A stretch of 64,000 nucleotides of DNA from Paenibacillus sp. JDR-2 (GCF_000023585.1 NC_012914.1:3378001-3442000); one strand, 5' to 3'. Counted from the stretch's first letter, positions 1 to 64,000 are shown. Program-made: numbers and translations. The notes: a model not told the origin generated them from the letters alone.

Positions 1-2
1 AC

Positions 3-80
3 CGCGTCCTTACCGAGAAGGTGTTCCCGCGTCAGGCGGACGTGAGAACGGTGGATGACTGGATTGAAACCTTAGCTTAG
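3..80 (+). CDS. C-terminal end of an unidentified protein
   Basis: An open frame enters from the left edge and stops at TAG 78-80, giving the last 25 residues of a protein that begins outside the window. The tail is hydrophilic and ends in a likely helix (VDDWIETLA). Too little is left to name a family. It lies 47 bases before the efflux gene and on the same strand, so the two may be co-transcribed; no terminator is visible between them. Confidence 0.5.
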   Translation, partial: RVLTEKVFPRQADVRTVDDWIETLA

Positions 81-127
81 AGCATCCAAAGCATCCAGAA
101 GCAACAGAATGAAGGAGGATGACAGGT

Positions 128-1333
128 ATGCCGATATGGAAAAGAAACCTGTTCGTCTGTTGGTTTGGCGTATTCGTCGCAAGCATCGGCATGAGCCAGA
201 TCGCCCCGGTATTGCCTTTGTACATTAATCATCTGGGCGTCTCCGATACCCGAATGGTAGAGCAGTATTCCGGTTTAGCGTTTGGGATTACCTTTATACT
301 GTCGGCTGTGTTTTCTCCGATATGGGGAATCGCGGCGGACAAATACGGGCGGAAGCCGATGCTGCTCCGGGCCAGTCTGGGCATGGCAATCGTCATTTTC
401 AGCATGGGCTTCGCCCAGAATGTATATGAGCTGATTGGCCTTCGCCTGTTGCAGGGGATCATTACGGGATACGCCTCCGCTTGCACGGCGCTTATCGCAA
501 CGCAGACCGAGAAAGCCCACGCCGGTTGGGCGCTCGGAACCTTGTCTACGGCGGGAATTGCGGGTTCTTTGCTAGGTCCGTCGATCGGCGGTTTTATTGA
601 ATTGCATTTCGGTATGAGGAATGTGTTCTTTATTACCGGAGTGCTTTTACTGTTCGCTTTTATTACAACCTTGCTATTTGTGAAAGAGGATTTCACCCGC
701 GTAGATAAAAAGGCGCAGAAAATGAAGGAAGTCTGGAGCAGTATCCCCGAGAAGAACCTGACAATCACTTTGTTTGTGACGTATTTTGCCTTAACCCTTG
801 CTATGTATTCCATTGAGCCTGTCTTGACGGTGTATGTCACAAGCTTAACGAGCAGTACCGAGCATGTTGCCTTGCTTGCGGGGTTTATATTCTCCTCCTC
901 CGGACTGGCTAACATGATCGCCGCGCCAAGGCTCGGCAGACTATCGGATCAGATTGGCGCACATAAGGTGATGCTTATCGCTTTGATTGTTGCGGGGCTG
1001 TTGTTTATTCCTCAGGCATTGGTTCATCAGCCTTGGGAGCTTATGGTGCTTCGATTCTTGCTTGGGTTGGCGGCAGGGGGGCTTAATCCGTCTGTTAATA
1101 TTCTGATTAAAAAAATTACGCCGGATGCTCTCACGGGAAGAGTGTTTGGTTTTACGATGTCGGCGGGTTACCTCGGCATCTTTATCGGTTCGATTTTTGG
1201 CGGGCAAATATCGGCTTGGTTCGGCATACGGGCGGTCTTTTTAACAACGGGAGCTATCCTTCTGCTGAACGCTTTGTGGGTCTACACGAAAGCGTATAAG
1301 AAGCTTAATCTCAAAGCGGCTGAAAGCCGTTAA
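128..1333 (+). CDS. MFS drug-efflux transporter (MdtG/YttB-like)
   Basis: A 401-residue polytopic membrane protein with about twelve hydrophobic segments, the usual size for a major facilitator superfamily antiporter. The loop after helix 2 reads WGIAADKYGRKPML, matching the family signature GxxxDrxGrrp, and a second half-repeat (LGRLSDQIG) lies near residue 280. Families like this export small hydrophobic drugs by proton antiport; the substrate cannot be read from sequence. The start at 128 is preferred over the in-frame ATG at 119 because AAGGAGG (112-118) touches the first ATG but sits 9 bases before the second. A short hairpin overlaps the stop codon. Family call is firm, substrate unknown. 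Confidence 0.88.
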   Translation: MPIWKRNLFVCWFGVFVASIGMSQIAPVLPLYINHLGVSDTRMVEQYSGLAFGITFILSAVFSPIWGIAADKYGRKPMLLRASLGMAIVIFSMGFAQNVYELIGLRLLQGIITGYASACTALIATQTEKAHAGWALGTLSTAGIAGSLLGPSIGGFIELHFGMRNVFFITGVLLLFAFITTLLFVKEDFTRVDKKAQKMKEVWSSIPEKNLTITLFVTYFALTLAMYSIEPVLTVYVTSLTSSTEHVALLAGFIFSSSGLANMIAAPRLGRLSDQIGAHKVMLIALIVAGLLFIPQALVHQPWELMVLRFLLGLAAGGLNPSVNILIKKITPDALTGRVFGFTMSAGYLGIFIGSIFGGQISAWFGIRAVFLTTGAILLLNALWVYTKAYKKLNLKAAESR

Positions 1334-1341
1334 TTTTTTTG
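1316..1341 (+). terminator. Weak intrinsic terminator overlapping MFS stop codon
   Basis: CGGCT-GAA-AGCCG followed, after TTAA, by a run of seven T. The stem is only five pairs and uses the last codons of the transporter, so termination may be partial. Confidence 0.45.
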
Positions 1342-1394
1342 CGAAAATGGGTTTACCTTGGATTCGTTTTTTGTTATTATAACTGCAATATGAA

Positions 1395-1684
1395 ATGCAA
1401 CGACGAGACGAGTAGGTAAATCAATTCTTATCCAGAGAGCTCCGGTACGCTGAAAAGGAGTAAAGAGTTGTTTATTGAAGAAAGACTCTGAGCAGCGCAT
1501 CGGAACCGGTCTGGCCGGGGATGGTGTGACAGGAGCTCCTGTTATAGAGCTAGAGTATAAGCATTCGATTGCAATGCCGTACTTGAAGAGGCTGATATGG
1601 CGACATATCCGCGAATTTAGGGTGGTACCACGGGTATTCAAATCTCGTCCCTGAGACTACGGTCTTGGGGGTGGGATTTTTTTG
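1395..1684 (+). ncRNA. T-box riboswitch leader of asd
   Basis: The stretch between the transporter and asd is a T-box leader. It contains the T-box core AGGGTGGTACCACG (1619-1632), a GACGAGACGAGTA K-turn/loop-E segment at the base of stem I (about 1402-1414), the AGAGAG element (1434-1439), and stem I arms CAATTCTT / AAGAGTTG. The core is followed by a terminator hairpin ending in seven T. T-box leaders sense uncharged tRNA and antiterminate, so asd should rise when one aspartate-family amino acid runs short. I could not fix the specifier codon with confidence; GAC just before TCTGAGC (about 1483-1485) is one candidate. Confidence 0.9.
1641..1684 (+). terminator. T-box-controlled terminator
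   Basis: Inverted repeat AATCTCGTCCC / GGGTGGGATT with an inner GAGAC-GTCTT pairing, followed by a run of T. The 5' arm begins just after the T-box core, so formation competes with the antiterminator. Confidence 0.85.
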
Positions 1685-1773
1685 TTTTCGCAGCAAGCAA
1701 AGGGATTTATACCGCATACATGTAAGGTATAAGGACGGCATACAAAATCAGACTGAGAGGATTTGAAGTACAA

Positions 1774-2859
1774 ATGACACAAAAACTTAAAGTTGGTATC
1801 GTTGGTGGAACAGGCATGGTTGGCCAGCGCTTCGTACAATTGCTGGATCAGCATCCTTGGTTTGAAGTAACGGCTATTGCCGCAAGCGCAGGCTCGGCAG
1901 GCAAAACGTATGTTGAATCTGTTCAGAACAGATGGAAGCTTGACACTCCAATCCCTGAAGCGGTTAAAAATATCGTGGTGCAGGACGCTTCGAAGGTCGA
2001 AGAGGTTGCTGCGGGCGTTGATTTTGTATTCTGTGCGGTAGATATGCCGAAGAAAGAAATTCAGGCACTGGAAGAGGCATATGCGAAAACGGGTACGCCG
2101 GTCGTGTCCAACAACTCGGCGCATCGCTGGACGGCGGACGTTCCTATGGTTATTCCCGAGATTAACCCTGAGCATCTTGAAGTCATTGAGGCTCAAAGAA
2201 AACGCCTGGGTACAACAACCGGCTTCATCGCGGTAAAACCGAACTGCTCGATTCAAAGCTATGTTCCGGCGCTTAACGCTTTGCGCGAATTTAAACCTAC
2301 TACGGTTGTAGCTTCGACGTATCAAGCGATCTCCGGCGCCGGCAAGAACTTTACCGACTGGCCGGATATGCTGGACAACGTCATTCCTTACATCGGCGGC
2401 GAAGAAGAGAAGAGCGAGCAGGAGCCGCTCCGCATCTGGGGCAGCGTCGAGAACGGCGAAGTCGTGAAAGCAAGCTCTCCGCAGATCACGACGCAATGTA
2501 TCCGCGTTCCGGTAACGGACGGTCACCTTGCAACCGTGTTCGTGAATTTCGAGAACAAACCTTCGAAGGAAGAGATCCTTGCGCGCTGGTCCGAGTACAA
2601 AGGCCGTCCGCAAGAGCTGGGTCTGCCAAGCGCGCCTAAGCAATTCATTACTTATTTCGAAGAAGAGAACAGACCGCAAACCAAGCTCGACCGCGACATC
2701 GAAAAAGGCATGGGCGTATCGGCCGGCCGTCTGCGCGAAGATTCCCTGTACGATTTCAAATTCGTGGGCCTCTCGCATAACACGCTCCGCGGTGCAGCCG
2801 GCGGTGCCGTATTGATCGCTGAACTGCTCAAGGCAGAAGGTTATATCCAACCGAAATAA
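1774..2859 (+). CDS. asd: Aspartate-semialdehyde dehydrogenase
   Basis: A 361-residue cytosolic enzyme that reduces aspartyl phosphate to aspartate semialdehyde with NADPH, the branch step to lysine/diaminopimelate, threonine and methionine. The N-terminal dinucleotide motif GIVGGTGMVG is at residues 8-17, and the catalytic cysteine is Cys158 in KPNCSIQ. Length and the N-terminal pattern match the archaeal/fungal-type subfamily rather than the shorter enzyme of Bacillus subtilis and enterics. A conserved SHNTLRGAAGG segment lies near the C-terminus. It is a single-gene unit controlled by the upstream T-box and closed by a strong terminator. No dapA or lysC is adjacent. The assignment is secure. 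Confidence 0.96.
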   Translation: MTQKLKVGIVGGTGMVGQRFVQLLDQHPWFEVTAIAASAGSAGKTYVESVQNRWKLDTPIPEAVKNIVVQDASKVEEVAAGVDFVFCAVDMPKKEIQALEEAYAKTGTPVVSNNSAHRWTADVPMVIPEINPEHLEVIEAQRKRLGTTTGFIAVKPNCSIQSYVPALNALREFKPTTVVASTYQAISGAGKNFTDWPDMLDNVIPYIGGEEEKSEQEPLRIWGSVENGEVVKASSPQITTQCIRVPVTDGHLATVFVNFENKPSKEEILARWSEYKGRPQELGLPSAPKQFITYFEEENRPQTKLDRDIEKGMGVSAGRLREDSLYDFKFVGLSHNTLRGAAGGAVLIAELLKAEGYIQPK

Positions 2860-2865
2860 TTGAGG

Positions 2866-2918
2866 CAAAAAACAGCAAGCTCCCCCAGAATAGCGGGTAA
2901 GGAGCTTGCTGTTTTGCT
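2866..2918 (+). terminator. Strong intrinsic terminator after asd
   Basis: Long inverted repeat AAAACAGCAAGCTCC / GGAGCTTGCTGTTTT (arms near 2868-2883 and 2901-2915) followed by T-rich sequence. Confidence 0.88.
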
Positions 2919-2944
2919 TTCTTAAAGAAGGAGGAGAACAACAA

Positions 2945-3898
2945 ATGAAATGCGCCGTATTGGATGATTACCAGAACGTAGCTTTGAGCATGGCTGATTG
3001 GTCGTCAGTTAAGGACCGTGTTGAGATTAAAGTATGCAATCATCATTTCGAGGATCAGGCTGAGCTTGTCGCCGCCTTACTGGATTGCGATATTGTTGTC
3101 GTCATGCGGGAACGAACGCCATTCCGCAAGGAGCTGCTGCAGCGCCTGCCTAACCTGAAGCTTCTTGTAACAACCGGTATGCGTAACGCTTCAATTGATC
3201 TGGCAACAGCCGCGGAACAGGGGATTACGGTATGCGGCACTAAAGGCGGAGGCGAAGGAACCACCGAGTTGACTTGGGCGCTTATTCTCGGTCTCGCAAG
3301 AAAGCTGGTGCAGGAAAATGCAGCGGTCAGAAACGGAGGCTGGCAAAGCACGATCGGAGTCGATCTTCACGGCAAGAGGCTTGGATTGTTGGGGCTTGGC
3401 CATATCGGAACCAACGTGGCAAGGATCGGACAAGCCTTTGGCATGGAGGTGATGGCGTGGAGCCGGAACCTGACCGCCGAGAAAGCTGCGGCAGCCGGAG
3501 TAACGCTGGCAGCTTCCAAGGAAGAGCTGCTGGAGAGCAGCGATATCGTATCGATACACTTGGTGTTAGGTGATCGTACCCGAGGCTTGATTGGCGCGAG
3601 AGAGCTAAATCGGATGCGGCCGACAGCTTTTCTCATCAACACTTCTCGTGGCCCTATTGTTGATCGTGATGCCTTGCTGGAAGCCCTTCGAAGCGGCAAA
3701 ATCGCCGGAGCCGGCATTGACGTCTTTGAGCAGGAGCCGCTGCCTCAAGACGATCCAATCCGCTCGCTGCCGAACGTCCTTGCAACTCCGCATATCGGTT
3801 ATGTAACGGAAGCGGCGTACCGCGGTTTCTTCAAAGGCATCGTAGAAGATATCGAAGCGTATTTGGCTGGTTCGCCGGTAAATGTTCTTGGTAAATGA
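2945..3898 (+). CDS. D-2-hydroxyacid dehydrogenase (NAD-dependent)
   Basis: A 317-residue member of the D-isomer-specific 2-hydroxyacid dehydrogenase family, which interconverts 2-keto and D-2-hydroxy acids in the cytosol. The nucleotide-binding motif GLLGLGHIG lies near residues 144-152. The catalytic set is present: Arg235 (NTSRGPIVD), Glu264 (VFEQEPLP) and His283 (ATPHIG). The start at 2945 is set by AAGGAGGAG 14-8 bases upstream; an upstream in-frame start would lie inside the asd terminator. The true substrate is not visible: related paralogues act on phosphoglycerate, glyoxylate or hydroxypyruvate. It is monocistronic, with terminators on both sides. Confidence 0.9.
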   Translation: MKCAVLDDYQNVALSMADWSSVKDRVEIKVCNHHFEDQAELVAALLDCDIVVVMRERTPFRKELLQRLPNLKLLVTTGMRNASIDLATAAEQGITVCGTKGGGEGTTELTWALILGLARKLVQENAAVRNGGWQSTIGVDLHGKRLGLLGLGHIGTNVARIGQAFGMEVMAWSRNLTAEKAAAAGVTLAASKEELLESSDIVSIHLVLGDRTRGLIGARELNRMRPTAFLINTSRGPIVDRDALLEALRSGKIAGAGIDVFEQEPLPQDDPIRSLPNVLATPHIGYVTEAAYRGFFKGIVEDIEAYLAGSPVNVLGK

Positions 3899-3950
3899 AA
3901 TAAAGCCGCTTCTTCCGATGGGAAGGAGCGGCTTTATTCGTTTTTATTGT
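3899..3950. terminator. Bidirectional terminator
   Basis: Inverted repeat AATAAAGCCGCTTCTT / AAGGAGCGGCTTTATT with T-rich flank to the right and A-rich flank to the left. It can end both the dehydrogenase gene and the opposing DUF4097 operon. Confidence 0.85.
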
Positions 3951-4750
3951 TTTTTTACCGTGATGCTGCCATTGTCGGCAGTGAGCTTCACTTGTATGTT
4001 ACCGTCCCCGACAACGGTATTGCCCTTATACTTATCGAAGAGATTCACTCTTCCGTTATCGACATGGGTATAAAAGGTGACGCCTGCGGGTTCTGTTTCC
4101 GTTTGAATGAGAATTCTTCCATTGTTGGTATTAAGCGTAATGTTCTGGCTTATTTCTTTGGTTAACACCGTAATGGACCCATTGCTCGTTTTTCCGTCCA
4201 AGATTCCCGTGACATGATCTAACGTGATTTTCCCGTTGTCGGCCCGCACCTTTACCGTCTGGGAAGTGGTGTCGCTGAATTCAATCCTGCCATTGTCCGT
4301 AGATGCCTGAATCGAAGCGGCATTGAGCTGCTTAGCCAGAATATAGCCATTATTATTTGCGATCTTTAGTTCATTATATTGCTTTTGCGGCAAATAAATG
4401 GTTAACACTAAAGAGTCCTCGCGGAAATTGAAGTTAAACCATTTGTGCTGATTCGTATCCATTGTGATAGACAAGGTCGAGTCTTCTGATTTAATGTCCA
4501 ATTGCGGCTTTTCTTTAGACGTTGTGCTTCCTTCTAACTGGAGCTTTATATCTTGCTCGGATGAAGGCAATAACTCGATGCGGGTATTGTCCGAATGTAA
4601 GTCAACGGCCGTAATCTGCGAGCCGGTAATCGTTTTTTGCTCGGATACTTCAGTAACGGTATTTCCGTTAAAATAAGTGATTAGGCTTCCTGCAAGACCA
4701 ACAACTATAAGTACTGCCGCTATTGCAGCTAATTTTTTCTTAGTTGCCAT
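3944..4750 (-). CDS. DUF4097 family beta-helix protein with N-terminal anchor
   Basis: A 268-residue protein with one hydrophobic segment near residues 8-26 (AIAAVLIVVGLAGSLITYF) and then an extracytoplasmic domain of short repeated beta strands. Repeated phrases of the type DNGxI / NNGRI / SNGSITV (about residues 130-265) are typical of DUF4097/adhesin-like right-handed beta folds. Its biochemical role is not known. It is the last gene of a PadR-HAAS-DUF4097 operon and overlaps the HAAS gene by 11 bases, so it is probably translationally coupled. Families in this arrangement often respond to envelope stress, which is an inference here. Confidence 0.82.
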   Translation of the reverse strand: MATKKKLAAIAAVLIVVGLAGSLITYFNGNTVTEVSEQKTITGSQITAVDLHSDNTRIELLPSSEQDIKLQLEGSTTSKEKPQLDIKSEDSTLSITMDTNQHKWFNFNFREDSLVLTIYLPQKQYNELKIANNNGYILAKQLNAASIQASTDNGRIEFSDTTSQTVKVRADNGKITLDHVTGILDGKTSNGSITVLTKEISQNITLNTNNGRILIQTETEPAGVTFYTHVDNGRVNLFDKYKGNTVVGDGNIQVKLTADNGSITVKKQ

Positions 4751-5303
4751 GCTTCAGCCCTCCTTTAACAAGAGCTGCATTGTATTTCAAATAACCTATT
4801 GCAGCTTTTTTCACCAGCTTGGTAACATGCAGCATACCCATTCCGATTAGGATGCCTAATCCGCACATGAAGATCGAGAAGAAAAGATCAAATAGAATGA
4901 AGGCGGCAGGGTGAAAAACCGTATCAATAACAACGAGGAGAGGAGAAGCAAGCAAGGTCAGAGCTACTGCCCAACATGCGAGAATCACTCCGGCTACTCC
5001 AATTGCAGGACCAAGTACAATAACCAGATTGAAAAAGCTTAATCCAATGACGGCCCAAGTTGCTCGAATAATACTCCCTGCAGTTGAATTCACCGAAGCC
5101 CGTTTCAAGTGATATCCGGCAAGAAGCTCTCTTGCGATTAGAGCAGGGGAGCCGAGCGCAATCGCAATTTCCTCTTCCGATTTTCCTGCCTCCAGCCCGA
5201 ATATAAAATGCTCTTCATAATCATGCAGAATATCCGCGCGCTCTGCCGCCGGAATGACCTTTAACTCAGCCTCTAATTGCTGCAAGAAATTATTTTTCGT
5301 CAT
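4740..5303 (-). CDS. HAAS/DUF1700 domain membrane protein
   Basis: A 187-residue protein. The first 70 residues form the soluble HAAS (DUF1700) domain, with the signature FLxxLExxLKxIPxxERxDILxDYxEHF and a GSPxxIARELL segment. Three or four hydrophobic helices follow. HAAS proteins nearly always sit next to a PadR regulator, as here, and are thought to relay a membrane signal; no enzyme activity is known. It overlaps padR by 14 bases and the DUF4097 gene by 11. Confidence 0.85.
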   Translation of the reverse strand: MTKNNFLQQLEAELKVIPAAERADILHDYEEHFIFGLEAGKSEEEIAIALGSPALIARELLAGYHLKRASVNSTAGSIIRATWAVIGLSFFNLVIVLGPAIGVAGVILACWAVALTLLASPLLVVIDTVFHPAAFILFDLFFSIFMCGLGILIGMGMLHVTKLVKKAAIGYLKYNAALVKGGLKHGN

Positions 5304-5619
5304 AGTTCACACCTTCCTTAATCAAATGATTGACACCATTGGCAAACTCCGTCCACTCCGAGATAAGCTCATAGAGATAGGTTCTTCCTTTATCGGTAAG
5401 CCTGTAGTATTTTCTCGACGGTCCTTCAGTAGATTCCTGGAGATAGGTTGTGAAGTATTCCTCGCTTGTCAATCGCCGAAGAATCGGATAAATGGAGCCT
5501 TCCGAGATTTCGATCTGACTGGATATTTTCTGAACCAACTCGTATCCATAGCGGTCTTGCTTATCGAGCATGACAAGAACGCATAGTTCCAATACGCCTT
5601 TTTTAAATTGAACATTCAA
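5290..5619 (-). CDS. PadR-family transcriptional regulator
   Basis: A 109-residue PadR protein: winged-helix DNA-binding domain (VQFKKGVLELCVLVML, then YGYELVQKIS, SEGSIYPILRRL), with the typical wing GPSRKYYRLTDKGR and a short C-terminal helix for dimerisation. The sequence matches the small PadR-s2 class that partners HAAS proteins. It is the first gene of the reverse-strand operon, so it is probably autoregulated; dyads of TACT/AGTA half-sites lie just upstream. The same intergenic region also precedes the divergent flavoenzyme cassette. Confidence 0.92.
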   Translation of the reverse strand: MNVQFKKGVLELCVLVMLDKQDRYGYELVQKISSQIEISEGSIYPILRRLTSEEYFTTYLQESTEGPSRKYYRLTDKGRTYLYELISEWTEFANGVNHLIKEGVNYDEK

Positions 5620-5649
5620 AGGGGAAACACCTCGTTTTATTTATGGCTT

Positions 5650-5737
5650 AGTACTATATATTAAACAGTACCTGTTAATAAATATGGATGATGTCAATAC
5701 AATATACCATCCAGTATTGTTTATTGCAAGGTACTGA
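5650..5737. promoter_or_regulatory. Candidate PadR operator region between divergent units
   Basis: Four TACT/AGTA half-sites form two dyads: GTACT-N11-AGTAC (5651-5671) and CAGTA-N15-TACTG (5712-5736). A TTGACA hexamer on the reverse strand (5692-5697) lies between them. The placement suits autoregulation of padR and possible control of the rightward cassette. This is inference from symmetry only. Confidence 0.45.
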
Positions 5738-5841
5738 ATTAAAAATAGTCAGCGGATAATGATCGAAAGTCTGAATAATATTTCACCTATTGGAAGAAAA
5801 TTAGAAAACCTACTAAATCGGGTAGTAAGGAGAGAACGATT

Positions 5842-6615
5842 ATGGCGAATGACAAACCAAATCAGCCGCAGGACGAATCGCGCAGAAGGTTCCTTAAATA
5901 TTCCGGTACAGCCCTTGGCGGAGTAGTGCTAGGCGGGGTCATCGGAGGACTTGTAGGCTCGAATCTGAAACAGACGGAGAAGGAAGCAACTCCGGAACCC
6001 GGCAAGTCGGGAACAGCACCAGAGAATAAAGACTATAACCAGGCGTTAATGTTCTTCAACCAGGATCAGTTCCTCACGGCGGAAGCTGCTGCCGAGCGGC
6101 TGTTCCCGCAGGATGATCTAGGACCCGGCGCGAAAGAGCTGGGGGTAGCCTTCTATATCGACCATCAGATGGCAAGCGCCTATGGCACCAATGCCAGGGA
6201 CTACATGCAACCGCCTTATTATAAAGCGGAAGCTACGCAGGGCTACCAGCTGGTCTTTAAACGAAGAGAGCTTATTGCACTGGGGCTCGACGCAATGAAT
6301 CAGTACAGCAATACGAAACATCAGAAGCCATTTGTAGAAATTACGCCGGAAGAGCAGGATGCGGTGCTGACGGCCTTCGAAACGGATAAGACGGAAATCA
6401 AGGATATTCCCGCGTCCAACTTTTTCGCAATGTTCCTTAACCTGACGCTCGAGGGAGCTTACTCCGACCCGCTTTACGGAGGCAACCGAAATATGGCGGG
6501 CTGGAAAATGAGAAACTTCCCCGGCAACCAGATGAGCTATACCGATTACATCGAGAAAGAAGAGTTTGTAAAACTTGAACCATTAAGCTTGCATGATCAT
6601 CTTGAGCTTGGGTAG
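5842..6615 (+). CDS. Gluconate 2-dehydrogenase subunit 3-like protein, Tat signal
   Basis: A 257-residue small subunit of the gluconate-dehydrogenase type (GADH subunit 3 family). The N-terminus carries a textbook twin-arginine signal, SRRRFLK at residues 13-19, followed by a glycine-rich hydrophobic stretch (GTALGGVVLGGVIGGLVG), so it is exported folded. The mature part has family features such as LTAEAAAERLFPQDDLGPGA near residue 75 and YGGNRNMAGWKMRNFPG near residue 210. In known enzymes this subunit has no redox centre and carries the flavin subunit through the Tat pathway. The catalytic partner follows 17 bases downstream and lacks its own signal, fitting that role. Confidence 0.9.
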   Translation: MANDKPNQPQDESRRRFLKYSGTALGGVVLGGVIGGLVGSNLKQTEKEATPEPGKSGTAPENKDYNQALMFFNQDQFLTAEAAAERLFPQDDLGPGAKELGVAFYIDHQMASAYGTNARDYMQPPYYKAEATQGYQLVFKRRELIALGLDAMNQYSNTKHQKPFVEITPEEQDAVLTAFETDKTEIKDIPASNFFAMFLNLTLEGAYSDPLYGGNRNMAGWKMRNFPGNQMSYTDYIEKEEFVKLEPLSLHDHLELG

Positions 6616-6632
6616 AGAAGGGGTGAAGCAAA

Positions 6633-8354
6633 ATGGCAACTAAACTTCCAAAGGTTCCCGTCGTTATTGTCGGGATGGGCTGGGTTGGCGGCATTATCGC
6701 TTCCGAGCTGACGAAAGCCGGTATTTCCGTTGTAGGTCTGGAGCGGGGCAAAAGCCGGGATACACAGGATTATTACCATGTTCACGACGAACTCCGCTAC
6801 GCATCCCGTTATGAGCTGATGCAGGATTTGTCCAAAGAAACGGTCTCCTTCCGCAACTCAATGAAAATGAGAGCATTGCCGATGCGGACATACGGATCGT
6901 TCTTGCTGGGGGAAGGTTTGGGAGGCGCGGGGGTTCACTGGAACGGTCAATACTACCGCTTCCTGCCTTACGACTTTGAGATTTACAGCAAGACGGTTGA
7001 GCGTTACGGCAAGAAGAAGATTCCGGAGAACATGACGATTCGGGACTGGGGTATTACGTATGAGGAGCTTGAGCCGTACTTTGTGAAATACGAGCAGATG
7101 TCCGGCATTTCCGGCGAGACGGAATTGCCTCCGAATATCGGTAAAATGTCCAAGCCGTTTGCAACGGGTCCAATGAAAAAGTCTCCGGGCATGAAGTTGT
7201 TTGAGGACGCAGCCAAAAAGCTTGGCTACCATCCTTATGTCATTCCTTCGGCCAACTTGTCCGAACCTTATAAGAATCCAGACGGTGTAGAGAGAGCGCC
7301 TTGCCAATATTGCGGGTATTGCGAACGATTTGGCTGCGAATACGGCGCAAAAGCGGACCCGGTTGTTACCGTCCTTCCGGTCGCGAAGCAAACGGGCAAG
7401 CTTGATCTCCGCATGCATTCCAATGTGACCCAAATCATTCACGACGGCAAGAAAGCAACCGGTGTCACCTACGTACATACACCAACCGGAGAAGAGTACA
7501 CGCAGCCGGCCGACGTAGTTATTCTCGCAAGTTATCTGTTCTCGAATGTAAGGCTTCTTCTGCTTTCCAAGCTAGGCAAGCCTTACAATCCCGAGGCGGA
7601 TACCGGCGCGGTTGGCAGGAACTATGCTTATCAGGTGAACGGTGCCAGCACCAGCGCCTTCTACGAGGACCGTGAATTCAACCTGGCGATGGGAGCCGGC
7701 GCGCTCGGAAGCAGTATCGATGATTTTAACGGCGATAACTTTGATCATAGCGATCTGAAGTTTTTGCACGGCGCGAATATCCGGTTCACGCAGACGGGGC
7801 TTCGGCCGATTCAGTATCAGCCGGTTCCGGCCGGTACGCCGAAGTGGGGCGCCGAATTCAAGAAAGCGACGATCCATAACTCGAACCGTGTGCTATCGGT
7901 TGCTGGACAAGGCGCAAGCATGCCGAACCGTTATCATTATCTGGACCTTGATCCGGAGTACAAGGACGCATTTGGTTTGCCGCTTATCAGGATGACTTTC
8001 GATTTCGAAGATCAGGACCGCGAGCTCGTGAAGTTTATTGCCCAGAAGACAAAGGACATCGCGGACCAGATGGGTGGAACCAAGACGGAGATCCATGACT
8101 CCATCAAGCAGTATAATATCGTTCCTTATCAGTCTACCCATAACACGGGTGGTACGATTATGGGATCTGATCCCAAGACTTCCGTCGTTAACAACTATCT
8201 GCAAATGTGGGATGCGGAAAATGTTTTCATCTGCGGAGCTTCCAACTTCCCGCACAACAGTGGATACAATCCGACGGCCACCGTTGGCGCATTGGCTTAC
8301 CGGACGGCCGAGGGCGTTCAGAAATATATGAATAAAGGCGGTTCACTCGTGTGA
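6633..8354 (+). CDS. GMC-family flavoenzyme, gluconate 2-dehydrogenase-like large subunit
   Basis: A 573-residue GMC oxidoreductase. The FAD motif VGMGWVGGIIASEL is near residues 13-26. The C-terminal active-site region has the paired His and Asn of the family (STHNTGGTIMG, then PHNSGYNPTATVGALAYR). A cysteine cluster Cys224, Cys227, Cys230 and Cys235 (CQYCGYCERFGC) lies in an insertion; three-cysteine versions in FAD-dependent glucose dehydrogenases hold a 3Fe-4S cluster next to FAD. The natural substrate could be gluconate, another sugar acid, an aldose or a polyol. There is no signal peptide, so it probably travels with the Tat-bearing small subunit. No cytochrome c subunit is encoded nearby. 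Confidence 0.9.
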   Translation: MATKLPKVPVVIVGMGWVGGIIASELTKAGISVVGLERGKSRDTQDYYHVHDELRYASRYELMQDLSKETVSFRNSMKMRALPMRTYGSFLLGEGLGGAGVHWNGQYYRFLPYDFEIYSKTVERYGKKKIPENMTIRDWGITYEELEPYFVKYEQMSGISGETELPPNIGKMSKPFATGPMKKSPGMKLFEDAAKKLGYHPYVIPSANLSEPYKNPDGVERAPCQYCGYCERFGCEYGAKADPVVTVLPVAKQTGKLDLRMHSNVTQIIHDGKKATGVTYVHTPTGEEYTQPADVVILASYLFSNVRLLLLSKLGKPYNPEADTGAVGRNYAYQVNGASTSAFYEDREFNLAMGAGALGSSIDDFNGDNFDHSDLKFLHGANIRFTQTGLRPIQYQPVPAGTPKWGAEFKKATIHNSNRVLSVAGQGASMPNRYHYLDLDPEYKDAFGLPLIRMTFDFEDQDRELVKFIAQKTKDIADQMGGTKTEIHDSIKQYNIVPYQSTHNTGGTIMGSDPKTSVVNNYLQMWDAENVFICGASNFPHNSGYNPTATVGALAYRTAEGVQKYMNKGGSLV

Positions 8355-9094
8355 GCAAACAGACCGATACGATCGAAAGCGATCTGATCAGTCATTTGTC
8401 CGAGCTCCGCAAACGCCTTATTTATGTGGCAGGCTGGTTTTTGGCATCCTTGTGCGTAGGCCTGTATGCAGCGCCTAAAATTTTGACTTTCGTCAAAGGA
8501 CATCTGGGTGCCATTGAAGTGGAGTGGAGCGTATTTGCGCTCTCGGACGGCATTGCGGTGTATATGAAATGCGCGCTGCTCGTCGGTATTATTCTGACGC
8601 TGCCGTTTCTCATGTACCATCTATGGGCATTTGCAAGACCGGGCATGACGGATGCCGAAGCAAAGAGCACCTTGGTCTATGTGCCAACTTCGTCCTTGCT
8701 GTTCGTAAGCGGTGTGTTATTCGGTTATACCGTAGCCCTGCCGATGATGATCCGGTTCATGATCAAGCTGAACCAATCGATGGGAGCTCAAGAGGTATAC
8801 GGGATCCAGCATTACATGTCATTTCTGATCAGTTTCCTGCTGCCCATGGGTGTTGCTTTTGAAATGCCGCTCGCAATGACATTTCTGACCCGAATCGGGA
8901 TGCTGACTCCAGACAAAATGAAGCAGGTTCGAAAATTTGCGTATGTAGGTCTGGCGGTTGTGGGAACACTTATCTCACCTCCGGATTTTGTATCCCATTT
9001 GTCCGTGACCGTTCCACTCATTCTGCTCTTCGAGATCAGCGCATTTATCTCGGCGCGTTACTATAGGCGGAAGTTTGCCGTACAAACGACTTAA
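8351..9094 (+). CDS. tatC: Twin-arginine translocase subunit TatC
   Basis: A 247-residue membrane protein with six hydrophobic segments. The N-terminal segment DLISHLSELRKRLIY matches the TatC signature (hleELRxRl), and a conserved region FEMPLAMTFLTRIGMLT follows helix 4. TatC is the receptor for twin-arginine signal peptides. It begins with GTG overlapping the flavoenzyme stop by 4 bases, so it is translationally coupled to its likely cargo. That linkage resembles phoD-tatAdCd of Bacillus subtilis and suggests a dedicated translocase. Confidence 0.95.
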   Translation: MSKQTDTIESDLISHLSELRKRLIYVAGWFLASLCVGLYAAPKILTFVKGHLGAIEVEWSVFALSDGIAVYMKCALLVGIILTLPFLMYHLWAFARPGMTDAEAKSTLVYVPTSSLLFVSGVLFGYTVALPMMIRFMIKLNQSMGAQEVYGIQHYMSFLISFLLPMGVAFEMPLAMTFLTRIGMLTPDKMKQVRKFAYVGLAVVGTLISPPDFVSHLSVTVPLILLFEISAFISARYYRRKFAVQTT

Positions 9095-9109
9095 TTGTGG
9101 AGGGATTTT

Positions 9110-9310
9110 ATGTTTAACAACGTAGGGATTTCAGGGCTGATTATTATTCTGGCTATCGCTTTGATCGTATTTGGACCGGCGAAGCTGCCTCAGCTTGGAC
9201 GGGCCTTTGGCGATACGCTGCGCGAGTTCCGGAATTCAACAAAAGGCATTGCCGATGATGAACCGGAAGTCAAATCCAACATTATTGAACTCGAACAGAC
9301 GAAAAATTAA
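9110..9310 (+). CDS. tatA: Twin-arginine translocase subunit TatA
   Basis: A 66-residue TatA/E protein: one N-terminal transmembrane helix (ISGLIIILAIALIVFG), the hinge FGPAKLPQLGRAFG, and an amphipathic helix (LREFRNSTKGI) followed by an acidic tail. TatA forms the transport pore with TatC. The start at 9110 is chosen because GGAGGG (9098-9103) precedes it at normal spacing; the upstream TTG would lack one. It follows tatC by 15 bases. No tatB is present, as usual in Gram-positive minimal Tat systems. Confidence 0.94.
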   Translation: MFNNVGISGLIIILAIALIVFGPAKLPQLGRAFGDTLREFRNSTKGIADDEPEVKSNIIELEQTKN

Positions 9311-9332
9311 AAGTTTAAAGGAGATAGCTGCT

Positions 9333-9785
9333 ATGAAGATCAATAAGCTGCTTATGATTGCCGCTCTTGCCGTAACCGTAATGGGAACGGCTGCAGGCTG
9401 CGGATCAAGCTCGGACAAGAATAACAATAATGCGAATACGGGCGCAACCAATAATGCCGGTACCAATGCAGGCACAAACGCAGGAACCAATGCTGGCAAT
9501 AATGCCGCAGGCGGAGGCGGATCTAAGGCGATCACAATCAAAGCGAAAAACTTCGAATTCGATCAGCCGGAAATCCGTGTTAAACAAGGCGACAAAGTAA
9601 AAATCACCCTGAGTAACACGGAAGGCTTCCATGGCTTCGCGATTCCGGATTTTAACGTCGATATCAAGGAAAATAACGGGGTTGCAGAATTTACAGCCGA
9701 CAAAACCGGTGAGCATGAATTCCATTGCTCGGTTGTCTGCGGTGCTGGCCACAGCAAGATGGTCGGGAAGATAATTGTAGAATAG
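9333..9785 (+). CDS. CuA-type cupredoxin lipoprotein
   Basis: A 150-residue predicted lipoprotein. The signal peptide ends in lipobox TAAGC (Cys23). A flexible spacer of Asn, Gly, Thr and Ala with NAGT repeats follows (about residues 28-63), then a cupredoxin domain. The domain holds the full ligand pattern of a binuclear CuA centre as in cytochrome oxidase subunit II: His100, Cys132, Cys136, His140 and Met143 (C-x3-C-x3-H-x2-M). No oxidase subunit I is nearby and no transmembrane helices are present. Last in the flavoenzyme-tat cassette, it is a plausible extracytoplasmic electron acceptor; this role is inferred. It could instead be an independent copper protein. Confidence 0.88.
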   Translation: MKINKLLMIAALAVTVMGTAAGCGSSSDKNNNNANTGATNNAGTNAGTNAGTNAGNNAAGGGGSKAITIKAKNFEFDQPEIRVKQGDKVKITLSNTEGFHGFAIPDFNVDIKENNGVAEFTADKTGEHEFHCSVVCGAGHSKMVGKIIVE

Positions 9786-9800
9786 TGTTGAGTAAGCTAG

Positions 9801-9830
9801 GAAAGCCGCGGAATCCGCGGCTTTTTGTTT
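9801..9830 (+). terminator. Terminator closing the flavoenzyme-tat-CuA operon
   Basis: AAAGCCGCGG-AATC-CGCGGCTTT followed by a T-rich run. This is the first terminator after 5842, which supports one transcript for all five genes. Confidence 0.9.
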
Positions 9831-9896
9831 TGTTTAAGGAATGGTAATATTGTCTTTACCGTATGATGAGAAGATTTGACCAGAAGGAATGATTAA

Positions 9897-10463
9897 ATGA
9901 GTAAAAATCAAACGACCAATGTCTATTGGGATACGCTGGTGCATCCCGCGTTACATAATCGGCCTATTTATCTGGTTGCAACGGACAACGGATTAGTTCA
10001 AGTTACATTGCCCCATGAATCCACCTTGGAGAGAGTTGAAGCATGGGTGATGAAAAAAATACCGAATGCGATCTTAATGCAGGATTCAACTCAAGTAGCT
10101 CCGTACAAGCAGCAGGTGCGGGAATATCTGAATGGCATCAGGAAGACATTTACGTTCGATTTGGATTTTCGAGGCACCGATTTTCAAAATTCCGTCTGGC
10201 AGGCTTTGTTTGAAATACCTTACGGAGAGATGAGAAGCTACGCGGAAATCGCGGAAAGAGTCGGGAATCCGAAGGCTGTTCGAGCGGTTGGGACGGCAAA
10301 CGGCATGAACCCCATTCCGATTGTTGTCCCTTGTCATCGGGTCATTGGCAAGAATAATACGCTCACGGGCTTCAGAGGCGGGCTGCAAATGAAAGAGGAG
10401 CTGCTCCATCTGGAGGGCGTACAAGCTTTTGTGAATAAAGGACACGAGAGATACCGCTTTTAA
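9897..10463 (+). CDS. ogt: Methylated-DNA-protein cysteine methyltransferase
   Basis: A 188-residue Ogt/MGMT-type suicide repair protein that takes methyl groups from O6-methylguanine. The acceptor site is Cys146 in VVPCHRVIG. The helix-turn-helix region (GEMRSYAEIAERVGNPKAVRAVGTANGMNP) precedes it, and the N-terminal ribonuclease-H-like domain is complete. It is not fused to an Ada regulator. It follows the cassette terminator and is 32 bases before a methyltransferase gene on the same strand. Confidence 0.93.
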   Translation: MSKNQTTNVYWDTLVHPALHNRPIYLVATDNGLVQVTLPHESTLERVEAWVMKKIPNAILMQDSTQVAPYKQQVREYLNGIRKTFTFDLDFRGTDFQNSVWQALFEIPYGEMRSYAEIAERVGNPKAVRAVGTANGMNPIPIVVPCHRVIGKNNTLTGFRGGLQMKEELLHLEGVQAFVNKGHERYRF

Positions 10464-10495
10464 GAAAGCAGGGTCCAAGAGAGGATGTGAAGCAA

Positions 10496-11221
10496 ATGAA
10501 TGAAAAAGTGTCGAAGGCATTTGATCAACTGGCTATTGCGTATGAACAGTCCGTTGATCATAGCAGCGGGCATAATGCCTATTATGAACGGCCGGCAATG
10601 ATGAAGCTTCTGCCGGATGATATGTCCGGCATGGTTGTTCTGGATGCGGGTTGTGCCGCCGGCTGGTATACTTCGCAATTCGCTGAACGGGGAGCGCAAG
10701 TCACGGCTATCGATCTTAGCCCGGAGATGGTGGCGGCGTGCAGGAGAAGAGTAGGGGACAAAGCAAACGTGCTGGTCTGTGAGCTTGGCCAGACGCTGCC
10801 GTTTGAGGAGGAATCGTTTGACCTTATTGTTAGCTCGCTCACCCTGCATTACATTGAGGACTGGGGATCCGTATTCCGTGAAATGCGACGTGTGCTGAAG
10901 CCCGGAGGTATGCTGCAATTTTCGGTACATCATCCGTTTATGGTGTTCCGGCAATTTGAACGCACGGACTATTTCGCTCATGAATTATTGACGGATGTGT
11001 GGAATAAGAAGGAAACTGGGCCGGTGGAAGTAACCTTCTACCATAAATCCATGATGGACATTGTTAACGCGACGACGGAATATTTTACACTTGAACAGAT
11101 GGTCGAACCGCAGCCGGCCAAAGAATACAGGAAGCATTCCGAAGCGGATGAATGGTATAAGCGCTGGTACGAACGTTTAATGACTAATCCATGGTTCTTG
11201 ATCATAAAAGCACGGAAATAA
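10496..11221 (+). CDS. Class I SAM-dependent methyltransferase
   Basis: A 241-residue Rossmann methyltransferase. Motif I is VVLDAGCAAGWYTSQFAERG (about residues 47-66), motif II is VTAIDLSPEMV, and motif IV is FDLIVSSLTLHYIEDW; the C-terminal half is the UbiE/BioC-like extension. The substrate is unknown. Start 10496 is preferred to the GTG at 10487 because GAGAGG lies about 11 bases before it. It is likely co-transcribed with ogt. Confidence 0.85.
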   Translation: MNEKVSKAFDQLAIAYEQSVDHSSGHNAYYERPAMMKLLPDDMSGMVVLDAGCAAGWYTSQFAERGAQVTAIDLSPEMVAACRRRVGDKANVLVCELGQTLPFEEESFDLIVSSLTLHYIEDWGSVFREMRRVLKPGGMLQFSVHHPFMVFRQFERTDYFAHELLTDVWNKKETGPVEVTFYHKSMMDIVNATTEYFTLEQMVEPQPAKEYRKHSEADEWYKRWYERLMTNPWFLIIKARK

Positions 11222-11277
11222 CATTTGGTTCGAAAATTAATGTTAATCTAACATAGGATAAATACATCCTTAATACA

Positions 11278-11315
11278 GCTCCTTTATCATAACGGTAGAA
11301 CAAAGATAAAGGAGC
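11278..11315 (+). promoter_or_regulatory. Hairpin that buries the ribosome site of the next gene
   Basis: Perfect 11-bp inverted repeat: GCTCCTTTATC (11278-11288) and GATAAAGGAGC (11305-11315), with a 16-base loop. The 3' arm contains the Shine-Dalgarno sequence AAAGGAG and the 5' arm its complement. No T-run follows, so it looks like translational control rather than termination. Confidence 0.65.
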
Positions 11316-11323
11316 CAAATAAT

Positions 11324-11596
11324 GTGATGAAAGCACAAAAAACAGAACCTGCAAGAATGCCGGAATACCGGATCAGCGAAAGCGAATCGATGCAATTTAA
11401 GCTGCTATACCAAATTCGCATGGGTAATATGAGCACAAATGAATTGGATAAGCTGCAGTTCCTTTGTAAAAACGAGCTTCATCAGCTGCGCAGCGAGCTT
11501 GATACGATGCTGCAAGAGCTTCGCGACATGAACAAACAAATGCAAGGCAAGAATGAAGATCATACGGAAAAAGATAAGGAAAGCATCGCTGCTTAA
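11324..11596 (+). CDS. Small coiled-coil protein of unknown function
   Basis: A 90-residue hydrophilic protein I do not recognise. Residues 20-75 have regular spacing of Leu, Met and Ile typical of a two-stranded coiled coil (NELDKLQFLCKNELHQLRSELDTMLQELRDM), and the tail is highly charged. There is no signal peptide or membrane segment. GTG 11324 and ATG 11327 are both possible starts; the AAAGGAG serving either lies inside the hairpin just upstream. Flanked by a hairpin leader and a terminator, it is a one-gene unit. Confidence 0.7.
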   Translation: MMKAQKTEPARMPEYRISESESMQFKLLYQIRMGNMSTNELDKLQFLCKNELHQLRSELDTMLQELRDMNKQMQGKNEDHTEKDKESIAA

Positions 11597-11618
11597 GAGG
11601 CAATGATGCTTTTTTTAT
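11581..11618 (+). terminator. Intrinsic terminator after small coiled-coil gene
   Basis: AAGCATC (11581-11587) pairs with GATGCTT (11604-11610), followed by a run of T. Confidence 0.7.
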
Positions 11619-11712
11619 TTGTCTTTGATGGATTCAGGACATATGTCCTTTTTGTTTTCGCCCTCACGTCGTTTAATTAGATGAGCGGAATGAACGAGGA
11701 GGATGACGAGGA

Positions 11713-12138
11713 ATGAAAGGCATTTTATATGCTGCGCTGGGCGGTGTATTTCTTACCTTGCAAGGGACGGCAAATGCAGCGATTGGCGAGCATCTTGGGA
11801 TCTGGCAGGCCGCCGTGCTGACGCAAGGGACGGGGTTTGCCGCCGCGCTGCTGATCGTATGGCTTACAGGCGACCGGTCGTGGAAACAGCTCAAAGAAGT
11901 GAGGCTGCGCTACCGCTTCGGCGGAGCATTTGCGGCGTTTATCATATTCAGCAATATTACAGCTTTTCACCATAACGGAGCAGCCATAACGGTATCGTCC
12001 GTGCTGATCGCCCAAATTCTGGTGACTTTGGGAATGGAGAAAGCCGGATGGTTCGGCAATGCGGCAATCAGGCTAAGAGCTCCGCAATGGATCGGTATTG
12101 CCCTTATGATTACCGGCATCTTATGTTTATCGTTCTGA
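11713..12138 (+). CDS. DUF606/YdcZ-type half transporter (first copy)
   Basis: A 141-residue protein with five hydrophobic helices of the YdcZ/DUF606 branch of the drug/metabolite transporter superfamily. The N-terminal segment YAALGGVFLTLQGTANAAIGEHLGIWQAAVLTQGTGFAAAL matches the start of the family (G-x4-QxxxNaxLg). Proteins of half size usually act as hetero-dimers encoded in pairs; the partner here is the copy at 12877, on the other side of a Crp-like gene. AGGAGG lies about 11 bases upstream of the start. Confidence 0.82.
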   Translation: MKGILYAALGGVFLTLQGTANAAIGEHLGIWQAAVLTQGTGFAAALLIVWLTGDRSWKQLKEVRLRYRFGGAFAAFIIFSNITAFHHNGAAITVSSVLIAQILVTLGMEKAGWFGNAAIRLRAPQWIGIALMITGILCLSF

Positions 12139-12175
12139 CAGGATAAAATATCCATTAGAAAGGGGATGCCGTAAG

Positions 12176-12880
12176 TTGAAAGAAATTTTGGATGATGCCC
12201 GGATCGACCGATACTTGGCCCAATACGCGTTAGACGATGTATTCCCAAGCTCGCTGCGGCAGCACTTGACGTTATACCGGTTCGAACCGGACGATACGTT
12301 ATGCAAGCAAGGCGAAATACCGGAATATATCTTCTTTCTCATGCGGGGAAAAGTGAAGGTGTACACCACTTCGGCAGACGGGAAGACGCTGCTCATTAAT
12401 TTTACGTCCCCGCTTGGCGTGCTTGGCGAGATCGAATGCCTAAATGAGCTGGAAAATTTGAATACCGTTTCGGCCGTAACGCCGGTGGAGACCGTTGCTT
12501 TTCACAAGCGTTGGCTGAAGCTGTATCGGGAAGAAGTTCCGTTCCTGCAATTTATGCTGCATCTCGTCACCGAAAAGTTTTATAACAAATCGGTGTCGCT
12601 CAGCTTTAATCTCTTGTATCCGGTCGAAGTCAGGCTTGCAAGTTATTTGCTGTCCGTAACGACCCCGGACGATGCGAGGGTTAGCACGGCTCATTTGAAG
12701 GACATGGCCAATCTTATCGGCACTAGCTACCGGCACCTAAACCGGATCATACTCAACTTCACCAGCGCGAACTTGATCGAGCGCAGCCGGGGCACGCTTG
12801 TCGTAAAAAACCGAATGGGTCTTGAAGAGGCAGCCGGAAAAAATATTTACGAGAATGGAGACCGGAAGGAGCAGAAATGA
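12176..12880 (+). CDS. Crp/Fnr-family transcriptional regulator
   Basis: A 234-residue regulator with TTG start, AAAGGGG about 10 bases upstream. An N-terminal cyclic-nucleotide-binding beta-barrel spans residues 30-130 (RFEPDDTLCKQGEIPEYIFFLMRGKVKVY; GVLGEIECLN). A C-terminal winged helix follows (HLKDMANLIGTSYRHLNRIILNF at 165-190). The Fnr iron-sulphur cysteines are absent, and the nucleotide-binding pocket is not clearly the cAMP type. It is sandwiched between two DUF606 genes and overlaps the second by 4 bases, so it probably regulates this transporter pair. Confidence 0.88.
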   Translation: MKEILDDARIDRYLAQYALDDVFPSSLRQHLTLYRFEPDDTLCKQGEIPEYIFFLMRGKVKVYTTSADGKTLLINFTSPLGVLGEIECLNELENLNTVSAVTPVETVAFHKRWLKLYREEVPFLQFMLHLVTEKFYNKSVSLSFNLLYPVEVRLASYLLSVTTPDDARVSTAHLKDMANLIGTSYRHLNRIILNFTSANLIERSRGTLVVKNRMGLEEAAGKNIYENGDRKEQK

Positions 12881-13338
12881 TGTTAACAGGCATATTACTG
12901 GCATTGATGGCGGGTTCGCTTGTCAGCGTACAGAACTTGTTCAACAATAAAGTCAATGCGGCTGCGAACTCGCACACAACAACGGCTCTAGTGCTTGGAA
13001 TGGGGTTTATTGCTTCGTTGTGCATGGGGCTTCTGTTTGAGGGAGCGGATATGCTGAGTTGGAAGCCGATGCCCGTCTGGTTCTGGTTCAGCGGCTTGCT
13101 TGGGATCGGCGTTGTCACTTGCGTCGTTAAAGGGGTACGTCTCCTTGGCCCAAGCTATGGGACAACCATCGTAATGGCTTCCCAGCTGCTCTGCGCATTA
13201 TGGTGGGATTCCGCCGGCTGGTTTGGGCTCGAGCAAGTGCCCTTCACACCGCAGAAAGCGATTGGAGTAGCGGCGCTTCTGGCAGGGATTCTCTTGTTCA
13301 AGTCGACGCCTAAGCGGCTTCTTTTTATGCTAAGATAA
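12877..13338 (+). CDS. DUF606/YdcZ-type half transporter (second copy)
   Basis: A 153-residue membrane protein with five hydrophobic helices. The N-terminal GILLALMAGSLVSVQNLFNNKVNAA shows the QxxxNxxxn signature of DUF606 proteins. The start codon overlaps the Crp-like gene stop (ATGA), indicating coupling. Together with the copy at 11713 it would give ten helices, the number of a full DMT transporter. Substrate unknown. Confidence 0.82.
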   Translation: MMLTGILLALMAGSLVSVQNLFNNKVNAAANSHTTTALVLGMGFIASLCMGLLFEGADMLSWKPMPVWFWFSGLLGIGVVTCVVKGVRLLGPSYGTTIVMASQLLCALWWDSAGWFGLEQVPFTPQKAIGVAALLAGILLFKSTPKRLLFMLR

Positions 13339-13370
13339 GAGGAAAGCTTATGGGTAAGAGAGGGAAATAG

Positions 13371-14096
13371 ATGCAGCAAGAGAATGTACAGCTTAGATTG
13401 GAAAGTGGCGAGAACAGCTTCCTTCAAGGGGTGAAGGATTGCGTACCCACGTTGCTCGGTTACTTAAGCATCGGCTTCGCGGTAGGAGTCGTTGGTCATA
13501 CCTCGGGTTTAAGCGTGCTGGAGATTACCCTGATGTCGATCCTTGTTTACGCAGGCTCCGCGCAGTTTATTATCGCGGGAATGGTCGCGGCGCAAGGCTC
13601 GATAGCGGCAATTATATTTACCGTATTTATCGTAAATCTCAGGCATCTGCTGCTTAGCGCGGCATTGTCCCCTTATTTCCGTCATTTGACGGCTTTTAAG
13701 ACCATGATGATTGGCACGCTTCTGACGGACGAGACTTTTGGAGTGGCGATTAATAGAGCGGCCAATACAAAAGCGCTCAACGAATCATGGATGAATGGAC
13801 TAAATGTTACGGCGTATCTTAATTGGATACTTGCTACGATGGCGGGAGCATTTCTGGGGCAGTGGATCACGAATCCGGAGAAGTTTGGGCTCGATTTCGC
13901 GTTGTCCGCCATGTTTATTGGACTGCTGGTTTTGCAATTATTGGGCCGACAGAGGCTGTTCAGAGATTTGGTCGTTGTCGTAAGCGCGGTGATTATCGTT
14001 GTGGGAGCAAGCATGGCGACTTCGGGAAGCGTGGCGGTTATTATCGCTACCGTAAGCGCGGCAACAATAGGAGTGTTGGTTGAACGATGGAAATAA
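13371..14096 (+). CDS. azlC: AzlC-family branched-chain amino acid exporter subunit
   Basis: A 241-residue polytopic protein of the AzlC family. The sequence GFAVGVVGHTSGLSVLEITLMSILVYAGSAQFI carries the family's conserved YAGSAQF motif near residue 65, and LRHLLLSAALSPYF follows near 95. AzlC and AzlD form a two-part exporter of branched-chain amino acids and analogues. The gene overlaps azlD by 10 bases. No Lrp-type azlB regulator is adjacent. Confidence 0.92.
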   Translation: MQQENVQLRLESGENSFLQGVKDCVPTLLGYLSIGFAVGVVGHTSGLSVLEITLMSILVYAGSAQFIIAGMVAAQGSIAAIIFTVFIVNLRHLLLSAALSPYFRHLTAFKTMMIGTLLTDETFGVAINRAANTKALNESWMNGLNVTAYLNWILATMAGAFLGQWITNPEKFGLDFALSAMFIGLLVLQLLGRQRLFRDLVVVVSAVIIVVGASMATSGSVAVIIATVSAATIGVLVERWK

Positions 14097-14413
14097 GATG
14101 GGATATTCTTGCCGTTATTATAGGTGCTTCAATCGTTACTTTTCTTCCGCGGGTGCTGCCGCTTGTTGTGCTCAGCCGTTTGCAAATTCCCGATCTGGCG
14201 ATGCGTTGGCTAAGCTATATCCCCGTTGCGGTTATGGCAGCCTTATTAGGCAATGAATTGCTGATGACCGATGGAAGGCTTACAGCATTGAAGGATAATA
14301 TCGAATTGATTGCCGCTCTGCCGACTTTTTTAGTAGCGATCTTCACGCGCAGTTTGCTTGGAACGATCATCACGGGCGTAGTAACCGTCATGCTGCTTCG
14401 GTTGATTATGTAG
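14087..14413 (+). CDS. azlD: AzlD-family branched-chain amino acid exporter subunit
   Basis: A 108-residue membrane protein with four hydrophobic segments, the usual AzlD size. The phrase VTFLPRVLPLVVL near residue 20 and the helix-ending LSYIPVAVMAALL near 47 are typical. It is the small partner of AzlC, overlapping that gene by 10 bases, and closes the operon before a terminator. Confidence 0.9.
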   Translation: MEIRWDILAVIIGASIVTFLPRVLPLVVLSRLQIPDLAMRWLSYIPVAVMAALLGNELLMTDGRLTALKDNIELIAALPTFLVAIFTRSLLGTIITGVVTVMLLRLIM

Positions 14414-14442
14414 GTCTGCGTATATCGCAGACTTTTTTTTAT
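14414..14442 (+). terminator. Terminator after azlCD
   Basis: GTCTGCG-TATAT-CGCAGAC followed by eight T. Confidence 0.92.
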
Positions 14443-14546
14443 AATGACATTCAATTAGGTCCTACGTACAGAAAACGGGTCTCGTTTACGAATTATTATC
14501 CAAGACAAAAGTAACAGGTTGTTGCAGCAAGCTTGGAGGAAGTTGT

Positions 14547-16628
14547 ATGAGATCAGAGATTCATCATCAGAAAGCAAAAAAGCGGGGACTATGGCAGAAG
14601 CTTGTCCTTCTTGTTATGATTGCCTGCGTTTTTACCGCCGTAGTGGGAGTTATTGCATTTAAATTGATGGTTGCGAGGCAGGATGTGTCCTTGCTGGAGG
14701 AGCCGCTGCCGGCCGCCACGATCATTTACGATCAGAACAACGAAGAAGCGCTTCGCATTTCGCCGAAAAAAGCCGAGGCTATCGGCTATGACAGCCTTCC
14801 GGAGCAATTAATTGAGGCGGTAGTCGCCGTAGAGGACAAACGTTTCTTCGAGCATAAAGGCACGGATTTGCAAGGGATTGGCCGGGCGATGATGACCAAT
14901 CTCACCAACGGCAAGACGGTGCAGGGAGCGAGCACGATTACGCAGCAGCTGGCGAAAAACGTATTTCTCAGCCAGGAACGAACCTGGACCCGGAAGTGGA
15001 AGGAGCTTTTGCTCGCAGAGAAAATAGAGAAGAATTACGATAAGCAGCAGATCATAACGTTTTACTTGAACCAGATTTATTTTGGCGAAGGGTCTTGGGG
15101 GATTAAGAAGGCTTCCGAGGTGTACTTTGGCATTCCGGTGAACGAGCTGTCGCTTACGCAATCGGCACTGCTTGCCGGAATTATCAAGGCACCTTCGGCA
15201 CTCTCGCCCTACAGCCATCCGGAGGAAGCGAAAGCCCGCAGAAACGTCGTGCTGAAGCTTATGAAGGATCAGGGCAAGATTGATCAATCGACTTATGAGG
15301 CTTCGGTGAAAAAGCCGCTTCATATTCAAAGCTCGAAGCCAAGCAGCAGCGACGCGATTAAATATCCGTACTTCATCGATCAGGTCATTCGCGAGGCAAG
15401 CCAGAAATATGGATTAACGGAAAATGAAGTGCTTCACGGAGGATTCCGGATCTATACGACTCTGGATATGAAGATGCAGGAAGCCGCCGAGCAAGTCTAT
15501 TCGGAGGACAGCCTATTTCCGTCGAGCAGCTCGGATCAACTGATTCAAAGCGGGGCCGTACTTGTAGATCCTAGGGACGGAGGGATCCGGGCTCTTATCG
15601 GAGGTCGCGGCGATCAACCGTTCCGCGGCTTTAACCGGGCGGTACAGCTGAAACGCCAGCCGGGCTCTACGATGAAGCCGATATCCGTATATACGCCTGC
15701 TTTGGAGCGTGGTTATACTCCGGACAGTACTTTAATGGATGAACCGGTTAATTTCGGAGGTTATCAGCCTAAAAATGCGGGCGGCAGCTATCATGGCGAA
15801 GTATCGATCTATGAAGCACTCATTCATTCTTATAACGTGCCTGCGGTATCGCTGCTTAATGAGATGGGGATTGATGCAGGGATGGAAGCCGCTAAGCGGT
15901 TCGGCATCGAGCTTACGGATGCGGACCGGACGCTGGGACTTGCTTTAGGCGGCTTGCAGGAAGGAGTCTCTCCGCTCGCAATGGCTGAAGCTTTTGGCGT
16001 ATTTGCGAATGACGGAACGCGGATTCCGGCACATTCCATTACTCGGATCGAGTCGGCTGAAGGGGAGACAACAGTCCAATTCGATTCCAACGGCAGCGTG
16101 AAAGTGACGGAACCTGCCGTTGCCCGGACGATGACTGCGATGCTTGAAGGTGTCGTCAAGGAAGGCACCGGTGATGTTGCAGCCCTCGGTGATCGACCAG
16201 TAGCCGGCAAGACGGGGACAACCGAAATGCCGGGAACCGGCGGAGGGATGAAAGACAATTGGTTTGTCGGGTATACGCCGCAGCTGGTTGGAGCGGTATG
16301 GCTAGGCTATGACCATACGGATGCCAGCCATTACTTAACGACAACCTCGAAGGCCGCAGCAGCCGTATTCCAGAAGCTGATGAGCGAAGCTCTTCAAGAC
16401 GAGCCTGTCATGACATTTGCGAACATGCCGTCGATTGGCAAGAAGCCAAAGGAGACCGAAAAAGCAAAGGAAGAGAAAGAAGAGAAGAAGGACAAGGAAA
16501 AGGACAAAGAAAAGAAAAAAGCGGAGAAAGAAAAGAAGAAAGAAGAAAAGAAGAAAGAGAAAGAAGATAAGAAGAAAGAGCCTCCAGGCAAAGGGAAGGG
16601 AAAAAAAGATAAGAATGACGATGATTGA
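14547..16628 (+). CDS. Class A penicillin-binding protein (PBP1A-type)
   Basis: A 693-residue bifunctional peptidoglycan synthase: cytoplasmic Arg/Lys-rich tail, one membrane anchor at about residues 20-40, GT51 glycosyltransferase (catalytic Glu96 in VEDKRFFEHKG; GASTITQQLAKN), then the transpeptidase. Transpeptidase motifs are Ser374-x-x-Lys377 (PGSTMK), SYN and KTGTTE. The last 60 residues are an almost pure Lys/Glu tail ending in GKGKGKKDKNDDD, which is longer than in most PBP1 tails and faces the wall. AGGAAG precedes the start. It overlaps the next gene by 14 bases. Confidence 0.95.
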   Translation: MRSEIHHQKAKKRGLWQKLVLLVMIACVFTAVVGVIAFKLMVARQDVSLLEEPLPAATIIYDQNNEEALRISPKKAEAIGYDSLPEQLIEAVVAVEDKRFFEHKGTDLQGIGRAMMTNLTNGKTVQGASTITQQLAKNVFLSQERTWTRKWKELLLAEKIEKNYDKQQIITFYLNQIYFGEGSWGIKKASEVYFGIPVNELSLTQSALLAGIIKAPSALSPYSHPEEAKARRNVVLKLMKDQGKIDQSTYEASVKKPLHIQSSKPSSSDAIKYPYFIDQVIREASQKYGLTENEVLHGGFRIYTTLDMKMQEAAEQVYSEDSLFPSSSSDQLIQSGAVLVDPRDGGIRALIGGRGDQPFRGFNRAVQLKRQPGSTMKPISVYTPALERGYTPDSTLMDEPVNFGGYQPKNAGGSYHGEVSIYEALIHSYNVPAVSLLNEMGIDAGMEAAKRFGIELTDADRTLGLALGGLQEGVSPLAMAEAFGVFANDGTRIPAHSITRIESAEGETTVQFDSNGSVKVTEPAVARTMTAMLEGVVKEGTGDVAALGDRPVAGKTGTTEMPGTGGGMKDNWFVGYTPQLVGAVWLGYDHTDASHYLTTTSKAAAAVFQKLMSEALQDEPVMTFANMPSIGKKPKETEKAKEEKEEKKDKEKDKEKKKAEKEKKKEEKKKEKEDKKKEPPGKGKGKKDKNDDD

Positions 16629-17220
16629 GATCAAGCAGCATTCGGATAAGGCGATTATCGTAGTCCATGAAATCTACGGATTGAATTCGCATATCTCATC
16701 GGTATGTACGGCATTGGCTGCGCATGGCTATGACGCGTATGCTCCGGATTTGCTCGATCGGAAGTTGCCTTTTGGTTATGAGCAGGAGCAAGAGGCCTAC
16801 GGAAATTTTATGGAGCATGCTGGATTCGATCAAGTATCTACAGCCATACTAAGATTAGCCGGTGAGCTGAAGCCGCAATATCGCCAAGTAATCCTGGTTG
16901 GGTTCAGTATCGGAGCAACCGCATCTTGGTTGTGCAGTACCAGCCCCGATATCTCGGCGGTGGTGGGCTACTATGGCTCCCGTATCCGCAGCTACGCGGA
17001 ACTGAATCCTGGTTGTCCCGTGTTATTGTTTTATCCGGAGACCGAGCCTTCATTTGACGTGGACCAATTAATGGATGAATTGAGGGTTATGAAGCAGGTT
17101 ATAACCCGCAAATTCAGCGGAAATCATGGCTTTGCCGATCCTTATTCAGCGCGTTACGTACAAGCATCGGCGGATGAAGCTTTTGCTCAAATGGTGGATT
17201 TTCTCGAATCCATTGGTTGA
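16615..17220 (+). CDS. Dienelactone hydrolase-family protein
   Basis: A 201-residue alpha/beta hydrolase. It begins with a strand leading to VHEIYGLN, has the nucleophile elbow VGFSIGATA (Ser in place of the Cys of classical dienelactone hydrolase) near residue 99, and a late His in NHGFADPYS near 180. The fold is complete but small, and the substrate is unknown. Starts at 16615 and 16621 both lie inside the end of the penicillin-binding protein gene, with only a weak purine-rich ribosome site, so translational coupling is likely. Confidence 0.75.
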   Translation: MTMIEIKQHSDKAIIVVHEIYGLNSHISSVCTALAAHGYDAYAPDLLDRKLPFGYEQEQEAYGNFMEHAGFDQVSTAILRLAGELKPQYRQVILVGFSIGATASWLCSTSPDISAVVGYYGSRIRSYAELNPGCPVLLFYPETEPSFDVDQLMDELRVMKQVITRKFSGNHGFADPYSARYVQASADEAFAQMVDFLESIG

Positions 17221-17245
17221 AATTCAAAAAAGGGTATGTTAAGAT
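17217..17245 (+). promoter_or_regulatory. Sigma-A promoter of the ABC-F gene
   Basis: TTGAAA (17217-17222), 17-base spacer, TAAGAT (17240-17245). The -35 overlaps the stop codon of the upstream hydrolase. Transcription would start near 17252, leaving about 255 bases of leader. Confidence 0.75.
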
Positions 17246-17251
17246 ACCTGT

Positions 17252-17506
17252 AATTTAAGGATTGGGGCTGAAAAAGATATGTAGGATTTTCTTGCGACGG
17301 TTTACGAGAATAAAACGAACGATAACGTTCTGTTTCGATTGTTTTATTTTTCTGTGCGCAAGAGAGTTACTACATCTTTTTCACTCAGGCGGATATCTCT
17401 TTCCGACCCGTTGGATGGAAATCCAAGGGCTGGATTTGCCGTATTCATTTGAGCTGTGAGAAAGGTAACTTTCTTGCAGCTCTTTTTGATTACAGGGGGG
17501 ATTCAT
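17252..17506 (+). promoter_or_regulatory. Attenuator leader of the ABC-F gene
   Basis: Long leader with an upstream hairpin-forming segment (AAACGAAC / GTTCTGTTT, about 17315-17338), a minimal ATG-TAG reading frame at 17279-17284, a longer 65-codon TTG frame (17262-17459) that ends inside the terminator stem, and a strong terminator. Ribosome stalling by an antibiotic in the leader could open the terminator. The layout matches leader-controlled antibiotic-response ABC-F genes; the exact leader peptide is not settled. Confidence 0.65.
17451..17487 (+). terminator. Leader terminator (attenuator) before the ABC-F gene
   Basis: Fourteen continuous pairs from GAGCTGTGAGAAAG (17451-17464) to its partner ending CAGCTC (17482), capped by a GTAA tetraloop and followed by five T. 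It lies 20 bases before the ABC-F start, so it must be bypassed for expression. Confidence 0.88.
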
Positions 17507-18985
17507 ATGTCACTGATTAATGTATCGAACCTTACGTTTGCCCATGACGGCAGTTACGATAATATTTTTGAGAACGTAAGCTTTCAGATTGATACTGACT
17601 GGAAGCTGGGTTTTACCGGACGCAACGGCCGGGGAAAAACAACCTTCATGAACCTGCTGCTTGACAAATACGAGTACAGCGGGCATATTTCGGCGAACGT
17701 AACGTTTGATTACTTTCCGTTCCGGGTAGAGCATCCGGAATATCTAACGACGGATGTCGTCGAGGAGATTTGTCCGGATTACCAGCAATGGGAGCTCATG
17801 CGCGAATTGACGCTGCTTCAGGTATCCGATGACGTTCTATACCGGCCGTTCAATACGTTGTCGAACGGAGAACAGACGAAGGTATTGCTGGCTGCTTTGT
17901 TCCTTAAAGAAGACAGCTTCCTGCTTATCGATGAGCCAACGAACCATCTGGACATGAACGCGAGGAAGCTGGTCAGCCAATATTTGAACGGCAAGAACGG
18001 TTTTATTCTCGTCTCCCATGACCGTACCTTCCTGGATCATTGCGTTGACCATATTCTCTCCATAAACCGAACGAATATCGAAATTCAGAAGGGCAATTTC
18101 TCTGACTGGTGGGAGAACAAAGAACGTCAGAATCAATACGAGCTGGCGGAGAATGATAAGCTGAAGAAAGATATTAAGCGATTGTCGGATGCGGCGAAAC
18201 GCACGAATAACTGGTCTCATGAAGTCGAGAAGACAAAGAACGGCACGAGAAACTCCGGCTCCAAGGTAGACAAAGGTTATATCGGACATAAAGCAGCCAA
18301 AATGATGAAGCGCTCGAAGTCGATGGAGCAACGCCAGCAATCGGCAATAGACGAGAAATCCACGCTGCTGAAAAATATCGAGTCTTCCGACAGCCTCAAG
18401 CTCGAGCAGCTCGTTTACCATAAGCCCCAGCTTGTGGAGCTGGAGCGGGTCTCGGTCTATTACGGCGATAAGGAAGTATGCTCGGACATCAGCTTTACGA
18501 TCGAGCAGGGGGAACGAATCGCGCTTTCCGGCCGTAACGGCTCAGGGAAATCCAGTCTTCTTAAGCTGATCATCGGAGAAGACCTGACTTATACCGGGAC
18601 TTTCCGCAAGGGAAGCAGCCTCAAGATCTCTTATGTGTCCCAGGATACCTCCCACCTGCGGGGCAACTTGACGGATTACGCTAGAGAACACGGAGTTGAC
18701 GAAAGTCTCTTTAAGGCTATTTTGCGCAAGCTGGATTTCTCCAGAATTCAGTTCGAGAAGGATATGTCTTCCTTCAGCGGAGGTCAGAAGAAGAAGGTTT
18801 TGATTGCGAAAAGCTTAAGCGAGAAAGCGCATCTTCATATATGGGATGAACCGTTGAACTTTATCGATGTCATCTCCCGCATGCAGATCGAAGAGCTGCT
18901 GCTGGAGCATTCGCCAACCATTCTGTTTGTTGAGCATGACCGGGCTTTCTGCGAGAATATCGCGACTAAAATCGTTGAACTATAA
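17507..18985 (+). CDS. Lsa-type ABC-F ribosomal protection protein
   Basis: A 492-residue soluble twin-ATPase with no membrane domain. The first nucleotide domain has Walker A GRNGRGKTT (about 41-49), signature LSNGEQTK and Walker B LLIDEPTNHLD. The second has GRNGSGKSS, FSGGQKKK and HIWDEPLNFID. The segment between is charged and long, matching the interdomain antibiotic-resistance loop. The opening residues (MSLINVSNLTFAHDGSYDNIFENVSFQIDTDWKLG in pattern) and the whole layout resemble the Lsa group, which displaces lincosamides, streptogramin A and pleuromutilins from the ribosome. Start 17507 is set by GGGGGG 10 bases upstream. Drug spectrum is inferred. Confidence 0.88.
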   Translation: MSLINVSNLTFAHDGSYDNIFENVSFQIDTDWKLGFTGRNGRGKTTFMNLLLDKYEYSGHISANVTFDYFPFRVEHPEYLTTDVVEEICPDYQQWELMRELTLLQVSDDVLYRPFNTLSNGEQTKVLLAALFLKEDSFLLIDEPTNHLDMNARKLVSQYLNGKNGFILVSHDRTFLDHCVDHILSINRTNIEIQKGNFSDWWENKERQNQYELAENDKLKKDIKRLSDAAKRTNNWSHEVEKTKNGTRNSGSKVDKGYIGHKAAKMMKRSKSMEQRQQSAIDEKSTLLKNIESSDSLKLEQLVYHKPQLVELERVSVYYGDKEVCSDISFTIEQGERIALSGRNGSGKSSLLKLIIGEDLTYTGTFRKGSSLKISYVSQDTSHLRGNLTDYAREHGVDESLFKAILRKLDFSRIQFEKDMSSFSGGQKKKVLIAKSLSEKAHLHIWDEPLNFIDVISRMQIEELLLEHSPTILFVEHDRAFCENIATKIVEL

Positions 18986-18992
18986 CGGAGTA

Positions 18993-19036
18993 AGAAACAA
19001 GGCCGCCTTTCGGTTTAGAAGGGTGGCCTTGTTTGA
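18993..19036 (+). terminator. Terminator after the ABC-F gene
   Basis: AAACAAGGCC / GGCCTTGTTT inverted repeat with a 16-to-18-base loop region; the trailing T-run is short. Confidence 0.75.
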
Positions 19037-19086
19037 TGGGAGATTAAAGATAAAGCCCCGTATGGACAACGGGGCAGAATTTACGA

Positions 19087-19115
19087 TTGCGTATCAAAAA
19101 AAATCATGCTATAGT
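19087..19115 (+). promoter_or_regulatory. Candidate sigma-A promoter of helD
   Basis: TTGCGT (19087-19092), 17-base spacer with an A-tract, TATAGT (19110-19115). It would give a leader of about 145 bases. Confidence 0.6.
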
Positions 19116-19185
19116 AATAAAACCTCTGCATGAGTATTTTATGTAATGGCGTAGTTAGAACATCTTATCTACACTTATATAATAT

Positions 19186-19250
19186 CATGCGGCGCATGCG
19201 GTTGTCAAACGTCAAACGTTTATTTTCGAGATTTTTTTAAAAATCGAGAA
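19186..19250 (+). promoter_or_regulatory. Three short dyads in the helD leader
   Basis: CATGCG-G-CGCATG (about 19188-19200), AAACGT-CAA-ACGTTT (about 19207-19221) and GATTTTT-TT-AAAAATC (about 19230-19245) follow one another before the ribosome site. They may be operator or RNA-structure elements; none matches a site I know. Confidence 0.4.
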
Positions 19251-19267
19251 GGAGTGTGTTTATAGTT

Positions 19268-21706
19268 ATGATGAAGAAAGAATGGGATCATGAGCAAAAT
19301 CGTCTTAATGAAGTGAAAGTGAAGCTGAAAGAGAAAATTACGGAGCTTGAACCGGAAGTCGATCAGCTTTACGGTCAGGCCTCGAATATACGCAGGCACT
19401 TCTGGGAGGAAGTGACGGTCAACACAAGCTCGGATGAGGATTTCGAAGAAACGTTCTTCAGCATTAATCAGCAGGCCGCGCTGTTATCGGAGCGGGAGCG
19501 GACTCACGAGAAACGGCGCCAGCAATGGAAAAGCCTGAAACGGCTTCAACAGTCTCCCTATTTCGGACGTATTGATTTTAAGGAGAGCGATATGAATGAG
19601 GCGGAACAGGTCTATATCGGCCTGTCGTCCTTCTTGGCATCGGACGGGATGAACTTCCTGGTCTACGATTGGCGGACGCCGATTGCAAGCCTCTATTACG
19701 ATTATTCTCCGGGTCCGGCTTCCTACGCGACGCCAGGCGGACATATTCACGGAGATATGGAGCTTAAACGGCAGTATCGGATAAAAGACGGAAAGCTCCT
19801 CAATTTCTTTGACGCGAGCGTAACGATAGGCGATTCGATGCTGCAGCAGGTGCTTGGCCAAGGCGCCAATAACCAGATGAAAAGCATCGTGGCGACCATT
19901 CAGAAGGAACAAAACGCGATTATCCGCAATGATGCCAGCCGGATGCTGATCGTGCAGGGAGTCGCCGGAAGCGGGAAAACCTCGGCTGCCCTTCAGCGGG
20001 CAGCGTATTTGCTTTATAAACATAGGGAGCGGCTTACGGCTGACCAGATCGTTCTTTTTTCGCCGAATCCGATGTTCAACAGTTACGTATCTACCGTTCT
20101 TCCCGAGCTTGGCGAGGAAAACATGCAGCAGACGACCTTCCAGGAATATTTGGACTACTGGCTTGGTTCAGCGATGAAGCTGGAGGATCCGTTTGAACAA
20201 ATCGAATACGTGCTTACGCAGGAGTCGGCGGTCGGTTACGAAGCGCGGGTTGACGGTATCCGGTACAAAGCATCCGAAGCTTTCCTGCATTCGCTGCAGA
20301 AGTACGCGGTATGGTTAAGCAAGGAAGGCATGTTGTTTAAGAGCATACGTTTCCGGGACCGCGAACTGATTACTTCGAAGCAATTATACGAGCAATTTTA
20401 CGGTTATGACGCGTCTGTCCGCCTGGCTAACCGGATTATCCTGCTGCAGGAATGGGTATTAAAGGAGCTGCGGAAATTTGCGCGCAATGAGCTGGCGGCG
20501 GAGTGGGTAGACCAAGAGCTTGATTACCTTGATAATGACCAATACGTGGAGGCTTACAGCGAGATCTTGAAGAGGTTCCAGCGCGACGAAGAGCTGTTTG
20601 ATGTTTCCGAACGTTATGCGAAAGCACTGGACCGAGCGAACAAGTTTACGAATCAAGGCGAGGATCAAATCTTCGACTTCTCCGAACAGCAGGAAGACCT
20701 GCTGCGCCAAATGATCGTGAAGGAGCATTTCAAGCCTTTGCGCAGGATGGTGAAGAAAATGAAGTTCGTAAATGTGAACGGTCTTTACTCGCAGCTGTTT
20801 GACGAAGAGGAATCGGCCTATAACCGTATGACCGAAGGTGCCGAAGTGCCTGCTAACTGGCCGGAGATTTGCAGGCAAACGAAGGAGAAGCTAGACAATC
20901 AGGAGTTGTTTTATGAAGACGCAACGCCTTATCTGTTCCTGAAAGAATTGATTGAAGGTTCCCGGATGAATACGGTTGTCCGCCATATCTTCGTGGATGA
21001 AGGCCAGGATTATTCGCCATTCCAATATGCGTTCCTGAAAAAGCTGTTCCCGAATGCCCGCATGACCGTGCTTGGCGATTTCGGGCAGGCGATCTTTACT
21101 CAATCTTCCAAGCTGGGGGGAGGAGATTCTCCGCTGCTTAAGTTATACGGAGAAGAGAACTCCACGCTTATCCCGCTTTTGCAGAGCTACCGTTCGACGA
21201 AAGAGATCGTGGAGTTCACTCGGCTCATGCTCCCTGGAGGCGAAGAGATTGTTCCGTTCGAGCGACATGGCAAAAAGCCGTTGATTACAACGGCTGGAAG
21301 CCGTGAAGCACTGCTTCGCCAGCTTGTTCACGATCTTGAATCGCTCAAGGCGGAAGGTAACCGTTCGATTGCCGTTATCGCGAAAAACGCAGCCGAGAGC
21401 AAGGAAGCTTACGAGGCGTTAACCTCATACGGAATGGAAGATATTCGCCTGGTAACGACGGAAACCTTAACCTTCGAATCCGGAATTATGGTTATCCCGG
21501 CTTATCTGGCCAAAGGCGTGGAGTTTGACGCCGTCGCAATCTATGACGCATCGTCGAAGTCTTATAACCGCGAAAGCGAAAGGAAGCTGTTCTATACGGC
21601 GTGCACTCGCGCGATGCATCAGCTAAACCTTTATATTTGCGGGGAATGGGCGCCATATCTGAAATCCTTAAGAAGTGAGCTATACGAGCTTCAAGCTTTG
21701 GAATAA
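19268..21706 (+). CDS. helD: RNA polymerase recycling ATPase HelD
   Basis: An 812-residue superfamily 1 helicase-like motor. A coiled-coil N-terminal arm (residues 1-70) precedes the ATPase. Walker A is GVAGSGKT at 231-238, motif II is HIFVDEGQDYSPFQ near 575, and later motifs (LLQSYRSTKEIVEF; KGVEFDAVAIYDAS; LFYTACTRAM) are intact. HelD strips stalled or DNA-bound RNA polymerase, and relatives confer rifamycin tolerance. The length suits the Bacillus-type class. Start 19268 is chosen since GAAGGAG lies 13 bases before it and is too close to the upstream GTG. It converges on a LysR gene with a 16-base overlap. Confidence 0.93.
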   Translation: MMKKEWDHEQNRLNEVKVKLKEKITELEPEVDQLYGQASNIRRHFWEEVTVNTSSDEDFEETFFSINQQAALLSERERTHEKRRQQWKSLKRLQQSPYFGRIDFKESDMNEAEQVYIGLSSFLASDGMNFLVYDWRTPIASLYYDYSPGPASYATPGGHIHGDMELKRQYRIKDGKLLNFFDASVTIGDSMLQQVLGQGANNQMKSIVATIQKEQNAIIRNDASRMLIVQGVAGSGKTSAALQRAAYLLYKHRERLTADQIVLFSPNPMFNSYVSTVLPELGEENMQQTTFQEYLDYWLGSAMKLEDPFEQIEYVLTQESAVGYEARVDGIRYKASEAFLHSLQKYAVWLSKEGMLFKSIRFRDRELITSKQLYEQFYGYDASVRLANRIILLQEWVLKELRKFARNELAAEWVDQELDYLDNDQYVEAYSEILKRFQRDEELFDVSERYAKALDRANKFTNQGEDQIFDFSEQQEDLLRQMIVKEHFKPLRRMVKKMKFVNVNGLYSQLFDEEESAYNRMTEGAEVPANWPEICRQTKEKLDNQELFYEDATPYLFLKELIEGSRMNTVVRHIFVDEGQDYSPFQYAFLKKLFPNARMTVLGDFGQAIFTQSSKLGGGDSPLLKLYGEENSTLIPLLQSYRSTKEIVEFTRLMLPGGEEIVPFERHGKKPLITTAGSREALLRQLVHDLESLKAEGNRSIAVIAKNAAESKEAYEALTSYGMEDIRLVTTETLTFESGIMVIPAYLAKGVEFDAVAIYDASSKSYNRESERKLFYTACTRAMHQLNLYICGEWAPYLKSLRSELYELQALE

Positions 21707-22590
21707 GCATCGGCCAGTTCCGAGAAGTACCGGGTGGTACAATCCCGAAACGAAGCGGCAGCTTGAGTCAGGTACCGTCCCTTGGGCCAATGAAGCGAGA
21801 TGGATCGTTCGCAATAGCCTTCCTTCAGGGGGATGGTGACCACGTCGGATCCGGTTGAGCCTCCCCAGGTGATGGCCGGAAGAAAAGCAAGACCTTGACC
21901 GGCCCGAATGAGACCGCGGACAGTGGCCGGATCGTCGCTTTCGAACTGAATGTGCGGAGTAAATCCGGCAAGCCTGCAGAAAGCATCCGTAGTCTCGCGC
22001 AGCGATTTGCCGGGAGGAAGGCTGATGAATCGTTCCTCTTTCAATTCCTCCAGGCTGATCCGGTCGCGCTTAGCAAGACGATGCTCGGAAGGCAGCGCAA
22101 CGACAATCTTCTCCCGCAGCAAGGCGACCGAATGGCAGCCGGGAGGAGGAACAGCGCCGTCTGACAGGCATAAATCGAAGTCAAAAGCGTGTTCGCTTGG
22201 CAACGCATGCTGAAGCAAATGGAATTGCGTATCCGGCTTGCTCTTGCGGTATTCGGCAAGGAGTCCCGGGAGGAGATGAGAGGAGACGCGTACATCCAGC
22301 GTGATGTATTCGGAAGGAGATTCAACTAAATCCTGCAGCTCTCGCTTCCCATCCTCCAAAGCTTGAAGCGCGATATCCACTTTGCTTAGAAAATGTATGC
22401 CATGCTCGTTAAGCCGGATTGATTTGTTGGTGCGCTCGAACAGCTTTACTCCCAGCTCCGCTTCGAGGGAAGCGATCGTTTTGCTAAGAGCAGGCTGAGA
22501 GATATGCAAATGCCGTGCAGCTTGCGTCATATGCTGCAAACGCGCGGTCGTCTGAAAATATTTTAATTGCAGGAGCTCCAATGGACTCAC
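21691..22590 (-). CDS. LysR-family transcriptional regulator
   Basis: A 299-residue LysR-type regulator: N-terminal winged helix (LKYFQTTARLQHMTQAARHLHISQPALSKTIASLEAELGVKLF) followed by a periplasmic-binding-like effector domain. It is divergent from the carboxylesterase gene with a 113-base gap, the classic layout for regulator and target. The likely targets are the esterase and its downstream neighbours. The effector is unknown. Its 3' end overlaps helD by 16 bases in the opposite direction. Confidence 0.93.
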   Translation of the reverse strand: MSPLELLQLKYFQTTARLQHMTQAARHLHISQPALSKTIASLEAELGVKLFERTNKSIRLNEHGIHFLSKVDIALQALEDGKRELQDLVESPSEYITLDVRVSSHLLPGLLAEYRKSKPDTQFHLLQHALPSEHAFDFDLCLSDGAVPPPGCHSVALLREKIVVALPSEHRLAKRDRISLEELKEERFISLPPGKSLRETTDAFCRLAGFTPHIQFESDDPATVRGLIRAGQGLAFLPAITWGGSTGSDVVTIPLKEGYCERSISLHWPKGRYLTQAAASFRDCTTRYFSELADAYSKA

Positions 22591-22622
22591 CTTAGCTTTC
22601 TTATTCGTTATAACCTGTAGTT

Positions 22623-22635
22623 TATAGTTGCTATG
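22623..22635. promoter_or_regulatory. Candidate LysR box between lysR and esterase
   Basis: Dyad TATAG-TTG-CTATG in the divergent gap, about 40 bases upstream of a TATAAT hexamer (22672-22677) that points to the esterase. Fits the usual position of a LysR binding site; no footprint evidence. Confidence 0.45.
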
Positions 22636-22703
22636 CCTAAATATATATTAGAGTTCATGGATTCTCAAGACTATAATGGTCACATCACAATACGGATGGG
22701 AGA

Positions 22704-24182
22704 ATGGCTCTAGTGATTATTCAAACGTCATCTGGACAGGTAAAAGGCGTTCAATTAAACGGATGTTACGTATATAGAGGGATTCCGTATGCGCAAGCTC
22801 CGGTTGGAGTGCTGAGGTTCAAGCCGCCTCAAGCCCCTCCGGCATGGGAGGGAGTCCGGGACTGCGGTACTTTTGGGCCAATCGCCTACCAGAATGTTGA
22901 CCCTAACCGTTCTTTGCCGGAGCTTGCGTACTCGGAGGACTGTCTGAATCTGAATGTCTGGACGTCCGGTCCTGCTGAGCGGCTTCGTCCTGTTCTTGTT
23001 TATATCCATGGCGGCGGTTTTATAGGCGGGAAAGGTGCGGACTGCGACGGCAGCCGTTATACCGCGGAAGAAGATTTTGTATTCGTCTCGCTGAACTACC
23101 GGCTGGGAGCGCTGGGTTTTCTTGCCTTGGAAGAGGTTCTTGGCGAGGAATACGCGACATCCGGAAATAACGGCATGCTGGACATTATCGCGGCGCTGCA
23201 CTGGGTAAAGAGCAATATTGCTGCCTTTGGCGGCGATCCTGCCCGCGTGACCGTGATGGGGAATTCCGCCGGTGCCAAGTGTACGGCAACCTTGTACGCC
23301 ATGCAGACTGCGGAAGGACTGTTTCAACGGGCAGTAGCCCAAAGCGGGGCTACGCAATCCATAAGGGACAGGAAGACGGCTGCCTTAACAACTAGCCGAC
23401 TTATTAATGCGTTAGGGCTGAAGCCGGAGGAAGCGGGGCGGCTTCTCGAACTGCCGGCTGAGCAGCTGATCTCGGCTCAGATGAAGGTAGGACCGGACAC
23501 GGCCGGAAACCTTCATATGTTTGGTCCCGTTGCGGACGGCAATCTTATTCCTTTTAATCCGATTCAGTATCTCAAAGAAGCAGAGAACCTGCCGCCGCTC
23601 TTGATCGGTACAAACGAGGACGAAGCGGCAATGTTCATCTATTATGATCCGGGCCTTCAGAAGCCTAATGCAGACACGCTAAGTAGACTGTTTGGCGAGA
23701 ATCAGCAGGAGGTGTGGCATTCCTTCTTCCGTCATTCCGAGACGATACCCGTGGAAAAGGCATGGAGCAAAGCGTTAACCGAGCATCTGTATGCGATTGG
23801 CTGCATGCAGCTCGCGCAAGCGGTTGCGGCTTCGGGTGCGCCGGTATGGATGTACAGGCTGACGTACGGAGGCTGGCTTGGGGCTATTCACGGTTACGAA
23901 GGAAGCTTGATTAACCATGCGGAAAACAAAGCGCGAGATCTCTCCAATGAAGCAAACGATCCCTATTTCATTGCGGATGAAGCCGCAGGCCTGGCTGCCG
24001 GCATGCGCGCAGGGTGGAACGCGTTCATCCGCTGCGGTGACCCGAATACCCCTGAGCTGCCCGCATGGCCGGAGTATGGTCCTGATCAATCCGTCTTGAT
24101 GCTTCAGCTGGATAGCTTTGTTCAAGAGAACTTAACGCCGCCATTCGGGATTTCCGTGCAGCATCAGGTTTGGAGGACGTAA
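22704..24182 (+). CDS. Type B carboxylesterase (PnbA-like)
   Basis: A 492-residue serine esterase of the para-nitrobenzyl-esterase family, the expected length. The nucleophile is Ser188 in GNSAGA. The oxyanion region is HGGGFIGGKG near residue 101, and N-terminal signature phrases (GIPYAQAP, EDCLNLNVW) are intact. The acidic member and the catalytic His (AIHGYEGSLI region near residue 398) are in place. It is cytosolic, with no signal peptide. A permease begins 3 bases after its stop, so the two are one operon under the divergent LysR regulator. Confidence 0.92.
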   Translation: MALVIIQTSSGQVKGVQLNGCYVYRGIPYAQAPVGVLRFKPPQAPPAWEGVRDCGTFGPIAYQNVDPNRSLPELAYSEDCLNLNVWTSGPAERLRPVLVYIHGGGFIGGKGADCDGSRYTAEEDFVFVSLNYRLGALGFLALEEVLGEEYATSGNNGMLDIIAALHWVKSNIAAFGGDPARVTVMGNSAGAKCTATLYAMQTAEGLFQRAVAQSGATQSIRDRKTAALTTSRLINALGLKPEEAGRLLELPAEQLISAQMKVGPDTAGNLHMFGPVADGNLIPFNPIQYLKEAENLPPLLIGTNEDEAAMFIYYDPGLQKPNADTLSRLFGENQQEVWHSFFRHSETIPVEKAWSKALTEHLYAIGCMQLAQAVAASGAPVWMYRLTYGGWLGAIHGYEGSLINHAENKARDLSNEANDPYFIADEAAGLAAGMRAGWNAFIRCGDPNTPELPAWPEYGPDQSVLMLQLDSFVQENLTPPFGISVQHQVWRT

Positions 24183-24185
24183 GAG

Positions 24186-24950
24186 ATGATTTTTGTTGAA
24201 GTGACAGCTGCGATGCTGCTTCTAGGGCTACTGCTTGGATTTGTTGGGGCAGGGGGATCGGGTTTTATTATTGCGATCTTAACGGTTGCATTTGGTTATC
24301 CGATTCATACGGCGCTTGGCACGGCTCTTGCGGCTATGTTTTTTTCTTCGTTATCCGGGTCTGTCAGTCATTACCGCGAAGGCAATATGATTCTGAAGAC
24401 CGGCGCCATTGTTGGCCTGGCAGGCGCGGCAGGCGCTTGGGTCAGCTCTGGCTGGTCTTCCTTTATTCCTGAGGATAAGTTAGGCTGGATGACTTCGGGC
24501 ATGCTGTTCAGCTCCGGTCTGGCTCTATGGTTCAGAATGGCCTATCAGGCTAAGAATGGCGGGAAAAGCCCTTCTGCTCCCATGCAGACAAGCGGGATGA
24601 AATTCTATGCGTCGGCTGCCTTTATCGGTTTAGTCACAGGGGCATTGTCCGGACTGTTCGGGATTGGCTCAACGCCTTTTATCCAGCTCGGTCTTATGCT
24701 GATTCTTGGCATGTCCATGCGTTTCGCGGCAGGAACGACTATGCTCGTTATTATGCCTATCGCATTAGCGGGGGGAGCCGGTTATTACTCTGTCGGCTAT
24801 CTGGACATTCAATTGCTTATCGCCGTTGTAATAGGCACGATGCTTGGCTCTTATATCGGTGCGAAATTTACGAAACGCGTGCCGGCGGTAATGCTCAAGA
24901 CCTGCATGGTGTTGACTCCAATGCTTGGCGCTGCGATTTTGCTTATTTGA
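24186..24950 (+). CDS. TSUP-family (TauE/SafE) membrane permease
   Basis: A 254-residue polytopic protein with about eight helices. Two half-repeats show the family pattern: LLGLLLGFVGAGGSGFIIAIL near the N-terminus and GLVTGALSGLFGIGSTPFIQLGLML near residue 155. TSUP proteins move sulphonates, sulphite or organic anions such as carboxylates. Here an efflux or uptake role for the product of the adjacent esterase is possible but unproven. Confidence 0.85.
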   Translation: MIFVEVTAAMLLLGLLLGFVGAGGSGFIIAILTVAFGYPIHTALGTALAAMFFSSLSGSVSHYREGNMILKTGAIVGLAGAAGAWVSSGWSSFIPEDKLGWMTSGMLFSSGLALWFRMAYQAKNGGKSPSAPMQTSGMKFYASAAFIGLVTGALSGLFGIGSTPFIQLGLMLILGMSMRFAAGTTMLVIMPIALAGGAGYYSVGYLDIQLLIAVVIGTMLGSYIGAKFTKRVPAVMLKTCMVLTPMLGAAILLI

Positions 24951-25012
24951 AAAGGATACCCGATGCTTGACAGCGAACTCCTTACTATCCTAATGCGATT
25001 GAAGGGGGCTAA

Positions 25013-25546
25013 ATGCAAGTGAGCAAGGATACTGCGTTAATGGTTATTGATGTTCAGAACGGCATGTTTCTCGAGGAGTATCCCATCCACGAAGATGAAA
25101 AGCTGTTAAACCGTATTAACCTGCTCCTCGCCAAAGCGCGGGAAAGCCGGATTCCGGTTATCTATGTGCAGCATAATGAGGAAAAGGGAACTCCGCTCGA
25201 GACCCATACTCCGGGATGGGAGATTCATTCTGCCATCGCGCCGGCAGCTAAAGATCTTATCATTCAGAAATACGTGCCGGATTCTTTCCACGAGACCAAT
25301 CTTCAGGAGAAACTGACCTCCAAAGGAATTAAAAAGCTGGTCCTGTCCGGTCTGCAAACGGATTATTGCATTGACGCGACATGCCGGCGGGCGGTTGAGC
25401 TGGGTTATGAGGTTACAATCGTAAAGGATGCTCATAGCACATGCGGACAAGACTCCCGCAGCGCGGAACAGATTATTGACGAGTACAACCAGTCGTTTGC
25501 CGAACGGGTCAATCTCCTTGAAGCATCAGAGATTGAATTTAATTAG
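25013..25546 (+). CDS. Cysteine hydrolase of the isochorismatase family
   Basis: A 177-residue isochorismatase-like hydrolase. The triad is visible: Asp13 (VIDVQNG), a Lys in IIQKYVPDSF near residue 84, and nucleophile Cys119 (TDYCIDATCRRAV). The family includes nicotinamidases, ureidoacrylate and N-carbamoylsarcosine hydrolases, so the true amide substrate is not certain. AAGGGGG precedes the start. It lies 62 bases after the permease on the same strand. Confidence 0.88.
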   Translation: MQVSKDTALMVIDVQNGMFLEEYPIHEDEKLLNRINLLLAKARESRIPVIYVQHNEEKGTPLETHTPGWEIHSAIAPAAKDLIIQKYVPDSFHETNLQEKLTSKGIKKLVLSGLQTDYCIDATCRRAVELGYEVTIVKDAHSTCGQDSRSAEQIIDEYNQSFAERVNLLEASEIEFN

Positions 25547-25594
25547 TGGTGTTAATTATTAATCACACGAACAATGAAGGAGTCTGCCGAACAG

Positions 25595-26560
25595 ATGGGT
25601 TATGTCGAAGAAGTAACCAAGGACTTATATCAATACCTTCCTCCACTAACGGGCAAGGATGACCTGGATTCGTTCTGGAGCGCTACGATTGAACAGGCCA
25701 AGTCTGTGCCGCTTGAGCCGGAGCGAACCGAAATTAATTATTCCAGCAAGCATGTAAAAGTTTATGATATCGCGTTTAACGGCTTGGATGAAACAAGAAT
25801 CCGCGGCTGGCTAATTGTCCCCGCCTTTCTCAAGCAAGAGAAATATCCGTGCCTAATCCATTACCATGGCTTCTCGGGAAGCCGGGGAGAGCCTGCAGGC
25901 CATATGCATTGGGTGATGATGGGTATGGCTGTTCTTGCGGTGGACTGCCGGGACCAGGGAGGTCCAACGGGCAACAGCGCCAGCTATACGCATGGCTTCC
26001 TCTCGAATGTCGCCAGCAAAGGCGTACATAACAAATGGGAATATTATTACCGGTATGCCTACATGGACTGCCTTAAAGCCATTGATTTTGCTTGTGCGCA
26101 GTCGGATATAGATGCCGACAAAATAATCATTGAAGGCGGAAGTCAAGGCGGAGCGTTAGGCATGGCGGTCGTAGCGCTGGACAACCGTCCGAAGCTGGCT
26201 ATGGTGGATGTTCCGAGCAACAGCAATCTGGTAGCCCGGATTGAAGGGAATCATGGCGCATTTGGCGCGGTAGCCGAATATTTGAAGCGTCATCCGGAAC
26301 AAACCGATCTTGTCATGGACAACTTAAGCTATTTCGATACGATGAATCTGGCCCACCGGATTGCTTGCCCGGTGCTTGCCTCGGTTGCGCTTAAGGACGA
26401 GACTTGTCCGGCCCAAATGTATTTTGCCACCTACAATCGCATTCAAACGGAGAAAGAGATCGTCATTTATCCGTTTAACGGGCATGAAGGCGGAGGCGGC
26501 AGACAGACCGAAGTGAAGCTGGCCTATTTGGCCGAACATTTCAGCGGATGGTTTGAATAA
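25595..26560 (+). CDS. Acetylxylan esterase / cephalosporin-C deacetylase
   Basis: A 321-residue AXE1/Cah-type carbohydrate esterase (CE7). The triad is Ser183 in GGSQGG, Asp268 in LKDETCPAQ and His297 in GHEGG, close to the positions known in Bacillus subtilis Cah. CE7 enzymes deacetylate short xylo-oligosaccharides and cephalosporin C in the cytosol. Start 25595 is preferred to 25574 because GAAGGAG lies between the two and would serve only the later ATG. The gene ends the esterase region before a long terminator hairpin. Confidence 0.92.
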   Translation: MGYVEEVTKDLYQYLPPLTGKDDLDSFWSATIEQAKSVPLEPERTEINYSSKHVKVYDIAFNGLDETRIRGWLIVPAFLKQEKYPCLIHYHGFSGSRGEPAGHMHWVMMGMAVLAVDCRDQGGPTGNSASYTHGFLSNVASKGVHNKWEYYYRYAYMDCLKAIDFACAQSDIDADKIIIEGGSQGGALGMAVVALDNRPKLAMVDVPSNSNLVARIEGNHGAFGAVAEYLKRHPEQTDLVMDNLSYFDTMNLAHRIACPVLASVALKDETCPAQMYFATYNRIQTEKEIVIYPFNGHEGGGGRQTEVKLAYLAEHFSGWFE

Positions 26561-26564
26561 GGAA

Positions 26565-26619
26565 AAACAAAAGGAGACTATGACCAACGGTATCTCGTTG
26601 GTCATAGTCTCCTTTTTGG
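26565..26619 (+). terminator. Long terminator after the esterase cluster
   Basis: AAAAGGAGACTATGACCAACG / GTTGGTCATAGTCTCCTTTT: about 20 pairs around an eight-base loop, with T-run. Confidence 0.9.
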
Positions 26620-26711
26620 TTTACGGCAAAGTGGTGAGATACGGCTTCACCGTTCTGGGCAATCGATAATTGCTTGATGCATTACCCCGCATTAGTAGTT
26701 GGTCTATTTAT

Positions 26712-26741
26712 TTGACAAACTGTCTATTACAGAACTATAAT
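26712..26741 (+). promoter_or_regulatory. Sigma-A promoter with dyad in the spacer
   Basis: TTGACA (26712-26717), 18-base spacer, TATAAT (26736-26741), both perfect hexamers, before the SDR gene. A CTGT-N5-ACAG dyad (26720-26732) inside the spacer would let a repressor block polymerase; the TetR-like gene after the SDR gene is a candidate. Confidence 0.75.
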
Positions 26742-26782
26742 TTTAATGAACAGTTGTACAATAACTTATTGGAGGGGTTCAT

Positions 26783-27544
26783 ATGCGTTTGGAAGGCAGA
26801 GTAGCGATTGTAACGGGCGCGGCATCGGGAATGGGGAAAGCCATTGCGGAGTTATATGCGAAAGAAGGGGCTAAAGTCGTAGTTTCCGATCTTAATCTTG
26901 AAGGCGCCGAAGTTGTCGCAGCAGGTATCCAATCAAATGGCGGACAAGCCATCGCCGTAAAAACAAACGTTGCGGACCTGAGCGATATTAACGCCATGAT
27001 TGACACGGCTGTGCAGCAATACGGAACGCTCGATATTCTGGTTAACAACGCGGGCATCATGGATAACATGGCCGCTATCGGCGATGTTGATGATGATAGA
27101 TGGGACCTTATTTTCGATATCAATACTAAAGGCGTTATGCGCGCGATTCGGAAGGCGATTCCGATCTTCCTTGAGAAGGGTAAAGGCGTAATCATCAATA
27201 CGGCATCCACGGGCGGCTTCAGCGGGGCGCATGCAGGCGCTGCCTATACCGCATCCAAACACGCGGTTATCGGAATCACGAAGAATACCGGCTTTATGTA
27301 CGCGCAGAAGGGTATCCGCTGCAATGCGATTGCCCCAGGCGCGACCATGACGAACATTACGGCTTCGATGAACAATATTAACGAGTTTGGGGCTTCCCGC
27401 ACGAAAGTGACGCAAGGTGTAATCCCGCGCGTTGGTCAACCGGAGGAGATCGCTCAGGTGGCGTTGTTCCTGGCTTCGGATGAATCCAACTTCGTAAACG
27501 GGGTTGTTCTTGCCGCAGACGCAGGCTGGACGGCAGGCTTCTAA
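26783..27544 (+). CDS. Short-chain dehydrogenase/reductase
   Basis: A 253-residue classical SDR. The cofactor motif is TGAASGMGKA (12-21) and the structural NNAG is at about 87-90. Catalytic Ser near 142, Tyr155 and Lys159 (YTASK) are present. An aspartate after the second strand (SDLNL) suggests NAD(H) rather than NADP(H). The substrate is unknown. The gene has its own perfect-hexamer promoter, and a TetR-like regulator gene follows a terminator. Confidence 0.92.
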   Translation: MRLEGRVAIVTGAASGMGKAIAELYAKEGAKVVVSDLNLEGAEVVAAGIQSNGGQAIAVKTNVADLSDINAMIDTAVQQYGTLDILVNNAGIMDNMAAIGDVDDDRWDLIFDINTKGVMRAIRKAIPIFLEKGKGVIINTASTGGFSGAHAGAAYTASKHAVIGITKNTGFMYAQKGIRCNAIAPGATMTNITASMNNINEFGASRTKVTQGVIPRVGQPEEIAQVALFLASDESNFVNGVVLAADAGWTAGF

Positions 27545-27560
27545 TCCATTTCTTAAAAGA

Positions 27561-27596
27561 AGAGTTGCAACCGTTAGGTTTGCAACTTTTTTTCTG
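27561..27596 (+). terminator. Terminator after SDR gene
   Basis: AGTTGCAA-CCGTTAGGT-TTGCAACT followed by seven T. Confidence 0.9.
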
Positions 27597-27665
27597 CTCA
27601 TATGATGCTATACTTATAGGACTGGAATTTGCGATAAACCGACAGTCATGAGGTGTAGTAGGACA

Positions 27666-28232
27666 ATGAACGAGAATGATCTTAGAATTATAAAGACAAA
27701 GAGGGCTTTGCATGAGGCTTTGCTTGCCTTACTCAAGAGGCAGACGTTGGAGTCCATCTCCGTCTCCGTGCTGTGCCGGGAGGCCGGCGTCAATCGGGGA
27801 ACCTTTTATTTGCATTACAACGATGTAGGCGCATTATTCGACGAGCATCTGAATAGCTTGCTCAAGGATCTGGAGGAGTCTTACTACGAGCCTTACCGGC
27901 ATGTGACCGAACTCAATCACAGCTTGCTCGACCCTGGAACCATCCGTATTTTCCACCATGTGAAGAAGTACCAGCCCTTCTATGAAATCGTGTTTGACAA
28001 AAGATCTTCTATTTCCTACTACTACTCTTTATTCGAGAAGATTAAGGCACTTATCATTGAAAGCACGGGGCTAAGCGGACAGAGCAACTCGTTTATTGTT
28101 GCCTACCAAGTAAATGCAATCATGGGACTATTGATTCAATGGAATGAAGAAGGCTTCAGCCAGACGCCTGAGCATATGAGCGGACAGTTAAGCCATATCT
28201 TCAAAACGATGTATCAAGCCCCAGCCCAATAA
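27666..28232 (+). CDS. TetR/AcrR-family transcriptional regulator
   Basis: A 188-residue TetR-like regulator. The helix-turn-helix lies at residues 10-55 (TKRALHEALLALLKRQTLESISVSVLCREAGVNRGTFYLHYNDVGALF) and a variable ligand-binding helical domain follows. The start at 27666 has GAGGTG about 10 bases upstream; the ATG at 27648 has none. The neighbouring SDR gene has a CTGT-N5-ACAG dyad in its promoter, so control of that gene is a reasonable inference. Confidence 0.88.
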   Translation: MNENDLRIIKTKRALHEALLALLKRQTLESISVSVLCREAGVNRGTFYLHYNDVGALFDEHLNSLLKDLEESYYEPYRHVTELNHSLLDPGTIRIFHHVKKYQPFYEIVFDKRSSISYYYSLFEKIKALIIESTGLSGQSNSFIVAYQVNAIMGLLIQWNEEGFSQTPEHMSGQLSHIFKTMYQAPAQ

Positions 28233-28235
28233 AAC

Positions 28236-28268
28236 AAGAAACCGCGGCGTTGGTACGCGGTTTTTTAT
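28236..28268 (+). terminator. Terminator after TetR-like gene
   Basis: AACCGCG / CGCGGTT with a nine-base loop and a run of T. Confidence 0.85.
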
Positions 28269-28379
28269 TTTGCTCTACACTGAAAAAATAAATTGCTTGA
28301 CTTTCCTCTGCGTTCATACGGGGGCTTGACAGCCGTGTGCTATAGTAAAAAGCGAATGAACGTTTCATGGGAGGCAAAA

Positions 28380-28985
28380 ATGTTTCAATATAACGATCAA
28401 ACCTATACAGGCGTCAACTTCGGCGCGCAAGATTTAAGATTCGGCGAGCTGATCAACTGTACGTTCGTCCGCTGCTCGTTCGCGGGCGGTTCTTTGGAAG
28501 AACTGAGTTCCATCAACTGCAGGTTCGTCGAATGCGATTTCCGCGGCGCTATGCTAAACGGTTCGATTCATAAGGAATCCGCGTTCGAAAACTGCAATTT
28601 TAGCGGAGCGAATCTGTTTGTCGTGAAATTTGACGCATGCAAGATGACGGGCTCGGATTTCACCAACTCCACGATGGACGGAATCAGCATCATTCAAGGT
28701 GATTGGTCATACACCAACCTTCGTCATGCGCGGCTAGTGAAGCAGGATCTGAGGGGAATCAAGTTTCATGAGGCCGATCTGTCCGGCGCGAACTTGGAGA
28801 AAGCCGATCTGCGGGACTCCGATCTGTCGATGGCCGTGCTGGCTAAAGCGAAGCTGCAAGATACCGACGTAAGAGGGGCAAAGATGGAGGGGGTCGATTT
28901 CAAATCCATCTCGGTTGCCGGCTTGCGAATGGACCGTGAGCAAACCGTCTTATTTGCGATGTCTCATGGAGCGAAGATAAAGTAA
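28380..28985 (+). CDS. Pentapeptide-repeat protein (Qnr/McbG-like shape)
   Basis: A 201-residue protein built almost wholly from pentapeptide repeats of the A(D/N)LxX type, such as ADLSGANLEKADLRDSDLS near residues 138-156, with an interruption around residue 45-60. The fold is a right-handed quadrilateral beta helix. Members of this size include Qnr, McbG and MfpA, which mimic DNA and shield DNA gyrase from quinolones or microcin. Function here is inferred from shape only. GGGAGG lies before the start at 28380; reading from an upstream ATG would add an untypical leader. Confidence 0.85.
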   Translation: MFQYNDQTYTGVNFGAQDLRFGELINCTFVRCSFAGGSLEELSSINCRFVECDFRGAMLNGSIHKESAFENCNFSGANLFVVKFDACKMTGSDFTNSTMDGISIIQGDWSYTNLRHARLVKQDLRGIKFHEADLSGANLEKADLRDSDLSMAVLAKAKLQDTDVRGAKMEGVDFKSISVAGLRMDREQTVLFAMSHGAKIK

Positions 28986-29010
28986 GACTGAAGAACACCT
29001 TTTAAACCCG

Positions 29011-29066
29011 CAGCCTAAAGAACCGTACTATTGATAGCACGGTTCTTTAGGCTGTGCATGTTTTTT
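29011..29066 (+). terminator. Terminator after pentapeptide gene
   Basis: CAGCCTAAAGAACCGT / ACGGTTCTTTAGGCTG (16 pairs, 29011-29026 and 29039-29054), then six T after GTGCATG. Confidence 0.88.
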
Positions 29067-29085
29067 CCAAGCCGTTGGCATCCTA
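29056..29085 (+). promoter_or_regulatory. Candidate sigma-G promoter of the ger operon
   Basis: GCATG (29056-29060), 18-base spacer, CATCCTA (29079-29085). This meets the forespore sigma-G consensus GHATR-N18-CATxHTA exactly and lies 26 bases before the first gene of a germination operon. Confidence 0.75.
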
Positions 29086-29111
29086 AGGAAATCAAGGGGA
29101 GGAGAGCGGAC

Positions 29112-29327
29112 ATGAAACAAACCTTCTTCTTTATTCTGATTTTTGTGCTGGTAAGTGCTTTGGAAATTTTATGTCTGTTCCAGAACGAACAATGGGATTT
29201 TCTTGTGATGTATTCGCAACGGAAAAAGCTGGCGGCAGCATGCTTGCTGATTCTGTTTGCCATCGTTTATTCCGCGGTGATGGATTGGAAAGACAGGAAA
29301 AAGCCTCAGTTAAAGGGGAGCGAATGA
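29112..29327 (+). CDS. Small two-helix membrane protein at head of ger operon
   Basis: A 71-residue protein with two hydrophobic helices (residues 4-22 and 41-60) separated by a short polar loop and ending in a charged tail. I do not recognise a named family. GGGGAGGAG precedes the start. It is the first gene after the sigma-G-like promoter and 1 base before gerAB, so it is likely made in the forespore with the receptor. Small membrane subunits called GerD-like or GerXD exist in some germinant receptor operons, but similarity is not claimed. Confidence 0.75.
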   Translation: MKQTFFFILIFVLVSALEILCLFQNEQWDFLVMYSQRKKLAAACLLILFAIVYSAVMDWKDRKKPQLKGSE

Positions 29328-29328
29328 C

Positions 29329-30453
29329 GTGATCAGAAAAATGGACAGCTATTCTCCCTTGCAAATTTTCGTTGTCATCTTCTTGTTTTTGGAAGGAACG
29401 GCAATTTTAATAAATCTGGCACCCGACCTGGGACGGGATGCATGGATTGCAACGCTCTTCTGCACCTTTATCGGCATGTTTCTGATCTGGTGGTTTTTCT
29501 TCCTGCTTCGGAATACCAATCAGAAAAATATTTACGGCGTCTTCCAGCAAGCTCTGGGAAAGATAGGCGGTTCGATTGTTGGTGTTGTCTATATTACTTA
29601 TTTCATCTATATCTGCGCACGAGATATGAGGGATTTCTCCGAATTAATTACAAACGCCGTGCTTCCTTCCGTTCCCTTGGAATGGACTACGTTATGCTTT
29701 GCGGCAACGGTTATTTACGTGTTATGGAGCGGCGTTCAAAATTTCCTTAATTTATTTGTCCTTTTCGGTTATGTATTTGCAGCTATCTTTATTGTGTTTC
29801 TTGTTCTCGTCATCGCGGACGGCGAGCTTGATTTCCACAACCTGCTGCCGATTATGGGCGACGGTATCGGTCCCATGCTCCCGTCAACCTTTACGCAAGT
29901 TCTCGAATTTCCTTTCGGCGAGCTTATTGCCTTCACTGCTTTTGCAGGCATGCTGTATCCGAATCTTTCCGGGAAAGTGATGAGGGCAAGCCTACTCTCC
30001 GTCCTTGCGGCAGGCATAATTCTGACGGTAACGCTTATCTTGGAGCTCGTGACGTTTGGCCCTTCAATACGCGAACGAGCCATGTTTCCGCTTGTCAGCG
30101 CGTCGAGGAATATATCAATCGGCAACTTTATTGAACGCATTGAGATGATTGTCATATTTGCCATCTTGCTCGCCGCCATTGTCAAGGTTTGCATTTTCGC
30201 TTACGCAGCCTTGCAAGGGGTTGTCTGGTATACGGGGAAATCCTATACCAGCCTTATTATTCCTTACGTGCTGCTGACTGCCGAAATTTCTTATTACGTA
30301 TCCAACAATATGTCGGACCATATCATGGTTGGACTGAGCTTTGTTCCGATATATATCCATATCCCGCTTCAATTTGCAGTGCCGGCTATACTGCTTGTCT
30401 TCATCAAGATGAGATCCCGATGGAGGAAACGAAATGACCAAACCGCTGTATGA
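29329..30453 (+). CDS. gerAB: GerAB-type germinant receptor permease subunit
   Basis: A 374-residue protein of the GerAB/ArcD/ProY family with about ten hydrophobic helices, related to amino acid transporters. N-terminal PLQIFVVIFLFLEGTAILINLAPDLGRDAW and the mid segment FGYVFAAIFIVFLVLVIADG fit the family. It lies in the spore inner membrane and is thought to bind the germinant. The start is GTG with AAAGGGGAG 8 bases before. It overlaps gerAA by 20 bases. Confidence 0.93.
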   Translation: MIRKMDSYSPLQIFVVIFLFLEGTAILINLAPDLGRDAWIATLFCTFIGMFLIWWFFFLLRNTNQKNIYGVFQQALGKIGGSIVGVVYITYFIYICARDMRDFSELITNAVLPSVPLEWTTLCFAATVIYVLWSGVQNFLNLFVLFGYVFAAIFIVFLVLVIADGELDFHNLLPIMGDGIGPMLPSTFTQVLEFPFGELIAFTAFAGMLYPNLSGKVMRASLLSVLAAGIILTVTLILELVTFGPSIRERAMFPLVSASRNISIGNFIERIEMIVIFAILLAAIVKVCIFAYAALQGVVWYTGKSYTSLIIPYVLLTAEISYYVSNNMSDHIMVGLSFVPIYIHIPLQFAVPAILLVFIKMRSRWRKRNDQTAV

Positions 30454-31789
30454 AACATGGGATGAGTTGGAGGAAACGTTCGAACAAACCTTTGGGAAAA
30501 CAACGGACTTCGTAAAAGTACCCGTCTTGTTCAACGGACGAAAATGCTGGATCCTGTATTATTCCAGCCTCGTCGGCAGCAGCGATTTGTCCAGCCATCT
30601 GACGCTGCCATTTAATCTGCATGCGGGAAAATCGGAAAATTTGGAGCAATTCCGCGCAACCGCGCTAGCTTCTTTAAACTACATGTACATAAACGATTGG
30701 AGCATGATCGCAAGGCAATTGAACAAAAACTCCGTCTGCATTCTGGCAGAAGGGGAGCAGGAGGCCCTTACGGTTGAAATTGGCGGGTATGCGGAGCGCA
30801 GTTTAAGCGAGCCTGTTATTCAGCCAAGCATATTCGGGCCGAAAATTGCGTTTACCGAATCGGTTGTGACCAATATCAGCATTCTGCGTAGAATTTTGCG
30901 AACAAAATCGCTGCAAATCGAGTCCTACGACATTTCAAGCGATATGGTAACGGGCGCCGTTCTGGTCTATTTGGAGGATGTGATCGAGCCGGAACTGCTT
31001 CAGGAAGCCAAACGAAGAATTCAGTCATTGGAAGGGAAGAAAGTAACGACCTATACTCATTTGATGGAAGAGCTCCGGGATAATAAAAAAACGAATTTCT
31101 TTCCAACCTTAATGATTACCGAACGTCAGGATGCTTGCATCGCCCAGCTAATGGAGGGAAGAGCCGTTGTTTTTATCGACGGTAGCCCCAGCGGAATTAT
31201 TCTGCCGGCCGTATTCCAGGACTTCTTCAGATCGTCTGAGGACGCTTATCTCCCTAGGCCGATGATGGTTTTTTTGAGGGTGCTTAGATATTGCGCGTTT
31301 TTCATCTCGCTGCTGCTTCCCGGAATTTACATCGGAGTGATCAACTACAATTACGAGATCATACCCATTAATCTTGCGATTGAAATTGCGGGCCTTCGCA
31401 GCAATCTTCCTTTCCCGTCGGTTATCGAACTGTTGCTGGTTGAAGCCGCATTCGAAATTATGAGGGAGGGTTCGATCCGGATGCCCAAGATTGTTGGCAA
31501 TGCGTTAACCGTAGTGGGGGCATTGGTTATCGGGGATGCGGCCGTTCAAGCGGGAATCGTCTCGATCGTCGTGATTATCGTCGTGGCCTTTACGGGATTA
31601 AGCAGCTACGCGTTTCCGTATTATAATTTTGCGTTCAGCGTCAGATTGCTGCGATTCATCTTCATAGGTGTTGCAAGCATTCTCGGTATTTACGGCGTAT
31701 TCCTGGGATGCATCATTCTATTTGCGTATCTCGTTAACCGGCGCTCGTTCGGATACCCTTATTTGCAATGGAATGCCAAGAGGTCCTAA
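30434..31789 (+). CDS. gerAA: GerAA-type germinant receptor subunit
   Basis: A 451-residue germinant receptor A subunit: large soluble N-terminal region (residues 1-275) and five or so helices at the C-terminus. Family phrases are DSxxxGAVLVYLEDV-like (ISSDMVTGAVLVYLEDVIEP), RAVVFIDGSPSGIILPAVFQDFFRSSEDAYLPR and LPFPSVIELLLVEAAFEIMREG. The order here is B-A-C instead of the common A-B-C. It is somewhat short at the N-terminus compared with GerAA of about 480 residues. Confidence 0.94.
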   Translation: MTKPLYETWDELEETFEQTFGKTTDFVKVPVLFNGRKCWILYYSSLVGSSDLSSHLTLPFNLHAGKSENLEQFRATALASLNYMYINDWSMIARQLNKNSVCILAEGEQEALTVEIGGYAERSLSEPVIQPSIFGPKIAFTESVVTNISILRRILRTKSLQIESYDISSDMVTGAVLVYLEDVIEPELLQEAKRRIQSLEGKKVTTYTHLMEELRDNKKTNFFPTLMITERQDACIAQLMEGRAVVFIDGSPSGIILPAVFQDFFRSSEDAYLPRPMMVFLRVLRYCAFFISLLLPGIYIGVINYNYEIIPINLAIEIAGLRSNLPFPSVIELLLVEAAFEIMREGSIRMPKIVGNALTVVGALVIGDAAVQAGIVSIVVIIVVAFTGLSSYAFPYYNFAFSVRLLRFIFIGVASILGIYGVFLGCIILFAYLVNRRSFGYPYLQWNAKRS

Positions 31790-31791
31790 TC

Positions 31792-33009
31792 ATGAACCCG
31801 TTCAAAAAGATAATGGCCGGCCTGCTCGGCTTGACATTGGTTGCGTTGTTGGGCGGATGCGGTGACCGGGTTGAACCCGGCCACTTGCTGGTTATTACCG
31901 CGGTTGGGGTAACTAAGGGCGAAAAAGGAAAATACCACTTTTATTTCGAAGGGATAAACCCTTCCGAATTTACGGAAACCAAACGTCAGAGCATATCCAA
32001 TTCCTTTTTGTTTGATAATGAAGCGGATGCCTTGTCAGGTGCAATCAGCGCAATCTCGCAGGAAATACCGCTTAAACCGGAATTCAGCCACATGCAGTTA
32101 ATGGCTGTCGATAGGGAGCTTCTGCAGCAAGGCGATTACGATTATATGGATTTCGCCGACCGCTTCGACCAAATTCGCAACAATCTGACTGTCGTTGCCG
32201 TCAACGGAAAAGATATAAAGCATATTTTCTCCACCGCGTCACCGGGTTTAACGGTCCCTTCATTTGGGATTCTCATGCAGCTTAACGAGCTGCACGAGAA
32301 GGTAGGAGGCAACTACCCGACAACCTTGCTGCGATTTATGAAGAATCTGACGGAAACCGGCAGTAATCCTGTTCTTCCGCTCGTGCAGATCAAAAATTCA
32401 AGCGAGAAGGCAGAGACGATGGATTACGCCAAGGAACTCAATAAACAGACGAGCATGGATTTGCATGCCATTGCCGTCTTCCGGGAAGAGAAGATGGTTG
32501 GCGAGCTAAGAAACCTTGAAGCCAGGAATGTGATTGTTCTCCGGGATCAAGCAAAGAACACGATTTATAACTATAGCTGCAGCCCGAATAAATATATAAG
32601 CATTGCTTTGCAGTATATTGCCGTTAAGAAAAAAGTAGTTTATCAAACGGATAAACCAACCCTCAAGGTATACATGCATGCCACGGGGACGATTAACTCG
32701 ATTCAATGCGCGGATTACTTTACCGGAAAGTCCAAGGACTATATGAGGATCAACAAGGAATTGGATAAAACCATCGAAACGGAATTAGCTTCCACGATCA
32801 TTAAGGCGCAGAAAAAATACAAATCCGATATTTTCGGCTTTGGCGAGAAGCTGCGAATGTCCGATTACAAGAAGTTCAAAGAAGTGAAAGACCGGTGGGA
32901 CGATGAATTTGCCGGTGCTAGCGTCGAGGTCGTCGTCCACGTCAATGTTCAGCGCTCAGGCATCAGGGGTGAACCGTTTATGAATCGCATTAAGAACAAG
33001 AAGTACTAA
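31792..33009 (+). CDS. gerAC: GerAC-type germinant receptor lipoprotein
   Basis: A 405-residue lipoprotein of the Ger(x)C family. The signal peptide ends in LLGGC (Cys23), followed by the D-x-V-E-P-G start of the mature chain. Three structural domains typical of GerBC are covered by the length. It is needed for germinant receptor assembly in the spore inner membrane. It follows gerAA by 2 bases. Confidence 0.93.
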   Translation: MNPFKKIMAGLLGLTLVALLGGCGDRVEPGHLLVITAVGVTKGEKGKYHFYFEGINPSEFTETKRQSISNSFLFDNEADALSGAISAISQEIPLKPEFSHMQLMAVDRELLQQGDYDYMDFADRFDQIRNNLTVVAVNGKDIKHIFSTASPGLTVPSFGILMQLNELHEKVGGNYPTTLLRFMKNLTETGSNPVLPLVQIKNSSEKAETMDYAKELNKQTSMDLHAIAVFREEKMVGELRNLEARNVIVLRDQAKNTIYNYSCSPNKYISIALQYIAVKKKVVYQTDKPTLKVYMHATGTINSIQCADYFTGKSKDYMRINKELDKTIETELASTIIKAQKKYKSDIFGFGEKLRMSDYKKFKEVKDRWDDEFAGASVEVVVHVNVQRSGIRGEPFMNRIKNKKY

Positions 33010-33084
33010 GGCTGGCAACATTCATCGTTTGCTTCTCGTTAAAAGAGTAATATCTGGCAATCGTTTTACCGGGGAGAGGTAGAG

Positions 33085-33192
33085 ATGAAGAGAACAATAG
33101 TTTCCAAAATGCTTGTTATTGCTTTGACGCTTAGTATGGCGGCCATCCTGCTAAGCGTGTTTGCATTGGGGTATTTGCTCAGTAAGATTTGA
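33085..33192 (+). CDS. Predicted 35-residue single-helix membrane peptide
   Basis: A 36-codon frame with ATG at 33085 and GGGGAGAGGT about 9 bases upstream. The peptide begins with basic residues (MKRTIVSK) and has one long hydrophobic helix (MLVIALTLSMAAILLSVFALGYLL). It is 75 bases after gerAC and before a terminator-less gap. It could be a spore membrane micropeptide of the ger operon or an isolated small protein. Ribosome site and codon phase are good; existence is not proven. Confidence 0.5.
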   Translation: MKRTIVSKMLVIALTLSMAAILLSVFALGYLLSKI

Positions 33193-33222
33193 AATTTGCG
33201 CGCAGACGAATAAAAAAACCGC

Positions 33223-33267
33223 TTGACGGTGCATTCTAATCGAAGCTATTATAGACACATGAAGTCT
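33223..33267 (+). promoter_or_regulatory. Promoter and operator of the Rrf2 gene
   Basis: TTGACG (33223-33228), 18-base spacer, TATTAT (33247-33252), then the dyad AGAC-ACATGAA-GTCT (33253-33267) over the expected start of transcription. The same dyad shape recurs before the next gene. Confidence 0.65.
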
Positions 33268-33284
33268 GTGATTGGGAGCTCATC

Positions 33285-33668
33285 ATGAAATATTCAAAAG
33301 CGACGAACTACGCTTTACACACTATGGCCTTTCTCATTGCTGCAGCACCGGACAGACCGGTTGGCGTTCAGCAGCTTGCGGATAAGCAAGGCGTTTCACC
33401 TACGTACCTTTCGAAGATTCTGACCAAGCTGGTCAAAGCGGGGCTGATTGAGTCGGCTTCCGGAGCAAATGGCGGTTACCGTGCGAGAGGGAAAAAGGAA
33501 GACATTTCTTTTCTGGACGTCATTCAAGCGATTGAAGGGACCGCTTCGATCTTTGAATGCTGCCATAGCGAGAATCCGGAATGCCGCATTCATCGGGTGA
33601 TGCTGTCGGCTGAAGATGCCATGGATCAACATTTGAGAAATACGAAGCTTGTGGATTTGATGAAATAA
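33285..33668 (+). CDS. Rrf2-family transcriptional regulator
   Basis: A 127-residue Rrf2 protein. The winged helix is MKYSKATNYALHTM, then VQQLADKQGVSPTYLSKILTKLVKAGLIES and the family wing SGANGGYRARG. Three cysteines lie at FECCHSENPEC near residue 90-99, in the place where IscR/NsrR hold iron-sulphur clusters, so it may sense redox or NO; other Rrf2 proteins use these as thiol switches. It has an AGAC-N7-GTCT dyad in its own promoter and before the flavoprotein gene downstream. Confidence 0.9.
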   Translation: MKYSKATNYALHTMAFLIAAAPDRPVGVQQLADKQGVSPTYLSKILTKLVKAGLIESASGANGGYRARGKKEDISFLDVIQAIEGTASIFECCHSENPECRIHRVMLSAEDAMDQHLRNTKLVDLMK

Positions 33669-33673
33669 AGCTG

Positions 33674-33705
33674 CATTGCCTTGGCGCTTAACGAGGCAAT
33701 GTCCT
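33674..33705 (+). terminator. Weak terminator after Rrf2 gene
   Basis: CATTGCCT / AGGCAATG with a 12-base loop, followed by TCCTTTATTT; the T-run is poor, so read-through is possible. Confidence 0.5.
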
Positions 33706-33722
33706 TTATTTATCTTAATTAC

Positions 33723-33755
33723 AGACATTATGAGTCTATAAAGTCTATGAAAGAC
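33723..33755 (+). promoter_or_regulatory. Candidate Rrf2 operator before the flavoprotein gene
   Basis: AGAC-ATTATGA-GTCT (33723-33737), same size and half-sites as the dyad in the Rrf2 promoter, then an everted GTCT-ATGAA-AGAC (33743-33755). A TATAAA hexamer lies between the two. Confidence 0.6.
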
Positions 33756-33779
33756 ATTGACAAGGAGGATTATTCATTT

Positions 33780-34691
33780 ATGAGATACGATGTTGCCATT
33801 ATCGGAGGCGGGCCGGCGGGCCTAAACGCAGCACTTGTGCTGGGCAGGGCAAGAAAGACGGTTGCCATATTCGACAACGCGCAGCCAAGGAACAGGGTAA
33901 CGCATGCTTCACACGGATTTATTACGAGGGACGGAGTTAAACCGGCGGAATTCCGGCGTATTGCTTATGAAGAAGTACTTGGTTACCCGACGGTTAAGCA
34001 TTTGGAGATTGCTGTGACGGATATCAGGAGGTCGGAAGATGGATTCGTCATTTACACTTCGGCAGGAGAAGAGGTTCAAGCGGGCAAAATCATCTTGTCG
34101 GGAGGACTAAGGGAGCAACTGCCGGAGATTAAAGACATCAAGGATTATTACGGGAAAAGCCTATTCGCCTGCCCCTTCTGCGACGGCTGGGAGTTAAGAG
34201 ATCAAGCGCTGGTCATCATCTCGGATCAACCGCATGCCTTCCATAAAGTCAAGCTGCTTCAGAACTGGAGCCGCGACTGTATCGTATGCACGAACGGCAC
34301 GGCAGCAGCTCTGGATGCTGAACAGCGTGAGCAGCTTGCAGCAAGGGGGATTACCGTTATCGATACGCCAATCTCGTCTTTGTCCGGCCAAAACGGCATG
34401 CTGGAGCGGGTTTATTTTACGGACGGTACTTCAATTGAACGCAGCGGGGGCTTCATTGATCCGGCTCAGATTCCAAACCTCGACTTTAGAGAGGCATTAG
34501 GATATGAGACGAGTGACACCGGAGCGATTATGACGAATGAGATGGGGAAAACGACGGCTGAAGGCGTGTATGCCGCGGGTGATACCGCTTATGTAATGCC
34601 TTCGCAATTGATTTATGCCGCTGCTTCGGGCAGCAAGGCGGCTATGGCCGTGATGGCGGATCTGACGGAAGAGAATTGGAAGGTGCTGTAA
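33780..34691 (+). CDS. Thioredoxin-reductase-like FAD/NAD(P) oxidoreductase
   Basis: A 303-residue flavoprotein of the low-molecular-weight thioredoxin reductase class. FAD motif IIGGGPAGLNAALVLGRARK lies at residues 7-26, a CxxC pair (CPFCDGWE) near residue 128-135, and the second FAD segment GVYAAGDTAYVMPSQ near 262. The NAD(P) motif (normally GxGxxA) is degenerate (VIISDQPHAFHKV), a feature of a non-classical subgroup. The electron partner is unknown. AAGGAGG is 12 bases before the start. Likely regulated by the Rrf2 protein upstream. Confidence 0.88.
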   Translation: MRYDVAIIGGGPAGLNAALVLGRARKTVAIFDNAQPRNRVTHASHGFITRDGVKPAEFRRIAYEEVLGYPTVKHLEIAVTDIRRSEDGFVIYTSAGEEVQAGKIILSGGLREQLPEIKDIKDYYGKSLFACPFCDGWELRDQALVIISDQPHAFHKVKLLQNWSRDCIVCTNGTAAALDAEQREQLAARGITVIDTPISSLSGQNGMLERVYFTDGTSIERSGGFIDPAQIPNLDFREALGYETSDTGAIMTNEMGKTTAEGVYAAGDTAYVMPSQLIYAAASGSKAAMAVMADLTEENWKVL

Positions 34692-34762
34692 AGGGTTTTT
34701 ATTCTCCTTGCCGAATACTTTCGGGATAACGATTTCCAATTTATCCGGAGGAGGACTGCGTT

Positions 34763-35779
34763 TTGCCTTTCTTTTTGAGGACAATGATGAAGGTGCTGCG
34801 GGTACCCAAACGAACCATCTTCATTGTGGTCATCGCCTTTGTATTCGGCAGCGCCACTATTGCATACGCCATTGAGCCAACGACCTTTCATACTTGGTTT
34901 AACGCGCTTTATTGGGTTATGACCACGATGGCGACGGTTGGGTACGGCGATTATTTCGCGAAAACCGTATGGGGTAAAATCTTTACTTTGTTTATTTATG
35001 TATTCGGCATCGGTCTGCTCAGCTTGGTTATCGGCAAAATCATCGATCTCTTATCAACGGTTTATAAACATTGGGAGGCAGGGGAATTGAATTTTCACGG
35101 AAAAGATCACATCATCCTCATTAATTGGAGCAAGAAAGCCCAATATGCGATTGAAGAGATTCTGTCCTTCTCGCCAACCTCTCATATCGTTGTAATCGAT
35201 GAATCCGATAAGCATCCCGTAACAGGCCGTCCCGAGATTCATTTTATAAGCGGGGACCCTTCCTCGGAAGAAATACTGGAGAAGGCGATGCTCAAACAGG
35301 CGAAGGCCGTTATTATATTCGCGGATACGCGGATCGACGAGCCTGCGCTTGCGGACGGCAAGACGCTGTTGATTGCCTCCAGTATCGAACGGCTCCATCC
35401 CGCTATCCACACAACGGTGGAGATAACGCAGGAGAAGAATACGAAAAATTTCCGGCATGTACATGTCAATGATTTTGTACTATCCTACGATGCCGTCTCA
35501 AGGCTGGCTGTCCGGGCTGCGCTTCAGCAAGGAAGCTCGGAAATCATTAACCAGTTAATCCGGCGTGAAGTGGGAGACGATATTTATGAAATTCCGGTCA
35601 GACCGGAATGGAAAACCTATAAGGATGCCTTCCAGGGTACATTGGAGTATGGCGCAACGCTCCTGTCCGATCGGGGGGATCTTGGCATAAACCGCAAACT
35701 AAACGATCCGATTCCGCCGGATGCGAGATTATACGTCGTATCGGATGAGCTGACCTACCGGAAGCTGCTGACAACCTAG
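34763..35779 (+). CDS. Two-helix potassium channel with TrkA-N regulatory domain
   Basis: A 338-residue Kch/YugO-type channel. The order is membrane helix 1 (about 19-37), pore with selectivity filter TVGYGD (58-63), membrane helix 2 (about 72-92), then a cytosolic RCK/TrkA-N domain from residue 110 (HIILINWSKKAQYAIEEIL). The start is TTG with GGAGGAGG 8 to 9 bases before. In Bacillus subtilis the related YugO channel supports electrical signalling in biofilms. The glycine motif in the Rossmann part (INWSKKA) is not canonical, so nucleotide binding may be altered. Confidence 0.9.
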   Translation: MPFFLRTMMKVLRVPKRTIFIVVIAFVFGSATIAYAIEPTTFHTWFNALYWVMTTMATVGYGDYFAKTVWGKIFTLFIYVFGIGLLSLVIGKIIDLLSTVYKHWEAGELNFHGKDHIILINWSKKAQYAIEEILSFSPTSHIVVIDESDKHPVTGRPEIHFISGDPSSEEILEKAMLKQAKAVIIFADTRIDEPALADGKTLLIASSIERLHPAIHTTVEITQEKNTKNFRHVHVNDFVLSYDAVSRLAVRAALQQGSSEIINQLIRREVGDDIYEIPVRPEWKTYKDAFQGTLEYGATLLSDRGDLGINRKLNDPIPPDARLYVVSDELTYRKLLTT

Positions 35780-35800
35780 AAGTTATAAGGAGATTGAGGA

Positions 35801-36430
35801 ATGACTGAATTTTGGGAAGCAAGCTTTGTTGAGAATCAGACGATGTGGGGCTTTGAACCTTCCGACTCTTCAATTCTGACAAAGGATTTTTTCCTTGAAA
35901 AGAACGTGAAGGATATCTTAATACCCGGTATCGGGTATGGGAGAAACGCAAAGATTTTTACAGACAATGGCATACAAGTAACGGGGATCGAGATTTCCGG
36001 GACGGCCATTAACCTGGCAAAAGAAGCCGGATTGCCCATTCCGATCTTTCATGGTTCAGTAGCGGAAATGCCTTTCGATAACAAGCGGTATGACGGGGTA
36101 TACAGTTATGCGCTTATTCATCTACTGAATCGTGAGGAGCGAGAAAAGTTTATCAAGGATTGCTACAACCAGTTAAAACCGGGCGGTTATATGGTTTTCA
36201 CTACGATATCCAAGGATGCTCCGATGTTCGGAAAGGGTAAACAGCTGGACAAGGACTATTATGAGATCATGGAAGATCTCAAGATGTTCTTTTACGATAC
36301 TGACTCGGTTCGGCAAGAGTTCGGGCATTACGGGCTGTTCGAAATATCCGAAATTGAAGAGCCTAACAAACACGCTCTCAATAAACCTTCTTTTAAATTT
36401 ATCATGATAAAATGTCAAAAAGATAAATGA
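35801..36430 (+). CDS. Class I SAM-dependent methyltransferase
   Basis: A 209-residue methyltransferase related to the TehB/thiopurine-methyltransferase group. Motif I is ILIPGIGYGRNAKIF near residue 43, acidic post-motif GIEISGTAI near 65, and motif IV YDGVYSYALIHLLNREER near 99. It lies 21 bases after the channel gene and may share its transcript. Substrate unknown. Confidence 0.85.
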   Translation: MTEFWEASFVENQTMWGFEPSDSSILTKDFFLEKNVKDILIPGIGYGRNAKIFTDNGIQVTGIEISGTAINLAKEAGLPIPIFHGSVAEMPFDNKRYDGVYSYALIHLLNREEREKFIKDCYNQLKPGGYMVFTTISKDAPMFGKGKQLDKDYYEIMEDLKMFFYDTDSVRQEFGHYGLFEISEIEEPNKHALNKPSFKFIMIKCQKDK

Positions 36431-36433
36431 CGT

Positions 36434-36468
36434 ACGAAACGGCAGCCTTCGCTGTCGTTTTTATTTTG
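36434..36468 (+). terminator. Terminator after methyltransferase
   Basis: AACGGCAGC-CTTC-GCTGTCGTT, then T-rich sequence. Confidence 0.82.
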
Positions 36469-36506
36469 CAGACCGTTATAATAGATAAGGTGGAAGGAGT
36501 GTATTC

Positions 36507-37643
36507 ATGAAGGTTATCGTTATTGGAGCGGGGATTCTTGGCGCATCGACGGCTTACCAATTGGCGAAGTCCGGTGCCGAGGTTCTGATTATAGATCGCA
36601 AAGACAAGGGACAAGCTACGGATGCCGCGGCCGGCATCATCTGTCCATGGCTGTCGCAAAGACGGAATAAAGCCTGGTACGAGCTGGTCAAAGGCGGAGC
36701 GCGTTATTACCCGGCGTTAATCGCGGAATTGGAAGCAGAAGGGGAGACCGATACCGGGTACGCCCGGGTAGGTGCCCTCAGCATACATGCGGATCCGGAT
36801 AAAATCGCAAAAATGTCGGAGCGTGCTTACGCCAAGCGGCAAGACGCGCCGGAAATCGGCAGTATAACTTCCCTTGACGAGAACGCGACAAGGGAGCGGT
36901 TCCCGCTGCTCGCGGAAGGCTATTCTTCCGTTCATATCGGCGGAGCTGCGCGGGTGGACGGCCGGGCGCTTCGCGATGCGCTTATCCGTTCGGCGATTCG
37001 GAACGGGGCGGAATTTATTTTCGGTGACGCTAGAATGGCATTCGAGACGAGCAGGGTTACAGGCGTAATGATAGGTTCGACTTTCTATGGGGCAGACAAG
37101 GTTGTCGTATGCGCCGGAGCTTGGGCAGGAGCTTTGCTGCAGCCTCTTGGGCTGGATTTCCAAGTCAACTACCAGAAAGCTCAAATCATGCATGTGGAGC
37201 TGCTAAACAGAGAGTATCAGACGGGCAGCTGGCCAGTTATTATGCCGCCTACGGATCAGTACCTTCTTGGCTTTGACGAGCAGCGAATCGTCATTGGGGC
37301 GACTCACGAGAACGATATTACCGGTTATGATACGCGGGTAACGCCTGGAGGTATGCAAGAGGTATTAAATAAAGGCCTAACTCTTGCTCCGGAGCTTGCA
37401 AACAGTACATTCCTGGAGATGCGCGTCGGCTTCCGGCCTTTTACGGCAGATTTCCTGCCGGTGTTTGGAGCCGTTCCGGGTTGGGATAATCTTCTTGCGG
37501 GCAATGGATTAGGCGCTTCAGGCTTAACGGCCGGTCCGTTTATCGGGAGCCAGCTTGCGAAGCTCGCTTTGGGGATGGAACTAGAAATTGATCCGGCTCT
37601 TTATGAGGTGCGTAAAGCACTGGGGGAGCCTAGCGCCGAATAG
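36507..37643 (+). CDS. DadA/glycine-oxidase-like FAD oxidoreductase
   Basis: A 378-residue member of the DAO family. The FAD motif VIGAGILGASTAYQLAKSG is at residues 4-22, and a late segment GLGASGLTAGPFIGSQLAKL near 333 closes the flavin site. Family relatives oxidise D-amino acids, glycine or sarcosine. The substrate-determining residues cannot be read by eye. GGAAGGAG is 9 bases before the start. It is a one-gene unit. Confidence 0.9.
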   Translation: MKVIVIGAGILGASTAYQLAKSGAEVLIIDRKDKGQATDAAAGIICPWLSQRRNKAWYELVKGGARYYPALIAELEAEGETDTGYARVGALSIHADPDKIAKMSERAYAKRQDAPEIGSITSLDENATRERFPLLAEGYSSVHIGGAARVDGRALRDALIRSAIRNGAEFIFGDARMAFETSRVTGVMIGSTFYGADKVVVCAGAWAGALLQPLGLDFQVNYQKAQIMHVELLNREYQTGSWPVIMPPTDQYLLGFDEQRIVIGATHENDITGYDTRVTPGGMQEVLNKGLTLAPELANSTFLEMRVGFRPFTADFLPVFGAVPGWDNLLAGNGLGASGLTAGPFIGSQLAKLALGMELEIDPALYEVRKALGEPSAE

Positions 37644-37654
37644 AGGAAAATAGA

Positions 37655-37688
37655 GGAAAGGCAGTCCGAGGGACTGCCTTTTTTGCGT
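37655..37688 (+). terminator. Terminator between convergent genes
   Basis: AAGGCAGTCC-GAG-GGACTGCCTT followed by six T; it also lies just past the end of the opposing PhyH gene. Confidence 0.92.
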
Positions 37689-37695
37689 TTTATTT

Positions 37696-38475
37696 TTATT
37701 TCGCTTGAAGGGTATGGTTCGCGTGATATTCGCGGTAGGTCGGGTTTTCGCCGCATATCATAAGGCCTTGTCCCCAGTTGACATGCGTGTCTATCGTTGG
37801 GACATCCATCGGATCGCGATATTGGAAAAGAACGTTGCGGCGGTTGCGGGTACTGCGGTTAACGTCCGAGCCGTGAACCGTCAAATAGTTGAAGAAGAGA
37901 ACATCGCCGGCTTTGGCTGGGCAAGGCGTCGCCATCGAGATCGGATATTCCCGGTGATCGAGGTAATGGCGTCCGACATGCGGCATCATGCCGTTCTTAT
38001 GCGTGCCCGGAATAACGCAGAGACAGCCATTCTCCATGTCGGCGTCATCCAAGTGAACGCTTGCCGCCAGCATGGTGTGGCTTGCATGCGGGAAGTAAGG
38101 CGCGTCCTGGTGCAGAGGGAAAGCGGCGCCGTTTTCAGGCGGCTTAACAAGCATTTTGCTATGGTGCAGTTGAACGTTAGGACCAATCAATTGGGACAAA
38201 ATAGCAGCCATATTCGGATGGATAGCCGCGCGCATGAATGCCGCATCATGGTATTGAACGTCATGGAAGCCTTTCAAAACAAGCTTCTTCAGCTGCTCCG
38301 GAGGAAGGTAGTCGCCTTGCCAGGCTGCGTTAGAGTCAAACTTCGATTGAGCGGCACGGTTCAGAATGCCGTCAATGGCCTTTCTCATGTCTTCAACCTC
38401 TTGCTGCGAGAATAAACCTTGGACTAACAGATAGCCATTTTCTTTGTAAAATTCTACATCGTTTTGAGTAATCAA
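37696..38475 (-). CDS. Phytanoyl-CoA dioxygenase (PhyH) family protein
   Basis: A 259-residue Fe(II)/2-oxoglutarate oxygenase-like protein. The facial triad is visible as HQD in FPLHQDAPYF (His-x-Asp) and the distal His in LTVHGSD, with Arg (NRSTRNRRNVLFQYR) after it. Members in Bacillota hydroxylate small molecules of unknown kind. It is divergent from an AraC-type regulator gene. The pair PhyH plus cupin-AraC suggests substrate-inducible control. Confidence 0.87.
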   Translation of the reverse strand: MITQNDVEFYKENGYLLVQGLFSQQEVEDMRKAIDGILNRAAQSKFDSNAAWQGDYLPPEQLKKLVLKGFHDVQYHDAAFMRAAIHPNMAAILSQLIGPNVQLHHSKMLVKPPENGAAFPLHQDAPYFPHASHTMLAASVHLDDADMENGCLCVIPGTHKNGMMPHVGRHYLDHREYPISMATPCPAKAGDVLFFNYLTVHGSDVNRSTRNRRNVLFQYRDPMDVPTIDTHVNWGQGLMICGENPTYREYHANHTLQAK

Positions 38476-38499
38476 TTTTATTCGCTCCTCTGCTTGATT

Positions 38500-38520
38500 G
38501 ATTGGTAAGCGATTACTTAT
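38500..38520. promoter_or_regulatory. Palindromic operator-like site between phyH and araC
   Basis: TTGGTAAGCGATTACTTA contains GTAA-GCGA-TTAC and resembles a CcpA/LacI-type site with mismatches at both outer positions. It sits about 28 bases upstream of the PhyH start codon, close to its expected promoter. Confidence 0.4.
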
Positions 38521-38603
38521 ACTCTGATTATAGGATTATTGGCATCAGGTGTATTTAGCTAAAAAAGCCATCCTTTTAAGAATTTACGCCAGGATGTGAA
38601 GAG

Positions 38604-39491
38604 ATGAATATAGAGGCCTTTGAAAACGGCATCCGTTTTTTAAACGAAATGCTCACGAAATGCAAGGCAAGCGGACTTGGCTTTAAGGTCCACTACTGGG
38701 ACTTGCGACCGCAGCATTACAGCAACCACATTCATAAGCATTCTTACTATGAAGTCTGCTACGTGTTGTCAGGCGAGGGCGAATACCAGGATGAGGATAC
38801 CGTATACGGTCTTGAGGCGGGGACGTTGTTCGTATCCCGGCCGGGTGTCTGGCATCAGATCCGCAGCGAGAACGGGGTGGGGCTCATGTATGTGGCCTAC
38901 GAGCTTGATCCGGAGGGTTCGCGCGAAGAAGATTTCCGCCGCTATGGCCGTAATCTGGAGTCGGGCAATGTGGTATTTAAAAATGCCGACTATACAAGGT
39001 CTATCCATTACTGGCTTGGGTTGTACCATCATGCTTCCTGCCAGCCATACAATGAAATCGAGGATCTGACCATGATGGCAGGCATCCTGCTCACGAGTCT
39101 GGTCCAGCCGTTTGGTCAGGAGGGCAATGTCTCCTCGCCGAGCCCGGCCAGGTCGACGGATTCAACCCGTTATGCGGTTCTGCGTCAGTCTAAGCAATAC
39201 ATTAGAGATAATCTCTCCCGGCCGCTTAAGATTGAGGAGGTTGCGGATTATATGAATCTGTCGACCAGGCAGCTGTCCCGTTTGTTTCAGATGGACGGTG
39301 GAGACACGTTCCTGTCTTATTTGCGTAATGAGCGGTTAAAGCATGCGGAGATTCTATTAAAAACCTCTCTAGCTTCGCTGAAGGAAATAGCGGCGGATTC
39401 CGGGTTTCAATCCGTTCATTATTTTACGAACGTATTTACGGAACAGATGGGGATGCCGCCCGGCGAATACAGGAGACAGCATCTGGATTAA
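38604..39491 (+). CDS. AraC-family regulator with cupin sensor
   Basis: A 295-residue AraC-type regulator. A cupin domain at residues 20-110 shows HYSNHIHKHSYYEVCYVLSGEGEY and ends in LFVSRPGVWHQI; the two helix-turn-helix units are at 195-290 (KIEEVADYMNLSTRQLSRLFQ; LKEIAADSGFQSVHYFTNVFTEQMG). It most likely binds a sugar. It is divergent from phyH, and a GH43 gene follows 90 bases downstream, so either or both may be targets. Confidence 0.92.
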   Translation: MNIEAFENGIRFLNEMLTKCKASGLGFKVHYWDLRPQHYSNHIHKHSYYEVCYVLSGEGEYQDEDTVYGLEAGTLFVSRPGVWHQIRSENGVGLMYVAYELDPEGSREEDFRRYGRNLESGNVVFKNADYTRSIHYWLGLYHHASCQPYNEIEDLTMMAGILLTSLVQPFGQEGNVSSPSPARSTDSTRYAVLRQSKQYIRDNLSRPLKIEEVADYMNLSTRQLSRLFQMDGGDTFLSYLRNERLKHAEILLKTSLASLKEIAADSGFQSVHYFTNVFTEQMGMPPGEYRRQHLD

Positions 39492-39581
39492 CTTTTAAAA
39501 CTTGAGTCCCATTAAAAGGAATAACCGGTGCGATACAGAATTGTTCATAGGGATTACAACCAATAGGAAGGGATTGTTGAT

Positions 39582-40559
39582 ATGAACGCGTATAACTCGG
39601 CTTCAGACATTGCAAACCCAAGTACAGGTCACTTGCTTTCCGATATTCCGGCACATGATCCGTTTATAGTAGCGGATAAGACTGCGGAAACCTATTATTT
39701 GTATACCGGCGGAGGCCCGAGAATTCATGGGATGGACCGTTATGGCGTACTCGCTTATAAAAGCAAGGATCTCGTCAGCTGGGAAGGTCCGTACGTGGTG
39801 TTTACGATTCCGGACGGAATATGGGCGAATCCAAAGCATGGCGCGTGGGCGCCGGAGGTTCATGCCTATAACGGCCGGTATTATCTCTTTGTTACTTTAC
39901 ATAATAACGACAAGAAGCTCGAAGGACAGGGGAACGGCGGTTATCCGCTTCAATGGCGCGGGTCCGTTATCGCTGTTTCCGATTCACTGGAAGGACCATT
40001 CGAGATCATTAAGCGGAATGCTCCGGTTCCGCCGGAAGAGCATATGACGCTGGACGGCTCCTTGTATATAGACGAAGAAGGAACGCCTTGGATGGTCTAT
40101 TGTCATGAGTGGGTGCAGACGGCGGACGGAACCGTTGAAGCGGTTCGGTTAACCGATGATCTGTCCGACCGGGCATCGGATCCTATTCATTTATTTAACG
40201 GCTCGGAAGCTCCATGGGATAATGGCGAGCATAAAGAAGACGGTTCAAGTTCCGTCTATGTGACGGACGGCTGTCAGTTGTACCGAACGAAGGACAACCG
40301 CCTCGTCATGTTATGGTCGACTTACGATAAAGGCAGCTACGTCCAGACAATTGCAAGGTCGACAACCGGCAAGCTGGAAGGACCGTGGGAGCAGCTGGAG
40401 CCGCTTGTCTTTGATGACAGCGGTCATGGCATGTTCTTCCAGACTTTTGACGGGGAATGGAAGCTGATTCTCCACTCTCCGTTCAAGATGCCCGATTCCC
40501 GCTGCAAGCTGTATGATGCGGTGGATGACGGGGATTCGTTCCGGATCAAACAATCATAA
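39582..40559 (+). CDS. Glycoside hydrolase family 43 enzyme
   Basis: A 325-residue five-bladed propeller enzyme of GH43. The catalytic base is Asp26 in HDPFIV; the pKa-setting Asp is in TLDGSLYID near residue 158 and the acid Glu in VYCHEW near residue 171. No signal peptide or carbohydrate module is present, so it acts on imported oligosaccharides. GH43 includes beta-xylosidases and alpha-L-arabinofuranosidases. It follows the AraC gene on the same strand and is closed by a strong terminator. Confidence 0.92.
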   Translation: MNAYNSASDIANPSTGHLLSDIPAHDPFIVADKTAETYYLYTGGGPRIHGMDRYGVLAYKSKDLVSWEGPYVVFTIPDGIWANPKHGAWAPEVHAYNGRYYLFVTLHNNDKKLEGQGNGGYPLQWRGSVIAVSDSLEGPFEIIKRNAPVPPEEHMTLDGSLYIDEEGTPWMVYCHEWVQTADGTVEAVRLTDDLSDRASDPIHLFNGSEAPWDNGEHKEDGSSSVYVTDGCQLYRTKDNRLVMLWSTYDKGSYVQTIARSTTGKLEGPWEQLEPLVFDDSGHGMFFQTFDGEWKLILHSPFKMPDSRCKLYDAVDDGDSFRIKQS

Positions 40560-40572
40560 AATAATTCCATTC

Positions 40573-40621
40573 CTAAAAACGCCTGCTATCGAGTGAAATC
40601 GAAGCAGGCGTTTTTTTTTGT
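40573..40621 (+). terminator. Terminator after GH43 gene
   Basis: AACGCCTGCT / AGCAGGCGTT with an inner ATCGA / TCGA pairing, then nine T. Confidence 0.92.
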
Positions 40622-40777
40622 TCCACCCCAATCATGCGCTTTTTCGACAATTATCAAGAAAATGCGTCTTCCAATGTCGAGCGTTCATTAGGCTGATTAG
40701 CATATTGGAAAATACCGTTTGTCCTAGAATAATGGTGGATATGGATTCAGACTCTAATCGTCATCGGGGGATAAGAT

Positions 40778-42541
40778 ATGATCGCAAGCTATTGGAACAG
40801 GGTTAGGCTCTTGCACAAGCTCATCGTCATTGTCATTTTGTTTCTAATCTTTCCCGTTTTGATCATCGGTTATTATTTGTTCTCGGCCAGCCTGTCGCTT
40901 GCCCAGAAGGAAGGACGTGAGATGCTGGAGGAAGTCGTGTATCAGCTGAACGAGAATATCGAATACCGAATCATTGGCTATCAGAATATCCTGATGCAGT
41001 TGTCGCTTGATTCCGGAATTACGACCACGCTTACGCAAAACTATCAGTCACTCGAAGAAGAAGTGATGGGTCTCCAGCAAATGAATGCGGCGGTAAACCG
41101 GATCAGGTCCTATTTTCCGATGAAGACTATCCAATTCTATAAGACAAATGCTACCCTGCACGAGGATGGCGGAACGGTACTTAATCTGCAGAGAGCGGAG
41201 AAGGAAGAATGGTATTCCGATATGAAGGAAGCGAACCAGTCCTTCTACTGGCATTTCAACTGGAAGGATGATTATTCCGAGCCTACGCTGTATATCAGTA
41301 AATGGCTCGTGGATTATTTATCGAATGAGAAATACGGATTCATCCATGTTGAAGTGACAAACCGGGCGTTGTTTGATCAAGTTACAAATCCGTTGGCAAG
41401 CAAAAAAGGCGGATTTATCGTTCTGGACGATAAGGGGAAAGTACTGGCGGATTATCTGAATGAACAAGGCAAGGAGGACAGTCTGCAGCCCGCATACCTG
41501 AGCAAGGTTTACGAGGCAAAGCATGGTTGGTACCGGGCGAAAATAAACGGGTCGAAGAGCCTTGTCGTTTACGAGACGAATAGTCTCGGGTGGAAGGTCG
41601 TGACCGTCGTGAGCCAGGAGGAATTATGGCAGAAGCTTCAATTGGTCAAGAAAGCGGCAGTAGCTGTCAGCATTTTGTTCGTTGTTTTAACTGTCACCGT
41701 GCTTGCCGGTTTCGGATTAAGAACAACCAAGAGACTTAATTTCCTTATCCGAAGCATGAGAAGGGTACGAAGTGGCGATATGGGCTTAACGATCAAGGTA
41801 CATAGCAAGGATGAGCTGGCCGATCTTGAAGAGGAGTTCAATAACATGTCTATTCGCCTGGAGCAATCGCTCGGAGACATTTCCGAGGCGAGGAGCCGGG
41901 CCGAAAGGGAGAAGCTGAATTTACTTCAAGCTCAGATTAATCCCCATTTTCTGTATAACACGCTTGCCCTGGTCAAGAGCATGGCGATGGACGTCGGATC
42001 CTCCGAAATTAGCCGTACGGTTGACGACCTAGCCAGGTTTTTCAGGCTAGCCTTGAATCGAGGGGTCGACATTTTATCATTCTCGGAAGAACTGGAGCAT
42101 GTCAAAGCATATTTGGAGATTCATAAATCGCGATATCCCGGAAGGCTAAACGTTGTATTTGAATTGGAGGAGGAGACGCTTTTTTGCCACATCGTGAAAA
42201 TCACGCTGCAGCCCATTGTGGAGAATGCTTTGCTTCATGCCTTCGTCCATACAGGAGGTCGCGGCTGCTTAACGTTATCCGCTTCCATGATTCGGAATAC
42301 GTTATGCGTCACGATAGCCGATAACGGATCAGGCATGGAGAGTGAACAGCTGGAGCGCTTGTTGAGCAATGCGAATGGAGCCAATGACAACGGCGGATTC
42401 GGAGTTTACAACGTGAACGAACGTTTAAAGCGCCACTATGGTGAAGCTTTTTATATGGATATTCAAAGCGCGCCGGGAGAAGGAACCAAGGTATGCTTGC
42501 ATATTCCGCAAGATAGAAACCATCGCACAGAAGCTAGTTAA
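40778..42541 (+). CDS. YesM-type sensor histidine kinase
   Basis: A 587-residue membrane sensor kinase. Helix 1 is at residues 13-33, an extracellular sensor domain covers about 35-290, helix 2 is at 293-312, and a HAMP segment follows. The catalytic part is of the internal-region type: LLQAQINPHFLYNTL with phospho-acceptor His390, then an ATP-binding domain with IADNGSGM. YesM kinases sense extracellular sugars or solute-binding proteins. It is paired with the response regulator 14 bases downstream. Confidence 0.95.
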   Translation: MIASYWNRVRLLHKLIVIVILFLIFPVLIIGYYLFSASLSLAQKEGREMLEEVVYQLNENIEYRIIGYQNILMQLSLDSGITTTLTQNYQSLEEEVMGLQQMNAAVNRIRSYFPMKTIQFYKTNATLHEDGGTVLNLQRAEKEEWYSDMKEANQSFYWHFNWKDDYSEPTLYISKWLVDYLSNEKYGFIHVEVTNRALFDQVTNPLASKKGGFIVLDDKGKVLADYLNEQGKEDSLQPAYLSKVYEAKHGWYRAKINGSKSLVVYETNSLGWKVVTVVSQEELWQKLQLVKKAAVAVSILFVVLTVTVLAGFGLRTTKRLNFLIRSMRRVRSGDMGLTIKVHSKDELADLEEEFNNMSIRLEQSLGDISEARSRAEREKLNLLQAQINPHFLYNTLALVKSMAMDVGSSEISRTVDDLARFFRLALNRGVDILSFSEELEHVKAYLEIHKSRYPGRLNVVFELEEETLFCHIVKITLQPIVENALLHAFVHTGGRGCLTLSASMIRNTLCVTIADNGSGMESEQLERLLSNANGANDNGGFGVYNVNERLKRHYGEAFYMDIQSAPGEGTKVCLHIPQDRNHRTEAS

Positions 42542-42555
42542 ATGGGGGGATCATC

Positions 42556-44190
42556 TTGATTAACGTATTTGTAGTCGACGACGAGGAACGGCAGCGCCGC
42601 TCCATTGTAAAGCATGTGGCGTGGGAGCAATACCAAATGCGCGTAACCGGTGACTGGGAAGGCGCGGATGAAGCAATAGAAGGAGCTATGCGGAATGCTC
42701 CCGATTTGCTGATTACGGACATTCGCCTGCTCGGCATAGACGGCCTTGAGCTGTCATCCCGCATGAGAAAAATCAATCCGGGTGTTCGCATAATTATGGT
42801 CACGGGCTATGAGGAGTTTCAATATGCCAAAACGGCTCTGGATATCGGCGTGGATGCTTTTCTCGTTAAACCGGTCATATTCGAGGAACTGCATGCGATA
42901 CTGGAGCGAATCTGCCGGGAAGAGCAATCAAAGAGGCTTAGGAGCAGGGAAGAGCTGCAAATGAAGGAGCAGATCGAGGTCTATAAGCCGATTGCGCAGG
43001 AGCAATTGCTCCAAGAAATATTGCATGGACTTATTGTTGGCGAGGAGGCGATCCGCAAGAGAGCAATGGCATTTGAGCTGTTCATCGCTGAGGGGCATCG
43101 GCGTGTTCTGACAATAAACGATCCATCCGGCCGAGTAGAAGTTATAGCGGTGGAGGATGAGGTGAGCCGTAACAGGAATTTGCTAAAAGAAGCGGCAGAG
43201 GCAGCTTTTGGTTCCAATCTGGAGTTAATGACAACATCGCAGCGTGGCAACTTGATCCTTATTTTGCGAAATAATACGGAACTAGACAAATTCGAGCAGG
43301 AAACTACCCGAAGCATTGAGCGGCTTTGCGCGGAGATGGAAAGGTGGGATAGCTGTAATTCCCGAATTGGAATCGGACCGCCTGTCGCGGAGGTGAATCA
43401 ATTAAGCGAGAGTTTTCGTCTCGCCCAAAGAGCGGCGAATTTACAGCTTTTCGGCGGGGAAGAGAGAGTATATTGCTGGAAGCAGCTATTGGAGCAAGGA
43501 GCAGGCAGGGTGAAGAGCCTGGAAGAATTAACGGCTGATTTGATAGAGATGCTTGGGGCTGGAGATATTCAGAACAGCTTAAGCCTGCTGGGAGAGCTGC
43601 TTAGCACAATTACAGGGAATCTGCAGATGCATGGCGCGGAATTAAGAAGCTTCTGCATGCATCTTACCAGCAGGGCTTACCAAGTTGCCTCGGATATTGG
43701 CGAAGCAAACCGTCAGTTCGGTTCAGAGCAAAAGTTATGGGAACAGCTTCTCTTATGCCGGGAGGAGCGTGAGCTGCTGCAGGAAACCATTCGGATTATA
43801 AAAGAAATCAGCGAGTTTATCGCGGACCGGAGAATGAGTCACGCTCAGATCGTCGTACAGAAAGCGATTGAATATATGTGTGCGCATTATAAGGAGAATT
43901 TATCGCTTCGTTCTGTTGCGGAGTCGGTATTTTTAAGCCCCAATTATTTGGGTGCTCTCTTCAGAACCGAGCTGGGTGAATCCTTCACCGATCAATTAAT
44001 ACGAATTCGTATTCAGAGAGCCAAGGACATGCTGAAGAATCCTGAATTTAAGCTGTACGAAGTTGCGGATCAAATCGGTTATCAGAACATGGGCTATTTT
44101 ACCGGTTTATTCAAGAGGATGACTGGTCTCAGCCCGAAAGAGTACCGGGATCTTCACGGTTACTCCCGAATCGTGCGAGAACAGAATTAA
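42556..44190 (+). CDS. YesN-type response regulator with AraC output
   Basis: A 544-residue response regulator: receiver domain with phosphorylated Asp55 (LITDIRLLGIDG), a middle helical linker (130-430), and a C-terminal AraC double helix-turn-helix (LSLRSVAESVFLSPNYLGALFR; KLYEVADQIGYQNMGYFTGLFKRMTGLSPKEYR). The start is TTG with GGGGGG upstream. Together with YesM it should activate the sugar-transport operon immediately downstream. Confidence 0.95.
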   Translation: MINVFVVDDEERQRRSIVKHVAWEQYQMRVTGDWEGADEAIEGAMRNAPDLLITDIRLLGIDGLELSSRMRKINPGVRIIMVTGYEEFQYAKTALDIGVDAFLVKPVIFEELHAILERICREEQSKRLRSREELQMKEQIEVYKPIAQEQLLQEILHGLIVGEEAIRKRAMAFELFIAEGHRRVLTINDPSGRVEVIAVEDEVSRNRNLLKEAAEAAFGSNLELMTTSQRGNLILILRNNTELDKFEQETTRSIERLCAEMERWDSCNSRIGIGPPVAEVNQLSESFRLAQRAANLQLFGGEERVYCWKQLLEQGAGRVKSLEELTADLIEMLGAGDIQNSLSLLGELLSTITGNLQMHGAELRSFCMHLTSRAYQVASDIGEANRQFGSEQKLWEQLLLCREERELLQETIRIIKEISEFIADRRMSHAQIVVQKAIEYMCAHYKENLSLRSVAESVFLSPNYLGALFRTELGESFTDQLIRIRIQRAKDMLKNPEFKLYEVADQIGYQNMGYFTGLFKRMTGLSPKEYRDLHGYSRIVREQN

Positions 44191-44206
44191 TAGCGTCTCA
44201 GGATAA

Positions 44207-44221
44207 TTGTAAGCGCTTTAG
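44207..44221 (+). promoter_or_regulatory. Candidate CcpA (cre) site before the lpl operon
   Basis: TTGTAAGCGCTTTAG matches TGWNANCGNTNWCA except at the last two positions. It lies about 58 bases before lplB; glucose repression is inferred. Confidence 0.5.
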
Positions 44222-44278
44222 CCTTTCTCTATAGTTTTAGTAGGAAGGGAAATAGGAAGAGAGAGAGGAGATGAACCC

Positions 44279-45187
44279 ATGAACCGCCTGTGGATGATCA
44301 AGCAAAAGGGCTACCTGCCGCTGTACGTCATTTTGCTGCCCGGCATCGCGTTAGTCGTTTTGTTTAATTACATTCCGATGTTGGGACTTCAAATCGCGTT
44401 TCGGGATTACGGCTTCAGCGGCGGCATCTGGAATAGTCCGTGGATTGGCCTGCAAAACTTTAAAGAGTTTGCGGCGAGTCATGACTTCTGGAAAGCGACG
44501 GGCAATACGCTATTGCTCACCTTTCTTCGGTTGCTGTTTGTTTTTCCAACCACAATCGTTTTTGCTTTGCTTATCAACGAAGTTAGAGCCGTCCGTTTTA
44601 AGCGAATGGTGCAATCGCTCAGTTATCTACCGCATTTTGTATCGTGGATCGTCGTAATTGGATTTCTGGATGCTTTCTTGTCCATCGACGGAGGCGGCGC
44701 CAATTCCCTGCTGCGAACCTTCGGAATGGATCCGGTCGCTTTTATGGGCTCGGAGACTTGGTTTCGTCCCATCTTTGTCGCAAGCAGCATGTGGAAGGAA
44801 ATTGGCTGGGGAACGATTCTTTATTTGGCCGCTATTTCAGGCATTAATCCAGTGCTTTACGAGGCGGCTGTCATGGATGGGGCAGGACGTTTCGCTCAGA
44901 TGCGCTACATCACTATTCCCGGTATCGTACCGATCATATCCATCGTACTCATTCTAACCGTTCCGAGCTTGCTTAGCGTCGGAATCGACCAAATCTACGC
45001 CATGATTAATCCGGCCAATATGGGAGTTGCGGAAGTTATTGATACGTATGTGCTTCGTCTTGGTATCGGACAAGCTCAATATTCCGAGACAACGGCTATT
45101 GGACTCGTTATGAGCATTATCTCGACGGTGCTGCTCATCGTGTGCAATATGTTATCCAAGCGTATGGGCGGAGACAGCTTATGGTAG
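44279..45187 (+). CDS. LplB-type sugar ABC transporter permease
   Basis: A 302-residue inner permease with six helices. The EAA loop is YEAAVMDGAGRFAQMRYITIPGIVPI near residue 197. The N-terminus LPLYVILLPGIALVVLFNYIPMLGLQIAFRDY is typical of the LplB/YtcP group, which imports complex oligosaccharides. The ATPase is not encoded here; such systems usually share an MsmX-type ATPase from elsewhere in the genome. Confidence 0.94.
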   Translation: MNRLWMIKQKGYLPLYVILLPGIALVVLFNYIPMLGLQIAFRDYGFSGGIWNSPWIGLQNFKEFAASHDFWKATGNTLLLTFLRLLFVFPTTIVFALLINEVRAVRFKRMVQSLSYLPHFVSWIVVIGFLDAFLSIDGGGANSLLRTFGMDPVAFMGSETWFRPIFVASSMWKEIGWGTILYLAAISGINPVLYEAAVMDGAGRFAQMRYITIPGIVPIISIVLILTVPSLLSVGIDQIYAMINPANMGVAEVIDTYVLRLGIGQAQYSETTAIGLVMSIISTVLLIVCNMLSKRMGGDSLW

Positions 45188-45206
45188 AAAGGGTGAAGAT
45201 AGAGAG

Positions 45207-46112
45207 ATGGAACGGTCAACATTTGGAGAAAGGGCTTTTACGATAGGAAATGCGGTTCTCTTGACCATCTTTGCATTCCTATGCGTTTATCCGTTCTGGT
45301 ACATTCTGATTCTCTCCCTTAACGAAGGAAGAGACGCCGGCATGGGCGGCATTTACTGGCTGCCTCGAGTATTTACCTTGGATAATTACCGCGTCATGTT
45401 ATCCGATATTACCATCCTGAATGCCTTCTGGATTACGGTGCAGCGTACCATTATCGGTACAGCGGGCTCTCTTCTGATAACCTCATTCGTAGCTTTTTCT
45501 TTGTCCCGCAGAGAATTACCCGGCAGGCAGAAACTTCTCTTCGTTTTTCTGATAGTCATGCTGTTCAGCGGGGGGCTTATTCCTTATTACATTCAGTTAA
45601 TGAACCTGCATTTGATCAACAGCTTCTGGGTATACGTCATTCCATCGTTGTTCAGCGTCTGGAATATGTTCGTGATGAAAACCTCGTTCCAGAACACGAT
45701 TCCGGAAAGCGTCGTAGAGTCGGTCAAGCTTGACGGCGGAGGGTATCTGCGAATTTATTTCCATATCGTGCTTCCGTTCTCCATGCCGTTATTTGCGGCG
45801 CTTGGCTTATTCACTGCCGTGGGGCAATGGAACGATTGGTTCACGGGAGCTTTTTTCGTTAACGATATTCAACTTCAGCCGCTTCCAACCTATCTGCAGC
45901 GCATGCTCAGCACCATTGAAGCCAGTCAAGTCATAAGCTCGAGTCAGATGACAACCATGAATCAGACCCGTCTATACAATCCGGATGCGATTACGCCCAA
46001 GTCGGTTCGAATGGCAACGATTATGATTACCGTTCTACCTATTCTCGTTGTTTATCCGTTTGTTCAACGGTTCTTCGTAAAAGGCGTATTAATCGGTTCC
46101 GTCAAAGAGTAG
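45207..46112 (+). CDS. LplC-type sugar ABC transporter permease
   Basis: A 301-residue permease with six helices. The EAA-loop sequence is PESVVESVKLDGGGYLRIYFHIVLPFSMPL near residue 167. It has the typical LplC C-terminus VYPFVQRFFVKGVLIGSVKE. It is the partner of the upstream permease, 19 bases away. Confidence 0.94.
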   Translation: MERSTFGERAFTIGNAVLLTIFAFLCVYPFWYILILSLNEGRDAGMGGIYWLPRVFTLDNYRVMLSDITILNAFWITVQRTIIGTAGSLLITSFVAFSLSRRELPGRQKLLFVFLIVMLFSGGLIPYYIQLMNLHLINSFWVYVIPSLFSVWNMFVMKTSFQNTIPESVVESVKLDGGGYLRIYFHIVLPFSMPLFAALGLFTAVGQWNDWFTGAFFVNDIQLQPLPTYLQRMLSTIEASQVISSSQMTTMNQTRLYNPDAITPKSVRMATIMITVLPILVVYPFVQRFFVKGVLIGSVKE

Positions 46113-46150
46113 CGATTCAAGCAACTTATTCCGATAGGGGGACATTCCTG

Positions 46151-47935
46151 ATGAATAAAAGATGGAAGAATAGCGGTATATTGACGCTTGTTATTACGGT
46201 AAATGCGATGTTGGCTGCGGGCTGCACGATAAGTAGCGGCGGCGGGAATCCAAACAGCGAACAGAAGGGGGACTCTGCCTCCCCGGTTCAAGAAACGCAC
46301 TACAGCTTGTATGCTCCCGCAATGACTACGCCAATTAATCTTGATGGGCCAATAACGCAAGAGGTTATGAAAAGAACCGGCGTGCAATGGGATAAAGTCG
46401 AGATCGGCAACGGAGGTGACTTGTCGCAGCAAATTAACCTCAAGCTTGCGGGCGGCAGTTTTCCCGATGCCATTATTTTGCCATCCGATAGTCTCGTCTG
46501 GTCGCGGCTGATTAATGAGAAGAAGCTGCTTCCGCTCGATGATTACTTCAATAAGCCGGAGGAATACCCGAATCTGGCCAAGATCGATAAGCGGATAATC
46601 GATTACTGGCGTGCAAGCGACGGTCATATCTACTTCGTCCCTTCCGCGTACGAGCCCGTCATCGATAATCCGTCAGCGTGGCAGGGCAATGCGCAAGGGT
46701 TATGGGTTCAGAATACGATTCTGGACAAAGCGGGCATGACGTCGGATGATCTCAAGACGCTGGACGGTTTCGAGAAATATCTAAATGCTGTCAAAGGCCT
46801 AAAGGATGAGCAAGGACGGAATTTGATTCCGTTGTCGCTTGGCGGTGAGAACTTTGCGGGACTTGAAATCGTTATGTCCATGTTTGGCGTTCGAAGCGAG
46901 GGCAACGGATACAACGAGCAGCCGGACGGAACGGTTATTCCGGATTACGAGATGCCCGGCTTCAAGGATGCTTTTGAATGGCTTAATCATCTCAATCAGC
47001 AAGGGCTGATCGACCCGGAGACTTCCTTCCAGAAGAAGGATTTATTCAAGGAGAAAGTCAATAATCTGCGCTTTGGCGCCATGCTGTTCGGCGGATGGGA
47101 CAATCCTAACGTAACGACGCTGAAGAACAATAACATCCCTGAAGCGATTACTTATAACGAGCTCAAGAAACAGGGCTTCCCGGACGGTTGGTTCTATCCG
47201 ACGGAGCTTCCGGCAATTCCAAATGTAAAGCTGGCCCAATACGCAAACTATAATCCGTTCGGCACGAACGGAACGGGGCTGAGCACGGCGATTAAAGATC
47301 CGGACCGGTTAATGAAGGGGATTGACTGGATGCAGACCAATGAAGCCTTTGTCCTCATGGAGTATGGTCCGGAGAGTATGGGCGCTTACAAAATGGAGGA
47401 TGGGGCAGCCGTCGAGAATTACGAGGTGTTCCGCGGACCTAAATTCTGGGGCGGCGATAACGGAGGAATGGCCAGCGTTACGCAATACGGATTCTGGTGG
47501 TGGAAAAACCTTGCGAGCGTAGGCAGCTCTCATATCAAAACAATGGAATCGCCTTGGCCCGCTTATAATGCCATGCTGTATGAGGCGGAGGAAATCAATC
47601 ATAAGCAAGGGGCGTTTGGATTGACGCCAAAAGCAGCCCGCATTAAGCCGACGATTGGCGGAACCGTAGAGAAATACGGCCCGGTACAAGGGGATATTCG
47701 TTTGAAATATTACGCGAAGATGCTGCTGGCTAAGAGCGATAAGGATTTTGAGACGGCGTACAATCAATTTCTGGACGAGATGAAGGTGCGCGGTCACGAC
47801 GAAGAGACGACAGCCGAGTTTAACCAAGCTTATCAGGCTTACAGCGAAACACCGGCTGGCAAAATTACCGTTGAGATTACAAAGACGCTTCCGCGTAATG
47901 TCTATAGCGACGTCCCGGCTATTATAGGGGAGTAA
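46151..47935 (+). CDS. Extracellular sugar-binding lipoprotein (LipO-like)
   Basis: A 594-residue solute-binding protein. The lipobox is LAAGC (Cys25), and the mature chain starts with a Ser/Gly-rich linker. Length matches the LipO group that partners LplB and LplC, larger than normal family 1 binding proteins. Family phrases include GGSFPDAIIL, LPLDDYFN and IDWMQTNEAFVLMEYGPE. It delivers oligosaccharide to the permeases and may also signal to YesM. Confidence 0.94.
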   Translation: MNKRWKNSGILTLVITVNAMLAAGCTISSGGGNPNSEQKGDSASPVQETHYSLYAPAMTTPINLDGPITQEVMKRTGVQWDKVEIGNGGDLSQQINLKLAGGSFPDAIILPSDSLVWSRLINEKKLLPLDDYFNKPEEYPNLAKIDKRIIDYWRASDGHIYFVPSAYEPVIDNPSAWQGNAQGLWVQNTILDKAGMTSDDLKTLDGFEKYLNAVKGLKDEQGRNLIPLSLGGENFAGLEIVMSMFGVRSEGNGYNEQPDGTVIPDYEMPGFKDAFEWLNHLNQQGLIDPETSFQKKDLFKEKVNNLRFGAMLFGGWDNPNVTTLKNNNIPEAITYNELKKQGFPDGWFYPTELPAIPNVKLAQYANYNPFGTNGTGLSTAIKDPDRLMKGIDWMQTNEAFVLMEYGPESMGAYKMEDGAAVENYEVFRGPKFWGGDNGGMASVTQYGFWWWKNLASVGSSHIKTMESPWPAYNAMLYEAEEINHKQGAFGLTPKAARIKPTIGGTVEKYGPVQGDIRLKYYAKMLLAKSDKDFETAYNQFLDEMKVRGHDEETTAEFNQAYQAYSETPAGKITVEITKTLPRNVYSDVPAIIGE

Positions 47936-47938
47936 TAA

Positions 47939-49531
47939 ATGGAGAGTGACGTTATGAATCAGGCTAATCGGGTAAATATCATTAATTTCATCCGAGGCGT
48001 AGAGCCAAGAGATCCTATTGATCTAATTGAGCCGGTCAGGGAGCAAATGTCTCTCGTGCAGAAGCATGGTTTACCTGCAACATGGCTGCTTCAGTACGAT
48101 GCGCTGGTCAACCCTGACTTTACGGAGCTGCTTCTTAGCGAAGCGGACGAACGGCAGGAGATCGGAGTATGGCTTGAGGTCGTTCAACCGTTGGCGGAAA
48201 AGGCGGGTATTCCGTGGAGGGGACGTTATGCCTGGGATTGGCATGCGCATATTGCTTTCACCGTAGGTTACACGCCATCGGAACGGGAAAAGCTTGCGGA
48301 TGTGCTGATGGAGGACTTTCATGCTAAGTTTGGCTATTACCCGAGATCGGTTGGCTCCTGGTTTCTCGATGCGCATGTTCTGGGCTACTTATCGGATAAA
48401 TACGGGATAATCGCCTCATGCAACTGCAAAGATCAATGGGGCACTGATGGATACACCTTATGGGGCGGTTATTATAATCAGGCCTATTATCCGAGTCGTC
48501 TGAATGGCTTTATGCCGGCACAGACGCAGGAGCTGCAGATTCCGGTTCCCGTATTCCGGATGCTGGGCAGCGATCCAATCTATCAATATGATGCCAGACT
48601 TGGGGGGAACGGGCAAAGCGTCATTACTTTGGAGCCCGTCTATTCCGGGGCCGAAGGCGGAGGAGGGATTCCCGAATGGGTCCGATGGTTCTTCGACGTT
48701 AACTTCAGACAGGAACAGGTATCCTTTGGTTATGCACAGGTCGGGCAGGAGAATTCATTCGGATGGGCATTAATGAAGGATGGTCTGATTGACCAAATCG
48801 AGCAGCTGGCCTCACGCCAGCAAGAAGGGGAAGTTCGTGCGGAGACACTTGCCGAATCCGGCCGGCGGTTCAAGGAACAATATCCCCTCACGCCGGCTTC
48901 CTCCATAAGCGCGCTTTCGGATTGGAGAAGCGAAGGCCGTCAATCTGTCTGGTATTACAATCGTTATTACCGGTTTAACCTGCTCAACAATAACGGAGAA
49001 CTGTGGATTCGGGATATACACCTTTTCGACGAGCGTTACGCAGAACGGTATTTAGAGGATATCTGTCCCGATAAATTCAGTCATTACGATACGCTGCCGG
49101 TAGTGGACGGCGCCCGCTGGGGCAAAGGCAGCAAGCCTGCCGGGCTCCGGCCCGTTGCTTTCAACAGCGATGGTCATGCCGTACCGCTGACCGTTCAAGC
49201 CATGGAAACGGATGAATCCGTGCCGGAAGAGCTTGAAATCCTGATTCGTCTGGAAGGGGAAGAGACGATCGTCATCCGCTGCTCGGAACGGAAAATCAGT
49301 TTCTCCTTCAGCCGCCCGGATTGGGGAATGCAAATGGTGTGGGAAGACTCGGATGAATTGCCGGATATTACTCTTGGTTTAGACGGGATCCGGTATGAAT
49401 TCAACGGGCATCCTTACACGGTTCAGTTTATCGGAACGGAGCCTCCGGCTTTTTTGTCCGGCGATCTAACGGAAGCAACAGGAGGCATCGCTTGCCGGGC
49501 TTTAGAAAACGAAATTATTTTACGATTCTAG
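47939..49531 (+). CDS. Barrel-type protein of unknown activity in the lpl operon
   Basis: A 530-residue cytosolic protein that I recognise only loosely. The N-terminal half (1-300) reads like a glycoside hydrolase/deacetylase (beta/alpha) barrel: TWLLQYDALV near residue 45, IGVWLEVVQPL, WDWHAHIAFTVGYTPSEREKLADVLMEDFHAKFGYYPRSVGSWFLDAHVLGYLS near 103-155. The C-terminal half is beta-rich. No signal peptide is present. It begins 3 bases after the binding protein, with ATG 47954 as an alternative start. Its position implies action on the imported sugar. It overlaps the opposing AraC gene by 17 bases. Confidence 0.72.
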   Translation: MESDVMNQANRVNIINFIRGVEPRDPIDLIEPVREQMSLVQKHGLPATWLLQYDALVNPDFTELLLSEADERQEIGVWLEVVQPLAEKAGIPWRGRYAWDWHAHIAFTVGYTPSEREKLADVLMEDFHAKFGYYPRSVGSWFLDAHVLGYLSDKYGIIASCNCKDQWGTDGYTLWGGYYNQAYYPSRLNGFMPAQTQELQIPVPVFRMLGSDPIYQYDARLGGNGQSVITLEPVYSGAEGGGGIPEWVRWFFDVNFRQEQVSFGYAQVGQENSFGWALMKDGLIDQIEQLASRQQEGEVRAETLAESGRRFKEQYPLTPASSISALSDWRSEGRQSVWYYNRYYRFNLLNNNGELWIRDIHLFDERYAERYLEDICPDKFSHYDTLPVVDGARWGKGSKPAGLRPVAFNSDGHAVPLTVQAMETDESVPEELEILIRLEGEETIVIRCSERKISFSFSRPDWGMQMVWEDSDELPDITLGLDGIRYEFNGHPYTVQFIGTEPPAFLSGDLTEATGGIACRALENEIILRF

Positions 49532-50390
49532 CATCGCGATATTGCCGGGGGGTAACCCCGGTTTTTTTCTTGAACAGACGGTAGAAGAATTTCATGTCCG
49601 CATAACCGACGGCACCCGCGATATCTTCAACGCTGCTATGACGGGTGGTCAAGAGGCGGCATGCCGCATCCATACGGATGCTCTGTACGTATTCGATCAG
49701 GCTCATCCCGGTATGCCGGCGGAATAAGCGGCTGAACTGCCTTTCGCTAAGCTTGGCTTGGGCAGCGAGTTCGCCTAGCTTAAGCTCGGACGCGTAATTA
49801 CGGTCAATAAAAGCAATGGCTTCGTCTACGCTTAACCACTGAGGCCGGTCTCCGGCCGGGGCAATAATCTGCAGCTTGTGCCGATAGAGGCCGGTTAATA
49901 TCCGCATAACAAGAGAGGCAAGCACAGCCATATAAGCTGGCGGTTTGGCGGCAAACTCCTGATAGAGCTCGCGGAACATCGCATGATACTCTCCCGTGGA
50001 ATCCTTGACAGAGAACCAGGATAAACCCTCATCCGCGAAACAATCCAAAATCTCCGTGGCATAAGGGAAACCATCCCGCAATTCACTCAAATAGGAAGCC
50101 GGCAGCAAGCAGTTGTAGACGATTAGAGGCCGGTCTTTCTTAGGCGTTTTTGGCCGGAATACGTGGCTTTGCCCGACGGGAATAAAAAATAACGTCCCAT
50201 GCTCAACCGGTACGGCTTCGCCGGCAATATAATGAATGCCTGCACCTTCGCTGACATACGTAATCTCTACGAATTCATGCGAATGCTCACCCATATCAAA
50301 GCTTTCGTAAGCGCGGTTTACATAGAGAGGTACGCCGGGCTCGAAAAAAGACGATGCCGACATGACATAGGTGCTTCGTTTTATGCTCAT
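49515..50390 (-). CDS. AraC-family regulator with cupin sensor
   Basis: A 291-residue AraC-type regulator. The cupin part spans about residues 15-100 (VNRAYESFDMGEHSHEFVEITYVSEGAGIHYI; GTLFFIPVGQSHVFRP). Two helix-turn-helix motifs follow (KLGELAAQAKLSERQFSRLFRRHTGMSLIEY; VEDIAGAVGYADMKFFYRLFKKKTGVTPRQYR). GAAGGAG lies 8 bases before the ATG at 50390; an upstream in-frame ATG has no ribosome site. It is divergent from the rhamnosidase, its probable target, in the style of rhamnose regulators. Confidence 0.93.
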   Translation of the reverse strand: MSIKRSTYVMSASSFFEPGVPLYVNRAYESFDMGEHSHEFVEITYVSEGAGIHYIAGEAVPVEHGTLFFIPVGQSHVFRPKTPKKDRPLIVYNCLLPASYLSELRDGFPYATEILDCFADEGLSWFSVKDSTGEYHAMFRELYQEFAAKPPAYMAVLASLVMRILTGLYRHKLQIIAPAGDRPQWLSVDEAIAFIDRNYASELKLGELAAQAKLSERQFSRLFRRHTGMSLIEYVQSIRMDAACRLLTTRHSSVEDIAGAVGYADMKFFYRLFKKKTGVTPRQYRDARIVK

Positions 50391-50437
50391 CGTCCATACT
50401 CCTTCCAACGGGACTAAAACCATATATCTTTATCGTA

Positions 50438-50451
50438 CGAAACCGTTTGCA
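50438..50451. promoter_or_regulatory. Cre-like site between araC and rhamnosidase
   Basis: On the reverse strand TGCAAACGGTTTCG matches the CcpA consensus TGWNANCGNTNWCA at 12 of 14 positions. It lies 116 bases before the rhamnosidase start and 47 before araC. Confidence 0.4.
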
Positions 50452-50567
50452 AGATGTCCAGATCCACCTATGAAAATGTCCGGATCATCCCCTGATTGTC
50501 GTTCTCTCTTGCCATACAATCAAGTTAATGATTAGCATACAAGATTATCGGAAGGGGAAATTCATAT

Positions 50568-53255
50568 ATGACTTTGTTGCAAGTAAACCATTTGCGTTGT
50601 GAATATCAGCAAAATCCAAACGGACTCGGAGCTTTATCGCCGCGTATCAGCTGGCAGCTTCAATCGGATGACGTTCATGTGATGCAGCTCGCTTATCAGA
50701 TCCAAGTATCCTGCGGATTGGAAGGATTTGATGAGCTTGAGCTGGTATGGGATACCGGCCGCGTGGAATCGGAGCAGTCGACCCTGATCGAATACGGCGG
50801 GCAGCCGCTGCATGCGCGAGGCCGTTACTACTATCGGGTGAAAGTATGGGATAACAAAGGCAACGAATCGGAATGGAGTAAGACTGCTCATTGGGAAATG
50901 GGACTTCTCCAAACCGCGGACTGGACGGCATCTTGGATTACGCCCGAAGCAAACTCTATCAATCCGCAGTCGGAAGAAATTTTTATGCTCCGCAAAAGTT
51001 TTGCGGCACGCAGCAACATCAGCCGCGCAACCTTGTATGCGACTGCGCTCGGACTATACGAAGTGGAGCTAAATGGCAAGCGGGTTGGCGATTGGGAGTA
51101 TACGCCGGGCTGGACGAGTTATTCCAGCAGACTCCAGGTGCAGGCCTATGATGTAACGCAGCAGCTTGCAGCGGGAAGCAACGCAATCGGAGCTTCTTTA
51201 GCGAACGGATGGTACAAAGGCGACTTGGCTTGGAACAATCAGAAAAGCATTTACGGCAATATCCGTGCTGTGCTCCTTCAGCTTCATATCGACTATGACG
51301 ACGGAACATCGGAAGTAATCGCCAGCGACACGTCTTGGCGTGCGGCTACCGGTCCAATCCTCATGTCGGAGTTGTATCATGGAGAAACCTATGATGCCCG
51401 GTTGGAAATTAAGGGTTGGTCGGAGCCAGACTTCGACGATCAGAGCTGGGCCGGTGTAACGGAGCTTGCCCAATCGAAGGATATCCTGGTCATGCAGGAA
51501 AACGAGCCTGTCCGCATAACCGAAAAGCTGAAGCCTGTCGCTCTTATTCATACCCCTTCCGGCGAAACGGTGCTGGATATGGGCCAGAACATGGTCGGAC
51601 GCCTTCATTTCCGCATCGAGCTGCCGGCAGGTACGGAGCTGTCGATCCGGCATGCCGAGGTACTGGACCGGGAAGGCAACTTCTATATCGGCAATCTTCG
51701 CAAAGCGAAGCAGACGGTCCGATATATTTGCAAAGGCGGGGAAGAGGAATACGAGCCGCATTTCTCGTTCCAAGGCTTCCGTTATGTGAAAATTGAAGGC
51801 TGGCCGCAGGATGCCGCGCTTAACCTGGATCAATTCACCGGACATGTCCTTCATACGGATATGGAGGCTTCGGGTGCTTTCGAGTGCTCTCATCCTCTAT
51901 TAAACAAGCTTCAGCAAAATATTATCTGGGGACAACGCGGCAATTTCCTCGATGTTCCGACGGACTGTCCGCAGCGCGATGAACGGCTTGGCTGGACGGG
52001 CGACGCTCAGGTCTTTATCCGTACGGCTGCATTCAATTACGGCGTGGCTCCGTTTTTCGCCAAATGGCTGCGCGACTTGAAGGCAGACCAACGCAGTGAC
52101 GGGGGAGTGCCGTTTGTTATCCCTCATGTGCTGGACGAGAATTCTCATTCTTCCGCAGCTTGGGGCGATGCCGCGGTCATCTGTCCTTGGACGATGTACC
52201 TCAGTTACGGAGATAAGCGCGTGCTTGAAGAGCAGTATGACAGCATGAAGGCATGGGTGGAGTACATTCGCAAGCAAGGCAGCGACGAATATCTATGGAA
52301 TACCGGCTTCCACTTCGGTGATTGGCTGGGCTTAGACGCCAAAGAAGGGGATTATGTAGGAGCAACGCCTAGAGATCTGATCGCAACCTGCTATTATGCC
52401 TATTCCACGGAGCTGTTCGTCAAAACCGCCGAAGTGCTTGGCCGAACGGACGATGCGGAGCATTACCGCGAGCTGTACAATCAGATTGCAGCAGCCTTCG
52501 AACGCGAATTCCTTACGCCTAACGGAAGGCTTGCCGCCCATACGCAGACCGCTCACGTTCTGCCGCTGATGTTCGGACTTGTCAAAGGCTCGGTGCGTGA
52601 CCGGCTGGCCAAAACGCTGGCAGACTACGTAACGGAGCAAAAGTTCCATCTGACGACCGGCTTTGTAGGGACGCCTTACCTGAGCCATGTGTTGTCCGAA
52701 AACGGCTATCACGATGTGGCGGTTAAGCTGGTGCAGCAGGAGGACTACCCATCCTGGCTTTATTCGATTCACCAAGGGGCAACAACGATTTGGGAGCATT
52801 GGGACGGCATTAAAGCGGATGGTTCCTTCTGGAGCGACGATATGAATTCCTATAATCATTACGCTTACGGATCTATTGGGGAATGGCTGTACAGGGTTGT
52901 AGCCGGACTTGACCTGGATGAGTCGCAGCCGGGCTATAAGCATATTATTTTCCGTCCGCGCACGGATTCCGGTCTTACTTACGCCAAAGCCTCCTATAAA
53001 TCCGTTTATGGATTGATCCGCAGCGGATGGAATACAAGCGTAGACGGGGCAGTGAGCTATGAGTTTGAGCTTCCTCCTAACACGACTGCGGAAGTGAGAT
53101 TGCAAGGTGCCTTGCCTGATGCCATCTCGGTCAATGGCGCCGATCTTCGCTCGGCTTCCGGCGTTATTGATTTCCGGGAAGAAGGCGGATTGCTTGTGCT
53201 GTCCCTCGGGTCAGGCATCTACCGTGTTCATGCCGCAGCCAAAGTAACCGTTTGA
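50568..53255 (+). CDS. Alpha-L-rhamnosidase, GH78
   Basis: An 895-residue GH78 enzyme that removes terminal L-rhamnose. The N-terminal fibronectin-like domain (LRCEYQQNPNGLGALSPRISW) and beta-jelly roll are followed by the (alpha/alpha)6 barrel from about residue 430, with the signature DVPTDCPQRDERLGWTGDAQVF and later TTIWEHWDGI, then a C-terminal beta domain. Catalytic acids are in the DERLGWTGD and WEHWD segments. No signal peptide, so rhamnosides are cleaved inside the cell. AGGGG precedes the start. Confidence 0.96.
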   Translation: MTLLQVNHLRCEYQQNPNGLGALSPRISWQLQSDDVHVMQLAYQIQVSCGLEGFDELELVWDTGRVESEQSTLIEYGGQPLHARGRYYYRVKVWDNKGNESEWSKTAHWEMGLLQTADWTASWITPEANSINPQSEEIFMLRKSFAARSNISRATLYATALGLYEVELNGKRVGDWEYTPGWTSYSSRLQVQAYDVTQQLAAGSNAIGASLANGWYKGDLAWNNQKSIYGNIRAVLLQLHIDYDDGTSEVIASDTSWRAATGPILMSELYHGETYDARLEIKGWSEPDFDDQSWAGVTELAQSKDILVMQENEPVRITEKLKPVALIHTPSGETVLDMGQNMVGRLHFRIELPAGTELSIRHAEVLDREGNFYIGNLRKAKQTVRYICKGGEEEYEPHFSFQGFRYVKIEGWPQDAALNLDQFTGHVLHTDMEASGAFECSHPLLNKLQQNIIWGQRGNFLDVPTDCPQRDERLGWTGDAQVFIRTAAFNYGVAPFFAKWLRDLKADQRSDGGVPFVIPHVLDENSHSSAAWGDAAVICPWTMYLSYGDKRVLEEQYDSMKAWVEYIRKQGSDEYLWNTGFHFGDWLGLDAKEGDYVGATPRDLIATCYYAYSTELFVKTAEVLGRTDDAEHYRELYNQIAAAFEREFLTPNGRLAAHTQTAHVLPLMFGLVKGSVRDRLAKTLADYVTEQKFHLTTGFVGTPYLSHVLSENGYHDVAVKLVQQEDYPSWLYSIHQGATTIWEHWDGIKADGSFWSDDMNSYNHYAYGSIGEWLYRVVAGLDLDESQPGYKHIIFRPRTDSGLTYAKASYKSVYGLIRSGWNTSVDGAVSYEFELPPNTTAEVRLQGALPDAISVNGADLRSASGVIDFREEGGLLVLSLGSGIYRVHAAAKVTV

Positions 53256-53259
53256 GAAA

Positions 53260-53298
53260 AAACAAAACCGTTCCCTATTTCCGGGAACGGTTTTTTCA
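53260..53298. terminator. Terminator between rhamnosidase and catalase
   Basis: AAAACCGTTCCC-TATTTCC-GGGAACGGTTTT flanked by A and T runs, so it can act in both directions. Confidence 0.92.
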
Positions 53299-53306
53299 TG
53301 TAAAAA

Positions 53307-54731
53307 TCAGCCTTTCTGAGCATGGATTTGCTTGGCAACGCGTTCCCCTAATTCGGTTGAAGCTTTGCTTAAATAACCGAGTACAATGGCTTGGGTTTCC
53401 TCGCATGCCGCGGAGAGATCACCGGCCAGATTTTTGACGAGATGTTCCTTCTGTACCGGCTGCAGACAATCGTAATATTGACCCGCTTGCGTGAAATCAT
53501 CGGACTTTGGAATTTCGGACCTCACAAGATGCCCTTCTACATACCGGCCATTGCCGCTGGTCTGCATGGAGCCCGGAGTCCAGTTCGCCTGATGATTGAC
53601 CGGTACCTTGCGGAAATCCGGCCCGATCCGGTGACGCTGCGAATCTGCGTATATATTCGAACGTCCTTGCAGCATTTTATCATCCGACAGCTCGGCGCCA
53701 TCCAGCAGATTGGAAGGAGAGAAGGCAAGCTTCTCCACCTGCTCCTGATAATCGTCCGGATTCTGGTTCAAGACAAGCTTGCCGACCGGCAGGAGCGGGA
53801 ACTGATCCTCATCCCAAATTTTCGTATCGTCGAGCGGATCGTAAGGAAGGCTGGCCTCATCCGCAGGATCCATTAGTTGAACGTATAAGCCGTACTCTAC
53901 CGTTTTTCCGCAGGCAAGCGTATCGTACAGATCCTGGCCCGCGTAATCCGGATTTTTGCAGCTTAGTTCTGCAGATTCCTCGGCGTCAATGGTCTGGACA
54001 CCGGCATAGGGAATCCAGTGGTATTTAACGTAGGTGCAAACCCCTTGCGCATTTCTCCAGACGTACGTATTTACGCTATGCCCGGGGATGTGGCGAAGAC
54101 TCTTGACCGTCCCGGCATCGGAATACAACCATACGATAAAGTGAGTGGATTCAGGCGCTCTTGCGATAAAGCTCCAGAACCTCTCGGGGTCAATTAAATT
54201 ATTGATAGGCGAAGGCAAGAACGCCTGTATGGACTCCGGAAAACGAATAGGGTCTCTGATCAGAAAGACGGGAATATGATTGAAAACCAGGTCGAAGACA
54301 CCTTCGTCGGTATAAAATTTGGTCGCGAATCCGCGTACATTGCGGGATGTATCCGGGGTTCCCTTATTGCTGACCGCAAGGGAGAACCTGACGGTTACGG
54401 GAACTTGATAGCCTGGTTGCTGCAAGAAGCAGAGCTTCGTATGCGCAGCCATGGAATGTACGGTCTGAAAGTAGCCAAATGCTCCCCAGCCTTTGACATG
54501 AACGGGTCTTTCGAGAATTTTATTATGTATAAAGGTCTCCATTGTCTCATGCAGCACGCTATCTTGTTCGAGAATGGGGCCGCGGGCGCCTACGGTTTGC
54601 GAATGGAGAGCGGCCGGACTGTCAATTGCGCTCCATTGCGACGGTGATAAGCCATGGTGATGCTCTTTTTTAGCTGGCTTCTGCGCAGGCATCGGGGCAT
54701 TATTCTCCGAAAAACCTTGATTATTGTCCAT
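53307..54731 (-). CDS. Catalase (monofunctional haem type)
   Basis: A 474-residue small-subunit catalase. The distal His78 is in HVKGWGAFGYF, the distal Asn151 is in VFNHIPVFLIRDP, and the proximal haem Tyr is in SNIYADSQRHRIG. The N-terminal extension is His/Lys-rich (AKKEHHHGLSPSQW). Some loops differ from common clade 3 enzymes: the RFSLAVSNKGTPDTSRNVRGFATKFY block replaces [26 protein letters not shown]. It is likely active, possibly a spore or stationary-phase isozyme. The gene is monocistronic. Confidence 0.92.
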   Translation of the reverse strand: MDNNQGFSENNAPMPAQKPAKKEHHHGLSPSQWSAIDSPAALHSQTVGARGPILEQDSVLHETMETFIHNKILERPVHVKGWGAFGYFQTVHSMAAHTKLCFLQQPGYQVPVTVRFSLAVSNKGTPDTSRNVRGFATKFYTDEGVFDLVFNHIPVFLIRDPIRFPESIQAFLPSPINNLIDPERFWSFIARAPESTHFIVWLYSDAGTVKSLRHIPGHSVNTYVWRNAQGVCTYVKYHWIPYAGVQTIDAEESAELSCKNPDYAGQDLYDTLACGKTVEYGLYVQLMDPADEASLPYDPLDDTKIWDEDQFPLLPVGKLVLNQNPDDYQEQVEKLAFSPSNLLDGAELSDDKMLQGRSNIYADSQRHRIGPDFRKVPVNHQANWTPGSMQTSGNGRYVEGHLVRSEIPKSDDFTQAGQYYDCLQPVQKEHLVKNLAGDLSAACEETQAIVLGYLSKASTELGERVAKQIHAQKG

Positions 54732-54940
54732 CTATATACCTCCATAATCAATCTCTTGCCACCTTTATGTCTATTCTCGTTACCGAAGTAAAATGCGTCT
54801 GCAATATTGTCTATTCTCCGCTCCTATCGGACGGAGGCCGGATGGAAGATTTTTTTCTCCCCATTCGGGCATTAATACTCCCGGGATATGTTATGATTGG
54901 ACAACAAGCGGAAAGGCTTATATGGAGGTAATAGATAAAT

Positions 54941-55192
54941 ATGGCGAAAGCAAAGGTGCCAAAGCGTCCTACAAGGGACGAATTTGTATTAGAAGAGATA
55001 GGGAATCAGTTAAGCGAAGCTTTCTATGAAACATCTACGATTGTTCTCACCGTATGGGGCAGGGAGGAACCTGTTCAAGGCGTTATTACGGCGATGGATT
55101 CAAGGACAGGCAAAGTTCATGTCGAGACGTCATCGGGATTGGACAAGGTCCCGTTTATGGATATTATGAATGTCAGCTATTCAAGGAATTAA
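54941..55192 (+). CDS. YolD-like small protein (tentative)
   Basis: An 83-residue protein. Residues 20-80 follow the YolD-like beta-rich pattern: a helix (EEIGNQLSEAFYETSTIVLTVW) then strand-turn-strand (VQGVITAMDSRTGKVHVETSSGLDKVPFMDIMNVS). YolD proteins often accompany Y-family DNA polymerases, but none is nearby. GGAGG lies about 11 bases before the ATG. It is 18 bases ahead of a LysR gene and may be transcribed with it. Confidence 0.6.
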   Translation: MAKAKVPKRPTRDEFVLEEIGNQLSEAFYETSTIVLTVWGREEPVQGVITAMDSRTGKVHVETSSGLDKVPFMDIMNVSYSRN

Positions 55193-55210
55193 AAAGGAGC
55201 TTGTTAAGCA

Positions 55211-56104
55211 TTGGATGATAAAGACGCGGTTATTCTGCAATACATAGCCGAGGAACAAAGCTTGACCAAAGCGGCGGAAAAGCTCTATATGACGCAGCCT
55301 GCCTTAACATACCGGATTCAGCAGATGGAGCGGGAATTCGGCGTTCCGCTTATTGTTAAGCATACCAAAGGAACGTATTTGACGCCGGAAGGCGAGGCGC
55401 TGGCCTCCTTTGCCAAGAAGATGCGCGAAGAGATGGTTGCGATGAAAGATTATCTGCTCAACATGAGGAGTCTCGTAAAAGGAACGCTACGTCTTGGAGT
55501 AGCCAGCTATTACGGCTTATACAAGCTGCCGCCTCTGCTTGGAAAGTTCAAGGATCTGTATCCGGAGGTGCAATTCCATGTGACTTGCGCATTAAGCTCA
55601 GAGATCATTGACTTGTTAACTGAACAGGAAATTCATATAGGGATCGTACGCGGGAATTACCAGTGGCAGGAAGCGAAGGAGCTGCTTCATGATGAGCCCA
55701 TCTGCCTGATTTCCCGTGAACCAATCGAGCTTGATCGGCTTCCGGAGCTGCCGCATATCCATTACAGCGAACCCAAGTCCAAGACGGTACGCGCAACCGC
55801 GTCCACATTGGGACATACCATTCAGAAGTGGTGGCATGAGCATTATCAAGTACCTCCAGTTATAGCCATGCAGGTTGACGCTTACGAGACTTGCAAGGAA
55901 ATGGTCAAGCAAGGACTCGGCTATTCCATTGTACCAGGCGTATTTGTGTCACCGGAGGACGGTTTGCATTCGCTGGAATTAACGCTGAAGAATGGAGAGC
56001 CAATCCGCAGAAATACATGGATGTTATACCGAAATCAGACGCGCGAGCTGGCAATCGTGGATAGATTCGTTGATTTTATGACAAACGAGCATATACGCAC
56101 ATGA
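55211..56104 (+). CDS. LysR-family transcriptional regulator
   Basis: A 297-residue LysR regulator: DNA-binding helices (TKAAEKLYMTQPALTYRIQQMEREFGVPLIVK), then an effector domain. The start is TTG with AAGGAG 11 bases upstream. The related sub-family often controls amidohydrolase/transporter pairs, and such a pair follows (M20 and YfcC), though a terminator separates them. Confidence 0.92.
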   Translation: MDDKDAVILQYIAEEQSLTKAAEKLYMTQPALTYRIQQMEREFGVPLIVKHTKGTYLTPEGEALASFAKKMREEMVAMKDYLLNMRSLVKGTLRLGVASYYGLYKLPPLLGKFKDLYPEVQFHVTCALSSEIIDLLTEQEIHIGIVRGNYQWQEAKELLHDEPICLISREPIELDRLPELPHIHYSEPKSKTVRATASTLGHTIQKWWHEHYQVPPVIAMQVDAYETCKEMVKQGLGYSIVPGVFVSPEDGLHSLELTLKNGEPIRRNTWMLYRNQTRELAIVDRFVDFMTNEHIRT

Positions 56105-56141
56105 AGTCCTGCATGAAAGCATGCAGGGCTTTTTTATTTTC
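56102..56141 (+). terminator. Terminator after LysR gene
   Basis: AGTCCTGCATG-AAAG-CATGCAGGGCT followed by six T. Confidence 0.92.
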
Positions 56142-56274
56142 CCACGACCCATAAAAAAAGTTATGCGCTTCCCCAAAAAACAATTAATTGTACTTATCAG
56201 GCAGGTTTCCTTATTATTTGATACATATTGATGCATAAATATACGGCTATTTCAGGATAGGTGGGAACGATTTG

Positions 56275-57465
56275 ATGAGCAACAAAGAATCCAAACGACG
56301 GATTGCACAGGCGGTAGATTCGCGTGATGCGCAGCTGCGTGAGCTGTCTCTTCGCATTCATGCGAATCCGGAGCTTAGCTTTCACGAGCATAAAGCGCAG
56401 CAATGGCTAACGGAGCCGCTGATTGAAGCGGGTTTTGCGGTGGAAAAGGGGATTTCGGGTCTTGAGACTTCGTTCCGCGCAACTTGGGAAGGGACAACAG
56501 GCGGACCAACGATAGCGCTGCTGGCCGAATACGATGCGCTTCCGGGACTTGGCCATGGCTGCGGCCACAGCTTAATCGGAACGGCGGCGGTTGGCGCAGC
56601 ACTCGCGCTTAAAAGTACTTTCCCGGAGCTGCCCGGCAAAATCATCGTGCTGGGCACGCCAGCCGAAGAGGAAGGCGGAGGCAAGATCATCATGTGCAAC
56701 GACGGTGTATTTGACGATGTTGACGCGGCCATGATGGTGCATCCTCAGAATAAAACGATGGTGCTGCGGGGCGCTCTTGCATGCGTGGATGCTACGTTTA
56801 CTTTCCACGGAAGACAAGCTCATGCGTCCTCTTCGCCGGAAAAAGGAATCAGCGCCCTGGATGCGCTTGTGAACGCCTATGCGGCAATCAACTCCTTGCG
56901 CCAGTTTATGAAGGAGGATGTCCGGATCCACGGTATTATTACGAAGGGCGGAGACGCGCCTAACGTTGTGCCCGAGCTGACCGAAATGGTGTTTATTTTG
57001 CGAGCGTCCACCGTGCAGGAGCTAGAGACGGTCAGGGAAAAGGTATACCGCGCTGTCCGCTGCGCAGCAGAAGGCGTAGGGGCAGCGGTCGACATCAAGG
57101 AAGGTCTGATTTATGCCGAGCGGAACAATAATAAAGCATTAGCAGGCTTATTCGCCCGCAATCTGGAGGAAGAGCTTGGCCTTGAGGTAAACGACCCTCC
57201 GCTGAAGGGCGGCGTTGGTTCCTCCGACATTGGCAACGTCAGTCAAATGACGGCTGTTATCCATCCTTATATCCGGCTTGGAGAAGCAACGACGCATACG
57301 CCGGAATTCGCTCGTCTTGCCGGTTCGGAGGAAGGAATGATTCTACTGAACAATGCGGCGAAAGCTCTGGCTATGACCGCTTATGATCTTTGTTCGGACC
57401 GTGACGCATTAAGGCTCGTCCGTTCAGAGTTCGAAGAGTGGAGCAATTCTAAAAATGGGGGATAA
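56275..57465 (+). CDS. M20 family amidohydrolase
   Basis: A 396-residue zinc amidohydrolase of the M20D/AbgB-like group, cytosolic. Metal-binding phrases are LLAEYDALPGLGHGCGHSLIG near residue 82-102 and GTPAEEEGGGKIIM near 130, with VGSSDIGNVS and a late His near 345 in the family positions. Relatives cleave N-acyl amino acids, aminobenzoyl-glutamate or dipeptides. It ends 4 bases before the transporter start, so it is one operon with the YfcC-type carrier, which probably brings in the substrate. Confidence 0.9.
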   Translation: MSNKESKRRIAQAVDSRDAQLRELSLRIHANPELSFHEHKAQQWLTEPLIEAGFAVEKGISGLETSFRATWEGTTGGPTIALLAEYDALPGLGHGCGHSLIGTAAVGAALALKSTFPELPGKIIVLGTPAEEEGGGKIIMCNDGVFDDVDAAMMVHPQNKTMVLRGALACVDATFTFHGRQAHASSSPEKGISALDALVNAYAAINSLRQFMKEDVRIHGIITKGGDAPNVVPELTEMVFILRASTVQELETVREKVYRAVRCAAEGVGAAVDIKEGLIYAERNNNKALAGLFARNLEEELGLEVNDPPLKGGVGSSDIGNVSQMTAVIHPYIRLGEATTHTPEFARLAGSEEGMILLNNAAKALAMTAYDLCSDRDALRLVRSEFEEWSNSKNGG

Positions 57466-57469
57466 AACA

Positions 57470-58879
57470 ATGAAAGACCCGACTAAATCGACATCCCGGC
57501 AATGGTTTAAAATGCCTCATACGTATGTCATTCTTATTTTTCTCGTATTTGTTGCAGCCGCATTGACTTACGTGGTCCCGGCAGGCGAATTCGAACGGGC
57601 CGAAGATCAGGCAACCGGCAAAACGCTGGTTGTGCCGAATTCCTATCATGAAGCGGATGCCAGCCCGGTAAGCTTGGTAAGCATCCCTAAAGCTATCGTA
57701 CACGGACTTGTTGATTCCGCTGACGTCGTCTTTTTCATCCTTATTATCGGCGGTACGTTCGAGATCATTTCCTCTACGGGGACAATCGAGGCTATTACGG
57801 GCAGGGTTGCTAAAAACTTCGCCAATAAAGGCAGATGGGTCATCCCGATCTTTATTATGCTGTTCTCGGTTGCCGGATTTACGATGGGCATGTCGACGGA
57901 GGTTATGGTATTCGTGCCAATCGGAATTGCCGTTGCAAGAGCTCTAGGCTTTGATGCGCTTACCGGAACAGCGATGGTCTCGCTTGGTGCCGCAAGCGGT
58001 TTTACGGCCGGCATTCTGAATCCGTTTAACGTAGGACTAGCGCAAGCCATTGCCGAGGTTCCGTTATTCTCGGGCGCATGGCTGCGGATTATCCTTCTCC
58101 TCTGCCTCATCACGGTAACAAGCTTGTATATCGTCCGTTATGCCGGCAAGGTTCGTTCGAATCCGGAGAAAAGCCTCGTCAGCGAGCTTGAAAAGGAAGT
58201 CGAGACGAAGGAGCTTGATCTGAACAAGCTTCCCCGCATGCAGCTTAAGCATTATCTGACTTTGGCGGTTGTCATCGCTGGCTTTGCTACTCTGATCTGG
58301 GGAGTATCGAAGAAGGACTGGTGGATGGAGGAGCTTGCCGCCTTGTTCTTGACGATGGGCGTCGTCTGCGGCTTTTGCGCGGGATATGGACCAAGCCGGA
58401 TTGCTTCGGAATTCGTAAAAGGCGCAAAGGCGATTACTTACGGAGCGTTAATTATCGGTTTTGCCCGCGGTATTATGGTTGTATTGGATCAAGGCAGCGT
58501 TATCGATTCCATCGTATATGGCTTGTCCACATTGGTAGGCGAGCTGCCTGGTCCGGTGCAGGTGCTTGGCATGTACTTGTTCCAGAACGTCATGAACATC
58601 TTTATTACATCGGGAACCGGGATGGCCGTAACCACGATGCCAATCATGGTGCCGCTAGCGGATCTCATTGGAGTGACGCGCCAGACAACCGTACTTGCCT
58701 TCCAGCTTGGCGACGGCTTCTCGAATATGATCCTGCCAACATCTTCGGCACTGATGGGAAGTCTGGCGGTATCCGGCATTCCGTATCAGAAGTGGGTTAA
58801 ATTCTTCTGGCCGCTGATGTGCATGTGGATTGTAATCGGAGCGGTTCTGATGGTTATTGCCCATATGATTAATTATTAA
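57470..58879 (+). CDS. YfcC-family anion/amino acid carrier
   Basis: A 469-residue protein with about twelve hydrophobic helices of the YfcC/DcuC-related family. Signature phrases are PHTYVILIFLVFVAAALTYVVPAGEFERAED near the N-terminus and TAGILNPFNVGLAQAIAEVPLFSG near residue 182, with EFVKGAKAITYGALIIGFARGI later. Family members are thought to carry short peptides, arginine or carboxylates. GGGG lies 9 bases before the start at 57470. It pairs with the M20 hydrolase. Confidence 0.9.
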   Translation: MKDPTKSTSRQWFKMPHTYVILIFLVFVAAALTYVVPAGEFERAEDQATGKTLVVPNSYHEADASPVSLVSIPKAIVHGLVDSADVVFFILIIGGTFEIISSTGTIEAITGRVAKNFANKGRWVIPIFIMLFSVAGFTMGMSTEVMVFVPIGIAVARALGFDALTGTAMVSLGAASGFTAGILNPFNVGLAQAIAEVPLFSGAWLRIILLLCLITVTSLYIVRYAGKVRSNPEKSLVSELEKEVETKELDLNKLPRMQLKHYLTLAVVIAGFATLIWGVSKKDWWMEELAALFLTMGVVCGFCAGYGPSRIASEFVKGAKAITYGALIIGFARGIMVVLDQGSVIDSIVYGLSTLVGELPGPVQVLGMYLFQNVMNIFITSGTGMAVTTMPIMVPLADLIGVTRQTTVLAFQLGDGFSNMILPTSSALMGSLAVSGIPYQKWVKFFWPLMCMWIVIGAVLMVIAHMINY

Positions 58880-58921
58880 ACGTGAAACGTGCCGTCCTTT
58901 TGGACGTGCACGTTTTTCTTT
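58878..58921 (+). terminator. Terminator after YfcC-type gene
   Basis: AACGTGCCGTCC / GGACGTGCACGTT with a TTTT loop and a T-run; one mispair. Confidence 0.82.
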
Positions 58922-58986
58922 TTGGCTCAGGGGGGAATTGCCGTACCGGTGAAGAATAAGTTACCTGAAACTGTTTTGCCGATTAT

Positions 58987-59000
58987 TGTGACCGCTTTCA
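58987..59000 (+). promoter_or_regulatory. CcpA (cre) site before dgoD
   Basis: TGTGACCGCTTTCA matches the cre consensus TGWNANCGNTNWCA at every position. It lies 42 bases upstream of the dgoD start, consistent with a catabolite-repressed galactoside operon. Confidence 0.65.
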
Positions 59001-59041
59001 CAACTGCTTTATTTCAATCACTCACTTTCCAGGAGGACATT

Positions 59042-60190
59042 ATGAAAATCCAAAGCTATGAATTGTTCCAAGTTCCGCCGCGTTGGCTGTTCCTGAAGAT
59101 TGAAACGGATGAAGGAATTACGGGATGGGGCGAACCTATCGTAGAAGGACGCGCCGAAACGGTAAAAGCTTGCGTTCACGAGCTGATGGAATATTTGATC
59201 GGTAAAGATCCGATGCGGATTGAAGATCATTGGTCGATGATGTATCGTTCGGGATTTTACCGGGGAGGTCCAATTCTGATGAGCGCAATCTCCGGAATCG
59301 ACCAAGCCCTGTGGGATATAAAAGGGAAATTCTATAACGCTCCAATTTATCAACTACTGGGCGGTGCCTGTCGCGACACGATGCGCGTATACTCCTGGAT
59401 TGGCGGTGATCGGCCTGCCGAGGTGGCTGAGGAAGCGAGGAGAATCGTTGCCGCCGGATTTACCGCAGTGAAGATGAATGGTACGGAAGAGCTTCAATAT
59501 ATTGATTCTTATGACAAAATCGATGAAGCCGTTGCCCGCATTGCTGCGGTACGGGATGCTGTTGGTTCATCCATCGGGATCGGAATCGACTTCCATGGGC
59601 GTGTCCATAAGCCAATGGCCAAGATTTTGGCGAAGGAACTTGAGCCGTACCGTCCGATGTTTATCGAGGAGCCGGTATTGCCGGAAAATAATGAAGCTCT
59701 AAAGGAGCTCACCAAGCATACGTCGATTCCGATTGCAACCGGCGAGCGGATGTTCTCGCGTTGGGACTTCAAGCAGCTGTTAAGCGATGGGGCAGTGGAT
59801 ATTATCCAGCCGGATCTGTCCCATGCAGGCGGAATTACCGAATGCAAAAAGATCGCATCGATGGCGGAAGCCTACGATGTGGCGCTTGCGCCTCACTGTC
59901 CGCTTGGACCAATCGCGCTGGCCGCTTGTCTGCAGGTTGATGCAACCTCCCATAATGCGTTTATTCAAGAGCAAAGCCTTGGCATTCATTATAACGAGAC
60001 CGGTGATCTGCTTGACTATCTGACGGATCCGGCCGTATTCGAATATCAAGATGGTCATGTGACCATCCCGCAAGGTCCGGGTCTGGGCATTGAAATTAAC
60101 GAGGAGCATGTAAGACAAATGGCTGCAGTCGGACATAACTGGAGAAATCCGGTGTGGCGCCACAAAGACGGCAGCATTGCGGAGTGGTAG
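59042..60190 (+). CDS. dgoD: D-galactonate dehydratase
   Basis: A 382-residue enolase-superfamily enzyme. The metal ligands Asp183, Glu209 and Glu235 and catalytic His185 and His285 fall at the same numbers as in Escherichia coli DgoD, as does the overall length. It converts D-galactonate to 2-keto-3-deoxy-galactonate in the cytosol. Start 59042 has AGGAGG 8 bases upstream. It is followed by a HAD phosphatase and the GH110-type gene. No kinase or aldolase of the pathway is nearby, so the rest must be elsewhere. Confidence 0.93.
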
Positions 60191-60205
60191 AGACAGGAGC
60201 CTGTT

Positions 60206-60904
60206 ATGTATAAAGCTATTATTTTCGATTTGGACAATACCTTACTGGACTATACCTATAGCGAAGCAGAATGCATGAGGCGGACGGTCAGGGAACATAA
60301 CCTGAACCTGGATGATGAAGCGAGCTGGAATAAATTTTGGCCAGCGTACTTGGGACATAACTTCAAGCATTGGATGGACTTTGTTCATAAGCGGGGATCT
60401 CATCAAACGATCGAAGACGTGCTTATTCATTCGTTCCGCGATACGATTATCCTTCATGATTCTGCCTACGAGAAGCTCTCCGCTACTTATTGGAATCACT
60501 TTTGCCATACTTGTTATTTCGAGCCTGGTGCGGAAGAAGTGCTTCAACAGGTTCATGCGACGCATAAGCTGGGCATTATCTCAAATGGACTAGGCTTGGC
60601 ACAACGGAAGAGACTTGCTGCCGGACAAATCTACGAAAAATTTCATTCCATCATCGTCTCTGATGAAGCGGGCGTACGGAAACCGGGGAAAGAAATCTTT
60701 GAACTATCTCTAGAGGAGTTAAAGCTGTCAAATCGCGAGGTTCTCTTCGTGGGAGATTCGTTAAACGACGATTACCACGGAGCCCAAAACGCTGGAATCG
60801 ACTTCTGCTTCTATAATCGCAGGGCAGTATCCTTCTCGGACGAGATAAAACCCACTTATACAATAGGGACGTTAAAGGATCTCATTCCGGTAATTAAAAG
60901 ATAG
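60206..60904 (+). CDS. HAD-family hydrolase (YjjG-like)
   Basis: A 232-residue HAD phosphatase. The nucleophile motif is FDLDNTLLD at residues 7-15, motif II is ISNGLG near 130, the Lys motif is GVRKPGKEIF near 155, and motif IV is FVGDSLNDDYHGAQNAG near 182. A helical cap lies between. Relatives of this type (YjjG, YfnB) act on nucleotides or small sugar phosphates. It lies 15 bases after dgoD and 10 before the GH110-type gene, in one operon. Confidence 0.9.
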   Translation: MYKAIIFDLDNTLLDYTYSEAECMRRTVREHNLNLDDEASWNKFWPAYLGHNFKHWMDFVHKRGSHQTIEDVLIHSFRDTIILHDSAYEKLSATYWNHFCHTCYFEPGAEEVLQQVHATHKLGIISNGLGLAQRKRLAAGQIYEKFHSIIVSDEAGVRKPGKEIFELSLEELKLSNREVLFVGDSLNDDYHGAQNAGIDFCFYNRRAVSFSDEIKPTYTIGTLKDLIPVIKR

Positions 60905-60914
60905 GGGTATAGGC

Positions 60915-62642
60915 ATGACGATACACGAAAATCCGGATTTAGCTTCCGTTAAGGTGATCTCGTTGGCGGATTTTGGCGACGCTGAGCAATTGCAACAGAA
61001 CGCTGGTGAGGTCTTACGGCGCGCGATTGAGGCGGCAGGCGCTCAAGACGGTCCAATCGTTCTGGAGGTGCCTTTCGGAACCTATCATTTTTATCCGGAG
61101 CATGCAGACAAAGCCGCTTATTATATTACCAATACAGCCAGCGAAGAGGAGAATCCCGACATCACGCGAACGATCGCCTTGTTGATGAAAGGTCTTCGCA
61201 ACTTTACGCTGGAGGGGAACGGCTCCCTGTTTGTTATCCACGGCAAACAAACGATGCTGCTGCTGGATGGCTGCGAGAATATGGAGATTCGCAATTTGCG
61301 CTTCGATTATGCCCGGCCGACCGTGACCGAGATGACAGTGGAGCGGTGCGGAGAATATGAACTGGACGTACGCGTGCATCCGGACTCGCAATACAAGTTG
61401 GAAGACGGACGGCTTACTTGGGTTGGCGAAGGCTGGACTTTCCGGGAAGGACCGGTGCAGCACTGCGACATAAACGCAAACCGTACCTGGAGGGTGGACG
61501 ATTGGCCTTCACGGGCAGAGCGGGTTGAGGAAATCGGCAGTCGTCGCCTCAGATACCATTTTGCTGATAAGGCCGTACCGGATGTCCTGCCCGGTATAAC
61601 CGTTCAAATGCGCGATGGCATACGCGACCAGGTTGGCATTCTGATTGCAGGCTGCAAGCGGGTTCGCCTGACCGGCCTGGGAATTCATTTTATGCATGGA
61701 TTAGGCGTTGTTGGCCAGTTCAGCGAAGAGTTAACCTTTACGAATCTGGAATTGGCGCCGCGCACTGAGACTGGAAGAACGGTAACGGGATTCGCCGATT
61801 TTATTCATTTATCCGGCTGCCGGGGGCTAATTTCCATTACGGACAGCAGGTTTGCAGGTGCTCATGACGACGCGATCAACATTCATGGTACCTATCTGCG
61901 TATTGTAGGCCAACCGGCATCAAATCAAGTGCAGGTGAGATTCATGCATCCGCAAACGTATGGGTTCCAGGCCTTCTTCCCGGGTGACGAAGTCGCTTTT
62001 GTTAGCGCCGACAGTCTTGCATCCTATGCTGCCGGAAGGGTTGCTGCGGTGGAGAGGCTTAATTCGCGCGAGCTTCTCCTGACCTTGGAGCAGCCGGCTC
62101 CCATCCTGCATGGGGAGCAAGATGTTATTGAGAATCTGACATGGTCCCCGGAGATCGTAATTGAGAAGAACCATTTTGCCCGCATTCCGACCCGCGGCAT
62201 ACTTGTGACGTCGCCACGAAAGACGATTATACGGGATAACAGGTTCGAAGGCATACACATGAACGGTATTCTGGTCGCGGCCGATGCAAATTCATGGTAT
62301 GAATCGGGCGCGGTTACGGACTTGCTCATTACGGGGAATCATTTTGGGGCCAGCGGCGGGGCAGAGCATCCGATTATCCGGATTGCTCCCGAGAACGAGC
62401 TTTCTATCTCAGAAGTACCGGTGCACCGAAACATCAGAATAGAGGGTAATCGGTTTGAAGTCTCCCAAGCTGCGCTGCTATCGGCGCGGAGCACGGAAGG
62501 GCTTGTCTTCAGCCGGAACGAGATTCTGGTTGAACGGTTGTGCGAAAGCGTAGAAGAGCCGGATGCAAGCGGGTTCTTTGCGATTGAAAGCTGCAGCGGC
62601 GTTGAAATAGAAGGAAACACGTTCCATATCCAGAAATCGTAG
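60915..62642 (+). CDS. GH110-type alpha-1,3-galactosidase-like beta-helix protein
   Basis: A 575-residue right-handed parallel beta-helix protein. Its pattern fits GH110: PDITRTIALLMKGLRNFTLEGNGSLFVIHGKQTMLLLDGCENMEIRNLRFDYARP near residues 75-135, and TDSRFAGAHDDAINIHGTYLRIVG (the family's Asp pair near residue 316) with QTYGFQAFFPGDEVAFV later. GH110 enzymes remove terminal alpha-1,3-galactose, as in blood-group B antigen. There is no signal peptide. With dgoD in the operon, galactose release and galactonate breakdown are plausible partners. Activity is inferred. Confidence 0.8.
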   Translation: MTIHENPDLASVKVISLADFGDAEQLQQNAGEVLRRAIEAAGAQDGPIVLEVPFGTYHFYPEHADKAAYYITNTASEEENPDITRTIALLMKGLRNFTLEGNGSLFVIHGKQTMLLLDGCENMEIRNLRFDYARPTVTEMTVERCGEYELDVRVHPDSQYKLEDGRLTWVGEGWTFREGPVQHCDINANRTWRVDDWPSRAERVEEIGSRRLRYHFADKAVPDVLPGITVQMRDGIRDQVGILIAGCKRVRLTGLGIHFMHGLGVVGQFSEELTFTNLELAPRTETGRTVTGFADFIHLSGCRGLISITDSRFAGAHDDAINIHGTYLRIVGQPASNQVQVRFMHPQTYGFQAFFPGDEVAFVSADSLASYAAGRVAAVERLNSRELLLTLEQPAPILHGEQDVIENLTWSPEIVIEKNHFARIPTRGILVTSPRKTIIRDNRFEGIHMNGILVAADANSWYESGAVTDLLITGNHFGASGGAEHPIIRIAPENELSISEVPVHRNIRIEGNRFEVSQAALLSARSTEGLVFSRNEILVERLCESVEEPDASGFFAIESCSGVEIEGNTFHIQKS

Positions 62643-62645
62643 ATT

Positions 62646-62686
62646 AACAAAAGAGACAACCGGCGTTCCGGCTGTCTCTTTTGCGT
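62646..62686. terminator. Terminator between convergent genes
   Basis: AAAAGAGACAACCGG / CCGGCTGTCTCTTTT with a short loop; serves both the GH110-type and GH2 genes. Confidence 0.9.
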
Positions 62687-62690
62687 TCTA

Positions 62691-64000
62691 TTAATCCTGC
62701 TCACTCCAAGCACGGTAAATGCGGCTTACCTCGCGGAAAGACTGCTTCGGCTTGCGGTATTCGTTGACCAGACCTTTGTTATTGAAGCTGCGGGCACGGT
62801 CGCGGAAATGGTTGCCACTGCTCTTTAGATCACCCCGGATATCCGCAAATTGCCAGATATAAGTGCCTCCGATGAGAGGATCCTCTCTAAATATGCCAAG
62901 CGCTTCGGTGACAATATGCGCCTGGTAATCCTCGCTGAACAGCCTTGGCTCCCAGCCGACATCGCCAAAAATCCCGGCTCCGCCGAATTCGGTCATTAAT
63001 ACCGGCTTATCTCCCGCTCCCATTTGTTCTGCACGCTTATGGAATTGTTGAAGCATTTCCTTAAAACCGTCAACCTGGCCTTCATACCAGCCATAATATT
63101 TGTTGATGCCGATGACGTCAAAGAGCGGAAGCAGGACATCCTCCAGCGGATGCATGGTGGCATAGGTAACAAGTCTGCTGGAATCCAGCTTCCTCACGAG
63201 CTCAACCATCCTTTTTGTCATCTCGTAAGCGTCTTGCGTTCTTGAATCGATCTCGTTATGAACGGACCAGAATACAACCGAAGGGTGATGGATGTGCGTA
63301 AGAACCATCTCTTCCATCATTGTTAACGCACGATCTTGGAAGAGAGGTTCGCAGACCGTCTCGTTCGGCAGCATAGCTCCCCAAATCGGAATCTCGCTCC
63401 AGAAAACAATCCCGTTCTCATCCAGCAAATCCAGCCAATACGGACTTTGGGGATAATGGGAGCCGCGAACCGTATTGCAGCCAAGCTCAAGAATGATATC
63501 CAGATCCTTCTGCATAAGCTTGGGAGGGAAGGCAAAGCCCCATTCCGGATGTTCCTCATGCCGGTTAATGCCTCTTAAATAGACGGGAGCACCATTGATT
63601 CGTATTCGGTGATCCCTTGTTTCGATTTTGCGGAAACCAATCCGTTCGTATTTGTCGTCTTGTTCGATGCCAGCCCGGAACAGATAGAGCTCCGGCTTGC
63701 CGGGATTCCACAAACGGACATCATTCCATTCGAATCTAAATTCAAGCTCTTCCGATTGCCCGGCTGCCACGCGAACTTGTTCCGACCGTATCACCTCATT
63801 GCCTTCTGATAAGGTGAAAAGAGCGGATTCGTCGTTTTGCGAGAGCGAGCATAAACGGACTTGAACCTTGATGTCGGCAGCAGCTCCATCCAGCTCATAA
63901 TTTATTGCGAATTTATCGATATAGATATCCGGTAAGGTCTGTAGCTCAACCGAGCGAATAATACCACCGTAATGGAACCAGTCGACGACTTCGGTCGGGA
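62691..64000 (-). CDS. Glycoside hydrolase family 2 enzyme (C-terminal part, cut by window)
   Basis: The reverse frame stays open to position 64000, so this is the last 436 codons of a gene whose start lies beyond the window. It holds the immunoglobulin-like domain and the (beta/alpha)8 barrel of GH2: GxNRHEEHPEWG (RGINRHEEHP), the catalytic acid Glu in VFWSVHNEIDSRT and the nucleophile Glu in LMTEFGGAGIFG. The pattern suits a beta-glucuronidase or beta-galactosidase. It is convergent with the GH110 gene. Confidence 0.9.
   Translation of the reverse strand, partial: PTEVVDWFHYGGIIRSVELQTLPDIYIDKFAINYELDGAAADIKVQVRLCSLSQNDESALFTLSEGNEVIRSEQVRVAAGQSEELEFRFEWNDVRLWNPGKPELYLFRAGIEQDDKYERIGFRKIETRDHRIRINGAPVYLRGINRHEEHPEWGFAFPPKLMQKDLDIILELGCNTVRGSHYPQSPYWLDLLDENGIVFWSEIPIWGAMLPNETVCEPLFQDRALTMMEEMVLTHIHHPSVVFWSVHNEIDSRTQDAYEMTKRMVELVRKLDSSRLVTYATMHPLEDVLLPLFDVIGINKYYGWYEGQVDGFKEMLQQFHKRAEQMGAGDKPVLMTEFGGAGIFGDVGWEPRLFSEDYQAHIVTEALGIFREDPLIGGTYIWQFADIRGDLKSSGNHFRDRARSFNNKGLVNEYRKPKQSFREVSRIYRAWSEQD

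Follow-up and report, generated by a model that had tools for sequence, protein, structure and literature searches.

A predicted CuA lipoprotein in the place of cytochrome c in a putative Tat-exported flavin dehydrogenase cassette of Paenibacillus

What carries electrons away from an exported flavin dehydrogenase whose operon encodes no cytochrome c? The question is raised by a cassette in the window, a stretch of 64,000 nucleotides from a 7.18 Mb Paenibacillus genome, in which five genes, all on the plus strand, run from 5842 to 9785 with intergenic gaps of 17, -4, 15 and 22 bp. The host Paenibacillus stands close to P. glycanilyticus, which supplies the nearest named orthologue of the GMC subunit among the matches listed (98% identity). 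The features of the unit are as follows.

5842-6615, plus strand: small ('hitchhiker') subunit; Gluconate_2-dh3 PF13618, E 1.2e-32; TIGR01409 TAT signal
6633-8354, plus strand: GMC-family FAD dehydrogenase large subunit; GMC_oxred_C 2.5e-19, GMC_oxred_N 7.5e-11
6936-6938, plus strand: His102 of the GMC subunit, counterpart of the FAD-linked His105 of B. cepacia glucose dehydrogenase by its position in a conserved motif
7302-7337, plus strand: cysteine cluster C224-x2-C227-x2-C230-x4-C235 of the GMC subunit, predicted Fe-S site; four Cys invariant, 110/110
8351-9094, plus strand: tatC; TatC PF00902, E 5e-56; TIGR00945 above cut-off
9110-9310, plus strand: tatA, from its own ATG; TatA_B_E PF02416, E 4.7e-19
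9333-9785, plus strand: CuA lipoprotein gene; Cupredoxin_1 1.8e-6, COX2 4.8e-5 (Pfam)
9630-9632, plus strand: His100, fifth CuA ligand; invariant in the alignment of 21 members
9726-9761, plus strand: CuA ligand loop C132-SVV-C136-GAG-H140-SK-M143; ligands invariant in 21 members
9800-9826, plus strand: intrinsic terminator of the unit, a 12-pair hairpin followed by a T-run

An earlier note on this DNA had described a five-gene unit with one terminator, and its coordinates, domains and Tat motif all proved correct. tatC begins with GTG and overlaps the stop codon of the GMC gene by 4 bp. For the lipoprotein gene, a TTG-start ORF at 9171 was considered and rejected, since it is the ATG at 9333 that comes with both a ribosome-binding site and the signal peptide. 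The same gene order was found again in many genomes, a recurrence that places it far from chance. By eye, a PadR-type regulator lies upstream, along with two small proteins that look like membrane proteins or adhesins, and the downstream neighbour encodes an O6-methylguanine methyltransferase. These flanking genes are not sugar genes and gave no clue to the substrate.

The candidate carrier is a lipoprotein of 150 aa consisting of a signal, a lipid-attachment cysteine (Cys23), a linker of ~40 residues rich in Asn, Gly, Thr and Ala, and a CuA cupredoxin domain (residues 66-150). Its lipobox, A-A-G-C, is less typical than those of its relatives. All five CuA ligands, His100, Cys132, Cys136, His140 and Met143, do not vary among 21 aligned family members, and the residue numbers first given for them were exact. 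Among solved structures, its best relatives come from N2O reductase and cytochrome oxidase subunit 2, in each case the CuA domain (E 1e-8). A structure model, with pLDDT of about 95 over residues 66-150, has a fold matching these same domains. Against the CoxB and NosZ models the protein scored far below cut-off, and no oxidase or NosZ gene is present within the cassette operon. Judged by alignment and model, the lipoprotein has a complete predicted CuA ligand set in a cupredoxin fold.

The small subunit had been described as Tat-signalled and of the gluconate dehydrogenase type, which is borne out by its PF13618 and TIGR01409 matches (the TAT signal model passes its cut-off) and by its twin arginines. 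The signal reads SRRRFLK, with RR at residues 14-15, and R14, R15 and F17 are invariant in an alignment of 15 small-subunit orthologues. A stricter Tat pattern is present in 113/119 sequences, the remaining six being wrong ORF picks or K-R variants. The subunit also has a long Gly-rich hydrophobic stretch with no obvious A-x-A cleavage site, a possible uncleaved membrane anchor. No match was found in a single-protein PDB search, and a profile of the small subunit compared with structures matched the signal-like stretch only.

The GMC subunit has no signal peptide of its own. By phmmer its closest solved structures are fructose dehydrogenase (2.6e-38) and FAD glucose dehydrogenase (7.3e-21), and profile comparison with these fructose/glucose dehydrogenase relatives gave 3.2e-35. 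In the structure of B. cepacia glucose dehydrogenase, Cys212, Cys218 and Cys222 hold a 3Fe-4S cluster, Cys213 is disulfide-bonded to the small subunit, and FAD appears to be attached to His105 (PMC6719666). His102 of the window's enzyme is invariant in 110/110 orthologues, as is His503. In the alignment with fructose dehydrogenase, three of the four cluster cysteines of the window's enzyme coincide with the cysteine motif of that protein, a motif that follows the pattern of the 3Fe-4S ligands in B. cepacia glucose dehydrogenase. The proposal that this enzyme uses FAD and an Fe-S cluster is therefore backed, at the level of sequence, by invariant His102 and Cys224/227/230/235. The window's small subunit has 0 cysteines, so an inter-subunit disulfide of the glucose dehydrogenase type cannot form and Cys227 is left free as a possible fourth cluster ligand. 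In that role, Cys227 is predicted to give the GMC subunit a 4Fe-4S cluster. The structure model of this subunit is poor (mean pLDDT 61, low around the cysteine loop), and for that reason Fe-S geometry was not taken from it.

We then compared the carrier gene among related cassettes. An orthologue of the GMC subunit at >=64% identity occurs in 41/150 family genomes; at E <= 1e-90, a survey of 398 genomes across the phylum yielded none except the host's own. The comparison combined 80 named loci from public genomes, taken from among the matches listed (at least 590 stretches encode a relative), with 40 further loci from the family genome sample. Each locus was scored for its genes by blastp and motif. 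Removal of identical sequences left 110 distinct loci, the window included. A tethered c-type cytochrome lipoprotein is encoded at 57 of these, a CuA lipoprotein at 20, and no recognised carrier at 33; CuA and cytochrome c occur together at 0/110. The cassette cytochromes share one design, with a lipid cysteine, a low-complexity linker and a single domain bearing one haem-c motif, and their genes vary in position: some lie upstream, on one strand or the other, some follow divergent tatA/tatC, and some come immediately after the enzyme gene. In CuA cassettes the CuA gene stands just behind the Tat genes. Chance adjacency was rejected as an account of its position: in all CuA cassette loci that were measured, the gene runs in the same direction as tatA and overlaps it or lies within about 70 bp. 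Since orthologous cassettes carry one carrier or the other and never both, the earlier claim that CuA replaces cytochrome c has comparative support in addition to that of the motif, and the lipoprotein appears to occupy the slot held by cytochrome c in relatives.

Recurrence of the cassette genes among Paenibacillaceae relatives, a check suggested together with that claim, gave a positive result. The related question of whether the genes are scattered in relatives has a divided answer: the small subunit accompanies the GMC enzyme at 109/110 loci, and the carrier is the part that was not recognised locally at 33. These 33 loci indicate that the enzyme can work with an unlinked carrier, and the linked CuA protein might not be its sole partner.

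In a tree of the GMC subunit, CuA cassettes fall in separate clades, namely the P. glycanilyticus/P. sacheonensis group, the Brevibacillus migulae/Cohnella kolymensis pair and the P. cookii/P. rhizosphaerae group, and at least 4 changes of state are required by well-supported branches. Both kinds of cassette, one with cytochrome and one with CuA, are present in P. cellulositrophicus. Several independent recruitments of CuA were considered and not adopted, as a single origin of all cassette CuA proteins was not rejected (AU p 0.21). The number of carrier replacements is uncertain, because an ancestral CuA cassette followed by repeated loss is compatible with the same result.

The Tat genes show a strong but not universal linkage. 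The window's operon encodes TatA and TatC without TatB, the minimal TatAC translocase set, and the earlier note had taken this pair to be dedicated to the linked cargo. Both genes are linked at 94 of the 110 loci, in same-strand and in divergent layouts. B. subtilis offers a precedent in TatAdCd, which is co-expressed with its only known cargo, PhoD (PMC6708511); the likeness lies in a minimal TatA/TatC pair with one cargo, and the differences are that the cargo is another protein and that the window's operon holds both a cargo complex and an electron carrier. One other tatC of the host adjoins a Tat-signalled amine oxidase and a tatA, so that this genome twice shows a Tat pair linked to a redox cargo. 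Alternatively, the linked genes could be an extra copy of a general translocase, kept by chance linkage and not specific for the cargo. The host has three TatC genes, two besides that of the cassette, and ten loci have TatA without TatC while six have neither, all of which would fit such a copy. The frequency of the linkage across different layouts and the B. subtilis precedent speak against it, and we regard chance linkage as somewhat doubtful though far from negligible. What stands of the claim is the linkage; since this is strong but not universal, dedication of the cassette's Tat pair is only plausible. The alternative concerns the Tat genes alone and is compatible with CuA as the carrier.

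Taken together, these data make it probable, in our estimation, that the product of the cassette is an exported flavin dehydrogenase complex with a membrane-tethered CuA protein as its electron carrier. In the cytoplasm, the GMC subunit would load FAD and an Fe-S cluster and bind the small subunit, whose Tat signal would take both folded proteins out through the TatA and TatC made from the same transcript. The small subunit would probably remain in the membrane as an anchor. Outside, the enzyme would oxidise an alcohol group of a sugar, polyol or sugar acid, and electrons would move from FAD through a surface Fe-S cluster to the CuA centre of a protein held at the membrane by a lipid anchor on a long flexible linker. 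The CuA protein would in turn feed the respiratory chain, most likely at a caa3 oxidase, filling the role that a tethered c-type cytochrome would have in most related cassettes with a recognisable carrier. Among the host's genes are those for a bc-type reductase carrying a haem-c motif, for subunit II (CtaC) of a caa3-type oxidase and for a c-551-like lipoprotein; a second oxidase subunit II is also encoded and appears to have no CuA ligands in the part read. Operon layout, gene content, ligand conservation and carrier replacement across relatives are established as features of the sequences; the carrier exchange is supported, and the electron flow is plausible.

Might the CuA lipoprotein instead be a general respiratory carrier, for example from the bc complex to caa3, co-expressed with the enzyme by chance while the enzyme draws on several carriers and has no specific CuA partner? 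Genomes of the host's relatives encode 2-5 CuA lipoproteins, mostly unlinked to a GMC enzyme, the loci with no recognised local carrier fit such promiscuity, and the c-551-like lipoprotein of the host is a separate candidate. Exchange of CuA and cytochrome at the same cassette, combined with repeated operon linkage, points to specific pairing, and other CuA lipoproteins adjoin a different exported dehydrogenase; we consider a purely general carrier unlikely. A role of the cupredoxin as copper chaperone or buffer, or in protection from oxidative or copper stress, with the enzyme acting as an oxidase or menaquinone donor, is highly improbable: copper-handling lipoproteins exist in Bacillales (PMC13068155) and PmoD illustrates that CuA proteins not belonging to an oxidase may do something else (PMC6189053), but the full five-ligand CuA set is invariant and typical of electron transfer sites, and the haem protein that takes the same slot in relatives, a cytochrome, is no copper chaperone.

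The different exported dehydrogenase is a putative quinoprotein. Several CuA lipoproteins are also present in genomes that have no cassette CuA, which makes the family broader than its cassette role. Some of their genes stand divergently beside genes for lipoproteins of the PQQ dehydrogenase beta-propeller family (PF01011, E 1e-77 to 1e-83), which match NCBIfam PQQ_enz_alc_DH at E about 1e-90, under the model cut-off. A search of 150 family genomes located this putative exported quinoprotein at 18 loci in 13 genomes. A CuA gene lies <=1.5 kb from the quinoprotein gene at 14/18 loci, and a small c-type cytochrome within 1.5 kb at 0/18. The placement of CuA genes beside a second class of enzyme lends independent support to a role in serving exported dehydrogenases, and their adjacency to most of the PQQ-type quinoproteins suggests a general family of carriers. 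On balance we lean towards regarding the CuA lipoproteins of Paenibacillaceae as a general class of electron carriers tethered outside the cytoplasm, which would serve several exported dehydrogenases and be interchangeable with tethered c-type cytochromes.

Known FAD-dependent complexes, including gluconate 2-dehydrogenase, the fructose dehydrogenase of Gluconobacter and the FAD glucose dehydrogenase of Burkholderia cepacia, share with the cassette a GMC subunit with a covalent-FAD histidine and Fe-S cysteines, a Tat-signalled hitchhiker subunit and a separate electron carrier protein. Their carrier is a membrane-bound three-haem cytochrome c subunit, whereas that of the window is the CuA lipoprotein and that of its cytochrome-bearing relatives is a single-haem lipoprotein. 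The window differs further in the extra invariant Cys227, the cysteine-free small subunit and the Tat genes in the operon. Because a cytochrome c subunit encoded with the enzyme, a defining feature that is present at the 57 cytochrome loci, is missing from the window, where the CuA lipoprotein stands in its slot, the cassette is not a standard member of this group. It may be viewed as a variant that would work like a member with a stand-alone CuA lipoprotein as carrier.

The lipoprotein resembles the CuA-domain proteins COX2 and NosZ in its cupredoxin fold and complete His/Cys/Cys/His/Met ligand set, and differs from them in standing alone, as a lipoprotein whose domain is carried on a flexible linker and belongs to neither an oxidase nor an N2O reductase. 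Small cupredoxins replace cytochromes c or serve beside them in several systems, as with plastocyanin and cytochrome c6, amicyanin with methylamine dehydrogenase, and azurin. In each of these a copper protein is the acceptor or carrier where cytochrome c can serve. Plastocyanin, amicyanin, whose role with methylamine dehydrogenase is documented (PMC12723479), and azurin have single-copper type 1 sites, whereas the window's protein has a dicopper CuA ligand set. PmoD of methanotrophs is likewise a CuA-type protein outside an oxidase or N2O reductase; its CuA lies between two monomers and has a different ligand set (PMC6189053), whereas one domain provides all five ligands here. In quinol NO reductases the CuA subunit is part of the enzyme (PMC3475470). 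In the open-access literature we found no description of a dehydrogenase with a stand-alone CuA lipoprotein as carrier, no paper linking stand-alone CuA lipoproteins with dehydrogenases and none joining Gluconate_2-dh3 proteins with TatC, which is weak evidence, as subscription journals lay largely outside this scope.

If the proposed role is correct, a CuA lipoprotein that swaps with cytochrome c would give Gram-positive bacteria a new type of electron carrier and would explain a cluster of unnoticed cupredoxin genes. The pair of enzyme and CuA protein is small and directly testable, and as a haem-free combination it could be usable for bioelectrodes. For the Paenibacillaceae more broadly, CuA would be a free-standing respiratory shuttle, reaching beyond its place as a domain of cytochrome oxidase and N2O reductase.

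The Fe-S motif of the GMC large subunit (window 7302-7337) contains a fourth invariant cysteine, Cys227, which is additional to those of the 3Fe-4S fructose and FAD glucose dehydrogenases, and because of this residue the predicted site may, judging from its sequence, be of the 4Fe-4S type.

Other arrangements occur at the following loci of the host genome (contig C1) or its relatives:

L066:3362-4075, L077:3324-4061, L163:4327-5022 and 21 further loci, lipoprotein with an SSHLESRL-like motif
L222, L224, L229, L233, L234 and L238-L255, quinoproteins that are lipoproteins and belong to the PQQ dehydrogenase family
L013:1015-3126 (host C1 621,265-623,376), Gluconate_2-dh3 and GMC fusion, a single protein of 704 aa
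L098:7900-11678 (host C1 about 5,918,900-5,922,700), second Tat/cargo cluster

The SSHLESRL-like lipoprotein (~230–290 aa) is encoded close to the small-subunit gene, mostly in divergent orientation, in 24 loci, all of which lack CuA; for two members, no Pfam family scored above the cut-off. A CuA lipoprotein gene is divergent from the quinoprotein gene in 14 of 18 loci, and a lipoprotein of ~390 aa with a CarboxypepD_reg domain sometimes follows.

The L013 protein joins Gluconate_2-dh3 and GMC naturally, has no obvious Tat signal and is apparently a cytoplasmic version. The L098 cluster comprises tatC, the gene of a flavin amine oxidase (PF01593) that carries a Tat signal, that of a RidA-like protein (PF01042), whose N-terminus has a signal-like stretch, and tatA. 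An exported RidA might, next to an amine oxidase that is also exported, serve to quench extracellular reactive imines.
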